A stretch of DNA of 64,000 bases from Pelistega sp. (GTDB lineage: Bacteria > Pseudomonadota > Gammaproteobacteria > Burkholderiales > Burkholderiaceae_B): positions 44,942-108,941 of the forward strand of contig JAUNUI010000008.1 of the NCBI GenBank assembly GCA_030538255.1, in the 5' to 3' direction. The position numbers were made by a program, and so were the translations under genes. This document shows positions 1 to 64,000 of this stretch, in pieces (the stretch's first letter is position 1; every line of letters begins with the position of its first letter). Under the pieces are notes generated by a model that saw only the letters and a list, made by a program, of their open reading frames with translations, made no database searches and was not told the origin of the DNA.

Positions 1-1
1 A

Positions 2-163
2 GAGAAAGAGCAGCATGACTTAAGTGATCAATTGGCCAATCCAGATTTATATGCTGCAGGCAATGAGAAGGCACAAGGTATTAATGATCGCTTAGCGAAG
101 ATCGATGATGAGTTAATGGCTTTATTTGAGCGTTGGGAAGTGTTGGAAGCGAAAATTGCTTAG
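2..163 (+). CDS. ABC-F family ATPase, C-terminal end only (Uup-like)
   Basis: Only the last 53 codons are inside the window; the reading frame runs from the left edge to the TAG at 161-163. The peptide is charged and helical, with the pattern DLSDQLANPDLY, then NDRLAKIDDELMALFERWE and a final LEAKIA. This resembles the coiled-coil C-terminal extension of ABC-F ATPases of the Uup group, soluble ribosome-associated or nucleic-acid-binding ATPases with two ABC domains. No ATPase motif is visible because they lie upstream of the edge. Assignment rests on this tail alone, so another ABC-F subfamily is possible. Confidence 0.6.
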   Translation, partial: EKEQHDLSDQLANPDLYAAGNEKAQGINDRLAKIDDELMALFERWEVLEAKIA

Positions 164-534
164 GTTAGAATCGCTTAAGATGAAGATGGTTTGGTGGTAA
201 TTTCTTAGGCAAACATTCTTTAATTTGTGTTTACATCGCAAAGATAAGCTAAACATAGGCTAAATTAATGAAAGCGTGAAGCAGAAGTCAAATCCAAGCA
301 CAAAGATTAGCTATATGTATGGAGCATGGCAAACTATCGAAAGTTTTATTATTGCGAACTTAATTGTTGTGAGCTTAATTATCGAGAGATAAATTATTGC
401 AAGCTAAAATATCGTGAGTATAAACATCAAGCACATAAAGATTCTTCTGATTGTATTGGTTTGAATATACAGGTGTAACAGAGCATATTTTGTCGATAAA
501 AACCCACAATCAATGGGCATATTCTAAAAAAAGT
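164..534. other. Gene-free gap with a 15-bp degenerate repeat array
   Basis: No convincing ORF. The notable content is a run of six roughly 15-base units (332-422), listed separately, and the tRNA promoter at its right end. The rest is AT-rich and featureless to the eye. Confidence 0.6.
332..422. repeat. Degenerate 15-bp tandem array, six units
   Basis: Successive 15-base units start at 332, 348, 363, 378, 393 and 408 (one extra base after the first). Examples are ATTATTGCGAACTTA, ATTGTTGTGAGCTTA and ATTATTGCAAGCTAA. Each unit follows roughly ATTRTYGNRAGCTTA. The array lies in a gap and encodes no obvious product. Confidence 0.7.
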
Positions 535-563
535 TTGACCCCACTACAATATTACGCTATAGT
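535..563 (+). promoter_or_regulatory. Sigma-70 promoter of the tRNA gene
   Basis: TTGACC (535-540) and TATAGT (558-563) are separated by exactly 17 bases, and the mature tRNA begins 23 bases after the -10 box. This is a near-consensus housekeeping promoter. Confidence 0.8.
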
Positions 564-585
564 TATCGTCTTAGGTAGTTCAGTT

Positions 586-662
586 GGCTCTTTAGCTCAG
601 TCGGTTAGAGCGACGGAATCATAATCCGCAGGTCCCCCGTTCGAATCGGGGAAGAGCCACCA
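586..662 (+). tRNA. tRNA with CAT anticodon, probably elongator tRNA-Met
   Basis: A 77-base cloverleaf including an encoded CCA. The acceptor stem is GGCTCTT/AAGAGCC and the D stem is GCTC/GAGC. The anticodon loop ATCATAA carries CAT at positions 34-36, and the T stem CCCCC/GGGG region holds the invariant TTCGAAT. A CAT anticodon can belong to elongator Met, initiator fMet or lysidine-modified Ile2. The first base pair G-C and the absence of the three G-C anticodon pairs of initiators argue against fMet. Met is preferred over Ile2, but this is not certain from sequence alone. It has its own promoter and terminator, so it is a single-gene unit. Confidence 0.9.
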
Positions 663-680
663 AGAAACCTAAATCAAATC

Positions 681-712
681 AACCGCTTAGCAGATTGCTT
701 AAGCGGTTTTTT
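681..712 (+). terminator. Rho-independent terminator of the tRNA gene
   Basis: Nine-base stem AACCGCTTA (681-689) with TAAGCGGTT (700-708), a 10-base loop, followed by T residues to 712. It lies about 20 bases after the tRNA CCA end. Confidence 0.85.
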
Positions 713-716
713 AATT

Positions 717-780
717 TCTAAGCGCTATAAATCTCTAAGTACTATAGCGCTACAACTTCTAAGTGCTATGAGTTTCCAAG
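717..780. repeat. Short direct repeats with 17/24-base spacing
   Basis: TCTAAG or TCCAAG recurs at 717, 734, 758 and 775, giving a 41-base period with an internal 17-base sub-unit (TCTAAGCGCTAT, TCTAAGTACTAT, TCTAAGTGCTAT). It lies in the gap between the tRNA terminator and the 3' end of dcuA. Confidence 0.55.
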
Positions 781-873
781 CCCCCGCCCTCATTTAACCG
801 TGCCCAAAACGTGACCGAGCTCTTATCGTCGACCAGGTCCTGAACATCCCATTGAGCGGACTTATAGGGACCC

Positions 874-2175
874 TTACAACACCGCACTCCCCAGCAAGAA
901 ACCAAATAAGACACTTAAGAATGTGGCTACCACCCCAGGTATTAGGAAGGGATGATTAAAAACAAACTTGCCAATTCGCGTTGAACCCGTATCATCAATC
1001 TCTACTGCAGCTAATAACGTTGGATACGTCGGCAGCACAAATAGAGCCGAAACCGCGGCAAATGAAGCAATCATCGCCACAGGTGAAACCCCAAGGGCAA
1101 ATGCCGCTGGATACAAGGCCTTAGCCGTTGCCGCTTGAGAGTACAATAAGGTACCTGCAATAAACAGCACCACAGCCAACATCCACGGATAGCTATCAAG
1201 AAAATCCGCCGAAACCACTTTAATCTCCTCGATATGCGCACCCACGAAGGTATTTCCCAGCCATGCCACACCCATCACACAGATAGCCGCTGACATGCCT
1301 GATTTGAAGGTCGCTGCTGAGGTTACTTGTAAACTATCCACCTTGCACAGCATCACAATTAAGGCGGCTGCACTTAACATAATCGCAATAATTGCATTAT
1401 CACGGCTCATTACTGGGTTCTCAATTAAACCCACATTCTTACTAATCGCCGTCGCATAGAACATCACCGCCACAATCGACATCAGGAAGATCAATACAGA
1501 ACGTTTGGCATGCGGCAAAATTGTGATATTTAAAGCACCACGTTGCTTAATTAAACCCTTAGCTAAACGATCTTGATAAACAGGATCGTCTTTGAGCTCC
1601 TTGCCTAAGAAATTACAAACAAAAGCCGTAATCATACAGGCGGCAAAAGTAGTAGGAATCCAAATACCTAGCAACTCTAAATAACCGATACCAAAATTCT
1701 TCTCAATTTCACCCGATAAGAAAACAACAGCGGCAGAGATAGGCGATGCCGTAATAGCGATTTGTGAGGCAACTGTCGCTATGGATAAAGGACGCGATGG
1801 ACGAATCCCCTGCTCCTTCGCCACTTCGGCAATTACAGGTAAAGTTGAAAAAGCCGTATGGCCAGTACCCGCCATAATCGTCATAAAATACGTCACAGCT
1901 GGCGCTAAGAACGTAATATGTTTAGGATGGCTACGTAGAATTTGCTCAGCTAACTTCACCAAGTAGTCCATACCACCTGCCACTTGCATAGTCGCAATCG
2001 CCACAATGACAGCCATGATAATGGAAATCACATCAAAGGGAATCACCCCAGGCTCAACGCCAAAAGCCGCTAGTGCAATGACCCCAAGACCACCTGCAAA
2101 GCCGATGCCGATACCCCCCAACCGAGTACCTAAGAAAATAAAAAATAAGACAATAAGAAGATGCAACCAGACCAT
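874..2175 (-). CDS. dcuA: Anaerobic C4-dicarboxylate transporter DcuA
   Basis: A polytopic inner-membrane carrier of the Dcu family, which exchanges aspartate, fumarate, malate and succinate. It matches remembered E. coli DcuA closely, with FAGGLGV near residue 30, IPFDVISIIMAVI, MQVAGG, ITASPISAAVV, LYSQAATAKAL and the C-terminal LPTYPTLLAAVE and GKFVFNHPF. It fits DcuA better than DcuB. The ATG at 2175 gives 433 residues and aligns with the E. coli start; an upstream in-frame TTG at 2199 would add eight residues and is less likely. The gene stands alone and converges on the tRNA unit. A perfect 30-bp palindrome lies about 110 bases upstream. Its presence suggests fumarate or aspartate exchange under low oxygen. 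Confidence 0.93.
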   Translation of the reverse strand: MVWLHLLIVLFFIFLGTRLGGIGIGFAGGLGVIALAAFGVEPGVIPFDVISIIMAVIVAIATMQVAGGMDYLVKLAEQILRSHPKHITFLAPAVTYFMTIMAGTGHTAFSTLPVIAEVAKEQGIRPSRPLSIATVASQIAITASPISAAVVFLSGEIEKNFGIGYLELLGIWIPTTFAACMITAFVCNFLGKELKDDPVYQDRLAKGLIKQRGALNITILPHAKRSVLIFLMSIVAVMFYATAISKNVGLIENPVMSRDNAIIAIMLSAAALIVMLCKVDSLQVTSAATFKSGMSAAICVMGVAWLGNTFVGAHIEEIKVVSADFLDSYPWMLAVVLFIAGTLLYSQAATAKALYPAAFALGVSPVAMIASFAAVSALFVLPTYPTLLAAVEIDDTGSTRIGKFVFNHPFLIPGVVATFLSVLFGFLLGSAVL

Positions 2176-2287
2176 AATAGCCAACTCATAAAGATACAAA
2201 ATTTCGATTTTTCTTCAACATAAGCAGCGCTTCACCCGTTCCCCTCCGATGGGTAATGCATTAATTTTATGAGTTTCTGTTATGTTT

Positions 2288-2317
2288 CAAAGGGTAATGT
2301 ATATACATTACCCTTTG
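2288..2317. promoter_or_regulatory. Perfect 30-bp palindrome upstream of dcuA (possible operator)
   Basis: CAAAGGGTAATGTAT (2288-2302) is followed directly by its exact reverse complement (2303-2317). A further GGGTAATGCAT copy lies at 2251-2261. There is no loop and no T-run, so an operator for a dimeric regulator is more likely than a terminator. The regulator is unknown. Confidence 0.5.
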
Positions 2318-2487
2318 TGAATAATTTCGCCTTGATGCAACGCAAAGAACATTCACTGCACCGCCAAATAAACATGATAAAGTGTAGAAATGACAGCTTT
2401 ACTGCAAAGCAATAAACTAGCAAGGTGAAGAACTAAGACTCTGCTGTATGTGTTGCTAAAATAATTCATATAAGAAAGGAAATCTCA

Positions 2488-3171
2488 ATGAGCTACACCA
2501 ATACAAACTTTTTGTATTCGCCTCTGTCTCCCGGCGAAATGAAGGGCGTCCGCACTTTTATCAATTTGCTTCGCTTCAGCTTTATCTTTAACATCTTTGT
2601 TTTATTTAGCATTTTCTTTTTTATAGCACTAGGATCAAACCCGCTTTTGACGTTTGCCATAATTATATTAGTCTTTACACCGAGTATTCTGCTATTACAC
2701 AGCATAAACCGTATAGAGAAAAACAAAAAAGAGTTTGCTTATTTACAATGGTCGCTTAGATTGGCAAAACTATTATTAGTTCTATTAACCCTTTTGTTTA
2801 GTGTGCAATTTTATTTATTTACGAAATTCATTCACGAGAATATATTCTCAGGCGCTGGTACGGTAGATTCCTCCTGGCCCGTCGTCATGGCTTCATTTCT
2901 GGTACTTTCATGGCTAGCCATTGACTATTTATTCTATAAACCATTATCTCGCCATCGCTTGTGGATCACCCACAATGGCATATTTGCCAGCCAAGCCTTA
3001 GAAGGCAATCCACCCGCCCCGAGTCAGGAAGAACTTACTTCAAATCTGTCCATAGAAGAACAGCTTGCTAAGTGGGAAGAATTGCTCAAAGCCCATCATA
3101 TTAGCCCTCGAGAATTCAAAAAGGTCAAGCAGGAGCTTTTAAAGAATTCATCTGCAAATAAAGAGCGATAG
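2488..3171 (+). CDS. Four-helix membrane protein with C-terminal SHOCT-like domain
   Basis: A 227-residue protein with hydrophobic segments near residues 27-47, 51-72, 87-108 and 128-148. A soluble tail follows, ending in SIEEQLAKWEELLKAHHIS and FKKVKQELL. That tail has the pattern of the SHOCT (short C-terminal) domain, a small helical module often attached to membrane proteins and thought to mediate oligomerisation. The ATG at 2488 follows AGAAAGGAAA at good spacing. No enzymatic motif is visible. Function is unknown; the fold assignment is by pattern only. Confidence 0.75.
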   Translation: MSYTNTNFLYSPLSPGEMKGVRTFINLLRFSFIFNIFVLFSIFFFIALGSNPLLTFAIIILVFTPSILLLHSINRIEKNKKEFAYLQWSLRLAKLLLVLLTLLFSVQFYLFTKFIHENIFSGAGTVDSSWPVVMASFLVLSWLAIDYLFYKPLSRHRLWITHNGIFASQALEGNPPAPSQEELTSNLSIEEQLAKWEELLKAHHISPREFKKVKQELLKNSSANKER

Positions 3172-3181
3172 CATGTATACC

Positions 3182-3522
3182 TTATGCAGGTCTGAATGTA
3201 CTAGCGATCCAAGCCATCATCAATCTACCCGCCAACGATTTAAAGATCGCATCAACAGGCTCTGCATAAAAACTAGTTTGAAACTTCATAAAGAGCTCCA
3301 TAGGAATCGTTCGGATGTCCACCGCACTACTCATAGGTAAGGCGATTTTCTTGGCAGCCGCATCGAAAGCTACTTGCAAACATTCAGCAATACTTTCTAC
3401 CACCATCACCGAGCCACCCAAACTCATATCGCCTAAGACAAGCAACTGGTTTTGTACTGATTTACCAGCAAGCCTGAAGCAAATGCGCCCAAACTAGAAA
3501 CTGTCAGATGAGATTTAAACTT
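3182..3522 (-). pseudogene. brxL: Frameshifted 3' remnant of brxL (BREX Lon-like protein)
   Basis: The main open frame (3182-3445 and its upstream extension) reads VQNQLLVLGDMSLGGSV, then ESIAECLQVAFDAAAKK, LPMSSAVDI, IPMELFMKFQTSFYAEP and VDAIFKSLAG. This is the signature C-terminal region of BrxL, the Lon-related protein of BREX phage-defence systems (TIGR02653 type). Upstream, LGAFASGLL continues the homology in another frame. Joining it to GKSVQNQ needs one inserted base near 3465, so the gene carries a one-base deletion. The upstream frame stops at 3523-3525, so the N-terminal AAA and protease regions are gone. The last 13 or so residues (after FKSLAG) are unlike the family. No other brx gene lies nearby. 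This is a dead remnant. Confidence 0.8.
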
Positions 3523-3771
3523 CTACACTTCATATCCCCTCACCCCTTTACTTCCCACACCAATCAGCTAGACTATACAAATCCGCCTTAAATTATGCTC
3601 GTTCTTCGTTCGACAATCGCCTGTTTAGCGAAGTTTAATGTTTCTTGTCAGCGTTATATAAGATTAGCAAGACTAGACATATGGGTTATATGTACGTTAT
3701 ATGATCCCTTAATGCTTCCTTCATAACTTAAGGCCCTGTATCACTCCATTCATCCAAGACGTATACAAACC

Positions 3772-4695
3772 ATGCAAGCCCCTTCTGACTCATCATCCTC
3801 AGTGCTAACAGGTATCACTTTTATGATTACCTCACTATTCACTTTATCAGTGCTAGATGGGACGGGGAAATGGTTAATGGCGATTGGTCTACCTCTGCTC
3901 GTCTTATGTTGGATTCGATACTCGGTCCACTCGCTCTTAGTACTGGCGATTATTCTGCCTAAGAACGGAGTCAAGGCCTTGCATACGGCCAAGCCGATAA
4001 CGCAAATTCTGCGCGGCACAATTATGCTCGCGTCTACGCTGTGTTTCTTCACGACCTTACGCTACCTACCGCAAGCGGAAGCCACGGCGATTAATTTTAT
4101 TGCGCCGCTGATTGTTCTAGCGATTGCACCCTACTTGCTTAAAGAGAAGACTCAAATGGCTCGCTGGATCGCCGCCATTATTGGTTTCATGGGCATCCTC
4201 TTAATTATTCGCCCCAGTGCGGGTTTGAATATGACGGGGGTTTTCTTTGGACTATTTAATGCAGTACTATTTTCCATCCAATTTATTGTCACCCGTCGCT
4301 TAGCCAGTGAGAACCCTATGACGACCTTGGTCTGGAGTGGTCTCTGTGGCACACTTATGCTCTGCGCCTACACGCTGTTCAATTTCGATTATGTTTTGCA
4401 CGCGCTTGGGCAACTCACAACATGGCAATGGCTGCTGCTAATCTCCACAGGAATCAGCGGTGGGCTTGGTCATCTCTTGCAAATTCAAGCCTATCGTTAT
4501 GCACCCGCCTCCATGTTAGCCCCCTTCACCTATATGCAGATTATCAGTGCGACCGCCCTAGGTTGGATTGTCTGGCGCCAATTCCCAGATATGCTCACTT
4601 GGCTCGGCATTGCCATTATCTGCGCCAGTGGTGTTGGCATTGCCTTGAAAGAGCTACGTCAACAAGGCCGTATGGCCAAACCCAGAGCTGAATAA
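3772..4695 (+). CDS. EamA/DMT-family permease (10 TM)
   Basis: A 307-residue integral membrane protein with ten predicted helices in two EamA repeats. Typical drug/metabolite transporter landmarks are visible: a Pro-rich loop after helix 3 (LRYLPQAEATAINFIAPL near residue 103), GFMGILLIIRPSAG at the end of the first repeat, and YRYAPASMLAPFTYMQ in the second. Such carriers export amino acids, nucleobases or metabolites; the substrate cannot be read from sequence. The ATG at 3772 has only a weak ribosome site, but the alignment to the family starts nearby. It is transcribed alone, toward argE, which is 241 bases away. Confidence 0.85.
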   Translation: MQAPSDSSSSVLTGITFMITSLFTLSVLDGTGKWLMAIGLPLLVLCWIRYSVHSLLVLAIILPKNGVKALHTAKPITQILRGTIMLASTLCFFTTLRYLPQAEATAINFIAPLIVLAIAPYLLKEKTQMARWIAAIIGFMGILLIIRPSAGLNMTGVFFGLFNAVLFSIQFIVTRRLASENPMTTLVWSGLCGTLMLCAYTLFNFDYVLHALGQLTTWQWLLLISTGISGGLGHLLQIQAYRYAPASMLAPFTYMQIISATALGWIVWRQFPDMLTWLGIAIICASGVGIALKELRQQGRMAKPRAE

Positions 4696-4936
4696 GAACA
4701 CATATGAAAAATTGATATAAGCAGCCAGTCAATTTAGGCTAGACTAGGGTAAATAGCCGAGCGACACGGTAAACTGATAACCTAGCGACAGGAAGCACAA
4801 AGCAAAGCAGTAGATATGTAAAACGACATGAGAAACTTATCGCAAGATAACAAGGTTAACAAAGCACTCTACCCTTAAAGCACCTATCGCCTATATCCGC
4901 TAAACTATAGCATCACATAAAACTGGAACTCCTCTT

Positions 4937-6118
4937 ATGACTGCGTATCCTGCTAACCCGATTGATTGGACGAAAAAGCTGGTGTCTTTTGATACCACGA
5001 GCCGCTTATCTAACTTGGCCTTAATCCATTATGTGGCGGATTACTTGGCGAGTGTCGGCCTAAAAGCGCAGCTCACGTTTAATACAGAGCAAACCAAGGC
5101 CAATCTCTGGGCTAGTATTCCCGATGCTCAGGGGAATACCACAGGCGGTCTAGTACTATCAGGTCATACCGATGTCGTTCCCGTCGATGGTCAGAACTGG
5201 AGCAGTGATCCTTTTAATCCTGAAATACGTGGTGATAAACTATACGGACGCGGTACCTGCGATATGAAGGGTTTTATCGGCACTGTCTTAAGCCTAGTGC
5301 CGACCTTCCTTAGCACTCCCTTGCGTGAGCCGATTCATCTGGCTTTTTCCTATGATGAAGAGATTGGTTGTTTAGGTGTCGGCAGTATGCTCGCGGCCAT
5401 GCAAGCCCAAGGGATTAATCCGCAAGGTTGTATTGTCGGTGAGCCTAGTAGTATGCGACCCGTAGTTGCGCATAAGAGTATCAATACCTATCGTTGCCTC
5501 GTCCACGGTTGTGCCGCTCACTCTTCGCTCACGTCCAAGGGCTCGAATGCGATTGAATATGCCGCGCGCTTTATCTGTATGTTCCGTGATTTAACCGATA
5601 AGATTAAAGCCACAGGGCCTTTTGATGAATTTTTCGATGTGCCATATACCACGGGGCAGACCAGTACTATCCGCGGCGGGAGTGCGATCAATATCGTACC
5701 AGCGGAATGTGAGTTTGAATTTGAATTCCGCACCTTACCAACACAATCGCCTGAGGAAATTCACCAGCAGCTACAAGCCTATATTGATGATGTCTTAATT
5801 CCACAGATGCAAGCTGAATATCCGCAAGCGGGAATTGAGCTCATCCGCATCGCGGCAAGTCCTGGTATGGACACCGCTGAACAAGAAGCCATTACCCAAT
5901 TGGTGCGAGCCTTAACCGCCGATACAGCAACCCGTAAAGTGGCTTATGCAACCGAGGGTGGTCTATTTCAACATGCAGGTGTGCCAACGGTGATTTGTGG
6001 TCCTGGCTCCATTGAGCAAGCGCATCGCCCCGATGAATTTATTGAGTTGGATCAGCTAGCCCAATGTGAACGCTTTCTCCTAGCCGTGCTACAAGCGCAA
6101 GCCTCATCTCAACTGTAA
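4937..6118 (+). CDS. argE: Acetylornithine deacetylase ArgE (M20 family)
   Basis: Cytosolic zinc hydrolase that removes acetate from N-acetylornithine in arginine biosynthesis. The M20 metal-site motifs are in order: SGHTDVVPVDG near residue 75, GRGTCDMKGF near 105, DEEIGCLG near 140, GEPSSM near 166, and a late His in IEQAHRPDEF near 360. At 393 residues it is slightly longer than the 383 of the E. coli enzyme. The ATG at 4937 follows AACTCCTCTT with no strong ribosome site, and no better start exists. The gene is monocistronic with no other arg gene nearby. Confidence 0.92.
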   Translation: MTAYPANPIDWTKKLVSFDTTSRLSNLALIHYVADYLASVGLKAQLTFNTEQTKANLWASIPDAQGNTTGGLVLSGHTDVVPVDGQNWSSDPFNPEIRGDKLYGRGTCDMKGFIGTVLSLVPTFLSTPLREPIHLAFSYDEEIGCLGVGSMLAAMQAQGINPQGCIVGEPSSMRPVVAHKSINTYRCLVHGCAAHSSLTSKGSNAIEYAARFICMFRDLTDKIKATGPFDEFFDVPYTTGQTSTIRGGSAINIVPAECEFEFEFRTLPTQSPEEIHQQLQAYIDDVLIPQMQAEYPQAGIELIRIAASPGMDTAEQEAITQLVRALTADTATRKVAYATEGGLFQHAGVPTVICGPGSIEQAHRPDEFIELDQLAQCERFLLAVLQAQASSQL

Positions 6119-6257
6119 AATAATGCTTTCAGACAATCATTTATCGGAAAACATATAATTCAAACTTAATTTTTATTACTGCAAGCTCTATCCAGACAAT
6201 CACGTCAAACAGGCAGTTTACGTATTAATAAACTGCCCAGCCACAAGAAACGAAATA

Positions 6258-7463
6258 ATGAATACTTCAGTGCCGTCAACTCCTTATTTATCCACACCAA
6301 TTCTGCTCTTGATGGCTGTGGCCTGTGGCTTATGTGCGGGTGGTAATTACTTTAATCAACCACTCTTAAACTCCATTGCCCAGGACTTGCAAATCAGTGA
6401 AGCAACTGCCTCGCTAACCGTCACGGTTGCGCAAGTCAGTTATGCACTCGGCTTACTTTTTATCGTGCCCTTGGGTGATATGTTTGAGCGTCGACGTTTG
6501 GTCTTCGTCTTAATGTTGTTGGCAGCAATGGGGCAATTTACCAGTGCCTTAGCCATGAATAGTGAAATCTTATTCATCGGCATGGGTGCCGCGGGTTTGT
6601 TTTCAGTGGCGGCCCAAGTCTTGGTGCCTCTTGCTGCGATGCTCTCTGCTCCAGAATCAAGTGGCCGAGCAGTCGGTATTGTGATGAGTGGTTTGCTTAC
6701 AGGCATCTTACTTGCACGTAGCGCTGCTGGTTTACTCTCTACAGTGGGTGGTTGGCAAACAGTCTATTGGCTGGCCGGAGGCTTAATGGTATTGATCGCC
6801 ATTATCCTGTGGCTCAGCTTACCTAACTCACGCAGCCCAAAGAAGATTTCCTATGCTGCGGTATTCCGCTCTATGCTGACGCTACTTAAGCAACACTCGA
6901 TTTTGCGGACACGTTCGCTACTAGGGGCCTTATGCTTTGCCTCAGTCAGCACCCTATTCTCGACCATGGCGCTCTTACTTGCAGGCCCAGAACATGGTCT
7001 GAATGACTCAGAAATTGGTCTCGTTGGCTTAATTGGTGTTGCGGGTGCTTTAATGGCATCATACGCTGGACGCTTATATGACAAAGGATATGGGCAGCAG
7101 GTCACTAAAGCTGGCTTAGTTATTTTTGTCTTTAGTTGGGTGATGTTATATATGGGTGGTAGCAGTTTGGGCTGGTTTATTGCAGGTTTGCTATTTATCG
7201 ATCTGGCCCTACAAGGCATGCATATCTGTAATCAAAATATGGTGTATAAACTGGCCCCTGAAGCGCGTTCACGCATTAATTCGGTCTATATGACAAGTTA
7301 TTTTTGTGGTGCCGCACTCGGTTCAACGCTAGGCACGATAGCTTGGAATTACTATGCTTGGCATGGCGTGTGCATACTCGGGTCGGTATTCGTGGCCTTA
7401 GCAGCACTTGTCTTTTGGTGCGAACGTAGACAATCTAACGCAACAGTAACTTCACTGGTTTAG
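6258..7463 (+). CDS. MFS transporter (YgaY/AraJ-like efflux carrier)
   Basis: A 401-residue twelve-helix major facilitator. The signature loop between helices 2 and 3 reads PLGDMFERRRLV near residue 74, and the N-terminal region ACGLCAGGNYFNQPLL resembles sugar/drug efflux carriers of the AraJ/YgaY kind. The substrate is unknown. The ATG at 6258 follows ACAAGAAACGAAATA. Its stop codon (7461-7463) abuts the repeat array that belongs to the convergent barstar-like gene. Confidence 0.85.
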   Translation: MNTSVPSTPYLSTPILLLMAVACGLCAGGNYFNQPLLNSIAQDLQISEATASLTVTVAQVSYALGLLFIVPLGDMFERRRLVFVLMLLAAMGQFTSALAMNSEILFIGMGAAGLFSVAAQVLVPLAAMLSAPESSGRAVGIVMSGLLTGILLARSAAGLLSTVGGWQTVYWLAGGLMVLIAIILWLSLPNSRSPKKISYAAVFRSMLTLLKQHSILRTRSLLGALCFASVSTLFSTMALLLAGPEHGLNDSEIGLVGLIGVAGALMASYAGRLYDKGYGQQVTKAGLVIFVFSWVMLYMGGSSLGWFIAGLLFIDLALQGMHICNQNMVYKLAPEARSRINSVYMTSYFCGAALGSTLGTIAWNYYAWHGVCILGSVFVALAALVFWCERRQSNATVTSLV

Positions 7464-7570
7464 GCTTGAGCGGGCGAATCATCTAAAACATCAAATCTAA
7501 ACTTGAGCAGAAAAATCTTCTAAGACCTCAAATTTAGGCTTTAGCAGGCGTATTTTCAGACTCATCAAGC
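7460..7570. repeat. 37-bp triplicated 3' end of the barstar-like gene
   Basis: Three degenerate units start at 7460, 7497 and 7534, an exact 37-base spacing. They begin TTAGGCTTGAGC, CTAAACTTGAGC and TTAGGCTTTAGC. The third unit is the real 3' end of the barstar-like CDS on the minus strand, beginning with its stop codon at 7534-7536; the other two are downstream echoes. Confidence 0.75.
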
Positions 7571-7893
7571 ACAATCTGTGCGTCTGCACGCTCTTGTGCG
7601 ATTGCTCTAAAAATATCAATCAAACCTTCGTAATATAACTCGCCTAATTTATCAGCACTCGTAGCATGGTCTAGCCAGATAATTTTAAAAGGCCCAGGCA
7701 CGTCAGTGCCTAAGCTATTGTAAAGTGCATCTAAATTACGGCCAAAGTATTTCGGCAGGCAAATCGTCTCTAATAAGCGGTCATAGACATCATCGACTGA
7801 CTGGATATTCTTCAGTTCGCAGACGCGCAAATGCGGACGTACATCTTTCTTCTGTTTCTTCTTTAATTGGCGTGGGTTATGTTTTACTGGCAT
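7534..7893 (-). CDS. Barstar-family ribonuclease inhibitor
   Basis: A 119-residue cytoplasmic protein with a very basic N-terminal extension (KKKQKK near residues 11-16) followed by the barstar fold. LPKYFGRNLDALYNSL (residues 46-61) matches the binding helix of barstar (YYGENLDALWDCL). Asp55 corresponds to barstar Asp35. The positions of barstar Trp38 and Asp39 are Tyr58 and Asn59 here, so one acidic contact is lost. It starts inside the end of the RNase gene (10-base overlap), which implies translational coupling. The inferred role is to block the RNase inside the producing cell. E. coli YhcO is a relative without a known RNase partner, so function is inferred mainly from the pairing. Confidence 0.88.
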   Translation of the reverse strand: MPVKHNPRQLKKKQKKDVRPHLRVCELKNIQSVDDVYDRLLETICLPKYFGRNLDALYNSLGTDVPGPFKIIWLDHATSADKLGELYYEGLIDIFRAIAQERADAQIVLDESENTPAKA

Positions 7894-8531
7894 GTTGGCA
7901 CCTTTTTAAAGCTGTCATAATGATCAATGGTGACATAGCGCTCACCATCGCGACTAAAGACGATTCGTTTTGCATTACGTTTCTTGCCTCGATAATCGAG
8001 GTCTGCTTCTTGCCATTGGCCTTGGGGAAGACGGCGCTCAAAGTTACCAAAGCGGTCACCACCTATAGATTTGCCACGCAAGGCAGGCACGGAATTAAAA
8101 TAGGTACCAGGGCTCCAACCCAATTCAGCCGCTTGCTTTTTCGTGACAAAATAATTCGGCAAGCGCTTATGGGCATCAAGGTGTCGCACAATCTCACTTA
8201 ATTGCGCCACATCAATCTGTTGCTTTAACTCTTGCTGATTGAAGTTAGCCAAGACGAGTTCACAAGCATTCGCTGACGCTCCCTTCCCTCCTGACGCGCC
8301 TTGAACTCCCTTCCCTCCTGAGCTACTTGCAGCATCACGCTTGGTATCTTGCTTCGCAGCTTGCGCAGCTTGCTTCTCTGCCTCATTAGGTGCCTTACCC
8401 ATAGCCCATACAGGAGACGCAATACTTGATAAACCTAAGGCAAGACACAGCACGCCAAGACCTACTGTCTTAGCGTATCTGCGCTCAGCTTGTTTTAGGA
8501 AAGATTGAGTACCTAACACCGTGCCACCCAA
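7884..8531 (-). CDS. Secreted barnase-like ribonuclease
   Basis: A 215-residue protein. A hydrophobic stretch at about 23-42 ending SPVWAMG forms a probable signal peptide, then comes a low-complexity Lys/Gly/Ser linker (about 60-86). The barnase domain runs from about 108, with RLPNYFVTKKQAAELGW, GKSIGGDRFGN, WQEADLDY, RNAKRIVFS and TIDHYDSF. The catalytic residues of barnase (Glu73, Arg83, Arg87, His102) correspond to Glu175, Arg185, Arg189 and His204. Cys90 and Cys214 could form a disulfide. The family cleaves single-stranded RNA outside the cell or in rivals. The ATG at 8531 is the longest sensible start. It is followed by its inhibitor in a two-gene operon. Confidence 0.9.
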   Translation of the reverse strand: MGGTVLGTQSFLKQAERRYAKTVGLGVLCLALGLSSIASPVWAMGKAPNEAEKQAAQAAKQDTKRDAASSSGGKGVQGASGGKGASANACELVLANFNQQELKQQIDVAQLSEIVRHLDAHKRLPNYFVTKKQAAELGWSPGTYFNSVPALRGKSIGGDRFGNFERRLPQGQWQEADLDYRGKKRNAKRIVFSRDGERYVTIDHYDSFKKVPTCQ

Positions 8532-8815
8532 AGAATAAGAAAAATTCCCACTAGTATAAGCGATTTCTATGTAGTCTTGATGGCAATGCTTAGGCTATTC
8601 TGTTGTACAAAAGCCACCAATATACGGCTATCATATAGCGTATGATAAGGACTGCCTTATTGTCTTTAGTATGCGAAGCGTATGGCTCTGCTTATAAAGT
8701 CTATGTCTGCGCATATGAAACCTCGCACATAAAACCTATGTACCTATGACTGCAGATATAAAACCTATTCCTCTATATTTGAAATATAGTAAAGATCGCA
8801 AAGTTGGAACCAAAT
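8532..8815. other. Divergent intergenic region between the RNase operon and an MFS gene
   Basis: No ORF. A 23-base near-repeat, CTATGTCTGCGCATAT... at 8701 and CTATGACTGCAGATAT... at 8744, is visible. Both flanking promoters should lie here, but none is clear enough to place. Confidence 0.45.
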
Positions 8816-10090
8816 ATGGCCTCACAATTCTCACTTCTAGGCTCTCGTCTTTTTGCCCCCTTTTTCTGGGTTCAGTTCGGTGGCGCTAGTAATGATAACT
8901 TGTTTAAGTTTGGTGTAACCTTACTCTTAACTTATCAACTACCAACGACACTTTTTGATAGTTCTTTGGCTGGTGTGGTGATTGGTGGGCTGTTTATTCT
9001 TCCCTTCTTACTCTTCTCAGCCACTGCGGGTCAATTGGCCGACTACTACCCCAGTGATTTAATTATGCGTCGAGTGAAAGATCTCGAGATTCTCATTATG
9101 GCTATCGCAATTTGGGGCTTCTACGCGGAGCAGGCTTGGATTCTCTTGCTGTGCATTTTCTTAATGGGCCTGCATTCAACATTTTTCGGTCCGGTGAAAT
9201 ATGCCTATCTGCCGCAAACTTTAGCTAAGGAACAATTAATGGGCGCCAATGCTCTGGTGCAAATGGGTACATTCTTAGCTATTTTGATCGGTAATTTACT
9301 CGCCGGCATCTTCCTAAGTTTGCCACAACAAGGAATTCTATTCTTGGCTTTAGCATGTTTTCTACTCGCCTTATTAGGGCGTGTCATGGCACAGTTTCTG
9401 CCTCGTGCCAGCGATAAAGTGGCTACCGAGCGTATTAACTGGAATCCCATCTCTGAAATCAGTAAAAACTTAAAACTCGCCTATCAACAAAAAACTCTCT
9501 TTATCACCATGCTGCTGATCAGCTGGATGTGGTTCTTTGGTGCGGTCTATCTAAATTTATTTCCTATACTTAGTAAGGACATACTGCGTGCAGATGAATC
9601 GGTCGCCAGTTTAATCCTCGCGATTTTTGCTATCGGTATAGGCCTAGGTGCTTTATTCTGTGAACGCCTAGCACAAAGAAAGTGGCCATTATCCTTGCTT
9701 GGCGCACTAGGTATGAGCTTATTCTCCTGTACTTTGTATTGGCTCATTCAAGCAAAACAGTCGGCAGATTTAATCAATATCATGCCATTTATCGTCAATC
9801 GAGATAATTGGCCACTTCTCATTGCGTTTCTAGGTTTGAGTATCAGCATAGGTCTCTTTATCGTCCCCTTATATACCCAGTTACAGCAAACCAGTGAGCG
9901 TCGATTTGTCGCCAGAATCATTGCCGCAAATAATATTTTAAATTCAATCTATTTAATTGCAAGTTCTTTAATTGTCGGCTTCTTATTAAGCGCGAATTTT
10001 ACCGTACAAGAAATTTTTCTAGGCTTAGGTTTAATTAATTTAATTTATTGTTTTGTGCTGCTTAATCAACTTCAACGACTCAGAACCTGA
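8816..10090 (+). CDS. MFS transporter, LplT-like (lysophospholipid transporter family)
   Basis: A 424-residue major facilitator. The N-terminal part WVQFGGASNDNLFKFG (about residues 18-33), FGPVKYAYLPQTLAKEQLMGANAL and the loop TAGQLADYYPSD are typical of the LplT family, which flips lysophospholipids across the inner membrane for re-acylation. In many proteobacteria LplT is next to or fused with an acyltransferase; none is present here, so the substrate is uncertain. The ATG at 8816 is preferred over the in-frame TTG at 8804 because GGAACC lies a few bases ahead of it. Confidence 0.75.
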   Translation: MASQFSLLGSRLFAPFFWVQFGGASNDNLFKFGVTLLLTYQLPTTLFDSSLAGVVIGGLFILPFLLFSATAGQLADYYPSDLIMRRVKDLEILIMAIAIWGFYAEQAWILLLCIFLMGLHSTFFGPVKYAYLPQTLAKEQLMGANALVQMGTFLAILIGNLLAGIFLSLPQQGILFLALACFLLALLGRVMAQFLPRASDKVATERINWNPISEISKNLKLAYQQKTLFITMLLISWMWFFGAVYLNLFPILSKDILRADESVASLILAIFAIGIGLGALFCERLAQRKWPLSLLGALGMSLFSCTLYWLIQAKQSADLINIMPFIVNRDNWPLLIAFLGLSISIGLFIVPLYTQLQQTSERRFVARIIAANNILNSIYLIASSLIVGFLLSANFTVQEIFLGLGLINLIYCFVLLNQLQRLRT

Positions 10091-10461
10091 ATAGCTTAAG
10101 ATCCACTACGCACTCAGACTAGATTCAGGTTGAGCCGCTACCTTGAATCCTTGAATTCCACGCTGTGAGCAAAAAGGCGCAGATGTTCACCAACCTAATA
10201 TTGCCTGAATATATGACACTAATTTATGACTCTAATTTATGTCTCCTCAGGATCAACACTTACTGCAAACACTTACGAATACATACGACTGGTTTCATCA
10301 CATTGCAAAAAACATGATTTAAGGGTATCCATACAAAACGTATGAGTTTATAATGCAGAGATTGAGGTGCTAATTAACAATGCTTATCACTTCACATCTA
10401 ACGACTCAATATTTATAGGTGTGCACAACACCATGCTCTACCCGTTATACGAAGGACCGTA
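10091..10461. other. Gene-free gap with a possible promoter
   Basis: No ORF. A good -10 box, TATAAT, lies at 10349-10354 but its -35 region is poor. A CATAC-N5-GTATG inverted repeat precedes it. Thirteen-base near-repeats (TATGACACTAATT/TATGACTCTAATT) occur around 10200. Confidence 0.45.
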
Positions 10462-10953
10462 ATGAAATCATTTGGCAAATTCCTGCTATTGTTGGCGTTT
10501 ATTGGCGCATTAATTCTAATTTCTTGGAAACTACTCGATAGTTCCTTGTTTGACACTGAGGAGGATCCACCAGCACTTACCTCGAGTCAAACATTGCCTA
10601 GTGAAGCGCCCAAGCCAGTGGAGCCACCAACGCTCTCAAGCGACGATGTCTATTCCAGTACCTCCGCTGATGATTCCAATATTGCGCCATCGCCTAATCT
10701 AACCTGCGAAGCGGCGGACGAAATTGTTGGACAATTATATGATTTACGTATAGCCGACAAGACTGAGGAAGACGTTGCTGGCTTTATTACGAATGACGAT
10801 AATATTCCTGATGAGCAAGTTGATTCTTTCTTGAATTTTGCCAAGAGCCTTTGGGCTACACCTAAAGATCAATTGGTCGCTCGTGACGCCTTTATTCAGC
10901 AGTTTATGCAACAGTGCCGTGGTATTGAGCAAGAGAATCAATCAGCTCAATAA
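10462..10953 (+). CDS. Hypothetical single-pass membrane-anchored protein
   Basis: A 163-residue protein with an N-terminal hydrophobic helix (residues 6-24, FLLLLAFIGALILISW). A Pro/Ser/Glu-rich acidic linker covers about 30-75. A small helical domain follows (about 78-158), containing two Cys (TCEAADEIVGQLYDL near 79 and QQCRGIEQE near 153) that could pair if it is periplasmic. The anchor has no lipobox. The ATG at 10462 follows GAAGGACCGTA, a good ribosome site. The family is not recognised. It is followed by a hairpin terminator shared with the convergent oxidoreductase gene. Confidence 0.7.
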   Translation: MKSFGKFLLLLAFIGALILISWKLLDSSLFDTEEDPPALTSSQTLPSEAPKPVEPPTLSSDDVYSSTSADDSNIAPSPNLTCEAADEIVGQLYDLRIADKTEEDVAGFITNDDNIPDEQVDSFLNFAKSLWATPKDQLVARDAFIQQFMQQCRGIEQENQSAQ

Positions 10954-11078
10954 GCCTTGATTAATATATATATTGATCAATAGCTTATCGATTACTCTTA
11001 TACTCTAAACCCACCTATATATTGATATCCAAGCATGTACTCAGTGCTTTATCCTCATCAATATTCGTTCAATATACT

Positions 11079-11129
11079 AAAGCCCTTAATCCAATCGCTC
11101 CCATAAGAGTAAAAGATTAAGGGCTTTTT
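11079..11129. terminator. Hairpin terminator between convergent genes
   Basis: Thirteen-base stem AAAGCCCTTAATC (11079-11091) with GATTAAGGGCTTT (11115-11127), a 23-base loop and flanking T or A runs on both sides. It sits between the 10462 gene (+) and the 11254 gene (-). Confidence 0.7.
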
Positions 11130-11253
11130 CATTGAAACCACAAAAGTGTAAATCTACGAATTTGAATTAAGGCCTGGACATGCATTAAGGCCTGAACACT
11201 CCGGTGCAAATTGAATTATAGCAGTACCGATAATATTGGCCAGACACCTCAAA

Positions 11254-12945
11254 TCACGACTCCGTCACAATGGGCACCACCTTAGGTTTAGGTTGGAAAC
11301 GATAGATTTCATTGAGTTGATGTAGCATACTTTGTTCCGTACCTGAGGGGCTAAATGAGTCCGCCTTAGCAAGCGGCCAAGCCACTTCGTATAAACGGAA
11401 ACGATAGTTCCCCTTCAATAAATCCCCTTCCTCTAATGCAGGATAAATCGCCGAAAGTAACTTTACGTCCGTTGCAGAAACACGCCGTACGATATGGTGA
11501 GCGCGTAAAGAGCAAGGATGCTTTAAACCAGCCGCTTCAAGGATTTCAGATAAGGCATGAAGTGTATTACGATGAAAATTATAAACACGTTGTGATTTAT
11601 CACCAACATCCAAGCCTTGAACACGCGCTGGATCCTGAGTTGCCACCCCTGTTGGGCACTTACCTGTATGACAGACCTGCGCTTGAATACAACCAACCGC
11701 AAACATAAAACCACGTGCGCTATTACACCAATCGGCCCCTAATGCCATGGTACGCGCAATGTCAAAAGCCGAGATAATCTTACCTGCCGCACCAATCTTA
11801 ATGTGCTGACGTATGCCAATACCGACCAAGGTATTATGAACGATACGTAAGCCTTCACGTAAGGGTGTGCCCACATGGTCAGAGAACTCCACAGGGGCTG
11901 CACCTGTTCCCCCTTCAGCACCATCAACCACGATAAAATCAGGATAAATTTGCGTCTCAAGCATGGCCTTAGCAATCGCAAAGAACTCCCAAGCATGGCC
12001 AATACATAGTTTAAAGCCTACAGGCTTGCCGCCTGATAAATTACGTAGGTGCTGGATAAAATGCAATAAGCCAATCGGTGAGTCAAATTCAGGGTGTGCT
12101 GATGGTGAGATACAATCTTCACCAATAGGGACGCCACGTGCAAGTGAAATTTCAGCGGTCACTTTAGCGCCTGGCAGAATACCGCCCTGACCTGGCTTAG
12201 CACCCTGCGACAACTTAAGTTCAATCATCTTCACGTTCGGATGCGCAGACTTCTCAGCAAATACTTTATCATTAAAGCGTCCATTCAGATCACGACAGCC
12301 AAAGTACCCGGAGCCGATATTCCAAATAAGGTCACCACCCCCATCAAGGTGATAACGGCTGATACCACCCTCGCCCGTATCATGCGCAAAACCACCTAAT
12401 TTGGCGCCAATATTTAAGGCCGAAATCGCATTCGATGATAAGGCCCCAAAGCTCATGGCTGACACATTGAAAATTGACATGCTATACGGTTGCTTGCATT
12501 GTGGTCCACCTATCTGAATACGAAAGTCAGTATCCTCTATCTTGCTTGGATGCATTGAATGGTTAATCCACTCATAATTATCCTCATAGACCCCTTTGAT
12601 CGTACCGAAGGGGCGCTTATCAATCTGCTGCTTAGCACGCTGATAGACAATTGAGCGCTGCACCCGTGAGAAAGGTAGATTCTCTGTATCATCCTCAATA
12701 AAATATTGGCGGATTTCCGGGCGAATTGCTTCAAAGATAAAGCGTAGATTACCGATAACAGGATAATTCCGTCGTACCGAGTGCTTGCTTTGAATAAGGT
12801 CATAAATCCCCACCAAAGTCAGTAAACCGCAAGGGATAGCAAGGAATAGCCATGACAGCTTATAGAAACTTAGAATCAGTCCAATAATAAAACCAATGAT
12901 AAGTAAGGCAAAAACTAAATAGCGTGAGAATAGACGATTCAGCAT
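11254..12945 (-). CDS. FMN-binding glutamate synthase family protein
   Basis: A 563-residue protein with two N-terminal membrane helices (about residues 8-50) and a glutamate-synthase-type FMN barrel. Landmarks include SMSIFNVSAMSFGALSSNAI, GGFAHDTGEGGIS, LSQGAKPGQGG, ISPSAHPEFDS, VVDGAEGGTGAAP, and Cys residues in GCIQAQVCHTGKCPTGVAT that could ligate an Fe-S cluster as in GltB. This is the COG0069 stand-alone group (YerD-like), lacking the glutaminase domain. Its physiological reaction is not established. The ATG at 12945 gives MLNRLFSRY, matching relatives as remembered; the longer frame up to a TTG at 13014 is less likely. Confidence 0.85.
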   Translation of the reverse strand: MLNRLFSRYLVFALLIIGFIIGLILSFYKLSWLFLAIPCGLLTLVGIYDLIQSKHSVRRNYPVIGNLRFIFEAIRPEIRQYFIEDDTENLPFSRVQRSIVYQRAKQQIDKRPFGTIKGVYEDNYEWINHSMHPSKIEDTDFRIQIGGPQCKQPYSMSIFNVSAMSFGALSSNAISALNIGAKLGGFAHDTGEGGISRYHLDGGGDLIWNIGSGYFGCRDLNGRFNDKVFAEKSAHPNVKMIELKLSQGAKPGQGGILPGAKVTAEISLARGVPIGEDCISPSAHPEFDSPIGLLHFIQHLRNLSGGKPVGFKLCIGHAWEFFAIAKAMLETQIYPDFIVVDGAEGGTGAAPVEFSDHVGTPLREGLRIVHNTLVGIGIRQHIKIGAAGKIISAFDIARTMALGADWCNSARGFMFAVGCIQAQVCHTGKCPTGVATQDPARVQGLDVGDKSQRVYNFHRNTLHALSEILEAAGLKHPCSLRAHHIVRRVSATDVKLLSAIYPALEEGDLLKGNYRFRLYEVAWPLAKADSFSPSGTEQSMLHQLNEIYRFQPKPKVVPIVTES

Positions 12946-13312
12946 GGGGAAAATCCAAGAGAAAATACAGATAATGGCAAAGCATGAATGCCATATGCCA
13001 CTGTTAGTTAACAAGCAGCTGACGAAGCCGCGGTGTTGTGAGAAATAGTATCATATGCCACTAATGCCAAGCAATGAGGCGTTACAGCATAACGCTTTAT
13101 GATGACAGCTTGATGGAAATAGAAAAAACCTTACCCTGTTCAGTGGTTTAATAGGAACTGTAGGGGATAGAGACGTTTATGGGATAGAGACTCTTATCGG
13201 GCAGAAACGGATATAGTTATGCTTACGACCTAGCTTATGACTATATAGTTATGCTTACGACCTAGGCTCTTAAGTATCGAATAAAGCCAAATCACGCCAA
13301 ACCCGCAAACAT
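12946..13312. other. Gene-free gap with short direct repeats
   Basis: No convincing ORF. It holds GGGATAGAGAC at 13164 and 13181 (17-base period) and a 32-base period repeat at 13211-13274, listed separately. Confidence 0.5.
13211..13274. repeat. 32-bp tandem duplication
   Basis: The first 23 bases of each unit (beginning ATATAGTTATGCTTACGA) are identical at 13211-13233 and 13243-13265; the remaining nine bases differ. Confidence 0.75.
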
Positions 13313-13346
13313 AAAAAATCCCTGTCTTGAAGACAGGGATTTTTTG
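13313..13346 (-). terminator. Terminator of the first lipoprotein gene
   Basis: AAAAAATCCCTGTC and GACAGGGATTTTTT flank a short TTGA-type loop. With A- and T-runs on both sides it can work in either direction; it lies just downstream of the minus-strand lipoprotein at 13413. Confidence 0.85.
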
Positions 13347-13412
13347 GCGAGAGTAGAGTTCTAGGCTTGTCGATAGACTTCGCTAAAGAACAATTCTACT
13401 AAGCAGGCCTAA

Positions 13413-13895
13413 TTATTGTGCTTGTTGACCAGCTACTGCACCAACGATAGCTTGTGCTGTTTGGGCGTCACGAGTCAAGAACATGAAGTCTGTACCTTGT
13501 GTTACACCACTTAGTGAAGCAACTTGACCACCGATAACGGTTACATAGCCTTGGTTTTGAGGTACTTTACCTAGGGCATTAACACCTTCAGCATTCAAAC
13601 CTAGGCGCACAAAGTGACGGCCTTGGTTGTCTTGAATTGGCTCAATCGCTGTCAAGTGGGCACGTGTTAATGTTGGCTCTTGAGCAACATAGATCACTTG
13701 TTGTTCAGAGATACGAACTGGACGATAGCCTGTTACTTGGCGATCAGAAGCAGCATACACTTCAACAGCTGCGCCTTGTTGTTGAGTTTGAGCGGCTGGG
13801 TCAGTAGCAGCAGTGCTAGAACCTGTTGTCTGACAACCCGCTAAAACAGCAGCTAAAGGTAAAACCACAAGAGCTAATTTGCGTGATAATTTCAT
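13413..13895 (-). CDS. Lipoprotein with SecD head-like (SecDF P1) domain, copy 1
   Basis: A 160-residue lipoprotein with signal sequence LALVVLPLAAVLAGC; the lipobox LAGC predicts acylation at the Cys near residue 21. The domain after a Gln/Ala-rich linker reads PTLTRAHLTAIEP, then FVRLGLNAEGVNALG, then a Gly-containing strand and AQTAQAIVGAVAG. This order (LT..dl, acidic turn, V.L.l...G...L, aA..l) resembles the head subdomain of the SecD periplasmic P1 region. The resemblance is by pattern and is inference. The ATG at 13895 is chosen because AAAAAGGATT precedes it; an in-frame TTG lies two codons earlier. It sits in a same-strand row of three lipoprotein genes. Confidence 0.7.
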   Translation of the reverse strand: MKLSRKLALVVLPLAAVLAGCQTTGSSTAATDPAAQTQQQGAAVEVYAASDRQVTGYRPVRISEQQVIYVAQEPTLTRAHLTAIEPIQDNQGRHFVRLGLNAEGVNALGKVPQNQGYVTVIGGQVASLSGVTQGTDFMFLTRDAQTAQAIVGAVAGQQAQ

Positions 13896-14013
13896 ATCCA
13901 ATCCTTTTTTGTAAGAAATATTCTCTAAAGTATAACAAACTGTCTTAAAAACAAAACTATAAATAAGTAATTTTTGTAAAGAAAGTGTATCTTAAAGTAT
14001 GCACTAAAGCTAA

Positions 14014-14574
14014 CTATTTGTTTTTACGAATTAAGTCAGCTGCATCACGAGCCGCTAAGAGCGTAGGCATTGGTAATAATAATACACCATCTTCAAGTTT
14101 TGCACCTGAACTATTGACAGTTGAGAACACAGAGTCATTCATACTGGCTAATACGGTAGCCGCTTTCACTTGTTTTAAGGCTGAGTTTAAACGAGCATTA
14201 CCCGCATCATTCAAGCGTAATGCTAGCGCTGGTTGGTCTAAAGCAGTTTTGGCAACGAACGCAGTGCGCACATCTTCTTGACTCACTACTGGGCCCGTTG
14301 TGTAATACGTCACATTGCCAGAGTTCACCGCTACGTCTTGCTTAACTGTATTGCTTGTGGTTTTTTTGCCTTTCTTCGTGGTGTTAGTTACCGTACCCTT
14401 GGTAGTAGAACCAACGTATAGTTGAAATTTATTGGCGGATTTGCCAGATTTCGCAACCACTGGCGCTGGTGTCGCATCGCCAACTGTGCTGCTTTGGCCA
14501 TTACTACCTGTAGCCAAGCAGGCGCTCAATAAACTAGATAAACCAGCTAGCACTAAAACACGAGTAACTTTCAT
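14014..14574 (-). CDS. Lipoprotein with SecD head-like (SecDF P1) domain, copy 2
   Basis: A 186-residue lipoprotein; VLVLAGLSSLLSAC gives a lipobox with Cys near residue 19. A Lys/Thr-rich segment (about 60-85) is followed by PVVSQEDVRTAFV, DQPALALRLNDAGNARLNSAL, a strand-rich stretch and AARDAADLIRKN. The order of elements parallels the lipoprotein at 13413, so the two look like diverged paralogues. The ATG at 14574 follows TTGGAAGATTG. The function is unknown; an envelope location is predicted. It is separated from the first lipoprotein gene by 118 bases, so both may have their own promoters. Confidence 0.68.
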   Translation of the reverse strand: MKVTRVLVLAGLSSLLSACLATGSNGQSSTVGDATPAPVVAKSGKSANKFQLYVGSTTKGTVTNTTKKGKKTTSNTVKQDVAVNSGNVTYYTTGPVVSQEDVRTAFVAKTALDQPALALRLNDAGNARLNSALKQVKAATVLASMNDSVFSTVNSSGAKLEDGVLLLPMPTLLAARDAADLIRKNK

Positions 14575-14870
14575 AAACAATCTTCCAAAAAATATAAAGC
14601 TATAAAACTAAGAACTAAGATAAAACAAAAATACCAGATAGTAGTGTTAACAAATGAATTGAACAATACTCAATAATGCTATGAATTATATAGCATTATT
14701 ATGAAAAAATACTACCTTTATTTTGTTAAAAACACGTTTACAACGTTAAACTTAGTAAAACTGAATCGCATCTAAGTAAGGGGCGAGTAATTAGCTGTCA
14801 TACAGCGTGATACAGTTAACGCCCTCCCCGCTTATAAACGGCAGAGTTTTACTTCGATGGCTGCTAAAAC
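14575..14870. other. AT-rich gap between two lipoprotein genes
   Basis: No ORF and no clear terminator or promoter. It is AT-rich, with TATAGCATTATTATG-like stretches around 14685-14700. Confidence 0.4.
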
Positions 14871-15425
14871 TCAATGAAAATAGCCAGGACAACGATGTTG
14901 TTGGTTCAAATCAATCGTATGTGTGGCAGCATCTAAGCGTACACGCTGTGCTAACAAACCACCATACTGCACAGGTCCCCTAGCTGGTTTAGTATCCATC
15001 CAGTAAAGCCGTGTTGTTAAATAATACTCACCTTTAGGTACGTTGCTAAAGGCAAATTGACCATAGCTATTCGTCTTCGCTAAATAGCGGCGACGCTCGT
15101 AATTAGGATCGACAGGCCCCGTTAAAACCTTGCCACGTCGGCACACCTCTTGATACCACTGCTCACTCGCCTTAGACACAGGATTTAAGACCACATCAAC
15201 CAAGTTAGCCACACGCTCTTGGAATTGGTCACCTAAATAGGCTCTACCCACCAACATAGTCGTACCACTACCTTGAACGATATCAGATGGATTGAAGGCC
15301 ACACGTTGCACTTGAGTACGCTTAGGGTGTACCAATGAAGTGTCTCGCTTAGAGGTAGTACCACAAGCCGTCAAAATAACGGCGAGACTAGCGATAGCAA
15401 GTACACGATACGATGAGATAGACAT
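14871..15425 (-). CDS. Lipoprotein with carboxypeptidase-regulatory-like (Ig-fold) region
   Basis: A 184-residue lipoprotein with signal VLAIASLAVILTAC and a Cys lipobox. The mature part contains RVANLVDVVLNPVSKA and the pattern TNSYGQFAFSNVPKGEYYLT. That is the usual signature of a carboxypeptidase-regulatory/Ig-like beta-sandwich (G.F.f..vp.G.Y.l). Two further Cys (CRRGKV and HRCPGY) may pair. The start at 15425 gives MSISSYRVLA; an in-frame TTG at 15437 would add four residues and neither has a clear ribosome site. Third in the lipoprotein row; role unknown. Confidence 0.68.
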   Translation of the reverse strand: MSISSYRVLAIASLAVILTACGTTSKRDTSLVHPKRTQVQRVAFNPSDIVQGSGTTMLVGRAYLGDQFQERVANLVDVVLNPVSKASEQWYQEVCRRGKVLTGPVDPNYERRRYLAKTNSYGQFAFSNVPKGEYYLTTRLYWMDTKPARGPVQYGGLLAQRVRLDAATHTIDLNQQHRCPGYFH

Positions 15426-15659
15426 ACTAATTTTCAAATTTAAATGTGTTTTTGATGGCTACTATTGTACGCTGTTTTATAATAAGGACAGGAATTTGAA
15501 ATATAATTTTAGTCTTTTTTATCTGGTGCTTTTTAGAGACACATACACTTAATCAGTGAGGCTCAACCATCTACTAAGTATTATTTGTTTCTGCCTTATT
15601 TTTATTATCTTACTCTCTGCTCAAGCACCATCTCTTTATCGTCTCACTTGGAGTCAATA

Positions 15660-16364
15660 ATGCAAAAAGTTCGTGTTTGGGATCTTCCTCTCAGGCTATT
15701 TCATTGGTCTTTGGCGCTTGCCGTCATCGGTGCATTTATCTGTATCAAGGCCGCCGCTCAATCAAGTGGCTGGTTTGCGAATGCGGGTATTGATTGGATG
15801 TATTGGCATACGCTATTAGGTTACACAACGGTCGCCTTAATTTTATTCCGCCTCATATGGGGCATTATTGGTCCTAAATACGCACGCTTTACGCAATTTA
15901 TCCGCGGCCCTGGTGCCATCTTAGCCTATCTGCGTGGTGATTATCAGGGCTTAGGACATAACCCACTCGGTGCGCTCTCGGTGATTGCACTCCTAGTGGT
16001 CTTTGGCTTTCAAGGATTCTCTGGTTTATTTATTGATGATTTTCTCTGGCCTGGTCCATTGGCTTATTTAAGTTCGGCTTGGAGCAAGACCTTAACCTCA
16101 CTGCACCGCCAAAATGAAATCATTATGATTATTCTCTTTGTCTTACATATTGGCGCCATTCTCTACTATCGCCTGTTTAAGCAAAAAAATCTTGTGCCTG
16201 CGATGATGACGGGTGATGCGCTAGCCTTAAGCTCGCAAAGCCACTTAGCAATTCGTGACAATCTTGCTGTATTTGTGCGTGGTCTGATCGTCTTTGCAAT
16301 TTGTGCTGGCTTTGTCTATTACTTGACAACCCTAGGGGGTGCATCAGTCGACTCATTTATGTGA
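15660..16364 (+). CDS. Cytochrome b561-type membrane protein
   Basis: A 234-residue inner-membrane di-haem b cytochrome related to the hydrogenase-type/b561 family. It starts MQKVRVWDLPLRLFHWSLAL, the usual opening, with haem-ligand candidates His in FHWSLA, YWHTLLGYT, LHRQNEI and VLHIGAILYY. Four core helices are seen plus a C-terminal helix. The ATG at 15660 is chosen over the open frame upstream because CTTGGAGTCAATA precedes it. It probably passes electrons between quinone and a periplasmic c-type cytochrome; a cytochrome c' gene lies convergently 430 bases away. Confidence 0.85.
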   Translation: MQKVRVWDLPLRLFHWSLALAVIGAFICIKAAAQSSGWFANAGIDWMYWHTLLGYTTVALILFRLIWGIIGPKYARFTQFIRGPGAILAYLRGDYQGLGHNPLGALSVIALLVVFGFQGFSGLFIDDFLWPGPLAYLSSAWSKTLTSLHRQNEIIMIILFVLHIGAILYYRLFKQKNLVPAMMTGDALALSSQSHLAIRDNLAVFVRGLIVFAICAGFVYYLTTLGGASVDSFM

Positions 16365-16625
16365 GTTCTAATCAGCACCGCTAAGAGTCTCACATAAGCT
16401 GCTAGCTGAGTATTAAATCTCTCATAAGACTTCCTGCTCAGTACTGACTCTCTCATAAACTCTTAACTGAGTATTGAATCACTCATAAGACTTCTAGCTC
16501 AGTACTAACTCCCTCATAAGGCTTCTGGCTAAGTGTTCATGGTGCTCAGCTATGCAGTCATTTAGTCAGGAGACTCTGATTCCTCACGGTATTTAGCGTC
16601 ACGTCATCCTTAAGCGCCCATAAAT
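16365..16625. other. Gene-free gap with the 30/31-bp array
   Basis: No ORF. Most of it is the repeat array at 16393-16545; the right end runs into the hairpin at 16626. Confidence 0.5.
16393..16545. repeat. Alternating 30/31-bp tandem array (61-bp higher-order unit)
   Basis: CATAAG or CATAAA starts units at 16393, 16423, 16454, 16484 and 16515. Units alternate between a GCTGAGTATTRAAT form (first and third) and a GCTCAGTACTRACT form (second and fourth). The true period is therefore 61 bases, repeated twice plus a partial copy. Confidence 0.75.
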
Positions 16626-16660
16626 AAACCGTTGCTAAGTTTCAACTTTAGCAACGGTTT
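16626..16660. terminator. Hairpin between convergent cytochrome genes
   Basis: Perfect 13-base stem AAACCGTTGCTAA (16626-16638) with TTAGCAACGGTTT (16648-16660) and a nine-base loop. T-runs are short, so it may be a weak bidirectional terminator. Confidence 0.65.
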
Positions 16661-16794
16661 CTAATTCCATGTCTACGAATCGCTTCTAGACCATACCCTA
16701 CTATCAATGCACCAATTGATGCAAAACTATAAGCACAGAGTGGAATGATCTACCTGAGGGTAGGCTCTAAAATAAACCCCATAGTCGCCTAGAA

Positions 16795-17244
16795 TTAATC
16801 CTTACGGTATGCATCATGGCAAGAACGGCATGATTGACCAGCTTTACCGAATGCCGCTTTAAACTTATCAAGCTCACCCGAGTTTGCTGCTACCGATAAG
16901 GCTTCAATTTGCGTTCTAAAATTCGTACGCTCATCCTCAAAACCCTTCGCATTACTCCAAATCTCAGGCTTAGCATTACCGCCCTCAGTACCAGGAGCAA
17001 ATGCAGGCCATGGCAATGCTGCCAATACCTTCACAATCTCTACATTGCTCTTAATACTTTCTGCATCATACTCAGCTTGACCACGGGCCACTGGCGCCAT
17101 ACGACCAAAGTGAGAACCCAGCAAAAGCTTGGCTGCTTGACGATATTCAATCGCTTCTTCTGGTTTTTGGAATTGGGCATTAGCAGCACCTGCAGCCAAT
17201 AGGCTAGAACAGGCCAATACGACAAGTGATAGTGACTTTTTCAT
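16795..17244 (-). CDS. Cytochrome c' (periplasmic)
   Basis: A 149-residue secreted protein with signal KKSLSLVVLACSSLLAAGAANA. The mature part follows the four-helix cytochrome c' pattern, opening with FQKPEEAIEYRQAA and ending with the haem-binding motif CRSCH (Cys139, Cys142, His143) followed by DAYRKD. The family binds haem c covalently and often binds or detoxifies nitric oxide. The ATG at 17244 follows ATGGAGAAATA. It converges on a cytochrome b561-type gene; cytochrome b561 and c' genes are often adjacent in proteobacteria, which suggests an electron-transfer pair here. Confidence 0.9.
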   Translation of the reverse strand: MKKSLSLVVLACSSLLAAGAANAQFQKPEEAIEYRQAAKLLLGSHFGRMAPVARGQAEYDAESIKSNVEIVKVLAALPWPAFAPGTEGGNAKPEIWSNAKGFEDERTNFRTQIEALSVAANSGELDKFKAAFGKAGQSCRSCHDAYRKD

Positions 17245-17320
17245 TATTTCTCCATATGGTTTGGTTGAATATTATGCATTACTAATAATACTTTATATGC
17301 ATTAAACTTCCATGACAAGC

Positions 17321-17363
17321 AAAAACCCGCGAAATACAATTTTTCATATATTCACGGGTTTCG
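17321..17363 (-). terminator. Terminator downstream of purB
   Basis: Stem AAACCCGCGAA (17323-17333) with TTCACGGGTTT (17351-17361). On the minus strand the second arm is followed by a T-run. Confidence 0.75.
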
Positions 17364-17399
17364 ATAGATAATTTAAATAAGCTTTAAGGCAAATTTAAA

Positions 17400-18797
<1,398 letters not shown>

Positions 18798-19910
18798 TTA
18801 ATAAATAATGCCACCACCAAGACAGATATCATCTTGATATAGCACGGCCGACTGACCAGGCGTCACCGCCCATTGTGCTTGGTGAAAATCCAGTGTTAGG
18901 CTTTGCATCGTGGCTTGCGCTAAGCGGCAAGCGGCATCTTGTTGGCGGTACCGAGTCTTGGCTCCGTACTCACCGAGCTCTGGTGCATAGCCTGCGACCC
19001 AGCTTACATCCTCAGCTTGTAATTGCGCTTGCAATAGCCATGGATGATCATGACCGCTCACTACATACAAGGTATTGTTTTGTAAATCTTTACGCGCCAC
19101 ATACCATGCATCCGCCGTACCATCTTGTGCTTGATAGCCCTTAACGCCACCAATACCCAGACCCTTGCGTTGCCCTAAGGTGTAAAAAGCCAAGCCCGCA
19201 TGCTCACCAATTTGCTTACCTTCATCAGTAAGAATCGGACCTGGTTTAGTCGGCAAGTAACGGTTTAAGAACTCACGAAAGGGGCGTTCACCAATAAAGC
19301 AAATACCCGTCGAGTCTTTCTTGGCCGCATTTGGCAACTTAAGGTCCTGGGCGATTTCTCGCACTTGGGTCTTATTAATCTCGCCTAGTGGGAAGATCGT
19401 CTTACTGAGCTGGGCTTGATTTAAGCGATGCAAGAAATAGCTTTGATCCTTGCTCGCATCAAGCCCCTTAAGAAGTTGATATTCGGTACGTCCATTATTC
19501 TGCACCGAGCGCACGCGCGCGTAATGGCCTGTCGCGATATACTCAGCGCCTAAGCCCATGGCATGATCTAAAAAAGCTTTAAATTTAATTTCAGCATTAC
19601 ACAAGACATCGGGATTCGGTGTGCGACCTGCGGAATATTCACGCAGAAACTCCGCAAACACGCGATCCTTATATTCAGCAGAGAAGTTAACTGCTTCGAT
19701 ATCAATATCTAATAAATCGGCCACGCTCGCCGCATCAATCCAGTCTTGTCGAGTGGAGCAATATTCAGAGTCATCGTCGTCTTCCCAGTTTTTCATAAAC
19801 AGACCGACCACCTCATAGCCTTGCTGCTTTAATAGCCAAGCGCTAACCGAGGAGTCAACTCCGCCCGATAAACCGATAACGACACGAGGTTTAGTAGTAG
19901 TAGAATTCAT
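18798..19910 (-). CDS. mnmA: tRNA 2-thiouridylase MnmA
   Basis: A 370-residue cytosolic ATP-dependent enzyme that puts sulfur on U34 of Lys, Glu and Gln tRNAs. It has the PP-loop [15 protein letters not shown] (residues 13-27). Two catalytic Cys are visible, one in [11 protein letters not shown] near residue 102 and one in [12 protein letters not shown] near 200; the second carries the persulfide in the family. Length fits. The ATG at 19910 is the only sensible start. It is followed closely by purB. Confidence 0.96.
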
Positions 19911-19951
19911 GGCGCTATTTTAACGCTAAGCGCTAACAATAGGCGAAAAAA

Positions 19952-19989
19952 AATGGTATTTGCGATGAATCGTCTGCGCCAATACCATT
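19952..19989 (-). terminator. Hairpin between aroG and mnmA
   Basis: AATGGTATT and AATACCATT arms enclose a GCG/CGC-containing loop. On the minus strand a run of eight T follows directly, so it terminates transcription from aroG, which ends about 195 bases upstream. Confidence 0.75.
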
Positions 19990-20183
19990 CTTTGAGAAAC
20001 AAGTTCGCTTTATCTGTTCTGAAGGCACTTTAATGCCAATAACTCTTTATAAAACACCCTAGAACAGATAGTAAACTTCAACACTCATCAATACTCTCTA
20101 CCACACTGCGCCTTACTTCTCTTTACGAGAAATGCGCTCAGGGTTCAATGCTCTCTAACACACCGCACTTAATAAGCTATGAA

Positions 20184-21242
20184 TTAGGCCTTCTGACGGC
20201 GATTAATCACCGCTTGAGCCAAGCGCTCTAACACTTGCTCGGTTGAGTCCCAACCAATACAACCATCCGTAATACTCTGACCGTAAGTCAGTGCTTGACC
20301 TTCAACTTGGTCTTGGCGACCTGCGACTAAGTGCGACTCAATCATCACGCCAAAAATGCGCAGATCACCTGCTTCCATCTGCTGGGCCACATCCTCAAGA
20401 ACGGCGGGTTGATTCTCAGGTTTCTTGCTACTGTTCGCATGGCTTGAGTCAATCATAATACGTGGCAAGATGCCAGCTTTCTCAAGTTCTACACTGGTTT
20501 GCTCAACGAATTCAGCTTGGTAGTTAGGTGCTTTACCGCCACGTAAAATAATATGGCAGTCTTTATTACCAAGGGTCTTCACAATCGCTGAGTGGCCACC
20601 CTTAGTTACTGATAAGAAATGGTGTGGCTGAGAAGCGGCTTTAATGGCATCAATTGCAATGCGGATATTACCGTCGGTACCGTTCTTAAAGCCAACTGGA
20701 CATGATAAACCTGAAGCTAACTCACGGTGTACTTGGCTTTCTGTCGTACGTGCACCAATCGCGCCCCATGAAACGAGGTCAGCAATATATTGCGGCGTAA
20801 TCATATCTAAGTATTCACAGCCTGCTGGTAGACCCTTGGCATTAATCGTCAAGAGTAACTCACGTGCCATACGTAGACCCTTATTAATGTTGTAGCTATT
20901 ATCAAGGTCTGGGTCATTGATTAAGCCCTTCCAACCTACAGTGGTGCGCGGCTTCTCGAAATACACGCGCATCACCACCTCAAGCTCACCCGCGTATTTA
21001 TCACGTAAGACTTTTAATTTGTCAGCATACTCGAGAGCGGCCTTAGTATCATGGATTGAGCAAGGACCCACCACCACCACTAAGCGGTCATCTTCACCTT
21101 GTAATACCTTATGAATTGCTTGACGTGCATTGTAAACGACATCAGTAACGCCATTCGCTGCTGGGTACTCACGCATCAAATGTGATGGTGGGCTTAATTC
21201 TTTAATTTCATGGATACGAATATCATCAGTATTGTAAGACAC
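20184..21242 (-). CDS. aroG: 3-deoxy-7-phosphoheptulonate synthase (DAHP synthase), AroG type
   Basis: A 352-residue class I DAHP synthase. It condenses phosphoenolpyruvate and erythrose 4-phosphate as the first step to all aromatic amino acids. Motifs include VVVGPCSIHDTKAALEYA, VYFEKPRTTVGWKGLINDP, GLPAGCEYLDMI and DSSHANSSKKP. The start is a GTG at 21242, well supported by AAGGAG nine bases ahead. A 255-base leader holds a 28-codon aromatic-rich ORF and a terminator, the layout of transcription attenuation. Which amino acid inhibits the enzyme cannot be read from the sequence. Confidence 0.95.
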   Translation of the reverse strand: MSYNTDDIRIHEIKELSPPSHLMREYPAANGVTDVVYNARQAIHKVLQGEDDRLVVVVGPCSIHDTKAALEYADKLKVLRDKYAGELEVVMRVYFEKPRTTVGWKGLINDPDLDNSYNINKGLRMARELLLTINAKGLPAGCEYLDMITPQYIADLVSWGAIGARTTESQVHRELASGLSCPVGFKNGTDGNIRIAIDAIKAASQPHHFLSVTKGGHSAIVKTLGNKDCHIILRGGKAPNYQAEFVEQTSVELEKAGILPRIMIDSSHANSSKKPENQPAVLEDVAQQMEAGDLRIFGVMIESHLVAGRQDQVEGQALTYGQSITDGCIGWDSTEQVLERLAQAVINRRQKA

Positions 21243-21361
21243 GCTAGAAACTCCTTGTTGATTTGGCCAATTATAAAACCAGTAAAACGATTAATTGCAA
21301 TAATTCCTTGTTCGCCGTCAATGCAGTCAAGAAAATCAGCGCTATTCTAAGGCGGCCAAAT

Positions 21362-21391
21362 AAAAAAAAACCGCCCTATTCCTAGGCGGCT
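21362..21391 (-). terminator. Leader terminator (attenuator) before aroG
   Basis: On the minus strand GAGCCGCCTAGGAATAGG continues into GCGG and nine T residues. The CCGCC/GGCGG stem begins 20 bases after the leader ORF stop and ends about 120 bases before the aroG start. Its 5' arm can instead pair with the leader segment at 21438-21447 (CCTAG-GCGG against CCGC-CTAGG), forming an antiterminator. Confidence 0.82.
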
Positions 21392-21411
21392 CTTTCAGGT
21401 TCTTGCTGTTT

Positions 21412-21498
21412 TTAACGACTGCACGATGTCCTTCTCTCCGCACTAGGCTTCGAAAACCAGAAGTAATAAAAGAAGAAAGACATAACTAAATTTTTCAT
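21412..21498 (-). CDS. Aromatic leader peptide of the aroG attenuator
   Basis: An ORF of 28 codons plus TAA, on the minus strand. It begins MKNLVMS and then has eight consecutive aromatic residues, FFFYYFWF (residues 8-15, codons at 21454-21477), before a polar tail SKPSAERR. Such a run in a short ORF ahead of an antiterminator/terminator pair is the hallmark of an attenuation control peptide like PheL. Mixed Phe, Tyr and Trp codons suggest it senses all three end products. No strong ribosome site is seen before the ATG at 21498; an internal ATG (codon 6) keeps the aromatic run. The inference is strong but untested. Confidence 0.82.
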   Translation of the reverse strand: MKNLVMSFFFYYFWFSKPSAERRTSCSR

Positions 21499-21567
21499 AC
21501 TGTTAATGCTATCACAGCTTTATGACAGTTTTAATAAAAAATGCTGCTAGTGCACAAAAAAGACACA

Positions 21568-21581
21568 CTTTTCATGAAAAG
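21568..21581. promoter_or_regulatory. 14-bp palindrome upstream of the aroG leader
   Basis: CTTTTCATGAAAAG is a perfect palindrome 70 bases upstream of the leader ORF. It could be an operator, but no regulator can be named. Confidence 0.35.
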
Positions 21582-21655
21582 CGAGGGTTTTCATTAGCTT
21601 AAGTTCTTTAAAAACGCTCGCTTAGTCAAGCCCACCCTTGCAATGGAGCTTTAAA

Positions 21656-21764
21656 CCCTCGCTTAAAACCCTCGTTTAAGACCCTCGCTAATGACGGTAT
21701 CAATATATACAAGTTATAAACACACTATCATTAAGCGAAGCATTAACATTAAGCGAAGCATTAA
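21656..21764. repeat. 13-bp and 18-bp tandem repeats beyond the tldD 3' end
   Basis: CCCTCG recurs at 21656, 21669 and 21682 (13-base period). Then CATTAAGCGAAGCATTAA occurs twice in tandem, exactly, at 21729-21746 and 21747-21764. Confidence 0.75.
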
Positions 21765-21786
21765 CGCCTCACTTAATGCTAGAGTA

Positions 21787-23253
21787 TTAAGATGTACCAC
21801 CCACCGTTAAACCATCAATACGAATGGTCGGCATGCCTACACCAACTGGCACACCTTGGCCTTCTTTACCACATGTACCAACACCTGAGTCGAGCGCCAT
21901 ATCGTTACCAATCATACCCACCTTATTCATGGAGTCAGGACCGTTACCAATTAAGGTGGCGCCCTTAACAGGATAAGTAATCTTGCCATTCTCAATCATA
22001 TAGGCTTCAGAAGCAGAGAAAACAAATTTACCACTGGTAATATCAACTTGGCCACCCGCGAAGTTCGCCGCGTAAATACCCTTCTTGACCGAAGCAATAA
22101 TTTCTTGTGGATCCTTATCGCCATTCAGCATAAAGGTATTGGTCATACGTGGCATAGGAAGGTGTGCATACGACTCACGGCGCCCATTCCCTGTCACCGC
22201 AGTCTTCATCAGGCGTGCATTCATGCTGTCTTGCATATAGCCGCGCAAGATACCATCCTCAATCAGCACATTACGTTGTGTCGGATTGCCTTCATCGTCC
22301 ATATTCAAGGAGCCGCGTCGATCGGCAATCGTGCCATCATCCACCACGGTCACGCCCTTAGAGGCGACACGCTCACCAATGCGACCTGAGAAGACGCTTG
22401 AACCCTTACGGTTAAAGTCGCCTTCAAGACCATGACCCACGGCTTCGTGCAGTAGAATGCCTGGCCAACCACTACCTAAAACCACAGTCATCTCACCCGC
22501 TGGAGCAGCTTTCGCCTCAAGATTCACCAAGGCCTCAGAGACCGCTTTATCGACATACGACTGAAGTAAGTCTTCAGTGAAATAGTTCAAACCTAAACGG
22601 CCGCCACCACCTGAATTACCCACCTCACGGCGTCCCTTAGATTCAGCGATCACGGTGAGTGATAAGCGCACTAATGGACGAATATCAGCTTGTAAGCGAC
22701 CGTCACTCCCAGCGACCATCACCACATCATATTCAGAGCCAAGGCCTGCCATCACTTGTACGATGCGCGGATCTTTAGCACGCGCAAGTTGCTCAACACG
22801 CTCTAATAAAGCAATCTTATCAGAGGTGTCTACACTACCCGTAGGGTCAATCGGGGCATAAAGCTTATGTGGTTCAGGTAAGGTCTTGGCAATCTTTGCC
22901 TTACCTTGCCCTTGTCGCGCAATAGTCTTCACGGCCGCTGCGGCTTTTAACAAGGCCTTAGGTGATAGCTCATCGGAATAAGCAAATGCGGTCTTGTCGC
23001 CTGCCACTGCACGCACGCCCACCCCTTGAGAGATACTAAAACTACCGGTTTTAACAATCCCCTCTTCCAAGCCCCAGCTCTCGCTGCGTGTATATTGGAA
23101 ATATAAATCGGCATAGTCGGCCTTATGGCTAAAAATATCCGCTAAGGCTCGCGCCAAATGGCGGTCCTGTAAACCATGTGGCTCAAGTAAAAGAGCTTGT
23201 GCCACCTCAAGTGGGGTGCTATTTGCCATATTTGCTGTACTACTATTCATCAT
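21787..23253 (-). CDS. tldD: Metalloprotease TldD
   Basis: A 488-residue member of the TldD/PmbA family. With TldE it forms a cytosolic zinc protease that matures microcin B17 and degrades CcdA in E. coli. The zinc motif HEAVGHGLEGDFNRKGSS is near residue 260-277. Other family landmarks are GIVKTGSFSISQGVGVRAVAGD, SFVFSASEAY-like GKFVFSASEAYMIENG, and the C-terminal GMPTIRIDGLTVGG. No pmbA is seen in the window. Several ATGs are possible (23253, 23250, 23229); none has a strong ribosome site and the first is used here. Confidence 0.93.
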   Translation of the reverse strand: MMNSSTANMANSTPLEVAQALLLEPHGLQDRHLARALADIFSHKADYADLYFQYTRSESWGLEEGIVKTGSFSISQGVGVRAVAGDKTAFAYSDELSPKALLKAAAAVKTIARQGQGKAKIAKTLPEPHKLYAPIDPTGSVDTSDKIALLERVEQLARAKDPRIVQVMAGLGSEYDVVMVAGSDGRLQADIRPLVRLSLTVIAESKGRREVGNSGGGGRLGLNYFTEDLLQSYVDKAVSEALVNLEAKAAPAGEMTVVLGSGWPGILLHEAVGHGLEGDFNRKGSSVFSGRIGERVASKGVTVVDDGTIADRRGSLNMDDEGNPTQRNVLIEDGILRGYMQDSMNARLMKTAVTGNGRRESYAHLPMPRMTNTFMLNGDKDPQEIIASVKKGIYAANFAGGQVDITSGKFVFSASEAYMIENGKITYPVKGATLIGNGPDSMNKVGMIGNDMALDSGVGTCGKEGQGVPVGVGMPTIRIDGLTVGGTS

Positions 23254-23358
23254 CAATCTATACGCTTTCAATCATTAAGAGGTTTACAAGAACCTAGGAC
23301 TGGTTCTTAAATGCCTAAAGCTTCGCACGAAGCAAAAAGAAAGTTCAACCAGAGAAAC

Positions 23359-23454
23359 CGCTTGCTTTACAAGGCGCTTACTTTGAAAGACACTTGCTTT
23401 AAAAGGCACTTGCTTCAAGAAACACGTGTTCCAAGAACTACTTATTTCTCTGAA
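23359..23454. repeat. Degenerate 16-bp tandem array, six units
   Basis: Units start every 16 bases at 23359, 23375, 23391, 23407, 23423 and 23439. Examples are CGCTTGCTTTACAAGG, CGCTTACTTTGAAAGA and CACTTGCTTTAAAAGG. It lies between the 3' end of the DUF4136 lipoprotein gene and the start of tldD. Confidence 0.75.
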
Positions 23455-23484
23455 AGAACATTCACATTCGCGGGTATCTTAATC

Positions 23485-24162
23485 TCAGTTCACCTTGGCT
23501 TTGGGAGCTTGCTTAGTCGGAATATTCGCTTTTTTGCTAGCATCCACATCGAATGTGATTTGTTTCACTTGGCCATTGGCAAGTGGGAAATCATCTAAGA
23601 CCGAGGCGGCTAAATAAGGCATCACTTGGCTTAGCAAACTACGACTTGAGTCAGCCACCGCGGTCGCTTGATACACGGGCTTACCCGCTTTCTCACTAAT
23701 CTTTAGGTCTAAAGCATAGCGATTATAGCGCACTGGGTATGTCGAAACACGTGGTGTATACATCATACTCATGCCACCGTACCAAGGTCCACCGCCCCAG
23801 CCAAAATTATTCCAACCGAAATAAGGTGAGAACATCCATGGGTCATTATAGACATCTTGGACAATTTGTTCTCGTTCTTCAACGCGAACATCGAAGTCCA
23901 CTAAATAATGGGCACGCTGGGGATTGATGGCCAAATCTAAACCCGTACGCCACATCTGTTGCGAAATTGCGTCCGCATAGGTTTTCAATTCCAGATTCTG
24001 TTCGATATTCTTGCTGAAGGCATAGGTCTTGCCTTGTGCATTGCTGGGCCAATCTTGGAACACATTCACTTGTGTTGTAAAGGTATTGGTCGTGCTGCAT
24101 GCGGCCAATGCTAGCACCGACATACTGAGCGAAACACGCTTCGCCTTTTGCCAAAAAGACAT
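23485..24162 (-). CDS. DUF4136-type lipoprotein
   Basis: A 225-residue lipoprotein; VSLSMSVLALAACSTT places the lipid-bearing Cys near residue 22. The mature region starts TTQVNVFQDWP and contains GKTYAFSK, DFDVRVEERE, a Gly/Trp/Tyr-rich loop near 120-135, and VYQATAVADSSRSLLSQVMPYL. This matches the pattern of DUF4136 proteins, an outer-membrane lipoprotein family of unknown function. The ATG at 24162 is chosen because GAGGAGATTG precedes it. It is divergent from pepN. Confidence 0.82.
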   Translation of the reverse strand: MSFWQKAKRVSLSMSVLALAACSTTNTFTTQVNVFQDWPSNAQGKTYAFSKNIEQNLELKTYADAISQQMWRTGLDLAINPQRAHYLVDFDVRVEEREQIVQDVYNDPWMFSPYFGWNNFGWGGGPWYGGMSMMYTPRVSTYPVRYNRYALDLKISEKAGKPVYQATAVADSSRSLLSQVMPYLAASVLDDFPLANGQVKQITFDVDASKKANIPTKQAPKAKVN

Positions 24163-24304
24163 CTCAATCTCCTCATCACGTAGATTCCTCAGGGACAATC
24201 CCCTGCCAAAAACTACGTACTCACGCTAGGTTTAACCTAAGCGCACTCAAAATAAACACATATCACCTATAATAAACTGTTTTTCTCAACGTTAAAGTTA
24301 AAAA

Positions 24305-27160
24305 ATGTCTACTCGCTCCGAAACTATTTACCGCCACGATTATCAAGCCTATCCATTTGCGATTCACAAGGTGGATTTACATTTCGCCTTGGAACCCAAA
24401 CTAACACGTGTTACCAACACGATGCAAATCAGTGCATTATCAGCGCAGGTGCAAGATTTAGTCCTCGATGGCGAAGATATTCAGCTAGAGCACATCTACC
24501 TTAATGGAGAGCGCTTTAACAATTATAGTTATGCGGATAATCAGCTAGTTTTAAAGGATTTGCAAGGGCAGTTTGAGTTAAAAATCATTTCAACATGTTC
24601 CCCAGCAAGCAATACCACCTTAATGGGACTGTATGTTTCGGGACAGAGTTTCTTTACCCAATGTGAGGCCGAGGGTTTTCGTCGCATTACCTTCTTCCCT
24701 GATCGCCCAGATGTCATGAGTGAATATTTCGTGACCTTAGAAGCGGATAAGGCCTTATATCCTTACCTGCTCTCGAATGGTAATTTGCTCTCTACCCAAG
24801 ACTTAGATAATGGCCGCCATCAAGCGGTCTGGCACGATCCCTTTTTAAAACCAAGTTATTTATTTGCGCTGGTGGCTGGCGACTTTGATATTCGCGAAAA
24901 AACTTGCCAAACCCAAAGCGGGCGCGATGTTCTTTTGCAAGTGTATAGCGATCGCGGCAATGGCGAACAAACCTTATGGGCCTTAGATTGTCTTGAGCGT
25001 TCTATGCGTTGGGATGAGCAACGCTTCGGTTTAGAGTTAGACCTTGACCGCTTTATGATCGTTGCTGTGCGTGACTTTAATATGGGTGCCATGGAAAATA
25101 AGGGCTTGAATATCTTCAATGCTGCTTATGTTTTGGCTGACCCAGAGACTGCCACCGATACCAACTTCGAAGACATTGAATCGGTCATTGGCCATGAGTA
25201 CTTCCACAACTGGACTGGCAACCGCATTACATGTCGTGACTGGTTTCAGTTAAGCTTAAAGGAAGGTCTGACGGTATTCCGCGACCAAGAATTCTCAGCC
25301 GATATGATGGCGCAAGGACTGTCTGAGGCAGCGGCCCAAAGCGCCCGTGCGGTAAAGCGCATCGACGATGTGAGCCGCTTACGCGCTGCTCAATTCCCTG
25401 AAGATGCAGGCCCCATGGCACACCCTATCCGTCCTGAGAACTATCAAGAGATCTCGAATTTCTACACCGCCACGATTTATGAAAAAGGCGCTGAAGTGAT
25501 TCGTATGCAACATACCTTATTAGGAGAAGCAGGCTTTCGTGCAGGCATGGACGAGTACTTCCGTCGTCACGATGGACAAGCCGTCACCTGCGATGACTTT
25601 GTGAATGCCATGGAATCGGTGTATAGCCAACAAAACCCAGGTAAAGATCTCAGCGTGTTCCGTCACTGGTACTCACAAGCAGGCACACCTCATGTGCACG
25701 TACAAACTGAGTACGATGCTATTGCGCAAACTTACACGATTCATCTTGAGCAGTCTTGTGAAAAAGTCGGTATCGAAAAAACGTATACAGACTTCACGAA
25801 GAAGCCCTTCCATATCCCCTTCCATATTGGTTTATTAAGTGAGCAAGGAGAACCACTGAAACTTGATATTACCGGCTTGGAGAATGCTAGCTTAAGTAAC
25901 CATGGCGACGGGGTTATTTTAGCGTTAAAAGAAGCCTCAGCAAGTTGGACAATCCAAGGGGTGATCGTTGATCCAAATGCAAATACTCAAGGTAAAGCGA
26001 GTGGAAGCACTCAAACGAGCAGTGCAGCAGGCGATCGCCTTAATCCTGAAGTGAGCACTGTAGACCTGGCAGACGCCAGTACTCGAGCTAAGGCGCCAAT
26101 CCTTTCAGTCCTTCGCGATTTTTCAGCACCTGTGATTGTTAGTTATGATCGCCCAAATTCAGAGCTGGCGGTTTTATGTGCGCATGACACGAATCACTTC
26201 GCCCGTTGGGAAGCGGTTCAGGAATTCTGCTCACGCGAAATTTTACGTTTAATGCAGGCGATTCTCGATAAGCAAGCGCTCAGTCTCGACCCTCTCTTAA
26301 GCCAAGTATGGCTCACCAACATACAAGACCCACAGATTGATGCCGCTTACCGTAGTTGCCTCTTAAGCCTGCCTGCAGAGAAGGAGCTGAAAGAACGCGT
26401 TGCAGGTCCTTTGCAACCACTGGCCTTATTTGAAGCGCGTGAGTTTGTGCGCAAGCAATTAGCCAGCGATCATCGGGCTTATTGGCAAGCTGTTTATCAG
26501 CGCAATCATCAGCCTGCCTTCAGCCAAGATGGCACAGTCTCGGCGTATAGCCCTGATGCACTGAGCATTGGTCACCGCAGCCTGAAAAATCTCGCCCTGG
26601 CCTACCTCTTGAGTATTCAAGATTCACAAGCATTAGCCTGGGCACAGCTGCAATATGCACAAGCGCAACATATGACTGACCGTATGGGCGCCTTAAATGC
26701 ACTCATGCCCTATGCGCAAGAAGCCCTTATCCAAGCCGTCTTGGGCAGTTTCTATGAACGCTTTGCAGACAATCCACTGGTTGTCGATAAGTGGTTTGCG
26801 CTCCAGGCCTGCTCACCTAAGTCAGGACTAGCGCAGATACAACAGCTACTCCAACATCCTGCTTTCACTTTACGTAACCCCAACCGTGCCCGCGCTTTGG
26901 TCTTCCAGTTTTGCTTAAATAACACACCTGGATTCCATCAAGCTGACGGTGCGGCCTATGATTTCTGGGCCGATCAAGTACTTGCGCTTGATGCCTTAAA
27001 CCCTGAAATCGCGGCGCGCTTAGCACGCACCTTAGACAATTGGGCACGCTTCGCCGACCCGCATAAAGCACTTATGCATAAAGCGCTTAATAAAGTGGCG
27101 AGCAGTAGTACACTATCGAAAAACACGCAAGAAATTATTCAAAAAGCCTTAGCAATATAG
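24305..27160 (+). CDS. pepN: Aminopeptidase N (M1 family)
   Basis: A 951-residue cytosolic zinc aminopeptidase. GAMEN begins near residue 260. The zinc motif HEYFHNWTGNR begins near residue 297, with the third ligand Glu in LKEGLTVFRDQEFS near 320; these positions coincide with E. coli PepN. The protein is about 80 residues longer than the E. coli enzyme. Much of this is a Ser/Thr/Ala-rich insertion near residues 557-597 (QGKASGSTQTSSAAGD and following), probably a flexible loop between domains. The ATG at 24305 follows AAAGTTAAAAA with a weak ribosome site. It is transcribed alone. Confidence 0.95.
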   Translation: MSTRSETIYRHDYQAYPFAIHKVDLHFALEPKLTRVTNTMQISALSAQVQDLVLDGEDIQLEHIYLNGERFNNYSYADNQLVLKDLQGQFELKIISTCSPASNTTLMGLYVSGQSFFTQCEAEGFRRITFFPDRPDVMSEYFVTLEADKALYPYLLSNGNLLSTQDLDNGRHQAVWHDPFLKPSYLFALVAGDFDIREKTCQTQSGRDVLLQVYSDRGNGEQTLWALDCLERSMRWDEQRFGLELDLDRFMIVAVRDFNMGAMENKGLNIFNAAYVLADPETATDTNFEDIESVIGHEYFHNWTGNRITCRDWFQLSLKEGLTVFRDQEFSADMMAQGLSEAAAQSARAVKRIDDVSRLRAAQFPEDAGPMAHPIRPENYQEISNFYTATIYEKGAEVIRMQHTLLGEAGFRAGMDEYFRRHDGQAVTCDDFVNAMESVYSQQNPGKDLSVFRHWYSQAGTPHVHVQTEYDAIAQTYTIHLEQSCEKVGIEKTYTDFTKKPFHIPFHIGLLSEQGEPLKLDITGLENASLSNHGDGVILALKEASASWTIQGVIVDPNANTQGKASGSTQTSSAAGDRLNPEVSTVDLADASTRAKAPILSVLRDFSAPVIVSYDRPNSELAVLCAHDTNHFARWEAVQEFCSREILRLMQAILDKQALSLDPLLSQVWLTNIQDPQIDAAYRSCLLSLPAEKELKERVAGPLQPLALFEAREFVRKQLASDHRAYWQAVYQRNHQPAFSQDGTVSAYSPDALSIGHRSLKNLALAYLLSIQDSQALAWAQLQYAQAQHMTDRMGALNALMPYAQEALIQAVLGSFYERFADNPLVVDKWFALQACSPKSGLAQIQQLLQHPAFTLRNPNRARALVFQFCLNNTPGFHQADGAAYDFWADQVLALDALNPEIAARLARTLDNWARFADPHKALMHKALNKVASSSTLSKNTQEIIQKALAI

Positions 27161-27250
27161 AAAATCATATGACCTCAAGCAAGCAACGAGTATTCGCAAA
27201 AGGGTCTTAGTGATATAGGAAAGATAGAGGAAATCATATGCCCCTAAAGT
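27145..27250. repeat. Imperfect echo of the pepN 3' end
   Basis: CCTTAGCAATATAG at the pepN stop, followed by AAAATCATATGACCTCAAG, recurs about 60 bases later as TCTTAGTGATATAG ... GAAATCATATGCCCCTAAAG. It looks like an old duplication containing the stop codon. Confidence 0.55.
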
Positions 27251-27404
27251 AAGCCTAAGGAGCGCTAAAATACCTAGCTATCCTTAGGAATACGTTAAAA
27301 TTTTAGCGACAACAGAATTTCAGCCATAACAGAATACTTAATTACACAAAACAAATTAATCATCAAATTGCGTCATTCACGCAGAGATTTAATAAGGATT
27401 TAAT

Positions 27405-28406
27405 GTGAAAAAAACCCTCACCCAATATTTAGTTGAACAACAACGTCAAAATAATCTGATTCCTTCTGAAGTACGCTTACTGATTGAAGTAATCGCTCGT
27501 GCTTGTAAGACCATTGGCCATCACGTTGGCAAGGGGGCACTGGGCGGTGTATTAGGCAGCCTAGGCAGTGAGAATGTACAAGGCGAAGTACAAAAGAAAT
27601 TGGACGTCATTTCGAATGAAATTCTCTTAGAGGCCAATGAATGGGGTGGTCAATTAGCGGCAATCGCCTCAGAAGAGATGGAAACCATCCACCGTATTCC
27701 TAACCCTTATCCAAAAGGCGAATACCTCTTATTGTTTGACCCACTGGATGGCTCTTCGAATATTGATGTGAATGTCTCGATTGGTACGATTTTCTCGATT
27801 CTTAAAGCGCCATCGGATATAACAGGTCGTGAAGCCACTGAACAAGACTTCCTACAACCAGGCGCAAAACAAGTCGCTGCGGGCTACGCTGTGTATGGCC
27901 CACAGACTATCTTAGTATTGACCGTGGGTAATGGGGTTGTGAGCTTCACCTTAGATCGTGAGCTAGGTTCGTGGGTACTCACACAAGAGAATATTCAAAT
28001 CCCAGCAGACACCAAAGAGTTCGCGATCAATATGTCGAATATGCGTCACTGGGATGAGCCGATTGTAAACTATGTACAAGACTGCTTAGCCGGTAGCACA
28101 GGCCCACGTGGCAAAGACTTCAATATGCGCTGGGTGGCCTCTATGGTCGCTGATGTACATCGCATCTTATCGCGTGGCGGTGTCTTCCTGTATCCATGGG
28201 ATAAGCGTGAACCGAATAAGCCAGGTAAATTACGCCTAATGTATGAAGCCAATCCAATGAGCATGATTGTTGAACAAGCTGGCGGTGCCGCAGTTGATAC
28301 GACTAATCGCATCTTGGATATCCAGCCAACTGAATTACATCAGCGCGTGAGTGTGATTCTTGGCTCGAAAAATGAAGTCGAGAAAGTGCAAAGCTATTTT
28401 AAATAA
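27405..28406 (+). CDS. fbp: Fructose-1,6-bisphosphatase class I
   Basis: A 333-residue cytosolic Mg-dependent phosphatase of gluconeogenesis. The signature [19 protein letters not shown] is present near residue 110-128, with IASEEME upstream and [17 protein letters not shown] near the end. The start is GTG at 27405 with AAGGATT ahead; an ATG overlapping at 27403 is out of frame. It is the only gluconeogenic gene in this window and is monocistronic. Confidence 0.95.
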
Positions 28407-28446
28407 TATTGTTCGCTCAGCCTTGTTTGACAAAGCAAGGGCTGAG

Positions 28447-28503
28447 GCTTGATGAAATAGCCGGACTTAGTTGAGCTTGATGAAATAGTAAAGACTTAGT
28501 TTA
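28447..28503. repeat. 28-bp direct repeat after fbp
   Basis: GCTTGATGAAATAG occurs at 28447 and 28475, each followed within about 15 bases by GACTTAGTT. Confidence 0.6.
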
Positions 28504-28644
28504 ATCAGCAAAATCCCCAAGAATTTACAAGCCAGAGGCTTAATTCTTGGGGATTATTTACAGACTCTCTTACGAGCCTGCATCAGACCCAACACGCTCA
28601 TTGAATCAACCTATTCGTGTTGGACTGCACAGTATCTCTAATAT

Positions 28645-29625
28645 CTATAGCGTTAAAATCGTTGCACCTGTTGTCTTACGCGACGCTAAGTCAATATGCG
28701 CTTGTGCCACATCTTGCATCGGCACACGCTGATCAATTTGAATTTTGATCTTACCTGCCAGTACTAAATCAAATAATTCCTTAGAAGCGGCTTGCATCTT
28801 CTCAATCGTATCCACATGTGTAGCAAGAACGGGACGGGTCACATACAAGGAACCCTTGCTCGCCAAGATACCCAAATTCACGCCAGTCACCGCACCAGAA
28901 GCATTACCATAGCTAACCATCAAACCACGCGGCTGTAAGCAGTCAAGTGAAGTTTCCCAGGTGTCCTTACCCACACCGTCGTATACCACGGGCACTTTCT
29001 TACCATCGGTTAATTCAAACACACGCTTTGCTACATCTTCATGCGAATAATTAATTGTTTCCCAAGCACCCATCTGTTTCGCTAAGGCGGCTTTCTCAGG
29101 ACTTGAAACCGTACCAATGAGCTTCACGCCAAGCGCCTTGGCCCATTGGCAAGCGATAAGACCGACACCACCAGCCGCCGCATGCAATAAGATCGTCTCG
29201 CCTTCTTGTAAGCGATAGCTTTGACGGAATAAGTATTGCACGGTGAGGCCCTTCAACATCATCGCCGCACCTTCTTCAAAACTAATGCCTTCAGGCAATT
29301 GCACCACTTGATGGGCGGGTACATTACGTACCTCTGCATAAGCGCCCAGTGGACTCTGACCATAAGCAACACGATCGCCAACACGTAGATGCGTGACCTC
29401 ACTGCCAACAGCACTGACAATACCCGCTCCTTCAAATCCTAAACCATGGGGTAGCGGTGCTGTATAAAGTCCTGTGCGGAAATACGTATCAATAAAATTC
29501 AAGCCTACCGCTTTTTGCTCAATTTGCACTTCGTTCGCCGCAGGTGCCGGCACATCAATCTCACGTAGCAGCATCTTCTCAGGGCCGCCATGCTCCTCAA
29601 TTAGAATCACTTTTGATTTTGTCAT
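28645..29625 (-). CDS. NADPH:quinone oxidoreductase (Qor-like, MDR superfamily)
   Basis: A 326-residue zinc-free medium-chain dehydrogenase. It has PHGLGFEGAGIVSAVGSEV, VGDRVAYG, AAAGGVGLIACQWAKALG (nucleotide-binding loop) and the C-terminal HIDLASRKTTGATIL, all typical of quinone oxidoreductase Qor. It reduces quinones with NADPH in the cytosol. The second ATG of an ATGATG pair (29625) is preferred because TGAGGT lies at better spacing. It is divergent from a MarR regulator, the common layout for a quinone- or electrophile-induced reductase. Confidence 0.88.
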   Translation of the reverse strand: MTKSKVILIEEHGGPEKMLLREIDVPAPAANEVQIEQKAVGLNFIDTYFRTGLYTAPLPHGLGFEGAGIVSAVGSEVTHLRVGDRVAYGQSPLGAYAEVRNVPAHQVVQLPEGISFEEGAAMMLKGLTVQYLFRQSYRLQEGETILLHAAAGGVGLIACQWAKALGVKLIGTVSSPEKAALAKQMGAWETINYSHEDVAKRVFELTDGKKVPVVYDGVGKDTWETSLDCLQPRGLMVSYGNASGAVTGVNLGILASKGSLYVTRPVLATHVDTIEKMQAASKELFDLVLAGKIKIQIDQRVPMQDVAQAHIDLASRKTTGATILTL

Positions 29626-29800
29626 CATTACCTCATATTGCAGTTTAAATTTGCTTCTCAACGACCTAGAAAATAGCTCAATCAGCACATAAGTCCTTAG
29701 GCTGTTCTCAGGTTTCCGTGTTCATAGTGTATCTGAATTGCTGCAGATATTAAGCGATTCCCCGCGTGGACTAGGCCTTTGTCGCAAATAACGCACGTTC

Positions 29801-29940
29801 TGCCTAGGCAATTATTTTTAAAAAACATAATCCTTATAGGGATTAGTGCTCCCTATAATTAAAAACTCACGTACAATATAGCTTTGACAGATATTGCCTA
29901 AGCAATATTATCGTAGGCCCTTAATTGCCTATATCAATTA
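29801..29940. promoter_or_regulatory. Operator-like inverted repeats between qor and marR
   Basis: Four symmetric elements are seen: TGCCTAGGCA (29801-29810), TTATAGGGA-N7-TCCCTATAA (29834-29858), ATATTGC-CTAA-GCAATAT (29891-29908) and AATTGCCTATATCAATT (29923-29939). Three share TTGCCTA or TGCCTA. They suit binding by the MarR dimer encoded next door. Confidence 0.55.
29884..29911 (+). promoter_or_regulatory. Promoter of the marR-type gene
   Basis: Consensus TTGACA (29884-29889) and TATTAT (29906-29911) with a 16-base spacer. The ATATTGC-N4-GCAATAT palindrome fills the spacer, a classic position for repression. Confidence 0.7.
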
Positions 29941-29971
29941 AATTAAACCCTTTTGCATTTTTCTTATATTT

Positions 29972-30499
29972 ATGAGCATTTACGACTACGAAAACAACCC
30001 CGTTATGCTTGAGCGTGGTATTGACAATATCGGCTATATGATCAAGCTGCTTAATGATAATTTAGGTAATCTAATTGATGAGCAGATGAAAGATTTTGAT
30101 CTTACTGCTGCCCAATGGTATCCCATCGTGACGATTGGACTCGGCCAAGGTGATACTCCCGCAGAATTGGCACGATTAATTGAAGTAGATACAGGGGCGA
30201 TGACCCGCATGCTTGACCGCCTTGAAGCGAAGAATTTCCTCTACCGTACACGTTGCGAGAAAGATCGCCGTGTAGTCAAATTGTGCCTGACTGAAAAAGG
30301 CCAAGCGGTAACGGATAAACTCTTTCCTGCTTGCTCCAACGCCCTGAACGCCATGCTTAAAGGCATTACCCAGGAGGAGTTTAAACTCTTTCAAGGGCTG
30401 CTTATTCGCATGCTGCTGAATATTCGCCCTGATCTCCTAGAAATGCTTCAAGCCAAGCGCGGCGAGAGGAAAGTTAATTCAGTGATCAATAATAAATAA
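29972..30499 (+). CDS. MarR-family transcriptional regulator
   Basis: A 175-residue winged-helix repressor. The DNA-binding region reads TPAELARLIEVDTGAMTRMLDRLEAKNFLYR, followed by the wing RCEKDRRVVKLCLTEKG (about residues 92-108), the standard MarR pattern. Such proteins usually respond to phenolics, quinones or oxidants. It is divergent from a Qor-like reductase, with palindromes in between. The ATG at 29972 has no clear ribosome site. Confidence 0.92.
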   Translation: MSIYDYENNPVMLERGIDNIGYMIKLLNDNLGNLIDEQMKDFDLTAAQWYPIVTIGLGQGDTPAELARLIEVDTGAMTRMLDRLEAKNFLYRTRCEKDRRVVKLCLTEKGQAVTDKLFPACSNALNAMLKGITQEEFKLFQGLLIRMLLNIRPDLLEMLQAKRGERKVNSVINNK

Positions 30500-30501
30500 T
30501 T

Positions 30502-30662
30502 AAACTAAGTTACACGGCGAAATCAAACTAAGCTGCATGCCCTTATTAAGCTAAGCGAGATGTCCACATCAAGCTAAGTCTCGAGTAAAAATCATGTTAA
30601 ACGGCCTGCCCTTATCAAGCTTAACGAGATGTCCATGTCAAGCTAAGCAAGCAGAGCTACCG
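30502..30662. repeat. Degenerate 23-bp tandem array after marR
   Basis: AARCTAAG-like starts fall at 30502, 30525, 30548 and 30571, then in phase at 30617 and 30640 (30594 is decayed). All are exactly 23 bases apart or a multiple. Units read AAACTAAGTTACACGGCGAA, AAACTAAGCTGCATGCCCTT and so on. Confidence 0.75.
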
Positions 30663-30665
30663 CAA

Positions 30666-30704
30666 CTGATATGACTGATCCTGATATGACTGATCCTGAT
30701 AATT
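30666..30704. repeat. Perfect 15-bp tandem repeat
   Basis: CTGATATGACTGATC occurs at 30666-30680 and 30681-30695, followed by a partial third copy CTGATAATT. Confidence 0.85.
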
Positions 30705-30734
30705 AACTCTGATTGCATTTCAATGCTAAGAAAA

Positions 30735-30771
30735 ACATAAGGCCATAAGCGTGACACTTATGGCCTTATGT
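30735..30771. terminator. Hairpin between marR and the HerA-like gene
   Basis: Perfect 15-base stem ACATAAGGCCATAAG (30735-30749) with CTTATGGCCTTATGT (30757-30771), loop CGTGACA. It can serve both convergent genes. Confidence 0.75.
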
Positions 30772-30867
30772 GTTTATCGGAATTCGCCTTAAATCCTCGT
30801 CCTTCAAGCGAGGAGGACGTCGACACTCAAGCAGATACTAATCCAACAAGACACATTCGCTGCGATG

Positions 30868-31006
30868 TTTACGTCCAATTAACAAAACGAATGCTCCACA
30901 TACTCATTGAGAAATTATTTACGCCCAATTAAAGAACCTAAAACACCACGAATTAATTGAGAAATTATTTGCGCCCAATTAATGAACCTAAAACACCACG
31001 AATTAA
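30868..31006. repeat. 50-bp tandem copies of the HerA-like gene 3' end
   Basis: Units at 30907-30956 and 30957-31006 differ at only two positions. A shorter, more diverged copy (TTTACGTCCAATTAACAAAACG) lies near 30868-30890. The right-hand unit contains the true stop codon (30965-30967) and last codons of the minus-strand gene. Confidence 0.85.
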
Positions 31007-32446
31007 TTGACGAGTAGTACTGCGAACTTGGTTCTTGACCATCTGTTGCAAGATACCGTCACGCTTACCACCACGTGGTCCAGTCGAGCCGATCATCATA
31101 TCTTTCACCGCGCCCCACACACCATCAGTCTGTGGTTGGGCAGCAGCAGCTTGCTCAGCATTCTTCTGTTCAGCACGGCGTTGTAGGACTTCGAATGCCG
31201 ACTCTCTATCCACTTGCCTATCGTACTTGCCCGTAAACATGGAGCTATTACGAATCGCTTGTCTCTCAGCCTCCGTGGCTGGACCAATACGACTACCTGG
31301 TGCCGCAATCCAAGCACGCTCAGTAATACTCGGGCTACCCTTAGCATCAAGGAAAGAGACTAATGCCTCACCGACCCCTAACTCAGTAATCGCATCGGAA
31401 GTTTTAAAATTAGGATTCGGGCGCATCGTATCAGCCGCTGTTTTCACTGCTTTCTGATCACGTGGTGTGAATGCACGCAAAGCATGTTGGACACGATTAC
31501 CTAATTGGCCTAGGATTTTTTCCGGTATATCCAGTGGATTCTGCGTCACGAAGAACACGCCAACGCCTTTTGAACGCACTAAGCGCACAATCTGTTCAAT
31601 CCGCTCGACTAAGACAGCCGGTGCACCATCAAATAATAAGTGGGCCTCATCAAAGAAGAAAACAAACTTAGGTTGATCAGGATCTCCCACCTCAGGCAAG
31701 CTCTCATACAACTCGGCTAATAACCATAAAAGGAAGACCGCATATAACTTAGGTGACTGCATTAATTTATCAGCCGCCAAGATATTGACAATGCCCTTAC
31801 CTTGGCTATTCGTACGGATGAGATCGAAAATATCCAACATCGGCTCACCGAAGAAGCGATCAGCGCCTTGACTCTCTAGGGCCAAAATCGCGCGTTGAAT
31901 CGCGCCTACTGTAGCTGGCGAGACATTACCGTAATTTTGACGTAACTCAGAGGCACGCTCAGACACGTTCTGCAGCATGGCACGTAAATCCTTAATATCC
32001 AGTAACAATTGACCTTCGTCGTCAGCCACCTTAAATACTAAGTGTAGAACCCCAGTCTGCGTATCATTCAAATCTAAAATACGTGCCAGAAGCAATGGCC
32101 CCATATCACTAATGGTGGCACGAATCGGATGACCTTGCTCTCCGAACACATCCCAGAATACGCTTGGACAGCCACCAAACTCAGGCTGTGGTAAGCCAAG
32201 CTTAGTTAAGCGCTCCTGCAATTTAGGATTATCCGTTGCCGCTTGTGAAATACCGCTTAAATCACCTTTAATATCCGATAAGAACACAGGTGTACCAATA
32301 TTCGAGAAGGCCTGCGCTAAGACTTGCAAGGTTACCGTCTTACCGGTACCTGTAGCACCCGTAATACAACCGTGGCGATTGGAGAGTTTAGGCAATATGC
32401 AGACATCATGATCGGGACTTTTGGCGATAAAAATTGGCTCAGCCAT
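30965..32446 (-). CDS. HerA/DUF853-family ATPase (YjgR-like)
   Basis: A 493-residue soluble P-loop ATPase. Walker A GATGTGKT is at residues 30-37, Walker [12 protein letters not shown] near 265, with arginine-bearing [12 protein letters not shown] near 330. The family (E. coli YjgR, DUF853) is related to the hexameric HerA/FtsK pumps, but its role is not known. An Ala/Gln-rich linker near 440-450 precedes a C-terminal basic helix. The ATG at 32446 is used ([15 protein letters not shown], with AGGAAAA ahead); the longer open frame to 32500 is unlikely. Confidence 0.88.
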
Positions 32447-32599
32447 GTGGTATTTTCCTATGTGATTCAAGCGGTCAATATGAGTCTTTCTAGGACTCAT
32501 TGCGAGTTCTAGTCAATATTCTATAAAAGATTTCTGAAGACTTGGTAAAATTAAGGCTTTCCTCACTTTTATTAATAGTCTTACAAGAAGAGATAGATA

Positions 32600-33334
32600 A
32601 TGGCAGGTCACAGTAAATGGGCTAATATTCAGCACCGCAAAGGTCGTCAAGACGCAAAACGCGGTAAAATTTGGACAAAAATCATTCGTGAAATCCAAGT
32701 CGCAGCACGCGCTGGAGGTCCTGACCCTAATGCCAACCCCGCTCTACGTCTAGCATGGGATAAAGCAACTGCTTCGAACATGCCCAAAGACAATATCCTA
32801 CGCGCAGTACAACGTGGTGCTGGTGCAGCGGACGGCGAAAACTACGAATCAATTCGCTACGAGGGTTACGGCCCAAGCGGTGCCGCCGTGATTGTGGATT
32901 GTATGACCGATAACCGCACCCGCACGGTTTCTGATGTACGTCATGCCTTGAGTAAACATGGTGGCAACTTAGGCCAAGATGGTTCTGTCGCCTTTATGTT
33001 TAAGCACTGCGGTCAATTTATTTTTGCCCCAGGCAGTAACGAAGATAAAATCATGGAAATCGCACTCGAGGCAGGTGCTGAAGATATTCTCACCGATGAA
33101 GATGGCATGATTGAAGTCATCAGCGATCCAACTGATTATGCTCAAGTGCGTGATGCGCTTGAAGCCGCAGGATTACAACCTGAAGTGCAGGCCATCATTA
33201 TGAAACCCTTGAACGAAACGGTTCTTGAGGGTGATGATGCGATCAAAATGCAGAAAATCTTAGATATGCTAGAAGGCTTGGATGATGTTCAAGAAGTCCA
33301 CACCACAGCGGTCTTTGATGAATCTGAACAGTAA
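32600..33334 (+). CDS. yebC: YebC/PmpR family regulator (TACO1 family)
   Basis: A 244-residue cytosolic protein beginning [18 protein letters not shown], the invariant opening of the family, with [19 protein letters not shown] near residue 95 and the acidic C-terminal lobe. Family members act as transcription regulators or help ribosomes through difficult sequences such as polyproline. The ATG at 32600 follows AAGAGATAGATA. It is followed 15 bases later by purD; the pair is conserved in Burkholderiales. Confidence 0.95.
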
Positions 33335-33349
33335 ATAAGGTTTATGCTC

Positions 33350-34639
33350 ATGAAAGTATTAGTAATTGGTGGTGGTGGCCGTGAACATGCAATTGCTTGG
33401 CGCGTCGCCCAATCACCACGTGTAGAACATGTCTTCGTCGCGCCTGGCAACGGTGGCACTGCCATCGACCCACGCCTACAGAACGTGGCCTTATCGAGCA
33501 ATGAAGAACTTTTACAGTTTGCGCTTGATGAGGGTATTGCTTTGACCGTTGTTGGTCCTGAAGCACCGCTTGCCGCAGGTGTTGTAGACGCCTTCCGCGC
33601 TAAAGGTTTAAAGATTTTCGGTCCAACGCAAGCAGCAGCGCAATTAGAGAGCTCTAAAGATTACGCCAAAGCCTTTATGGTGCGTCATCAGATTCCTACT
33701 GCCGCTTATGCCACCTTCACCGATGCTGAGCAAGCACATGCCTATATTGAACAACAAGGTGCTCCTATCGTGGTTAAGGCTGATGGCCTAGCCGCTGGCA
33801 AGGGCGTTGTGGTCGCCGAAACTCTCGAACAAGCGCATCAAGCCATTGATGATATGATTGGCGGCGCCAAGCTGGGTGCCGCAGGTGCTCGCGTCGTTAT
33901 TGAAGGCTTTTTACAAGGTGAAGAAGCTAGCTTTATTGTCATGGTCGACGGTAAGAACGTCTTGCCCTTAGCGAGCAGTCAAGACCATAAACGCCAACTC
34001 GATAATGACCAAGGACCGAATACTGGCGGTATGGGTGCTTATTCACCCGCGCCAATTGTGACGGATGCATTACATCAACGCATTATGCAAGAAGTCATCT
34101 ATCCCACCGTGCAAGGTATGGCAGCTGATGGTATCGAATACACCGGTTTCTTATATGCTGGCCTGATGATTGATGATGGTGATGATGCCACCCGCCCTAT
34201 CAAGGTGCTTGAATTCAACTGCCGCATGGGTGACCCAGAAACCCAACCTATTATGATGCGTATCCGTAGCGATTATGTTGATGTCTTAGAGCAAGCTATT
34301 GATGGTCAACTTGACCAAGCGCAAATTGATTGGGATCCTCGCACCACATTAGGTGTTGTGATGGCCTCAGAGAATTACCCTGAATCACCACGTACAGGCG
34401 ACGAAATCACAGGAATACCAGCCAGTACCGCCGATTGCGTCACTTTCCATGCGGGCACCACACTTAAGGATAGTAAATTACTTACTAGCGGTGGCCGCGT
34501 ATTATGCGTTACTGCCATTGGTGATACCGTAGAAATTGCACGTGACAATGCCTATCAGGCTGTTAAGCAAATTCAATTCCGTGGTCAACAATATCGCACA
34601 GATATTGCTTGGCGCGCTTTGAAAGCACAGGACGCCTAG
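33350..34639 (+). CDS. purD: Phosphoribosylamine-glycine ligase PurD
   Basis: A 429-residue ATP-grasp enzyme that joins glycine to phosphoribosylamine in purine synthesis. It begins MKVLVIGGGGREHAIAW and has VKADGLAAGKGVVVA, the Mg/ATP loop and LEFNCRMGDPETQ. Of two in-frame ATGs (33344, 33350) the second has AAGG at correct spacing and matches the family start. Its TAG stop overlaps the GTG start of nadD (TAGTG), implying coupling. Confidence 0.95.
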   Translation: MKVLVIGGGGREHAIAWRVAQSPRVEHVFVAPGNGGTAIDPRLQNVALSSNEELLQFALDEGIALTVVGPEAPLAAGVVDAFRAKGLKIFGPTQAAAQLESSKDYAKAFMVRHQIPTAAYATFTDAEQAHAYIEQQGAPIVVKADGLAAGKGVVVAETLEQAHQAIDDMIGGAKLGAAGARVVIEGFLQGEEASFIVMVDGKNVLPLASSQDHKRQLDNDQGPNTGGMGAYSPAPIVTDALHQRIMQEVIYPTVQGMAADGIEYTGFLYAGLMIDDGDDATRPIKVLEFNCRMGDPETQPIMMRIRSDYVDVLEQAIDGQLDQAQIDWDPRTTLGVVMASENYPESPRTGDEITGIPASTADCVTFHAGTTLKDSKLLTSGGRVLCVTAIGDTVEIARDNAYQAVKQIQFRGQQYRTDIAWRALKAQDA

Positions 34640-35265
34640 TGAGCGAGTGTAAGTTAAGCGCTGGCGCAAGAAAGATTGGGCTTTTTGGGGGGAGCTTTAA
34701 TCCCATCCATAATGCCCACTTGCGCCTAGCCTTAAGTGCTTGGCAATTCTTAGACTTAGCCCAAGTACAATTATTACCTGCAGGTCAACCTTGGCAGAAA
34801 AAACCTCTCCAAGTCAGCGCTGAGAATCGCTTAGCCATGTTGCGTCTGGCCATACAAGACATGCCTCAGCTACGGATTAATACGATGGAAATTGAGCGCG
34901 ATGGGCCTACTTACACCATCGATACCTTAAAAAGCCTGCCACCAGACGCTAACTATTACTGGTTAATGGGTAGCGATCAATTAAATAATTTCTGTACCTG
35001 GAATGCTTGGCAAGAAATTCTGGATTACGTCCAATTAGTCGTGGTTCAACGCCCTGGCTATCAAGCTCAAGTGCCACCTGAATTAGAAGACGAGTTAAGA
35101 CACAAGAACGACCACTTAATTATGATGCCATTCGATGAGTTAGATATTTCATCGAGTGAAATCCGACAAAAACTCTCTTATAAGCAAGATGTGAGCACTC
35201 TAGTTCCTGCAGCAGTGCTAGACTATATCAAAGCGAGGGGCTTATACCAAAGCCACGAATCTTAA
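34639..35265 (+). CDS. nadD: Nicotinate-nucleotide adenylyltransferase NadD
   Basis: A 208-residue cytosolic nucleotidyltransferase making NaAD for NAD synthesis. The dinucleotide-binding motif GLFGGSFNPIHNAHLRLA is near residues 14-31, with the late motif ISSSEIRQKL near 178. The start is the GTG at 34639, overlapping the purD stop, with CAGGACG ahead. In Bordetella-type genomes hemF often lies between purD and nadD; it is absent here. Confidence 0.93.
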   Translation: MSECKLSAGARKIGLFGGSFNPIHNAHLRLALSAWQFLDLAQVQLLPAGQPWQKKPLQVSAENRLAMLRLAIQDMPQLRINTMEIERDGPTYTIDTLKSLPPDANYYWLMGSDQLNNFCTWNAWQEILDYVQLVVVQRPGYQAQVPPELEDELRHKNDHLIMMPFDELDISSSEIRQKLSYKQDVSTLVPAAVLDYIKARGLYQSHES

Positions 35266-35403
35266 GGAACAAGATTTTGCAGCAAATAGCAAGGAAGACT
35301 AAAATGGTAAGAACCTGCTAGAAGATTAAGACAGCTCATACGATACTAGTCATCCGCTGCTTGAAACAGACAAACTCATTAATACTGACTACATTAAACA
35401 ACT

Positions 35404-35814
35404 ATGAATATACAAAAACTGCAGAGACTTGTGATTGATGCTTTAGAAGATGTGAAAGCACAAGACATTAAAGTCTTTAACACCACACACTTAACCGGTT
35501 TATTTGACCGTGTGATTATTGCCAGCGGTCAATCGAATCGCCAAACTCGCTCACTCGCACGTAGCGTGATTGATGCGGTACGCGCACATGGTATTGAGAT
35601 TGTGGCCCTTGAGGGCGAAGACAGTGGTGAATGGGTACTCTTGGATATCGGTGATATTGTGATTCACTGTATGCAACCAGCTATTCGTACCTACTACAAT
35701 CTTGAAGCGATCTGGGGCGATAAACCTGTCCGTGTTAAACTCTTGCCCCAATCGACACAAGTACCCATGAGTGCACAGACTTACGATCCACACGACATCA
35801 GTGACGACGAGTGA
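35404..35814 (+). CDS. rsfS: Ribosome silencing factor RsfS
   Basis: A 136-residue protein that binds L14 and blocks subunit joining in starved cells. The core pattern is present: [50 protein letters not shown] and the YYNLEAIW end. The tail after residue 112 ([13 protein letters not shown]...) is an extension of low conservation. It overlaps rlmH by four bases (GTGA) and belongs to the yebC-maf block. Confidence 0.94.
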
Positions 35815-36281
35815 AACTAATTATTATTGCCGTTGGTTTACGCATGCCTGACTGGGTCGAGACGGCCTGGCAGGATTATGCTAAACGTATGCCAGCTGAT
35901 TGTGCGATTGAACTTAAAGAAGTTAAACCAGAACCTCGCACCAGTGGTAAGACACCTGCTCAGATGATGCAGGCTGAAGCTAAGCGAATTGAAGCCGCCA
36001 TCCCAGCCAATGCACTGACTATTGTCTTAGATGAGCGTGGCAAGGACATCACGACCATGCAATTAGCCAAGACGATGCAGACCTGGCGTGATAGTGGTCA
36101 AGATGTAGCCATTCTGATTGGTGGGCCTGATGGTTTAGATGCAGAGCTCAAAAATCGCTATCCAAATAAGTTACGCTTGTCTTCCTTAACCCTGCCCCAC
36201 CCTATGGTTCGCGTACTGCTTGCTGAGCAACTATATCGTGCGTGGGCGATTACAGTGAGTCACCCTTATCATCGTGCTTAA
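35811..36281 (+). CDS. rlmH: 23S rRNA pseudouridine1915 N3-methyltransferase RlmH
   Basis: A 156-residue SPOUT methyltransferase acting on helix 69 of 23S rRNA. It begins [15 protein letters not shown], with [21 protein letters not shown] and [19 protein letters not shown] and ends YHRA. The start is GTG at 35811, overlapping the rsfS stop. The stop codon lies inside the first unit of a 23-bp tandem array. Confidence 0.95.
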
Positions 36282-36368
36282 GTAAACTCACTGGTCGCAC
36301 TTAAGTAAACTCAATAACTCCACTTAAGTAAACTCAATAATTGCACTTAAATAAACCCCAACACCATT
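36277..36368. repeat. 23-bp tandem array starting at the rlmH stop codon
   Basis: CTTAAGTAAACTCA starts at 36277, 36300 and 36323, with CTTAAATAAACCCC at 36346, an exact 23-base period. The rlmH TAA (36279-36281) lies in the first unit, so the gene's last bases seeded the array. Confidence 0.85.
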
Positions 36369-36382
36369 AAGATCTCTTCATT

Positions 36383-37006
36383 ATGAACGCATCTTCTCCC
36401 TCCACCGCGCTGCCTAATTTTCCATTAATTTATCTCGCCTCAGCCAGTCCTCGTCGCCATGAGTTACTAAAGCAAATTAATGTAGAGCATGAGATTTTAC
36501 GACTACCCGAAGTCGATGGGGAAGATGAACCGCGCTTGGACAATGAGCCTGCAGCTGATTATGTCAAGCGAACAGCACTGGAAAAAGCCCAACGTGCAAT
36601 GCAATACATCACCGAACAAGAACTCTTAAAGCGCCCTATTCTCAGTGCTGACACCGCGGTCATATACGAAAATCTAGTACTTGGTAAACCACAAGATGAG
36701 ATCGATGTGGCACAAACACTCTCATTACTTTCAGGTAAACAACACGAAGTGCATACGGCTATTGTCTTAGCCCATCATGGCGAGTTTTACCAGGATGTAT
36801 GCATCAGTAAAGTTTATATGCGCAATATTACCGCACGAGAAATCGCTATGTATGTGGCTAGCGGTCAAGCTCAAGGCAAGGCAGGCGCTTATGCTATTCA
36901 AGGCTTGGCATCAATTTTTATTGAGAAGATTGAAGGCAGTTATAGCGGAATTATGGGCTTGCCGCTATTTGAAACCTGGCGGCTGTTGCAGCAACTTCTG
37001 AAGTAA
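36383..37006 (+). CDS. maf: Maf family nucleotide pyrophosphatase (YhdE type)
   Basis: A 207-residue house-cleaning pyrophosphatase. It has LASASPRRHELLKQ near residue 18, an active-site Asp in LSADTAVIY near 91, and GAYAIQG plus SYSGIMGLPLFE near the end, which suggest the dTTP/UTP-specific YhdE group. The ATG at 36383 follows AAGATCTCTTC with a weak ribosome site. It closes the yebC-to-maf block; in related genomes rng (RNase G) often follows but is not present here. Confidence 0.93.
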   Translation: MNASSPSTALPNFPLIYLASASPRRHELLKQINVEHEILRLPEVDGEDEPRLDNEPAADYVKRTALEKAQRAMQYITEQELLKRPILSADTAVIYENLVLGKPQDEIDVAQTLSLLSGKQHEVHTAIVLAHHGEFYQDVCISKVYMRNITAREIAMYVASGQAQGKAGAYAIQGLASIFIEKIEGSYSGIMGLPLFETWRLLQQLLK

Positions 37007-37017
37007 ATGTAGACTGG

Positions 37018-37110
37018 CTCTTAAAGTACTAGGCACAACAAGAGATTTCAATCTAGATAAACTCTTAAAGCACTAGGCACAACAAGAGATTTCAATCTAA
37101 ATAGGCTCTT
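37018..37110. repeat. 44-bp tandem repeat after maf
   Basis: CTCTTAAAGTACTAGGCAC at 37018 recurs as CTCTTAAAGCACTAGGCAC at 37062 and, decayed, as CTCTTTAAACACCA at 37106, a 44-base period. Confidence 0.8.
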
Positions 37111-37226
37111 TAAACACCAAGGGCGTACATTTTTTATATGCACGCCCATTGCTCTATTGCTTTAGAGTTAAAACAAGAAAATAAGGAAGAACATTTCTCT
37201 CATTACCCTGCCTTACATTTCTCTCA

Positions 37227-37868
37227 TTACTCCGCATCACTTTGGTTCTCAGGCATGGCACGAATAAAGGCCTCTTCCTTGCGGCACGCCTCTTCAATAC
37301 GTGCAATGGTGCGCCATTGCTTTACATCCAAACCAAATCGGTGCGCATTAAGAATCTGTGGAAACAGGTAAACATCAGCCATCGTCGGTGTGTCACCATG
37401 ACAGAAAATACCGGTGTCTGGACTTGAGGCTAATAATTTCTCTAGAGCATCAAAACCAGTCTTAATCCAATGAGCAGCCCAAGTTTTCGTTCCTTCATCA
37501 TCAATCTTGAAATTATGCTCCAGGTACTGCATCACCCGTAAGTTTTGTAATGGATGAATATCACAAGCCACCATCTGCGCAATCGCACGTACACGTGCAC
37601 GACCCGCATAGGTGCTTGGTAAAATCGCTGGCTCTGGATAGCGATCCTCTAAATACTCAATAATCGCTAGAGACTGACCCACACTCACCATATCGTCCAC
37701 ATAGAATGGCACCATGGACATTGGATTTAGCTTGAGATATTCTTCAGTTTTATGCTGACCTTTACGTAGATGTACGGACACCGTATCATACGAAATTTTC
37801 TTAAGATTTAAAGCAATGCGCACGCGAAATGCCGCTGAACTACGAAAAAAGCCATACAGCGTAGCCAT
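37227..37868 (-). CDS. maiA: Maleylacetoacetate isomerase / zeta-class glutathione transferase
   Basis: A 213-residue GST-fold protein. It has the zeta-class opening FFRSSAAFRVRIALNL, LNPMSMVPF, and CDIHPLQNLRVMQYL near residue 107, characteristic of MaiA, which converts maleylacetoacetate to fumarylacetoacetate in tyrosine or gentisate breakdown. The usual SSCSYRVRIAL is SSAAFRVRIAL here, so one conserved Cys is replaced. No fumarylacetoacetase gene is nearby, so a general glutathione-transferase role is also possible. Confidence 0.83.
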   Translation of the reverse strand: MATLYGFFRSSAAFRVRIALNLKKISYDTVSVHLRKGQHKTEEYLKLNPMSMVPFYVDDMVSVGQSLAIIEYLEDRYPEPAILPSTYAGRARVRAIAQMVACDIHPLQNLRVMQYLEHNFKIDDEGTKTWAAHWIKTGFDALEKLLASSPDTGIFCHGDTPTMADVYLFPQILNAHRFGLDVKQWRTIARIEEACRKEEAFIRAMPENQSDAE

Positions 37869-37911
37869 TAACGTCTCCTCCTTATCAGATTTAATATAAA
37901 CTTATTCGTGC

Positions 37912-38853
37912 TTAAACTTTGCGCGAAAGTTCTTTGGGAAGAGGAAAAGAAACATTCTCTTCAATACCCGCAACTTTACGCACAGATAAAGCGCCCAATT
38001 CTTTGAGTCGTTGGATCACATCTTGAACGAGAACTTCAGGCGCTGAAGCACCAGCCGTGATACCAATCGTTTGTTTACCCTCTAGCCACTTTGGCTCAAT
38101 CGACTCTGGACCATCAATCAAGTATGAAGGGCAATCTAAACGCTCGGCAACTTCACGCAGACGATTAGAGTTTGAACTATTCACGCTACCCACGACAAAA
38201 AAGATATCGCAATTAGGTGCCATCATCTTAACTGCATCTTGGCGATTCTGAGTGGCATAGCAGATATCACTTTTCTTGGGCGCAACAATATTCGGAAAGC
38301 GACTCTTTAAGGCTTGCGTAACCATGGCAGCATCATCAACTGACAAGGTAGTTTGTGTCACGAAGGCCAAGTTCTCAGGGTTCTCAACCTGGAGTTGTTC
38401 AACATCTTCAGGGGTCTCAACCAAGTACATGCGACCGCGCGCTTGACCAAGTGTGCCTTCAACTTCTGGGTGACCACGATGACCAATCATGACAATTTCA
38501 TGACCTGCATCATGCATCTTCTTGACTTCAATATGCACCTTAGTCACGAGTGGACAGGTTGCATCAAAGACTTTCAAACCACGCTCTTCAGCCTCTTGAC
38601 GCACAGCTAAAGAAACACCATGCGCAGAGAACACGACAATTGAGCCTGTCGGCGCTTGGTCTAGTTCATCAATAAAGACGGCGCCCTTATCACGTAAGGA
38701 TTGAACGACAAAGCGGTTATGCACAATCTCATGACGCACATAAATCGGCGCACCATGAATTTCTAAGGCACGTTCAACAATATCAATCGCGCGGTCAACG
38801 CCAGCACAAAAACCACGAGGTTCCGCTAAAAGAATTTGTGCATCTGTACTCAT
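37912..38853 (-). CDS. ispH: 4-hydroxy-3-methylbut-2-enyl diphosphate reductase IspH
   Basis: A 313-residue Fe-S enzyme, the last step of the MEP isoprenoid route. The three cluster-ligating Cys are in [11 protein letters not shown] near residue 17, [11 protein letters not shown] near 99 and [10 protein letters not shown] near 200. The SxN motif is [12 protein letters not shown], and a late [12 protein letters not shown] is present. The ATG overlaps the fkpB stop codon by one base (TAATG), so the two genes are coupled. Confidence 0.96.
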
Positions 38854-39308
38854 TACAACACCCCAATAATTGAAACTTCAACCTTCAAATCAACACCGGC
38901 GAGTGGATGATTAAAGTCAAATACCGCCTTATCACCCTCATAGTATTTAAACAAGCCAGAGAATTTGCCTCCATTGGGCGCCGTAAATTCCACCAAATCA
39001 TTCTCATTAAATTCAGTCGTTTCACCTGCATTCTCCGCCAACATCTCGCGTGTGATGGCTTGCAATAAATCTGGATTTCGTTCACCGAAAGCATCGGACG
39101 CTACTAGCTCATAGCTGAACTCATCACCCTCACTACGACCCAACAAAGGTTGTTCTAAAGACTCTGGCCACTGACCCGTACCTAATTGCAAGGTACCAGG
39201 ACGACCATCATAGGTATCAATAAATACATTTCCCTTGCCTTCACCTGAATTTAAGGTGATGCGGTAGTTCAGGGTTAAGTAGGAATGCGGAAGGACAATT
39301 TTATTCAC
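38853..39308 (-). CDS. fkpB: FKBP-type peptidyl-prolyl isomerase FkpB (SlpA)
   Basis: A 151-residue SlyD-like prolyl isomerase/chaperone. The FKBP part reads [26 protein letters not shown] with the inserted-flap domain [13 protein letters not shown] ... [11 protein letters not shown], and then [15 protein letters not shown], as in E. coli FkpB (also adjacent to ispH). The start is GTG at 39308 with poor ribosome site. Confidence 0.9.
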
Positions 39309-39384
39309 TTTGCTATATTTTCCATGAAAAATCGCACATGCTTATACGTACGACAAACAAACTTAAAAGGCTATTTTACCGATT

Positions 39385-40101
39385 ATGCAACTACTTCGCT
39401 CAGATTCACGCCAAGACCGCTCAAGAGAGCGCCTAATTTCCGACTCAGGACAGGAACTTCCACGCGAGCGACTGATTCAACACGGCCCTCAAGTCCTTAC
39501 AACCGCTGAACTTCTCGCGATTATTCTTGGTACAGGTCCCAGAGGCGATAATGTGGTGAATTTTACCACTCAACTGCTTAAACACTTTGGTAGTTTACGT
39601 GCTTTACTCAGTGCTAGCCCGCAAGAACTTACCCAAATTAGGGGCTTAGGCATCGCTAAAAGTAGCCAGATCATGGCTTTGCACGAGTTAGCCATTCGGT
39701 CATTGGAGGAACAACTGCGTCAAAATAATGTCCTAAACCAGTCTCATCTGGTCAAAAAATATTGCGCAAGACAGTTGGGACACCATACGATTGAATACTG
39801 CCACGCCCTCTTCTTGGACAAAAGCTACCGACTTCTCCATACCGAAGTCGTAGCCAAGGGCACGATTGACCAAGCCTCAGTCTATCCACGAGAAATCGTG
39901 AAGGCAGCACTGAAACACCATGCAAGCCATGTCATCTTGGCGCACAACCACCCCTCGGGCTCCTTAAGCCCAAGTGCAGCTGACATTAACTTAACAGAGC
40001 ATCTAAAAAATGCCTTATCGCTAGTCGATATTCAACTTATCGACCATTTAATTGTTGCTGCTGGCAAAGCCGTCTCATTAGCGGAGATGGGACATATGTG
40101 A
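39385..40101 (+). CDS. radC: RadC-family JAB1/MPN domain protein
   Basis: A 238-residue protein with a helix-hairpin-helix region (LRALLSASPQELTQIRGLGIAKS, about 70-95) and a C-terminal JAB/MPN metal site HNHPSGSLSPSAADINL (near residue 192). The family is named DNA repair RadC, but repair function is disputed. It is divergent from fkpB-ispH, the usual arrangement. The ATG at 39385 follows TACCGATT without strong ribosome site. Confidence 0.92.
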   Translation: MQLLRSDSRQDRSRERLISDSGQELPRERLIQHGPQVLTTAELLAIILGTGPRGDNVVNFTTQLLKHFGSLRALLSASPQELTQIRGLGIAKSSQIMALHELAIRSLEEQLRQNNVLNQSHLVKKYCARQLGHHTIEYCHALFLDKSYRLLHTEVVAKGTIDQASVYPREIVKAALKHHASHVILAHNHPSGSLSPSAADINLTEHLKNALSLVDIQLIDHLIVAAGKAVSLAEMGHM

Positions 40102-40323
40102 TACAAGACCCTAGCAATACGGTAATGGCTTGATTAATTAAAAATGAAGTTTTAGGGGACAACTCGCTCTATGTGAAGTTTAGTCAAGCGCCATAATCCT
40201 GATTAAATTGTCACTTTAAGTACAGTTATAATGTCATTAATTTGGTAAATCTATACAATAGTTGGCAATAAGCTTATATAAAGCTTTTCTCCTTATATTT
40301 ATTCCTCACATAAAGCGAACAAT

Positions 40324-40644
40324 ATGCGTAGCAATGTAACAATAATTTTTAGTCCGAATGAGCAACTTGTTTACGATAGCGTAATCCCAGCTGAGAACGT
40401 TAATCCTGAAGAAGCACGCAAGTGGTTAATTGACAAGTGGACCGAGCTCGAATGCGAACCTATCCGCCAAAGCGGTAAGGTACTCCTATTGGACCGTATC
40501 CTAGGGATTGCCGATCAAATTGGTTATACCTGGATGAAAGACCACCCAGAGAGATCCGCTGAATTTGCTGAGAAGTGCTCTATTGCCTTGGATTCTGAAA
40601 TCGTTAAGATTGATCTTCCTGGCGGCTCAATCACATCAGCTTAA
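40324..40644 (+). CDS. Conserved-looking small hypothetical protein
   Basis: A 106-residue soluble protein (VTIIFSPNEQLVYDSVIPAENVN at the start, ARKWLIDKWTELEC, a helical end with SIALDSEIVKIDLPGGS). Mixed alpha/beta composition, no signal peptide, and no recognised motif. The ATG at 40324 follows AAAGCGAACAAT. Good codon bias and a clean intergenic position argue that it is real. It stands alone between radC and the L31 gene. Function unknown. Confidence 0.65.
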   Translation: MRSNVTIIFSPNEQLVYDSVIPAENVNPEEARKWLIDKWTELECEPIRQSGKVLLLDRILGIADQIGYTWMKDHPERSAEFAEKCSIALDSEIVKIDLPGGSITSA

Positions 40645-40719
40645 TTGTTGCCCTCATACAACTGAATCATAACTTTTTGGCTTAAGACGCTTTTTTTCTA
40701 AAATAAACCCATAGAAAAC

Positions 40720-40748
40720 TTAACCTTAAGTCAAATTTACGTTAAAAT
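40720..40748 (+). promoter_or_regulatory. Probable promoter of the L31B gene
   Basis: TTAACC (40720-40725) and TAAAAT (40743-40748) with a 17-base spacer, giving an 80-base 5' leader. Confidence 0.5.
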
Positions 40749-40828
40749 GCTGGATTCAATCTTGGACACGTTGCTCATCATAAATTGATGTGAGCTGGCG
40801 ACCCGTTATACCTTTAAGGAAAAATCAA

Positions 40829-41089
40829 ATGAAAGAAGGCATTCACCCAGAATACCGTGATGTTGTGTTCTTAGACCAACAAACAGGCAATAACTTCATT
40901 ATTCGCTCTACAGTGAATACACGCGAAACAACAGAGATCGACGGTAAAACATACCCATTGTTTAAATGTGACGTGACTTCTGAGTCTCATCCTTTCTACA
41001 CTGGCGCACAAACACGTATCGTTGAAACTGGTCGCGTTGAGAAATTCCGCGCCCGTTTTGCTCGCACTACTGGTGCCATCAAGAAGTAA
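40829..41089 (+). CDS. rpmE2: 50S ribosomal protein L31 type B
   Basis: An 86-residue ribosomal protein ([20 protein letters not shown] ... [10 protein letters not shown] ... [10 protein letters not shown]). It lacks the CxxC zinc pairs of type A L31, so it is the zinc-independent form (E. coli YkgM type). The ATG at 40829 has AAGGAAAAATC ahead; the longer open frame is discarded. In several bacteria the B form is induced by zinc starvation through Zur, but no Zur-like palindrome was recognised here. Confidence 0.95.
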
Positions 41090-41136
41090 GCCAATTCCTG
41101 TGGCACACTTTAGTGCCAATTCAATTGCGCAAAGAG

Positions 41137-41170
41137 AAAGCAGCCTTTATGATGTAAAGGCTGCTTTTTT
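41137..41170 (+). terminator. Terminator after the L31B gene
   Basis: Perfect 13-base stem AAAGCAGCCTTTA (41137-41149) with TAAAGGCTGCTTT (41155-41167), a five-base loop and a continuing T-run. Confidence 0.92.
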
Positions 41171-41298
41171 GTGCTTTAATACTAGCTTGACACGTCAAAA
41201 CTAGCTTTCGTTATAATGCTCGCCTAATGCATTAAAGCTAGCATGCAATATAATGCTCACTTAATACTTTAACAAACCTTTAAATCTATTCATCCGCC

Positions 41299-43047
41299 GT
41301 GCCATTGAGTCAAACCAAAACGCCCGCTCGATTAACTGAGCCCGCAACTCGTAAATTGCCTCGCAATATTTTATTTTGGCTGATGTCTGCCTATATCTTG
41401 GCTGGACTGTTTTGGCGCGACCCATGGAAAACCGATGACATTACAGGTTTAGCCACCATGCTAAGCCTCTTAGAGCAGCCAAATACTTGGTTAACGACCC
41501 ATGTTGGCAGTATGCCACTTACGCAAGAAGGTCCCTTAACGACCTGGATTGGCGCTCTGTTTATTGCCCTTTTCTCACCTATCTTTGGGCTTTTTATTGA
41601 CCCCTTTGAAGCGAAAATTGCCGCCTCACGTCTACCGAATTTGCTGTATTTCTTCGGGCTGATGTGGGGTATCTGGTATGGCACCTACTTATTAGCACGC
41701 CGCCCCGAAGCACAACCCCTGCCCTTACCGTTTGGTGGTGAGCCGAACCCACGAGATTATGGCCGCATGATGGCCGATGTCGCTTTTTTATTTACGATTG
41801 CGACCGCTGGTATCATCGTCAAAATCCATGAAACCAGCCCCTTCCCTCTGATTCTTGTACTGCACTCATTGGCTTTCTATGGCTTTGTGCGCATGCTCGA
41901 TCACCCCATCCAAGCGACTGCTGTGCTTGGTGTCACCATAAGCGGCGCCTTTTTTACTCGTGGCTTACTTGGTGCTAGCCCATTAATTCTCTGCTCATTT
42001 GCCCTAATATTTGCTTGTTTTTACAGCAAGCGCCAGAAATTCTATCTACTGCTGTCCTTAACCATCGCCACCCTTTTATCTTTAAGCTGGGCCTTAAGCA
42101 GCAAGCAAGTCGATCTCTCCTGGTTTAGAGAATGGTGGTATTGGAATACTAGCTCTTTCGCCCTAGAGCAATTTAGTCATATCGCCAAGAATATGCGTGA
42201 TTTAGTCTGGTTTTTATGGCCAAGCTGGCCATTTGCCGTATTCGCTTTATGGAATTGGCGTCACTGGTATAAATCGCCCCATATCTATATTCCCGCCGCT
42301 TTAATGATCAGCAACTTTCTGATTATTTTTGCGCTGTCTGATTCCTTTGAAATGGAATATGCGCCGCTTACTATCCCTATGGTGGTTTTAGCTGCCATGG
42401 CGATTCCCACCTTACGTCGTAGCGTGATCAATCTTCTCGATTGGTACTCTATTATGGTGATTTCTTTATTTTTCATCACGGTATGGTTAGGTTGGGCCGC
42501 TCTTTACTTAGGTTGGCCGACTAAAATCAACCACAATATTATGCGCTTGATTCAAGGCTTTGATGTCAGTATCAACTACCTTGCCGTTATTGCTGGCCTA
42601 CTGATCACCATTGCTTGGGGACTCTTAGTGCGTTGGCGCCTAAGCTATAATCCTTCAGCGATGTGGCGTGGTATTGTATTGACTGCAGCAGGTGCAACCT
42701 GCTCTTGGTTGATTATCGTGATCTTATGGATGCCTGCCGTTGACTACAACCGAAGTTATCGAGTCGTTGGACACAACTTAGCTCAGGTAGCGCAGAGCAA
42801 CATCTCTGCCGATGCATGTGTCCGCACCCAAGGTATGGGTTTAGGTCAACGCTCTGCCCTCTATGTTTTTAGTGGTATTCACTTTAGTAATAGTAGTTCA
42901 TGCGAGTACGTTCTGATCCAAACCAACTCAGCCCAATTAGGCTCTGAGAGTAAAATTTACGCCGATTTAGGAACCGTTATCTGGCAGGGTCAACGTCGCT
43001 CTGAACGGCATGGTGAGACATTTCTCTTACTCAAGCGCTTTAACTAA
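41299..43047 (+). CDS. GT-C-fold membrane glycosyltransferase (ArnT/PMT-like)
   Basis: A 582-residue polytopic protein with about 11-12 helices. The first periplasmic loop holds FWRDPWKTDDITGLATML (Asp pair after helix 1) and TQEGPLTTWIGALF, the usual ArnT/PMT layout. These enzymes move a sugar from a polyprenyl-phosphate donor to lipid A or proteins. The acceptor here is unknown. The start is GTG at 41299 with weak ribosome site. It is followed 11 bases after its stop by a MATE gene, so the two are probably co-transcribed. Confidence 0.78.
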   Translation: MPLSQTKTPARLTEPATRKLPRNILFWLMSAYILAGLFWRDPWKTDDITGLATMLSLLEQPNTWLTTHVGSMPLTQEGPLTTWIGALFIALFSPIFGLFIDPFEAKIAASRLPNLLYFFGLMWGIWYGTYLLARRPEAQPLPLPFGGEPNPRDYGRMMADVAFLFTIATAGIIVKIHETSPFPLILVLHSLAFYGFVRMLDHPIQATAVLGVTISGAFFTRGLLGASPLILCSFALIFACFYSKRQKFYLLLSLTIATLLSLSWALSSKQVDLSWFREWWYWNTSSFALEQFSHIAKNMRDLVWFLWPSWPFAVFALWNWRHWYKSPHIYIPAALMISNFLIIFALSDSFEMEYAPLTIPMVVLAAMAIPTLRRSVINLLDWYSIMVISLFFITVWLGWAALYLGWPTKINHNIMRLIQGFDVSINYLAVIAGLLITIAWGLLVRWRLSYNPSAMWRGIVLTAAGATCSWLIIVILWMPAVDYNRSYRVVGHNLAQVAQSNISADACVRTQGMGLGQRSALYVFSGIHFSNSSSCEYVLIQTNSAQLGSESKIYADLGTVIWQGQRRSERHGETFLLLKRFN

Positions 43048-43058
43048 TTCTATTTCCA

Positions 43059-44492
43059 ATGCCTACATCTTCACACTCAGGTGCCAATACCGCGATTCAT
43101 ACGAATGCGACAATTCGCACCAGCATCTTGCAACAAGCTTGGCCAATTCTCATTAGCCAATGGGCAGGTGTGTCATTTGCCGTCTTAGACACGATGATGT
43201 TGGGCAACCATAGTCCTGAATCTTTGCAGACTATGAGCTTGGCGGCATCCATCTTTATTACGGTCAACATTAGTTTAACGGGTGTTATCCATGCGCTCAT
43301 CCCCATTTTTTCCCAGCTAATCGGCTCTAAAAAATACCATCAAGTCGGTGAACTCTGGGGTCAGGGCATCTGGTTAGGCATGTTTCTTGCCTTAATTGCA
43401 GGCCTACTCCTGCTCTTCCCAAATATTTGGCTAAGCATCTCAGGAGACGTACCTGAACATGTACGAGAACAAGTCGCTACTTACTTGCGTATCGTCTATT
43501 TCTCCATGCCCGCCGCTCTCATGTTTCGGGCTATTTACTCAATCTGTACCTCGGCGCAACGACCTAAGCATGTGATGTATATCAGTGTCACGGGTATTTT
43601 CATTAAAGCCGCCTTAAACTGGGTCTTAATTTTTGGCTATTTTGGCTTGCCCGCCCTAGGCAGTACAGGTGCCGGCATCTCAACCACCATCGTCAGTTGG
43701 TTGATGTTTATTTTTGGGCTCTGGTTCTTATTTTCCGACTCCTATTATGAGAAATTCAAACTAAGTCTAGGACGCCCACAATGGCGCCACTTTAGTGAAA
43801 TTCTGAAATTAGGCATTCCCATGGGCGGCTCTTACTTTGTCGAAGTTAGTGCATTTACCTTTATGGCCTTGCTGGCTGCTCGAGAAGGCACGCATGTCTC
43901 AGGCGCACATCAAATCATGGCCAATTTAGCAGCGGTCCTATATATGATGCCCATGTCATTTGGGATTGCCACCTCCTCGCTTGCCGCACAAGCGATTGGT
44001 GCGCGCAATTTACTGATCTCTCATCGCATTATTAAGATCGGCTTTATGATTATGCTGTGCGGTGCTGTACTCAGTAGCTTATTAGTCTTCTTTGGTAAGC
44101 ACACGATTATTGGCCTCTACACCTCTGATACGCAAGTTGCCCTCATGGCCGCCAGTTTATTAACAATCGCTCCTTTTTTCCATATTTTAGACTCATACCA
44201 ATGCATGAATACCTATGTACTTCGTGCCCATAAAATCGCTACGATCCCCTTCTTAATTCAGACCTTTATGCTGACTGGAATTGGCTTAGGCGGTGGTTTT
44301 TATTTTGGCTATGGACCAGGTCAAGGTGCACTTAATTGGATCAGCCAGATTGTTACGCCAGGTGCAGCAACAGGCGTCTCCAGCCTATGGGTTATGTGCT
44401 GCATCGCCTTAACCCTATGTGGTGTGATTCTGCACTTCTGGTACAGAAAGATTATTTATAAGCCGCTAATAGCACCCTTGGTGCGAGCTTAA
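43059..44492 (+). CDS. MATE family efflux transporter (NorM-like)
   Basis: A 477-residue, twelve-helix Na+ or H+ coupled multidrug exporter. Repeat 1 has WPILISQWAGVSFAVLDTMMLG, the MATE opening, and repeat 2 has LKLGIPMGGSYFVEVSAF, the second-half equivalent. AHQIMANLAAVLYMMPMSFGIA is also typical. The ATG at 43059 lies 11 bases after the glycosyltransferase stop. A hairpin follows at 44518. Confidence 0.9.
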   Translation: MPTSSHSGANTAIHTNATIRTSILQQAWPILISQWAGVSFAVLDTMMLGNHSPESLQTMSLAASIFITVNISLTGVIHALIPIFSQLIGSKKYHQVGELWGQGIWLGMFLALIAGLLLLFPNIWLSISGDVPEHVREQVATYLRIVYFSMPAALMFRAIYSICTSAQRPKHVMYISVTGIFIKAALNWVLIFGYFGLPALGSTGAGISTTIVSWLMFIFGLWFLFSDSYYEKFKLSLGRPQWRHFSEILKLGIPMGGSYFVEVSAFTFMALLAAREGTHVSGAHQIMANLAAVLYMMPMSFGIATSSLAAQAIGARNLLISHRIIKIGFMIMLCGAVLSSLLVFFGKHTIIGLYTSDTQVALMAASLLTIAPFFHILDSYQCMNTYVLRAHKIATIPFLIQTFMLTGIGLGGGFYFGYGPGQGALNWISQIVTPGAATGVSSLWVMCCIALTLCGVILHFWYRKIIYKPLIAPLVRA

Positions 44493-44517
44493 ACGCTTGT
44501 CCTAACATGGGAGCGGC

Positions 44518-44551
44518 CACTGATATGCGCTTAGAGCACGTATCAGTTTTG
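44518..44551 (+). terminator. Hairpin after the MATE gene
   Basis: ACTGATATGCGC and GCACGTATCAGT arms pair with two wobbles around a five-base loop and are followed by TTTTGG. It is a moderate terminator candidate. Confidence 0.6.
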
Positions 44552-44689
44552 GCAATAACAGCGCTTAAAGAATAAAGCCTTATTTTGTATAACTTACATA
44601 AACGAACGTATCAAACAAGACAAAAACGTGGGTTTTCTGCCAAATTCCCCGCAAATTTAAGTAATATCTGAATAAAATCATTAGTTTAC

Positions 44690-44718
44690 TTGCCACATAG
44701 TCAAGATACTTATATAAT
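44690..44718 (+). promoter_or_regulatory. Promoter of rpmB-rpmG
   Basis: TTGCCA (44690-44695) and a perfect TATAAT (44713-44718) with a 17-base spacer. The leader to rpmB is about 170 bases. Confidence 0.8.
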
Positions 44719-44893
44719 CCTAGATTAACCTTTTTTCCTAAGACTCTGCTCTTATAGTTGACAATGAAGGTTAGTAGTGGATGACTCGTCATTTGCAACT
44801 AGAATTGGAAGGCTAGGTTAAAGATATTTTGAATTTATTCATAAGGCAGTTCTGAGCCAAAAATCAGAATTTATAACTTAATGAGGTGTTAAT

Positions 44894-45130
44894 ATGGCAA
44901 AAGTATGCCAAGTAACCGGTAAGCGCCCCAAGACCGGTAATAATGTTTCTCACGCTAACAACAAAACCAAGCGTCGTTTCTTGCCTAACTTGCAATCACG
45001 TCGTTTCTGGGTTGAAAGCGAGAACCGTTGGGTTCGTCTACGTATTTCTGCAAGTGCTTTACGTACAATCGACAAGAAAGGCATTGATGTTGTAATCGCT
45101 GAAATGCGCGCTAACGGTCAAACAGTTTAA
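44894..45130 (+). CDS. rpmB: 50S ribosomal protein L28
   Basis: A 78-residue ribosomal protein ([20 protein letters not shown] ... [16 protein letters not shown]). A single Cys (residue 5) is present, so no zinc site, as in E. coli L28. AATGAGGTGTTAAT precedes the ATG. It is followed 40 bases later by rpmG. Confidence 0.97.
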
Positions 45131-45170
45131 GCCTTGGGTGCTTAAATTTAACTATCCCTAGGAGCTTAAA

Positions 45171-45338
45171 ATGGCAAAAGGTATTCGTGAAAAAATTAAA
45201 TTAGAGTCAACCGCTGGTACTGGTCACTTCTACACAACGACCAAAAACAAGCGCAATATGCCTGAGAAAATGTTGATCAAGAAATTTGATCCTGTTGTTC
45301 GCAAGCACGTTGACTACAAAGAAACTAAATTAAAATAA
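45171..45338 (+). CDS. rpmG: 50S ribosomal protein L33
   Basis: A 55-residue ribosomal protein reading [34 protein letters not shown] and [19 protein letters not shown]. No CxxC pairs, so it is the zinc-free form. CTAGGAGCTTAAA gives a strong ribosome site before the ATG. It forms an operon with rpmB and ends at a terminator. Confidence 0.97.
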
Positions 45339-45360
45339 TTTTTAATGAGTTGATTTGATC

Positions 45361-45394
45361 AAAAAGACCTCATCGTCACTGATGAGGTTTTTTA
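45361..45394 (+). terminator. Terminator of rpmB-rpmG
   Basis: ACCTCATC (45367-45374) pairs with GATGAGGT (45381-45388) and is followed by TTTTT. Confidence 0.9.
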
Positions 45395-45448
45395 TTGGAA
45401 ATTAAAAATTGATAGTTTTTAACTAAAACACATATAAAAACAATCACT

Positions 45449-45479
45449 TTGCTTTTCTATATGAGAACCATTATCATCT
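45449..45479 (+). promoter_or_regulatory. Promoter with Fur-box-like sequence before the DUF2061 gene
   Basis: TTGCTT (45449-45454) and TATCAT (45472-45477), 17-base spacer. ATGAGAACCATTATCATC (45461-45478) overlaps the -10 and resembles the Fur consensus (GATAATGATAATCATTATC). Confidence 0.6.
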
Positions 45480-45512
45480 ACTTAATGATGAATAAAGTAA
45501 TGAGGTTCCACA

Positions 45513-45782
45513 ATGATGATTATTGAAAAGACTAGCCAAGCACTTTTACATATGAGCGTTGCATTTGCCATTAGCTATGGCTTTACAGGCTCCTTGGCAT
45601 TTGGCGGTTTAATGGCGGTCGTAGAGCCTATCTGCAATGTCTTACTTCTGCCCTTACATGATAAGGCATGGCGTCGTATTAAATATAAGCAACGCATGCG
45701 TCAACGTAACTTGAGTAATAAGCGCTCCTCATCTAATCAAACACAACACACTAAGAATCATGCGATTGGCTATGCTGCTTAG
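45513..45782 (+). CDS. DUF2061 family small membrane protein
   Basis: An 89-residue protein with two helices (residues 11-27 and 28-48). The first part KTSQALLHMSVAFAISYGFTGSL and AVVEPICNVLLLPLHDKAWRRI fit DUF2061, small inner-membrane proteins of unknown role. A basic, Ser/Asn-rich tail follows. The ATG at 45513 has AATGAGGTTCCAC ahead. A Fur-box-like sequence covers its promoter, so it may be made under iron limitation. Confidence 0.82.
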   Translation: MMIIEKTSQALLHMSVAFAISYGFTGSLAFGGLMAVVEPICNVLLLPLHDKAWRRIKYKQRMRQRNLSNKRSSSNQTQHTKNHAIGYAA

Positions 45783-45958
45783 AGTAAGTATATATGTGCT
45801 GCTCATAGGACTCTCATGCGCACTCCTCATGCGAACCCCAGCATACTACCTATTCGGATAATCTTGCAAGAATACTTGATAGTTAAGCTCACTTATATCT
45901 AGATTTTAAATAAGCACGGATAGCATTGCTCGCATCCGCGCTTAATTCTCATACTGAT

Positions 45959-47749
45959 TTAAATCGCCTGCGTACGTAACTCCAACCAAGCGAGCGCTAC
46001 ACCAGTTACTCGCGGACGCAAGCGACGTAATACCTCTTGATGATAGTTATTCAACCACTCCACTTCCCCAGCAGTCATCAGGCTCTTCTCAATACAGCGC
46101 GTATCAATCGGGCATAATGTTAAGGTTTCAAACTTTAATGTTTCAACAAATTCATTTCGCTCAGCAGGAACATTGCACACCAAGTTCTCAATACGGATCC
46201 CCCACTGACCTGGGCGGTATACGCCTGGCTCATTCGAGGTAATCATGCCTACTTGCATCTGAGTATTTGGGAATGAGTATGCACGATGAGAAATCACTTG
46301 CGGCCCTTCGTGGACATTCAAGAAATATCCAACACCGTGTCCTGTACCATGCCCATAATCTAGCCCCTCACGCCATAAGGGTGCACGCGCCAGTGTGTCT
46401 AATAAGGGTGCTGGGTAGCCGACAGGAAATACGGCTTGTGATAAGGCAATCATGCCTTTCAACACAGTCGTATAATCCCGCTTCTGCGCAGCTGAAATTT
46501 CACCAACAGGCACGACACGGGTAATATCCGTTGTACCATTCAGATATTGGCCGCCTGAATCAATCAGCAGCAAACCATCGCCTTGAATGTAGGCATAGGA
46601 CTCTGGTGTTGCACGATAATGAGGCATCGCACCATTGCCATTAAAACCAGCAATCGTGGCAAAGCTTGGGCAAATATAATGTTCTTGGCGTGCTCGAGCG
46701 GCACAGATTTGCTCATCGATTAAGAGTTCGCTAATCGTCTCACCCTGCCCTAAAGCTTGCTCAAACCAGGCAAAGAATTCACATAAAGCGGCGCCATCTT
46801 GCTCCATGGCTTGACGTACATGTTCTAAGTCTTGTGCGGTTTTCTGTGACTTAAATAATTGTGAGGGATTGATTTGCTCAATCGTCTTCTTACATGAAGA
46901 CTGGCTCATACTTAAGGTCACGCGCGCAGGATCAATCAACATGGTCGATTCGCTTGGCAAGGATTGCAAGACACTTAAGCAGTGATCATAATCAATGAGC
47001 TCTACACCATCAGCCGCTAAGGTTTGCGCCAGTGCATCATCCACCTTACCCTCATGGATAAAGAGTTGCGCATGCTCGGCATTAATCAGTAAATGAGCGA
47101 GAAAGACAGGATTATAATCCACATCCGAACCACGCAAATTCAGTATCCACGCAATATCATCAAGGGCACTAATAAAGTGATAATCTGCACCGCCTTGCTG
47201 CATCTGCCTACGCACTTTCTGTAACTTCTTCGCTCTTGATTCACTGACAAAAGGCGCTTTATGTTCATACAATGGCTGACGAGGTAAGGCTGGGCGCGTA
47301 ATCGCCAACTGATCAAATAAGTCCTGATCACTAACAATATTAGCACCCACTTTCTCTAGATCTTGAGCCAATTGACGCGCCTGTTTAAGCGCCATAATCA
47401 TACCGTTAAATCCGACCGACTGTCCCGCCTCAAGCTGCTGGCAAAGCCACTCATTCAAACCTAAAACATCAGGATCACCTAATTTCATCAAGGTGATACC
47501 ACTACCTTCTAACTGCAAGCTGGCTTGTTCCCAGTAACGACTATCGACCCAAAGACCTGCGAAATCAGCCGTAATCAGCAAGGTGCCCACAGAACCCGTA
47601 AAGCCACTCAAATACTCTCTTTGCTTCCAATATTCAGGGAGGTATTCTGAGAGATGTGGATCGGCCGATGGCACTATCCAAGCGCTAATCTGTGCTGATG
47701 CCATTATTTCGCGAAACTGCGCTAGACCCTGTGCAATCGATAAACTCAT
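45959..47749 (-). CDS. Xaa-Pro aminopeptidase (M24B, long three-domain form)
   Basis: A 596-residue cytosolic enzyme that removes N-terminal residues before proline, resembling eukaryotic XPNPEP1 with two creatinase-like N-terminal domains. The metal ligands lie in DSGGQYLNGTTDITR (near 397), HGTGHGVGYFLNVHE (near 470), TSNEPGVY (near 502) and RIENLV (near 519). The short E. coli PepP is different. The ATG at 47749 follows GTTAGGGT. It is transcribed alone. Confidence 0.92.
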   Translation of the reverse strand: MSLSIAQGLAQFREIMASAQISAWIVPSADPHLSEYLPEYWKQREYLSGFTGSVGTLLITADFAGLWVDSRYWEQASLQLEGSGITLMKLGDPDVLGLNEWLCQQLEAGQSVGFNGMIMALKQARQLAQDLEKVGANIVSDQDLFDQLAITRPALPRQPLYEHKAPFVSESRAKKLQKVRRQMQQGGADYHFISALDDIAWILNLRGSDVDYNPVFLAHLLINAEHAQLFIHEGKVDDALAQTLAADGVELIDYDHCLSVLQSLPSESTMLIDPARVTLSMSQSSCKKTIEQINPSQLFKSQKTAQDLEHVRQAMEQDGAALCEFFAWFEQALGQGETISELLIDEQICAARARQEHYICPSFATIAGFNGNGAMPHYRATPESYAYIQGDGLLLIDSGGQYLNGTTDITRVVPVGEISAAQKRDYTTVLKGMIALSQAVFPVGYPAPLLDTLARAPLWREGLDYGHGTGHGVGYFLNVHEGPQVISHRAYSFPNTQMQVGMITSNEPGVYRPGQWGIRIENLVCNVPAERNEFVETLKFETLTLCPIDTRCIEKSLMTAGEVEWLNNYHQEVLRRLRPRVTGVALAWLELRTQAI

Positions 47750-47968
47750 ACCCTAACCTCATGTTTTATGCCTAACTCTTGGAATCGGCGTGTAAAATAA
47801 CTACTACTGGCGCTTTAATCTGCTACTCATCAGCATTAGTTAACGATTTATTCACGCTAATATGCTTGGCAACTCTCATGTCCACATAGTGCAAAATTGG
47901 CGCCACTAAATTATACGCTTTGGGTAGATCGTTACACCTAAAGCATTTTCATCATATCAGGATATTGT

Positions 47969-48337
47969 ATGCGTTTTTACCTTGTATTTGCAGCCCTTTC
48001 TTGCATGTTAGCCGTTGCGTTAGGGGCTTTTGGTGCACACGCCCTTAAAGCCAGTCTTAACCCAGAACGACTTGCTGTCTGGAATACCGCCGTGTTTTAC
48101 CAGTTAAGTCACAGCATTGCACTCTTAGTGCTCGTGTCTCTGTCTGCTTTTTTACATGCCAAGTGGCAAAATTTTGGACTTAAATTAATGGTAGCTGCCA
48201 TCGTGTTATTCGCCGGTAGCTTATACGCTCTTGTATTAACGAATACCCCTGCGCTTGGTATGATCACCCCCATTGGCGGAGTTAGCTTCTTACTCGCCTG
48301 GCTTTGTATTGCTCTAGCCGCTATTAAAAAGCCATAG
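47969..48337 (+). CDS. DUF423 family membrane protein (YgdD-like)
   Basis: A 122-residue protein with four helices. LAVALGAFGAHALK near the start, a Tyr-Gln-x-x-His segment (FYQLSHSIALL) and TPIGGVSFLLAWLCIALAA at the end are the DUF423 hallmarks. The function is unknown. The ATG at 47969 follows ATCAGGATATTGT. It converges on scoB. Confidence 0.88.
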   Translation: MRFYLVFAALSCMLAVALGAFGAHALKASLNPERLAVWNTAVFYQLSHSIALLVLVSLSAFLHAKWQNFGLKLMVAAIVLFAGSLYALVLTNTPALGMITPIGGVSFLLAWLCIALAAIKKP

Positions 48338-48456
48338 TCGACTTAATGACGGCCATATGTATTCTTCTTGAGGTTTTCATCTACGATCCTAAAGTCCCTG
48401 CAAATATCATCACCGCTTCTGTTATTTTTGTCTAAAAATATTCTAACCATGAATAC

Positions 48457-48498
48457 AAAAACCTCAGTAAATGAATAGATTTCATCTACTGAGGTTTT
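48457..48498. terminator. Hairpin between DUF423 and scoB genes
   Basis: AAAACCTCAGTA (48457-48468) pairs with TACTGAGGTTTT (48487-48498), with A and T runs on both flanks, so it suits both convergent genes. Confidence 0.82.
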
Positions 48499-48517
48499 GC
48501 AAAACTATCAGCTAAAA

Positions 48518-49174
48518 TTAAGCAGCCACCGCTGAAAAGTCTAAAGGCACGCCAGTCTTCGCTTGTAACTCTCCAGCACTTACGCCATCAGCCAGTTCAA
48601 GCACTTTCAAGCCAGCTGGGGTCACTTCTAGCACCGCCAAATCCGTGATAATCAAATCCACCACCGCTAAACCAGTCAGCGGTAAAGTGCATTCTGGTAG
48701 GATTTTTAGATCTTCGGTACCGTCTTTTTTGCGTGCCACATGCTCCATTAATACGATAACGCGGCCAACACCAGCCACTAAGTCCATCGCACCACCCATA
48801 CCCTTGACCATTTTCCCTGGGATCATCCAGTTCGCCAAGTCGCCTTTTGCAGAAACTTGCATAGCGCCTAGAATGGCCAGATTAATTTTGCCACCACGAA
48901 TCATGGCAAACGAATCCGCTGAAGAGAAAAATGAAGAACCTGGTAAGGAAGTTACTGTCTGCTTACCGGCATTGATCATATCAGGGTCAATCTCAGCCTC
49001 AGTCGGGAATGGACCAATACCCAGTAAACCATTCTCTGACTGCAACCACACTTCCATATTATCAGGCACATGATTGGCTACCAATGTCGGCAAACCAATA
49101 CCGAGATTCACGTAGAAACCATCTTGTAACTCTTGCGCAGCACGTGCCGCCATTTGATCACGATTCCAAGCCAT
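48518..49174 (-). CDS. scoB: 3-oxoacid CoA-transferase subunit B
   Basis: A 218-residue family I CoA-transferase subunit. It begins [26 protein letters not shown] and carries the catalytic Glu in [14 protein letters not shown] near residue 52. With subunit A it moves CoA from succinyl-CoA to acetoacetate. The two genes are 12 bases apart. The ATG at 49174 has AAGGAGAATAA ahead. Confidence 0.93.
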
Positions 49175-49186
49175 TATTTATTCTCC

Positions 49187-49885
49187 TTATTCTGGACGGG
49201 TTGTACGCTGTTCAATGCGTTTTTCAGGGTTGGCGTTAAGCACGATACGGTGTACATAAATACCTGGCAGATGGATTTCATCAGGATTTAAATCACCTGT
49301 CTCAACAATCTGCTCAACTTCCACCACGGTTACCTTACCCGCCATGGCCACGTTAGGATTGAAGTTACGGGCTGTTTTGCGGAAAATTAAATTACCACTA
49401 CGATCAGCTTTATAAGCCTTCACCAAAGAGACGTCAGGCACAATCGCGCGCTCCATGACATACGTCTGACCATCAAACTCTTTATGCTCTTTACCTTCGG
49501 CAACGATAGTACCTACCCCAGTTTTAGTGAAAAAGGCTGGAATGCCAGCGCCGCCCGCACGCAAACGTTCTGCTAAGGTGCCTTGTGGGTTAAATTCCAA
49601 CTCCAACTCACCTGATAAGTACTGACGCTCGAACTCTTTATTCTCGCCCACATAGGAGGCAATCATCTTCTTCACTTGACGCGTCTCTAAGAGTTGACCT
49701 AAGCCGAAGCCATCAACACCCGCATTATTACTCACGCAAGTTAAGCCCTGCACACCTGAATCACGTAACGCGGCAATTAATGCCTCGGGAATACCGCACA
49801 GGCCAAAACCGCCCACACCGATGATCTGACCATCAGCAACTAAGCCCTCTAGGGCTTGAGCAGCACTTTCATACACCTTATCCAT
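49187..49885 (-). CDS. scoA: 3-oxoacid CoA-transferase subunit A
   Basis: A 232-residue family I CoA-transferase subunit with [23 protein letters not shown] near residue 18 and [15 protein letters not shown] near 52, both diagnostic. It forms the dimer with scoB downstream, enabling use of acetoacetate and butyrate-type intermediates, which fits the fatty-acid genes further right. The ATG at 49885 follows AAGGACAGTCA. Confidence 0.93.
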
Positions 49886-50429
49886 TGACTGTCCTTATAC
49901 AAAAGGGTTAAAAATAACTAATGAAATCTTAGCAAATCTTAAGCGATAAACCATCAGTTTATAATAAACATCTAGTTTTCCCTAGGTGTTTAAGTGACAG
50001 TTTCATGATGAGCATCAAATTTCTATCGCAAGGCTTCTATTAACCTTAATATTAGCATCTGAATATTTCGGAACTTAAGTTTGCAATGCGGAACCAATCG
50101 CGACTAAAGCTATTTAAATCCACTTTACAAAAAACCTAAAAAATTTGAGAAAAATCCGGATAAAAATGATTTATTGCCGATTAAATCCGGTAAATCTAAC
50201 ATTAAAAATGACTCAAGCCGTGTAAAAATAATACTAATTTCTTTTTTATGTTCCGCCTAGCAAAACAAAATGAGCGTTTTATAAGCAAAAATCTGACAAA
50301 AATCAGGCTTTCACGATTGAAAACACCACCTTGCGGAAAAAAAGTAGTCAAATAGCTTTTTATGTCTACCGAATCCCATTACAATACAACAAATACATAA
50401 TTTACTATTAATTTGAGGAGAGTGTTCAC
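49886..50429. other. Divergent intergenic region, scoAB to ETF-QO
   Basis: A 544-base AT-rich stretch without a credible gene. It contains AAATCCGG repeats (near 50150 and 50184) and several AAAAATC stretches, but no promoter is clear enough to assign. Confidence 0.45.
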
Positions 50430-52076
50430 ATGTCAGAACGCGAATCGATGGAATATGACGTTGTCGTCGTAGGTGCTGGGCCAGCGGGCTTGTCAACTGC
50501 CATTAAACTAAAACAACTTGCCGCGACAGCTGGCAAAGAAATTAACGTCTGTGTTCTAGAAAAAGCTGCTGAAGTCGGCGCACATATTCTATCTGGCGCC
50601 GTCATGGACCCTATCGCCATCAACGAACTTTTCCCTGACTGGAAAGAACGTGGCGCCCCATTAAATACACCAGTTACTGAAGATCGCTTTTTATTCCTAA
50701 ATGAAAAAGGCGCACGTCGCACTCCCAACTGGGCACTGCCATCCTGTTTCCATAACGACGGCAATTATGTCGTTCGTCTTGGTGAGTTCACCCGTTGGTT
50801 AGGTGAGCAAGCTGAAAGCCTAGGTGTTGAAGTCTTCCCAGGTTTTGCAGCCGTTGAAATCCTCTATAACGAGCAAGGCGCAGTACGTGGCGTAGCCACA
50901 GGCAATATGGGAGTTAATCGTGATGGAACACCTTCTGAGCACTTCCAAGAAGGCATGGAACTGCATGCGAAATATACGATTTTCGCCGAAGGTGCGCGTG
51001 GTCAATTAGGTCGTCAATTAATTGAGCGCTACTCACTCAACACAGACCGCGACCCACAAAGCTATGGCATTGGCATCAAGGAGATGTGGGAAATTGATCC
51101 CGCTAAATCTAAACCTGGTTTGGTAATCCACACCGCAGGTTGGCCGCTACAGAATGACACCTATGGTGGTTCTTTCCTATACCATCTGAACGATAATCGT
51201 ATTGTCATCGGCATGGTAGTTGGTTTAGATTACGCTAACCCTTGGTTATCGCCTTTTGAAGAATTCCAACGCTATAAAACCCACCCAAGCATTAAAGAAT
51301 TCCTTGAGGGTGGTAAGCGCGTAGCTTACGGTGCACGCGCCATTACCGCTGGTGGCCTATTATCACTACCGAAATTAGTTTTCCCTGGTGGCGCCTTAGT
51401 GGGCTGTGAAGCAGGTTTCCTCAATGCTGCGCGCATTAAAGGCAGCCATGCGGCGATCAAGACCGGCATGATGGCTGCAGAAGCGATTTTCAAAGCACTA
51501 GAAGCTGAGCGTAGCCACGATGTCTTAAGTGACTACCCAATCGCTTTTGAAAACTCTTGGTTGCATACCGAGCTGAATCGCACTCGTAACTTCAAGCAGT
51601 GGTTCAAGAAGGGGCTCCTAATTGGCACCTTAATGACCGGTATTGAACAGAAACTTCTTGGTGGTAAAATCCCTTGGACAATCCACCGTAAGAAAGCTGA
51701 TCATGAGTGTTTACGTCCTGCCGCTGAGATGCCTAAGATTGACTATCCGAAACCTGATGGCGTGTATAGCTTTGACCGCTTAAGCTCTGTCTTTATTTCG
51801 AATACCAATCACGAAGAAAATCAGCCAATTCACTTAACCCTGAAGAACGCTGATATCCCAGTGAATACCAACTTATCTGTGTATGCAGGCCCTGAACAGC
51901 GCTACTGCCCTGCAGGTGTCTATGAGTTTATCAAAGACGATGTGGGTCAAGATAAGCTACAAATTAATGCACAAAACTGCGTTCACTGTAAAACCTGTGA
52001 CATTAAAGACCCCACCCAAAATATTGTTTGGGTTGCCCCACAAGGTGGCGAAGGTCCTGTTTACGATGGTATGTAA
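50430..52076 (+). CDS. Electron transfer flavoprotein-ubiquinone oxidoreductase
   Basis: A 548-residue peripheral inner-membrane FAD/4Fe-4S enzyme. It passes electrons from acyl-CoA dehydrogenases (through ETF) to quinone. The FAD motif VVVGAGPAGLSTAIKLKQ is at residues 12-29, and the cluster Cys are in RYCPAGVYEF and NCVHCKTCDIKDP near the end. AHILSGAVMDP is typical. The ATG at 50430 follows TTGAGGAGAGTG. ETF subunit genes are outside the window. Confidence 0.95.
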   Translation: MSERESMEYDVVVVGAGPAGLSTAIKLKQLAATAGKEINVCVLEKAAEVGAHILSGAVMDPIAINELFPDWKERGAPLNTPVTEDRFLFLNEKGARRTPNWALPSCFHNDGNYVVRLGEFTRWLGEQAESLGVEVFPGFAAVEILYNEQGAVRGVATGNMGVNRDGTPSEHFQEGMELHAKYTIFAEGARGQLGRQLIERYSLNTDRDPQSYGIGIKEMWEIDPAKSKPGLVIHTAGWPLQNDTYGGSFLYHLNDNRIVIGMVVGLDYANPWLSPFEEFQRYKTHPSIKEFLEGGKRVAYGARAITAGGLLSLPKLVFPGGALVGCEAGFLNAARIKGSHAAIKTGMMAAEAIFKALEAERSHDVLSDYPIAFENSWLHTELNRTRNFKQWFKKGLLIGTLMTGIEQKLLGGKIPWTIHRKKADHECLRPAAEMPKIDYPKPDGVYSFDRLSSVFISNTNHEENQPIHLTLKNADIPVNTNLSVYAGPEQRYCPAGVYEFIKDDVGQDKLQINAQNCVHCKTCDIKDPTQNIVWVAPQGGEGPVYDGM

Positions 52077-52112
52077 GCCATTAACAAGTATTAAGCAGTA
52101 AGTACTTACAAT

Positions 52113-52142
52113 AAAGCTCAGCGATTTTCGCTGAGCTTTTTT
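52113..52142 (+). terminator. Terminator after ETF-QO
   Basis: AAAGCTCAGCGA pairs with TCGCTGAGCTTT around a three-base loop, then a T-run to 52142. Confidence 0.92.
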
Positions 52143-52717
52143 ACTGATTTCTCAGTGACTAAAATAGGGTCTCACGTATTTTGGCATGTAATACGCTTAA
52201 CATACCCGTATTGATGCCCTCCCCCGCGATGCAGGACGAAATTATACGCAGAGTCCTGATCAATACACTCACATTCGCAGCAAGAACATTAAACCCATTA
52301 AATATCAATTTAAATATATAACGACAAAACCATATTCATGTGCAGCAATTACGTCGCTCAAATCACTTGATTAACTAAGGCTATATAATGAAATATATGC
52401 GCACGCAACAAACAATTTACAATTTAATTGTTACTGTTACAAAATAATTGGATCCAGGAGATATTTGTCCACTTAAGAACAGAAACGCATCAATTTCACT
52501 CAACTTCAGATAATTTACTGTATTTAACCATTAAAAATCATGTTACATTTCCATTTTTTCAGCTTAGCGTCAGCTTAATAAAATAAAATGCAAAGTTTTA
52601 TCTCTCTAAAGTCAAAGCAATTTGCCAAAAAGCCTTGTGAAGTCCTTGTTTTTTCTATATTATTTCTAATGACGCAAACAACGTCAAATGTCAATCCTTA
52701 TTATACTTATATAGACT
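52143..52717. other. Gene-free gap before the NlpC/P60 gene
   Basis: A 575-base gap. An imperfect hairpin, GGCATGTAATACG against CGTATTGATGCC, lies at about 52183-52218. No credible ORF; a 68-codon frame near its end is dismissed. The rest is AT-rich. Confidence 0.45.
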
Positions 52718-53383
52718 ATGCACTCAAAAACTTCTCACACAAGAGGAATCTTGTCGCGTTTGCGACGGGCTTTTCTCGCTGTTGCAGTATTTAGCGTACC
52801 CGCTATTTCTGCAGCGCAAAATGCCGACTTTATCGGTTTACAAATCAAGGCACAATCCAGTGTTATCCCTTCTACCTCAGACAGCACCAGCTGGTCTCCC
52901 AAGATCTCAGATCCGATTGGTGACCTTATTAGCCAAGCTAAAGCAGATCGTGCTAACCGTGACGCTTCGATTGGTTTGAAGTCAGGCGCCGCGATTAATA
53001 ATGAACTTGCACAAGCGGCCCTAAACTATGTTGGCGTCCGTTATCGCTTTGGTGGCGCCTCGCCAACCGGCTTTGACTGCAGCGGTTTGATTTATTACAC
53101 TGCAAGCAAATATATGGGTGTTGAATTACCACGTGTTGCTGCATCTATGGCTACCGTTGGCACATCAGTTCAACGCGCAGAATTACAACCTGGTGATTTA
53201 GTTTTCTTTAATACCCGTGGTTTCCGTAATTCTCATGTTGGTATCTATCTAGGTAATAACGAATTCTTACATGCCCCACGAAGCGGCACCACAGTTCGCG
53301 TCGAGAAAATGGGCGATTATTGGACTAAGCGCTACAATGGTGCTCGTCGAATCGAAACACAACGCTTAGCATCGGCTAAGTAA
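52718..53383 (+). CDS. NlpC/P60 family cell-wall hydrolase
   Basis: A 221-residue secreted C40 cysteine peptidase. The signal peptide is RAFLAVAVFSVPAISAAQ (residues about 17-34), followed by a spacer to about 95 and the NlpC/P60 domain. The catalytic Cys is in TGFDCSGLIYYTA (near 120), and His is in NSHVGIYLGNNEFLHAP (near 173). Such enzymes cut peptidoglycan stem peptides. The ATG at 52718 has no clear ribosome site. A strong terminator follows. Confidence 0.9.
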   Translation: MHSKTSHTRGILSRLRRAFLAVAVFSVPAISAAQNADFIGLQIKAQSSVIPSTSDSTSWSPKISDPIGDLISQAKADRANRDASIGLKSGAAINNELAQAALNYVGVRYRFGGASPTGFDCSGLIYYTASKYMGVELPRVAASMATVGTSVQRAELQPGDLVFFNTRGFRNSHVGIYLGNNEFLHAPRSGTTVRVEKMGDYWTKRYNGARRIETQRLASAK

Positions 53384-53520
53384 GCTTTTAGGAGCTATTC
53401 AGTACATAACTTGGCATAGTTTACTTAATCTCGCTTAATTCTCAAGCTGATTAAGTAAACCTCGCCTAATAGTGTAGGTTTAGCTAGCTGTAAGCACAAC
53501 AAACGAAAAAACTCTCTCTG

Positions 53521-53560
53521 ACAACAAAGCCTAGTCATATCTGACTAGGCTTTGTTGTTT
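53521..53560 (+). terminator. Strong terminator after the NlpC/P60 gene
   Basis: Perfect 17-base stem ACAACAAAGCCTAGTCA (53521-53537) with TGACTAGGCTTTGTTGT (53542-53558), loop TATC, then TT. Confidence 0.92.
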
Positions 53561-53765
53561 CCCCCTGTGTTGTTCCTCATATGCTGACACATCACCACCT
53601 GCTGTCTATTGCCTCACATCCTCCCTGTCTATCATTCCACCCCTACTTTCTATCTCCTCAGCCTCAACCATCTTTCCCTAATCTATTTTCGCAGCCCAAG
53701 CGATCACCACGAGACCAAATTAAGGCACACTTCCTGCTTAAATAAATAAACCTGTATCCTGACCA

Positions 53766-53930
53766 CTAACTATTATTAAACACTAACTGTGCACTGGGTT
53801 GTTGCTTGATGAAAAGCCGATACTCAGCACCCTCATCCCCCACTTGCACCGAAATACCCAATAATGACCATAACACCACTACGCCAAGCAATATCATCAA
53901 GAGATGATGAACTTGCATATTCTTATTCAT
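53766..53930 (-). CDS. Small single-pass membrane protein coupled to DUF2325 gene
   Basis: A 54-residue protein starting MNKNMQVHHLLMILLG, with one membrane helix (about residues 9-27) and a short outer part GAEYRLFIKQQPSAQ. Its ATG overlaps the stop of the upstream DUF2325 gene (ATGA at 53927-53930), so translation is coupled. It has no recognised family. Its operon position behind a Fur-box-like promoter suggests an iron-related role, by inference only. Confidence 0.65.
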   Translation of the reverse strand: MNKNMQVHHLLMILLGVVVLWSLLGISVQVGDEGAEYRLFIKQQPSAQLVFNNS

Positions 53931-54292
53931 CGCGCCCCCCTTCTTTGCGGACATACTCCTGCTACCTCTTTGCCACAATGCGCGCACACATAAGGACATT
54001 GATCGAGTGCCGTTTGCATGCTACACACTGATCGCTTACACGCCACAATCGGGATCTGTGATTTTTCAGCTGCCGCCCTGAATGACTTCATCACATTGTG
54101 ACCAAGAAAATCCGTCAGCAAGATTAAGATTTGCGTGCCACTTGGCAATTGCAAATTCTTTTTCTGGTGCGCTGGGTCTCTGCCTGTAATATGTTTATTG
54201 ATTTTAATATTATGTGCTTTGAGGACATCGGGTAAATTACCTAAACGATCAGCACCCACAATTACCGCTTCCATTGGCAAGCCTAAGGCCAT
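53927..54292 (-). CDS. DUF2325 domain protein, Cys-rich
   Basis: A 121-residue soluble protein. VIVGADRLGNLPDVLKAHNI near residue 10 and LILLTDFLGHNVMKSFRAAAE near 56 match the pattern of DUF2325. The C-terminal part carries Cys in VACKRSVCSMQTALDQC and CAHCGKEVAGVC, a likely metal-binding knot (CxxC). Its function is unknown. AGGAGAAAATT precedes the ATG at 54292. It lies behind a promoter with a Fur-box-like spacer. Confidence 0.82.
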   Translation of the reverse strand: MALGLPMEAVIVGADRLGNLPDVLKAHNIKINKHITGRDPAHQKKNLQLPSGTQILILLTDFLGHNVMKSFRAAAEKSQIPIVACKRSVCSMQTALDQCPYVCAHCGKEVAGVCPQRRGAR

Positions 54293-54320
54293 AATTTTCT
54301 CCTATCATTAATATAGCTAT

Positions 54321-54349
54321 ATTCTAAATGAGAATCATTATCATTACAA
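54321..54349 (-). promoter_or_regulatory. Promoter with Fur-box-like sequence for the DUF2325 operon
   Basis: On the minus strand TTGTAA and TAGAAT are separated by 17 bases. The spacer is covered by ATGAGAATCATTATCATT (54328-54345), close to the Fur 19-mer consensus. Confidence 0.75.
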
Positions 54350-54410
54350 GAGATGATGAGCAGTAAAATATTCTTCGTGTTGTTTTTAGCAATACTAGGG
54401 TAATTCATAG

Positions 54411-54453
54411 TTTCCATGTAGCACCAAATCCTTATAATCAAACAAACGTTTGA
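54411..54453 (+). promoter_or_regulatory. Promoter and PsrA-like operator of the tetR/fad genes
   Basis: TTTCCA (54411-54416), 16-base spacer and TATAAT (54433-54438). Immediately after lies TCAAACAAACGTTTGA (54438-54453), a CAAAC-N4-GTTTG palindrome matching the published PsrA box pattern. Confidence 0.68.
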
Positions 54454-54476
54454 ATATTTAATAACGGTGACACATT

Positions 54477-55151
54477 ATGACAATGAGCCGGTCTGAACAA
54501 ACCAAGAAAGCTATCTTAGATGCCGCAGAGCGCCTTTTTGTAAACAAAGGGCATGAAGGTTCATCAATGCGTGAAATCACGCAATTAGCCAATGTGAATC
54601 TAGCAGCCGTCAACTATCACTTCGGCAGCAAGGATGAATTAATCATTGCTGTTATGAAGCGACGATTAGGTTCAATCAATGCTGAACGCTTACGCCAACT
54701 TGATGAGCTTGAGGCTGAAGCAGCGGGCGAGCCCTTAAAGCCATCCCATATCGTCAATGCCTTCTTCGGTTCTTTATTATCTTTCGCTGATACTGACGAT
54801 CCCGAGGGGGGTATTTTCCTGCGACTGCTTGAACAGACTATGTTAAACCCCAGTGCATTTATTGCAGCCGTCGTTGCCAAAGAGAATGCTACTGTTGTAC
54901 ATCGCTACAAGGAAGCCTTGTATAAGTCCCTTCCTGATGTACCAAAAATTGAAATTTTATGGCGTTTGCAGTTTATGTTAGGCGCAACTTCATATGCCCT
55001 ACATGGTATTCGCACCCTTATCCAGGCTACTGATCAAGATGAGCTCGGTGCAGAATATGATTTAGAAACGCAATTTGACAACCAATTAAAACCACGCTTA
55101 TTAAGCTTTATCCTAGGAGGTTTACGTGCCCCTTTACCAGAATTTAATTAA
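54477..55151 (+). CDS. TetR-family regulator, PsrA/FadR-like
   Basis: A 224-residue repressor. The helix-turn-helix reads TKKAILDAAERLFVNKG, GSSMREITQLANVNLAAVNYHFGSKDEL (about residues 8-55), the usual TetR pattern with AVNYHFGSK as in PsrA. The ligand domain ends FILGGLRAPLPEF. PsrA binds long-chain acyl-CoAs and controls beta-oxidation genes; position and the upstream CAAAC/GTTTG site support this. The next gene, fadE, overlaps its 3' end by 26 bases. The first ATG (54477) is used; another lies at 54483. Confidence 0.85.
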   Translation: MTMSRSEQTKKAILDAAERLFVNKGHEGSSMREITQLANVNLAAVNYHFGSKDELIIAVMKRRLGSINAERLRQLDELEAEAAGEPLKPSHIVNAFFGSLLSFADTDDPEGGIFLRLLEQTMLNPSAFIAAVVAKENATVVHRYKEALYKSLPDVPKIEILWRLQFMLGATSYALHGIRTLIQATDQDELGAEYDLETQFDNQLKPRLLSFILGGLRAPLPEFN

Positions 55152-57420
55152 TTTTCGCCGCAACAAAATCACCCGAGGCATTTTTAAAAGCTTCAAAGCG
55201 GTGATGCCGGCTATGTCGGCAACTGAGAAAGACGCCATTGAAGCCGGCACCGTCTGGTGGGACGCCGAACTCTTCTCTGGACGCCCTGATTGGCAACGTT
55301 TTAAAGCGATTCCTAAGCCTAAGCTGACGGCTGAAGAACAAGCTTTTGTCGATACGCATGTACCCGCAGCTTGCGCACTGGTTGATGATTGGCAAGTCAC
55401 CACACAAGATTTAGACTTGACCGACGAAACCTGGGACTACATTAAGAAGAATAAGTTCTTAGGCATGATTATTCCGAAGGAATACGGTGGCCTTGGTTTT
55501 TCTGCTTTCGCGCACTCTGAAGTAATTGCCCGCCTATCGACGCGTTGCTCAGCCTTAGCCGTTTCAGTCATGGTACCGAACTCTTTAGGCCCAGGTGAAC
55601 TCTTAGTGCATTATGGCACACAAGAACAGAAAGACTATTATTTACCACGATTAGCCGACGGTCGTGAGATCCCTGCTTTTGCCTTAACCAGTCCATGGGC
55701 AGGCTCTGACGCTGCCGCGATTCCTGACTCTGGTATCGTATGCCGTGGCGAATGGCAAGGCGAAGAAGTGATTGGTATTAAAGTCACTTGGGACAAGCGT
55801 TATATTACCTTGGCGCCTATTTGCACCATTCTAGGACTTGCCTTCCGACTCTACGATCCTGATGGCTTATTAGGTAATATGAAAGATATGGGCATTACCT
55901 GCGCCTTGATTCCACATGATCACCCAGGTGTAGAAATTGGTCGTCGTCATTTCCCTTTAAATTCAGCCTTTATGAATGGTCCAACTAAGGGTAATGATGT
56001 CTTTATCCCGCTTGACTTCATCATTGGTGGTCCAGAACAGGCAGGCAAGGGTTGGCGCATGCTAATGGAATGCTTAGCAGCAGGCCGTTCAATTTCACTC
56101 CCCTCCTCACATGTCGGTGTCGACCAGTTATGTATTCGTAGCGTCGGGGCCTATGCGCGTGTGCGTAAGCAATTTAATTTAAGTATTGGCCGCTTTGAAG
56201 GCATTGAAGAAGTTTTCTCCGATATGGCCGCCACAGCGTATGCGAATAATGCCGTACGTCATATGACCTCAGGCGCCGTTGATCTTGGTGAAAAGCCGGC
56301 CATCTTATCCGCTATCGCCAAATACCATGTCACCGAACAGACCCGCAAACTAGCCAACGATGCCATGGATATTATTGGCGGTAAGGGCATCTGCTTAGGA
56401 CCGTCGAATTTCTTAGGTCGTGGTTACCAACAAATGCCCGTCGGCATCACCGTTGAGGGCGCGAATATCCTCACCCGCAGCTTAATTATCTTCGGTCAAG
56501 GGGCAATTCGTTGCCATCCTTATGTACTCAAAGAGATGCAAGCAACACAAGAGCCTGATGCTGAGAAAGCCCTGCATGATTTTGACGCCGCTCTCTGGGG
56601 ACATATTGGCCATGTTTTTAAGAACACCGGCCGCAGTTTGCTCAGCAGCCTAATTGGTTCACGCTGGATTGCTGTCAAAGCCGATGTCGATCCAAGCACG
56701 AAACCGTATTACCAACAGATGACGCGCTTATCGAGCAATTTCGCTCTGATGGCCGATGTCTGCATGGCAGTCTATGGGGGTAGCCTGAAAAAGCGCGAGA
56801 AGATTTCTGCTCGCCTCGGTGATATCCTCTCACACCTGTATATCGCGAGCGCCAGTCTTAAATATTACGAAGACCAAGGTCGTCAAGCTGACGAACGTGA
56901 TCTCTTAGAGAAAGTCGTCAAGGACCACCTGCACCAGGCTGAAGAAGCCTTATTTGGCATCTATGCTAACTTACCAAATCGCTTTATGGCAGGTGCCTTA
57001 CGCCTAAGCAGTAATCTCTGGGGCCGCGTCTTTGCGCAAGCTAGCGATCGTCTTGACCGTAAGATTTGCGAGCCGCTTATGCAGCCAAGTACTTTACGCG
57101 ATCGACTCACCCAGGTATGTTACTTACCTAGCGATGAGAATGAACCAGTAGCCGCTTTGGAAAAAGCCCTAGTACTCAGCATTAAAGCGGAGAAAATTGA
57201 AGCCAAAATTCGTGAAGATGAGAAGAACGGCTTCTTTAAAAATCACGCCATGGCGAATGTGCGCGATATCGCCCACCTTGCCTACCAGCTTAATCGCATT
57301 AGCCAAGAAGAATATGCGCTATTGCAAGAAAGTAATCGTTTGCGCGATATTGTCATTCATGTCGATAACTTCCCGACAGATTTAAGTGACCCACGTGCAT
57401 TTTTAGACGTACAACACTAA
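55126..57420 (+). CDS. fadE: Acyl-CoA dehydrogenase FadE
   Basis: A 764-residue FAD dehydrogenase that starts the beta-oxidation cycle. It has the FadE-type core LGMIIPKEYGGLGFSAFAHSEV, ALTSPWAGSDAAAIPDSG and AMDIIGGKGICLGPSNF, plus a long C-terminal extension as in E. coli FadE. It is shorter than E. coli's 814 residues and appears to lack most of the N-terminal membrane segment. The start is GTG at 55126, preceded by a perfect AGGAGG five bases ahead and overlapping the tetR 3' end. Confidence 0.92.
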   Translation: MPLYQNLINFRRNKITRGIFKSFKAVMPAMSATEKDAIEAGTVWWDAELFSGRPDWQRFKAIPKPKLTAEEQAFVDTHVPAACALVDDWQVTTQDLDLTDETWDYIKKNKFLGMIIPKEYGGLGFSAFAHSEVIARLSTRCSALAVSVMVPNSLGPGELLVHYGTQEQKDYYLPRLADGREIPAFALTSPWAGSDAAAIPDSGIVCRGEWQGEEVIGIKVTWDKRYITLAPICTILGLAFRLYDPDGLLGNMKDMGITCALIPHDHPGVEIGRRHFPLNSAFMNGPTKGNDVFIPLDFIIGGPEQAGKGWRMLMECLAAGRSISLPSSHVGVDQLCIRSVGAYARVRKQFNLSIGRFEGIEEVFSDMAATAYANNAVRHMTSGAVDLGEKPAILSAIAKYHVTEQTRKLANDAMDIIGGKGICLGPSNFLGRGYQQMPVGITVEGANILTRSLIIFGQGAIRCHPYVLKEMQATQEPDAEKALHDFDAALWGHIGHVFKNTGRSLLSSLIGSRWIAVKADVDPSTKPYYQQMTRLSSNFALMADVCMAVYGGSLKKREKISARLGDILSHLYIASASLKYYEDQGRQADERDLLEKVVKDHLHQAEEALFGIYANLPNRFMAGALRLSSNLWGRVFAQASDRLDRKICEPLMQPSTLRDRLTQVCYLPSDENEPVAALEKALVLSIKAEKIEAKIREDEKNGFFKNHAMANVRDIAHLAYQLNRISQEEYALLQESNRLRDIVIHVDNFPTDLSDPRAFLDVQH

Positions 57421-57429
57421 GGAATATTT

Positions 57430-58719
57430 ATGTCATTTAAACCTGTGTATATTGTTGATGGTAGTCGCACACCATTTCTTAAAGTACGCAATAAGCGCGG
57501 TCCCTTCTCAGCGGCGGATCTCGCCGTACAATGCGCCCGCGCCATGATGCTACGCCAGCCCTTCGCCGCCACTGAATTAAGTGAAGTGATTGTGGGTTGT
57601 GCTGCCCCCAGCCCTGACGAAACCAATATTGGTCGTGTGGTTGGTTTGCGTATCGGCACTGGCGATAAAGTCCCTGCTTGGACCGTCATGCGTAACTGCG
57701 CCTCAGGCATGCAAGCGATTGATTCCGCGATTAATAATATCCAGAACGGTCGTGCCAATTTAGTGCTTGCCGTCGGTACCGATGCCCTCTCTCGTGCACC
57801 CTTATTATTTAAGGACGAGATGGTGGATTGGCTATCTACTTTCAATGGTGCGCGTTCCTTCGGCCAGAAACTTACCGCTTTAAAAAAATTCAAATTAAAC
57901 TATCTAGGCCCTGTCATTGGACTATTAAAAGGCTTAACTGATCCTGTGGTCGGCATCTCTATGGGACAGACCGCAGAGAACCTTGCGTATAAATTTAATA
58001 TCACCCGCACCGAGATGGACAGCTTCAGTGCTCGAAGCCATGCACGCTCTATTGCCGCACAGAATCAGCACGCTTTCAAAGCCGAGCTAACACCTGTGAT
58101 TGATGCGAAAGGCGCTCTATATGCGGAGGACGACGGTGTACGTGCCGACTCAACAGTGGATAAACTGGCCAAGCTAAAACCTGTGTTCGATCGCCCTTCA
58201 GGCAATATTACCGCGGGTAATAGCTCACAAGTGACCGATGGTGCCGCTTGCTTACTACTGGCTTCAGAAGAAGCCGTGAAACAATGGAACCTCAAACCCA
58301 TCGGCAAAATCACCGACACCCAATGGGCTGGCTTAGACCCAAGCGAAATGGGCTTAGGACCTGTGCATGCTAGCGTGCCAATTATGCAAAGAAATAATTT
58401 AAGCCTAGACGACCTCGACTTATGGGAAATTAATGAGGCATTTGCCGCGCAAACCATTGCCTGCTTAAGAGCTTTCAATGATGAGCAATATTGCCAAGAA
58501 CACTTCCAAAGTCCAGCCATTGGTACGATTGATGAGAACAAGCTAAATGTCGATGGTGGTGCTATCGCACTGGGTCACCCAGTTGGCGCATCAGGTGCAC
58601 GCATTGTCTTGCACCTATTACATGCTTTAAAACAAAGACAGCTACAACGTGGTATGGCCGCTATTTGTATTGGCGGAGGCCAAGGCGGCGCCATGTTGAT
58701 TGAAACGATCCAGGAGTAA
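57430..58719 (+). CDS. fadI: Thiolase, FadI-type (acetyl-CoA C-acyltransferase)
   Basis: A 429-residue thiolase, the last step of beta-oxidation. The nucleophilic Cys is in MRNCASGMQA (Cys90), with His in GGAIALGHPVGASGAR (near 380) and the second Cys in AICIGGGQGGA near 414. The stretch SPAIGTIDENKLNV resembles the insertion of FadI rather than FadA. It lies nine bases after fadE and five before the next gene, so it is part of one operon. Confidence 0.92.
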   Translation: MSFKPVYIVDGSRTPFLKVRNKRGPFSAADLAVQCARAMMLRQPFAATELSEVIVGCAAPSPDETNIGRVVGLRIGTGDKVPAWTVMRNCASGMQAIDSAINNIQNGRANLVLAVGTDALSRAPLLFKDEMVDWLSTFNGARSFGQKLTALKKFKLNYLGPVIGLLKGLTDPVVGISMGQTAENLAYKFNITRTEMDSFSARSHARSIAAQNQHAFKAELTPVIDAKGALYAEDDGVRADSTVDKLAKLKPVFDRPSGNITAGNSSQVTDGAACLLLASEEAVKQWNLKPIGKITDTQWAGLDPSEMGLGPVHASVPIMQRNNLSLDDLDLWEINEAFAAQTIACLRAFNDEQYCQEHFQSPAIGTIDENKLNVDGGAIALGHPVGASGARIVLHLLHALKQRQLQRGMAAICIGGGQGGAMLIETIQE

Positions 58720-58724
58720 GACAT

Positions 58725-60644
58725 ATGCAAACCCTTTTACAGCTTAATAACTGGACCTTAAGCAAGGATGATCAAGCGATTGCTTACTTAGTGATTGATT
58801 GCCCTGAGCGCTCAGTGAATGCCCTGAGCAAGCAGGTGATGGAAGAACTCGCCCAGGCACTTGACCATCTCGACAAGGACAAACCAGCAGGTCTGATTAT
58901 TCGCTCAGGCAAGAGTAATGGCTTTATTGCTGGTGCCGATATTGCAGAGTTCTCGAGTATTAGCGCACCGAATGAAGGTCAAGCCTTAATTGAGCGTGGC
59001 TGGAATTTATTTAATCGCTTAAGCCAAGTCAAGTACCCTACCCTCGCCTTGATTCACGGCATGTGTTTGGGTGGCGGCTTAGAGCTTGCCTTAGCATGTC
59101 GTTACCGTATTTTAGTTGACTCACCGAAGCCAAGTCTAGCCTTGCCCGAAGTGATGCTAGGCATCTACCCAGGTTGGGGTGGTGTTAAGCGCCTACCCGC
59201 TTTGATTGGCCCGCAGAAGGCCATGGATATGATGTTAACAGGCCGTAGCCTTGATGCCCGTCGTGCTAAATCTTATGGTCTAGTGGATTATGTGGTAGCC
59301 CCCCGTGTGGCCTTACAAACCGCCAAAGACATTGTCCTCAGTAAGCGTCCAGCAGCACGAGCCAAGGGTCTGAACAAATTATTAAATACAGGACCATTTA
59401 AAAAGATCGTGGCGAATGGCGCGCGCAAGCAAGTGCAGAAGAAAGACCCAATGGGACATTATCCTGCAACCACAGCGATTATTGATATTTGGGAAAAGCA
59501 CAATGGCAATGGCTTAGCCGATCCACAAATTATTAATCGCTTACTCAGCTCACCCACTACACAAAACCTAATTCGTGTATTCCACTTACAAGAGCGCCTA
59601 AAAGCCTTTGGTAAGCAAGGTCAAGCCGATCGTATTCAACATGTGCATGTGGTCGGTGCCGGTGTGATGGGCGGTGGTATTGCGACTTGGTGCGCTTTGC
59701 AAGGTATCAAAACCACCTTACAAGACACCGATTATTCACGCATCGCAGGTGCTGTTAAACAAGCGGCCTCCCTTTTTGCTCGACGTGATCGACTCAGTGC
59801 GCAAGCTGCGCGCGATCGCTTAATTCCAGACCCTGAAGGTCAAGGCATTGATGAAGCGGATATTGTCATCGAAGCGATTTATGAAAACTTAGAAGCCAAG
59901 CAAGCACTCTACAAGCAATTAGAAGCGCGTATGAAGCCTGAAGCGATTCTCGCGACGAATACCTCAAGCTTATCTTTAGTGGATTTACGCACGTCCTTGG
60001 AGCGCCCAGAACGCTTTGTCGGCATCCACTTCTTTAACCCTGTCTCGAAAATGCCACTGGTGGAAGTGGTCAATGCTGAAGGCACAGATCCACAAGCGCT
60101 TGCGCAGGCTTGCGCCTTTGTCGGAAAAATTGCTAAACTTCCCCTCCCGGTGCAAGACACCCCAGGTTTCTTAGTGAATGCCGTCTTAGGCCCTTATATG
60201 CTTGAAGCCATGCGTGCAGTTGATGAAGGTATTGAGCCTGAAGTGATTGATACCGCCATGCTGCGCTTTGGCATGCCGATGGGACCGATTGAATTGGCCG
60301 ATACCGTGGGCTTGGATATTGCCATGGCCGCAGGTGCGCAGCTCGCACCAGGCAGTGAAGCACCGAAGTGCTTGGCCGAGCGTGTTCAACAAGGCAACTT
60401 GGGCGCCAAAACAGGGCAAGGTTTCTACACATGGAAAGATCGTCGCGCAAGCCAATTTACGCAACACACCATCCCTGATGGTTTGGAGCAACGCTTGGTG
60501 ACCCCACTTATTGAACAAGCTCAAATTCAACTTGATAAGGGCATTATCGCTGATGCTGACTTAGTTGATGCTGGCGTGATTTTTGGTACGGGCTTTGCCC
60601 CATTTAGAGGAGGACCCTTGAATTACAAAGCGAACAAATCATAG
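58725..60644 (+). CDS. fadB: 3-hydroxyacyl-CoA dehydrogenase/enoyl-CoA hydratase, FadB-like, short C-terminus
   Basis: A 639-residue bifunctional beta-oxidation enzyme. The hydratase part (about 1-190) has FIAGADIAEF, GMCLGGGLELALAC and LALPEVMLGIYPGWGG. The dehydrogenase part has HVVGAGVMGGGIAT (near 305), ATNTSSLSL and GIHFFNPVSKMPLVEVV. The chain stops right after FGTGFAPFRGGPLNY, where relatives such as E. coli FadB continue for about 45 residues. The last helices of the second C-terminal domain are therefore missing. It pairs with the FadI-type thiolase upstream. Whether the truncation affects activity is unknown. Confidence 0.9.
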   Translation: MQTLLQLNNWTLSKDDQAIAYLVIDCPERSVNALSKQVMEELAQALDHLDKDKPAGLIIRSGKSNGFIAGADIAEFSSISAPNEGQALIERGWNLFNRLSQVKYPTLALIHGMCLGGGLELALACRYRILVDSPKPSLALPEVMLGIYPGWGGVKRLPALIGPQKAMDMMLTGRSLDARRAKSYGLVDYVVAPRVALQTAKDIVLSKRPAARAKGLNKLLNTGPFKKIVANGARKQVQKKDPMGHYPATTAIIDIWEKHNGNGLADPQIINRLLSSPTTQNLIRVFHLQERLKAFGKQGQADRIQHVHVVGAGVMGGGIATWCALQGIKTTLQDTDYSRIAGAVKQAASLFARRDRLSAQAARDRLIPDPEGQGIDEADIVIEAIYENLEAKQALYKQLEARMKPEAILATNTSSLSLVDLRTSLERPERFVGIHFFNPVSKMPLVEVVNAEGTDPQALAQACAFVGKIAKLPLPVQDTPGFLVNAVLGPYMLEAMRAVDEGIEPEVIDTAMLRFGMPMGPIELADTVGLDIAMAAGAQLAPGSEAPKCLAERVQQGNLGAKTGQGFYTWKDRRASQFTQHTIPDGLEQRLVTPLIEQAQIQLDKGIIADADLVDAGVIFGTGFAPFRGGPLNYKANKS

Positions 60645-60733
60645 AGAGTGATGGACTAAGGATCATCACCCAAGCTGTTTAAACCAAGTTTTACATCAAA
60701 AATAGATATTATTTGCTTATCGGAGAAGACACT

Positions 60734-62059
60734 ATGCGCAATTTCAAATTGCATACATTAAGCGCAAGCTTAGGACTTATTGCTTGCATGGGCACAGCTC
60801 ACGCAGCAGGTTTCCAACTACTTGAACAAAATGCCAGCGGTCTGGGCGTAGCCTACGCTGGCTCTGCTGCCATTGCTGACAATGCCAGTACGATTTACTT
60901 TAACCCAGCTGGTATGACACGCCTACCAGGTCTGAATATATCAGTCGGCGGCACCATTATTAAGCCATCATTTAAATTTACCGATGACGGCCGTTCAACC
61001 ATGCCAACAGCATTAGGTCGTTCCCCATATCCACATAGCCTAGGTGGTAACGGTGGTGACGCAGGCAGCTTGGGCTTTTTACCAAATATGTTCATCAGCT
61101 ATCAAGCCACCGATCGTGTCTACCTAGGTCTTGGCGTTGGCGCCCCATTCGGCTTAAAAACAGAATACGATGATGACTGGATGGGTCGCTTCCACTCTAA
61201 ATCATTCGATATTAAGACCTATAATATCAACCCTTCTATCGCCTACAAAGTGAGTCCTAGCTTCTCCGTTGGTGCTGGTTTAAATATCCAATATATTGAT
61301 GCCACCTATAAGAAAAGTAATGTCGCGCCAATTGGCGTACATCCATTAGATGGCGGTCCTATCTTCACAAATGCCGAGTCCAAGAGTAAGCTGAACAATA
61401 CGGGCTTTGGCTGGAACGTCGGTTTTATGTATGAGCCAAGTGAAGATACCCGTATTGGTTTATCTTACCGCTCACGTGTTAAGCATAAAGCCGATGGTGA
61501 TACCACGCTGTCTGTCATGTCGCCTAATGGTCCTATTGCGCAACTGAAAGCCGACTCGAAAGCTACCGTATCCCTACCTGATACTGTAATTCTCTCTGGT
61601 TACCAACGTCTGAGCGATCGCTGGGAGCTCTTAGGTGATATCTCTTGGACAGGTTGGAGCAGCATCCCAAGCTTAACGGTTAAGAACGCGACGCCTATCA
61701 ATAGCGAAACCGAACTTGATTTAAAATTCAAGGATTCTTGGCGTATTGCGGTCGGTGCACAGTATCAAGTGAATGAAAGCTGGAAACTAAAAGGCGGCGT
61801 TGCATGGGACCAATCCCCTGTACAGAAAACATCTCACCGTCCAGCCTCATTACCGGATAATGATCGCTACTGGTTAAGTATCGGTGCGCAGTATAAGCCG
61901 AGCGAGAACACCACCTTTGATGTTGGCTACACCTACTTGATCGTGCCGAAATCGAAAGTGGATAATACCAATAATAATGAAGCCTTATATGGTCGCTTAA
62001 GCGGCAAATATAAAGCGAATGCACATATTTTTGGTGTCCAACTGTCACATCGCTTTTAA
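60734..62059 (+). CDS. fadL: Outer-membrane long-chain fatty acid transporter FadL
   Basis: A 441-residue beta-barrel. The signal peptide ends at SLGLIACMGTAHA, followed by the diagnostic mature start AGFQLLEQNASGLGVAYAG and AIADNASTIYFNPAGMTRLPG. The C-terminus HIFGVQLSHRF ends in Phe as outer-membrane proteins do. It takes up long-chain fatty acids or other hydrophobic compounds. The ATG at 60734 has CGGAGAAGACA ahead; the longer frame from 60713 is discarded. It lies in the fad cluster. Confidence 0.93.
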   Translation: MRNFKLHTLSASLGLIACMGTAHAAGFQLLEQNASGLGVAYAGSAAIADNASTIYFNPAGMTRLPGLNISVGGTIIKPSFKFTDDGRSTMPTALGRSPYPHSLGGNGGDAGSLGFLPNMFISYQATDRVYLGLGVGAPFGLKTEYDDDWMGRFHSKSFDIKTYNINPSIAYKVSPSFSVGAGLNIQYIDATYKKSNVAPIGVHPLDGGPIFTNAESKSKLNNTGFGWNVGFMYEPSEDTRIGLSYRSRVKHKADGDTTLSVMSPNGPIAQLKADSKATVSLPDTVILSGYQRLSDRWELLGDISWTGWSSIPSLTVKNATPINSETELDLKFKDSWRIAVGAQYQVNESWKLKGGVAWDQSPVQKTSHRPASLPDNDRYWLSIGAQYKPSENTTFDVGYTYLIVPKSKVDNTNNNEALYGRLSGKYKANAHIFGVQLSHRF

Positions 62060-62119
62060 TGCTATAAACTAGTCATAAAAGTTACACAATAACGAAAGAG
62101 GACAATAGGAGACAAGAAG

Positions 62120-63787
62120 ATGGAACGGATCTGGTTAAATAGCTACCCCTCAGGGGTTCCAGCCGATATTGATGTGAATGAATATCGCTCTTTAGTCGAC
62201 GTACTTGAAGAGGCCACTGGAAAATTTACGCATAATACCGCGTTCATCTCTATGGGTAAGAAAATTACCTATAAAGAGTTGGACGAAAAGTCACTCGCGT
62301 TTGCCGCTTGGTTGCAAAGCCAAGGCTTAAAACCAGGCATGCGCGTGGGACTGATGATGCCGAATATCTTGCAATACCCTATTGCCCTCTTTGGTATCTT
62401 ACGTGCTGGTGGTACGGTGGTAAACTTTAATCCAATGTACACCACCCATGAAGTAGAACATCAAATTAAGGACTCGGGCTGCGAAATTATGGTGGTGGTG
62501 GAGAATTTTGCCTATACCCTACAGAAAGCCTTACCGAATACCCCTAGCGTGAAAAAAGTCGTTGTGGCTTCGATTGGCGGTCTGCTTGGTTTTAAGGGCA
62601 CGATAGTGAACTTCGTGCTACGCCATATCAAGAAGATGATCCCTGCTTGGAATATCCCTGGCCATGAGCGCTTTAACGATGTTTTGAAAGCTGGTGCAAC
62701 GCTTAAATTTACTCCTGTAGCAATCGGCCATGATGACCATGCTTTCCTACAATACACTGGCGGCACAACAGGCGTGCCTAAAGGCGCCATCCTAACCCAT
62801 CGCAATATGGTGGCGAACCTTATGCAAGCCTATGCTTGGGTACGCTCCTATACTGAAGATGGTAAAGACCTGGTGGTCACAGCCCTACCGCTCTACCATA
62901 TCTTCGCCCTCACCGCGAATTGCCTGACCTTTATGCGACTTGGTGCAGCGAACTTATTAATTGTCAATCCACGCGATATCCCAGGCTTTGTTAAAGAGCT
63001 AGGGCAATACAAATTTACCGCATTCACAGGGGTGAACACCTTATTTAATGCGCTTTTGAACAATGAGGACTTTAAGAAGATTGACTTTAGCCGTCTTAAA
63101 CTAGTCCTCGGTGGTGGTATGGCCGTGCAGAAATCCATCGCTGAGAAATGGGAAGCCGTCACGGGTGGTCCTCTCGTACAAGCCTATGGCTTATCCGAGA
63201 CCTCACCCGCTGTTACCATCAACCCCTTTGACCTTAAAGAATTTACAGGTTCAATTGGTTTGCCGATTTCCTCAACCTACGTCAAAATTGTCGATGACGA
63301 CGGCAATACCCAGCCTATCGGTGAAGTCGGTGAAATTCTGGTTCAAGGCCCTCAAGTGATGAAAGGCTATTGGAATCGCCAAGATGAGACCGATAAGGTA
63401 TTTGATAGTGAAAACTATTTGCGTACGGGCGATATGGGCTATATGGATGAACAAGGCTTTATCTTCTTGGTTGACCGTAAGAAAGATATTATTATTGTTT
63501 CTGGTTTTAATGTGTACCCGAACGAAGTCGAGGATGTCGTTAGCCGCCATCCTGGTATTCTTGAAGTCGCTGCAGTTGGTGTCGATAATGGTGCGATGGG
63601 CGAGCTTGTGAAGCTATTCGTCGTGCGTAAAGACCCTGCTCTCACCGAACAAGAGATCATTAAATTCTGCCGCGAAGAACTCACTAATTACAAGGTGCCC
63701 AAACAGATTGAATTTGTGGATGAGTTACCGAAGAATAATGTCGGTAAGATTCTACGCCGTAAATTACGGGATATTCAGCCGGCTTAA
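62120..63787 (+). CDS. fadD: Long-chain acyl-CoA synthetase FadD
   Basis: A 555-residue AMP-forming ligase that activates incoming fatty acids. The ATP motif is LQYTGGTTGVPKGAILTH (near 212), with YGLSETSPAV (near 355), YLRTGDMGYMDEQGFI (near 433), and NVYPNEVEDVVSRHPG (near 464), and the C-terminal KIL RRKLRD catalytic Lys. It begins RIWLNSYPSGVPADI as in E. coli FadD. AATAGGAGACAAGAAG precedes the ATG at 62120. Confidence 0.95.
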   Translation: MERIWLNSYPSGVPADIDVNEYRSLVDVLEEATGKFTHNTAFISMGKKITYKELDEKSLAFAAWLQSQGLKPGMRVGLMMPNILQYPIALFGILRAGGTVVNFNPMYTTHEVEHQIKDSGCEIMVVVENFAYTLQKALPNTPSVKKVVVASIGGLLGFKGTIVNFVLRHIKKMIPAWNIPGHERFNDVLKAGATLKFTPVAIGHDDHAFLQYTGGTTGVPKGAILTHRNMVANLMQAYAWVRSYTEDGKDLVVTALPLYHIFALTANCLTFMRLGAANLLIVNPRDIPGFVKELGQYKFTAFTGVNTLFNALLNNEDFKKIDFSRLKLVLGGGMAVQKSIAEKWEAVTGGPLVQAYGLSETSPAVTINPFDLKEFTGSIGLPISSTYVKIVDDDGNTQPIGEVGEILVQGPQVMKGYWNRQDETDKVFDSENYLRTGDMGYMDEQGFIFLVDRKKDIIIVSGFNVYPNEVEDVVSRHPGILEVAAVGVDNGAMGELVKLFVVRKDPALTEQEIIKFCREELTNYKVPKQIEFVDELPKNNVGKILRRKLRDIQPA

Positions 63788-63959
63788 TGACTTTTCGTGA
63801 GTTTATCGATTATCGATAGCTTGGATTTATCATTACTTGAGTTTGTCATCGAGTCTTATTTTCTAGGTTTTGAGTGAATTTACTATTAGTTTAAGCTTAT
63901 ACCGAGAGAATGAATAGACGAGGAAACAGGTGCTATAGAAGCACCTCAGACTGCTGACT

Positions 63960-63991
63960 AACCCCTTGTTTTTTTGGACAAGGGGTTTTCG
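63960..63991 (+). terminator. Terminator of the fad operon
   Basis: AACCCCTTGT (63960-63969) pairs with ACAAGGGGTT (63978-63987), followed by TTC. It lies about 170 bases after fadD. Confidence 0.85.
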
Positions 63992-64000
63992 TTTAAAGGG

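Follow-up and report, generated by a model that had tools for sequence, protein, structure and literature searches.

All three aromatic amino acids are end products of the pathway entered via DAHP synthase, and in the genome of Pelistega sp. analysed here this entry appears to depend on one gene, aroG. How might a single gene be adjusted to three end products? The gene lies on the minus strand of a 64,000-nucleotide stretch of contig JAUNUI010000008.1, hereafter the window, to which all coordinates refer. Its product matches the NCBIfam equivalog AroG (599.6 bits, cutoff 568). It is the one DAHP synthase found in the genome, where the other PF00793 protein is KdsA. A class II DAHP synthase was not found there when 101 genomes were searched; the idea of such an enzyme as a second gate was dropped, as it is present in only one of the 101 relatives and not in the window's genome. 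Any control placed before aroG would thus act on what is seemingly the only entry to the pathway. Very probably, this control is ribosome-mediated attenuation, in which a short upstream open reading frame (uORF) would read Phe, Tyr, and Trp, each as an alternative input.

Other aromatic genes of the genus deserve mention in their own right. In the same genome trpE (locus L253, G000:C9) is preceded by its own leader ORF, MQTLATYITSYYAYYWRWWCSSAGFAR, with a terminator-like hairpin after it; Tyr codons are crowded beside its Trp codons, and a Tyr/Trp mix is also found in four same-genus genomes (L249–L252). The pheA gene is preceded by a frame that, judged by eye, is presumably SerC. In two genomes of the genus (G003 and G005; 1.6 and 1.7 Mb, both listed as 100% complete), neither an AroG match nor any other DAHP synthase was found. 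Their sole PF00793 protein is KdsA, so that these bacteria may be aromatic amino acid auxotrophs.

The elements of the aroG leader, in order of transcription, are the following.

21529–21534, minus strand: −35-like TTAAAA, separated by a 17-nt spacer from the box below.
21506–21514, minus strand: extended −10 box TGATAGCAT, ending 7 nt before the leader ATG; putative promoter.
21412–21498, minus strand: aroG leader ORF (uORF) of 28 codons, MKNLVMSFFFYYFWFSKPSAERRTSCSR, read from the sequence; an aromatic-rich uORF is conserved in relatives.
21454–21477, minus strand: control codons 8–15, Phe Phe Phe Tyr Tyr Phe Trp Phe, from the sequence, codon enrichment in 102 leaders, and the stall scan.
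21454–21482, minus strand: strand 1, overlapping the control codons and folding onto strand 2 in free RNA (1:2 hairpin), from the minimum free energy structure.
21438–21447, minus strand: strand 2, CCUAGUGCGG, the 5′ half of the antiterminator, within leader ORF codons 18–21, from duplex energy.
21381–21389, minus strand: strand 3, CCGCCUAGG, both 5′ arm of the terminator and 3′ half of the antiterminator, from terminator search, duplex, and alignment.
21362–21396, minus strand: intrinsic terminator (strands 3:4) with nine T, from the hairpin and 69 aligned leaders.
21251–21256, minus strand: Shine-Dalgarno AAGGAG of aroG, from the sequence; Shine-Dalgarno energy of −8.0 at the aroG start.
20184–21242, minus strand: aroG, class I DAHP synthase, GTG start at 21242, from family and protein searches.

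An earlier note, made from the sequence alone, had described a 28-codon ORF with FFFYYFWF at codons 8–15, and this is found exactly so on the minus strand. The uORF therefore carries codons for the end products of the pathway whose entry enzyme it precedes. The note had also stated that 21438–21447 is complementary to the terminator arm at 21381–21389; in duplex folding, CCTAGTGCGG (21447–21438) and CCGCCTAGG (21389–21381) indeed pair at −15.9 kcal/mol, with one bulged base. Strand 3 is thus shared, and the antiterminator excludes the terminator. The terminator stem runs from 21396 to 21364 on the minus strand and the nine T from 21370 to 21362, placing the terminator between uORF and gene; sequence and NCBIfam match bear out the note's order of a nine-T terminator and then a GTG-started aroG. 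When the 330 nt ahead of aroG were dinucleotide-shuffled 3000 times, the best eight-codon window held seven aromatics four times and never the observed eight. The minimum free energy structure of the whole leader consists of the 1:2 hairpin and the terminator. Its energy is not unusual (z = −1.24), so that the support for the element is comparative. Farther upstream, the gap between tldD and the leader (21579–21770) contains three tandem 13-nt units resembling GCTTTAAACCCTC, a fourth such unit set apart from them, one inverted copy (AAGCGAGGGTTTT), and an 18-nt unit present twice in tandem.

For the comparison, an AroG protein search found matches in 87 of 101 genomes, among them that of the window, and a scan of named genomes yielded 80 loci. 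Upstream regions were taken for 150 loci, counting the window's, of which 146 were placed by tblastn. Four regions holding too little of aroG (L136, L138, L144, and L150) were re-fetched as L242–L245, among which only L242 shows a leader with a terminator. At 111 of the 146 loci there is a uORF that begins with ATG and has four or more aromatics within eight codons. The more stringent threshold of at least six of eight is reached at 87 of the 146, versus 9 of 2920 shuffled regions. A terminator was identified by script after 102 of the 111 aromatic uORFs. The remaining nine are L016, L017, L089, L090, L101, L120, L128, L129, and L143. Of these, L016, L120, and L128 were seen by inspection to have every part of the element, their loops being longer, and L143 (genome G078) was recovered by the covariance model described below at 38.7 bits; L089, L090, and L101 are from an enteric, Rhodocyclus, and Shewanella, and L129 has only a weak aromatic uORF. 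Conservation of the element ahead of aroG extends across Burkholderiales, Xanthomonadales, and Rhizobiales; the full element was not found at the enterobacterial, Vibrionaceae, Shewanella, Zoogloeaceae, Ferrovum, and Chromobacterium loci. The earlier note had named lack of conservation of the ORF or stems in relatives as what would count against an attenuator; that comparison shows both to be conserved.

At L005 (genome G001, of the same genus), L008, L009, L115, and L135, aroG is present and the aromatic uORF is absent. The sequence upstream of aroG in L005 is unrelated and the leader is missing, which probably reflects a recent loss inside the genus. In a tree of 110 AroG proteins, the absence of the leader requires nine changes versus a mean of 24.3 when shuffled, and the F/Y/W leader requires 12 versus 32.9. 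These counts indicate that the leader follows the history of the gene, with several losses or gains, and that the Trp codon was gained or lost repeatedly. One further leader may be decaying: the ORF of L032 (Candidatus Burkholderia humilis) departs from the usual frame beyond FYFYFL and extends into the terminator region. Second copies of DAHP synthase provide a control within genomes, as an aromatic uORF precedes none of 19 such copies (L219 was read for 397 nt upstream only, and a twentieth two-copy genome, G100, was left out). Of the 19 genomes concerned, 12 carry the leader before the first copy and seven before neither. In genome G081 (L165 and L228) two DAHP synthase genes adjoin, and the leader of the first, MLRTAPYFFWFWYPTLLAAGRK, has two Trp codons.

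A covariance model, R1, was built from 69 leaders. In the window's genome it has one strong match, of 71.6 bits, the next scoring 18.9. Within the order, at E ≤ 0.01, it matched 54 of the 150 genomes scanned, many of the weakest matches covering only the terminator part. Within the class it matched 22 of 229 genomes, mostly weakly, and within the phylum, at E ≤ 1e-4, 51 of 398, one match each. All 67 matches of at least 46 bits lie shortly upstream of the start of a DAHP synthase on the same strand, although these include the window itself or genomes that contributed to the model and are not all independent. The distance to that start is about 23–145 nt for 56 matches (rough to about 20 nt) and 39–118 nt for the other 11. 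Among eight weaker loci checked (18.9–37 bits), one is near a DAHP synthase of 36% identity and seven are not near one. The association bears on a possible main role in trans for the leader peptide or for the short RNA left by termination; the attenuator RNA and peptide of Sinorhizobium meliloti trpL do act in trans (PMC7298713). With all strong matches preceding DAHP synthase and the pairing in cis kept, a main role in trans seems very unlikely for the aroG leader.

The pairing itself was analysed in an alignment of 69 nonredundant leaders out of the 102; L111 and L118 were dropped because of the poor hairpins chosen by the script. In the antiterminator 92.5% of cells are paired and 11 are changed on both sides, and in the terminator 96.6% are paired and 38 changed on both sides. 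None of these four values was reached in 500 shuffles, and sliding the register lowers pairing to 17–59%. Counted by pairs, a double change is found in two antiterminator pairs, which 270 of 500 shuffles reach, and in four terminator pairs, which 19 of 500 reach; the terminator gained no unusual number of further pair types (143 of 500). With hardly any variation in the core GGCGG/CCGCC/GGCGG, only a few outer positions carry the covariation. In a swap test on a more distinct set of 28 leaders, the mean pairing energy of strand 2 was −16.2 kcal/mol with the strand 3 of the same leader and −15.1 with foreign arms, a borderline difference (p = 0.052). Synonymous recoding of strand 2 weakens the pairing to a mean of −12.0 kcal/mol, and 11 of the 28 leaders are individually below 0.05. 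In the window, all 27 foreign terminator arms are poorer partners of strand 2 than its own strand 3, and the p value of synonymous recoding is 0.015.

These data also bear on another reading of the locus, in which the hairpin would merely terminate tldD, the upstream gene of that strand, and have nothing to do with the small ORF. However, the uORF and a promoter-like box lie between tldD and the hairpin, and the arm of the hairpin is complementary to the uORF, likewise in relatives. Furthermore, the CCGCC..GGCGG hairpin is absent within 400 nt before aroG at the six loci lacking the leader (L005, L008, L009, L115, L129, and L135). Given the arm pairing, its conservation, and this absence, a tldD terminator alone was rejected, with almost no probability left to it.

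The 102 eight-codon control segments are 64% T, and base composition alone would already yield many Phe codons: 263 are expected and 393 found. The excess is larger for Tyr (216 versus 53) and Trp (41 versus 4.7), and Leu and Ile are depleted (8 versus 151 and 1 versus 62, respectively); the leaders were selected as aromatic-rich in frame, which raises F, Y, and W in these counts and lowers other residues. The aromatic share is 0.80 in frame versus 0.31 and 0.30 in the other frames. The selection bias weighs least on the proportion of Trp within the aromatic codons, which is 41 of 650 where 1.5% is expected. It could be argued that a U-rich tract is kept for the pairing of strand 1, the Phe codons being accidental and no amino acid being sensed, since the control codons are U-rich and pair in free RNA with the G/A-rich part of strand 2. 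The in-frame aromatic share, the depletion of Leu and Ile, and the enrichment of Trp, even if partly exposed to the choice of frame, argue against it, and on this codon enrichment the accidental tract was discarded as extremely improbable.

Sensing of aromatic amino acids by the uORF is the preferred reading, and the question becomes how many of them are sensed. Among 135 distinct peptides classified by script, 64 have Phe, Tyr, and Trp, 65 Phe and Tyr, four Phe only, and two Phe and Trp. The earlier note had considered a leader with all three unusual; with 64 of 135, the combination is common in this family. (In L046 the Trp lies one codon past the scripted segment, and a looser rule gives all three in 41, not 40, of the 102 leaders.) A link between the Trp codon and a single DAHP synthase was considered and abandoned: nine of ten two-copy genomes of the family have leaders without Trp (the exception being G017, L030), but so do most single-copy relatives.

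The attenuator could effectively be a sensor of Phe, or of Phe and Tyr, with the single Trp codon and some Tyr codons as passengers. This is possible, though rather unlikely. It would agree with the near half of distinct leaders that have F and Y only, with the scarcity of Trp (absent from 67 of the 123 distinct control segments, present once in 55 and twice in one), and with L003, of the same genus, which lacks Trp and has a broken run. It would also agree with AroR of Corynebacterium glutamicum, whose Phe-Tyr-Phe codons are reviewed, in the excerpted text of PMC11802643, as responding to Phe and not to Tyr. On the other side stand the Trp share of aromatics given above, the place of Trp in the run, which varies between lineages, and the predicted effect of a stall there, as all 41 Trp codons give a probability of antitermination above 0.5.

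These probabilities come from a scan in which the ribosome was stalled at each codon. The RNA was assumed to emerge from the ribosome 12 nt downstream of the first A-site base and was folded up to the end of strand 3 and its loop, before strand 4 exists; the readout is the chance that strand 2 holds strand 3. In the window this is 0.99–1.0 at codons 3–14 (1.0 at codons 8–14), 0.7 at codon 15, 0.5 at codon 16, 0.14 at codon 17, and 0.13–0.26 from there to the stop codon. Antitermination predicted at codons 3–14 covers seven of the eight control codons, which are thus placed, under the assumed footprint, so that a stall would free the antiterminator. Over the 102 leaders the mean is 0.93 at Phe codons, 0.94 at Tyr codons, and 0.97 at Trp codons. 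Stalls in the window at codons 3–7, before the control codons, are also predicted to antiterminate. Ribosome-free RNA, before strand 4, gives 0.69 for the window and a mean of 0.71, so that termination without translation is not clearly predicted. Together with the conservation in relatives, the placement of codons 8–14 (Phe, Tyr, and Trp) for antitermination supports the attenuator proposed by the earlier note.

How the uORF would be translated is suggested by the position of its promoter. Of 101 leaders, 41 have the sequence TGnTAnnnT ending 6–9 nt upstream of the ATG, versus 10 hits for all other spacings within 60 nt combined; the 41 comprise 38 of 46 leaders from the window's relatives and three of 55 from named genomes. 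Because TGATAGCAT ends 7 nt before the ATG, transcription would start on or beside it. A Shine-Dalgarno-like match of −4 kcal/mol or stronger precedes 26 of 101 leaders versus 95 of 101 aroG starts. The window's leader scans at −4.7, with the matched bases inside the −10 box, and the seven bases before the ATG give +0.9. This sequence evidence suggests that the uORF of the window, and those of 38 of the 46 leaders from its relatives, are leaderless. By eye, leaders of Xanthomonadales and Bradyrhizobium have looser −10 boxes near the ATG, and those of Burkholderia and Oxalobacteraceae have a −10-like box about 25–40 nt upstream, the latter two probably not being leaderless. Leaderless mRNAs with an extended −10 TGnTA have been reported in Bradyrhizobium japonicum (PMC4842269).

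The mechanism would then be as follows. Polymerase would start at or a few bases from the leader ATG, and a ribosome would enter the uORF without a Shine-Dalgarno sequence. When charged Phe-, Tyr-, and Trp-tRNA are all ample, the ribosome should cross FFFYYFWF and strand 2; with strand 2 covered, strands 3 and 4 would pair and transcription terminate about 137 nt from its start. When any of the three is short, the ribosome would stall at codons 8–14, covering strand 1 and leaving strand 2 free, and strand 2 would take strand 3 before strand 4 exists, allowing readthrough into aroG. Since a shortage of any one would suffice to stall the ribosome, the control segment would behave as an OR gate at the first step of the shikimate pathway, with three pools of charged tRNA as its inputs. 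A wider proposal is plausible but must be regarded as tentative: the leaderless uORF would be a three-input OR gate and a dedicated, ancestral control of one DAHP synthase lineage (Burkholderiales, Xanthomonadales, and Rhizobiales), replacing the TyrR/TrpR control of enteric bacteria and tuned by gain or loss of a single Trp codon.

If this reading is true, one switch before one gene senses three charged tRNAs together. The element is widespread in β-, γ-, and α-proteobacteria. Leaders with F/Y and with F/Y/W form a natural series for tests of multi-input attenuation, and the leader is a possible handle for the production of aromatic compounds in harmless hosts such as Cupriavidus.

Membership in known RNA families was considered. 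The window scores 26.3 bits with the Rfam Phe_leader (RF01859), versus a gathering score of 55, and this membership was rejected; no Rfam family reaches gathering in the window region or in 16 relatives, of which 13 have the leader. A T-box was also discarded, being absent among the five Rfam matches of 20900–21900 at E ≤ 1, and the remaining matches of that interval (miRNA, RNAI, and lncRNA) were taken as chance. In the literature surveyed, which comprised search listings and excerpted passages, no description of the element in Burkholderiales, Xanthomonadales, or Rhizobiales was found. The main text of Naville and Gautheret (PMC2965389) has no mention of aroG, aroF, DAHP, or aromatic, and the attenuator website of Merino (PMC1173090) is described as holding putative attenuators before other aromatic operons. 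In Burkholderia cenocepacia, 82 5′ UTRs yield short transcripts, given in a supplementary table (PMC5688073), and these could include the aroG leader.

Leader peptides with control codons and mutually exclusive antiterminator and terminator are well known from pheL-pheA and trpL-trpE of enteric bacteria. Unlike the aroG leader, each of these reads one amino acid and controls a terminal branch. For E. coli aroF, attenuation was reportedly hypothesised by Camakaris in 1980. Entry into the shikimate pathway in that species relies on three isozymes and on the repressors TyrR and TrpR (PMC5343134). The attenuator RNA of S. meliloti trpL likewise begins at the ATG of a uORF, but it reads Trp and controls trpE(G) (PMC7298713). 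Closer in target is the uORFC-13-1 motif of Acholeplasma, in which a uORF with Phe codon(s) and a terminator also precede aroF, attenuation there being a proposal; as presented in the excerpts of PMC8632094, it differs in having 24 representatives (Acholeplasma and environmental) and at least one Phe codon, with no Tyr/Trp run described. A precedent in arrangement is aroR before aroF in C. glutamicum, also an attenuator with aromatic codons before DAHP synthase (PMC4046766, PMC11802643). Compared by description only, it differs in belonging to another phylum and in its Phe-Tyr-Phe codons, with no Trp mentioned in the excerpted texts. Attenuation before DAHP synthase is already known, and the aroG leader adds a widespread form of it that appears new in the literature surveyed.
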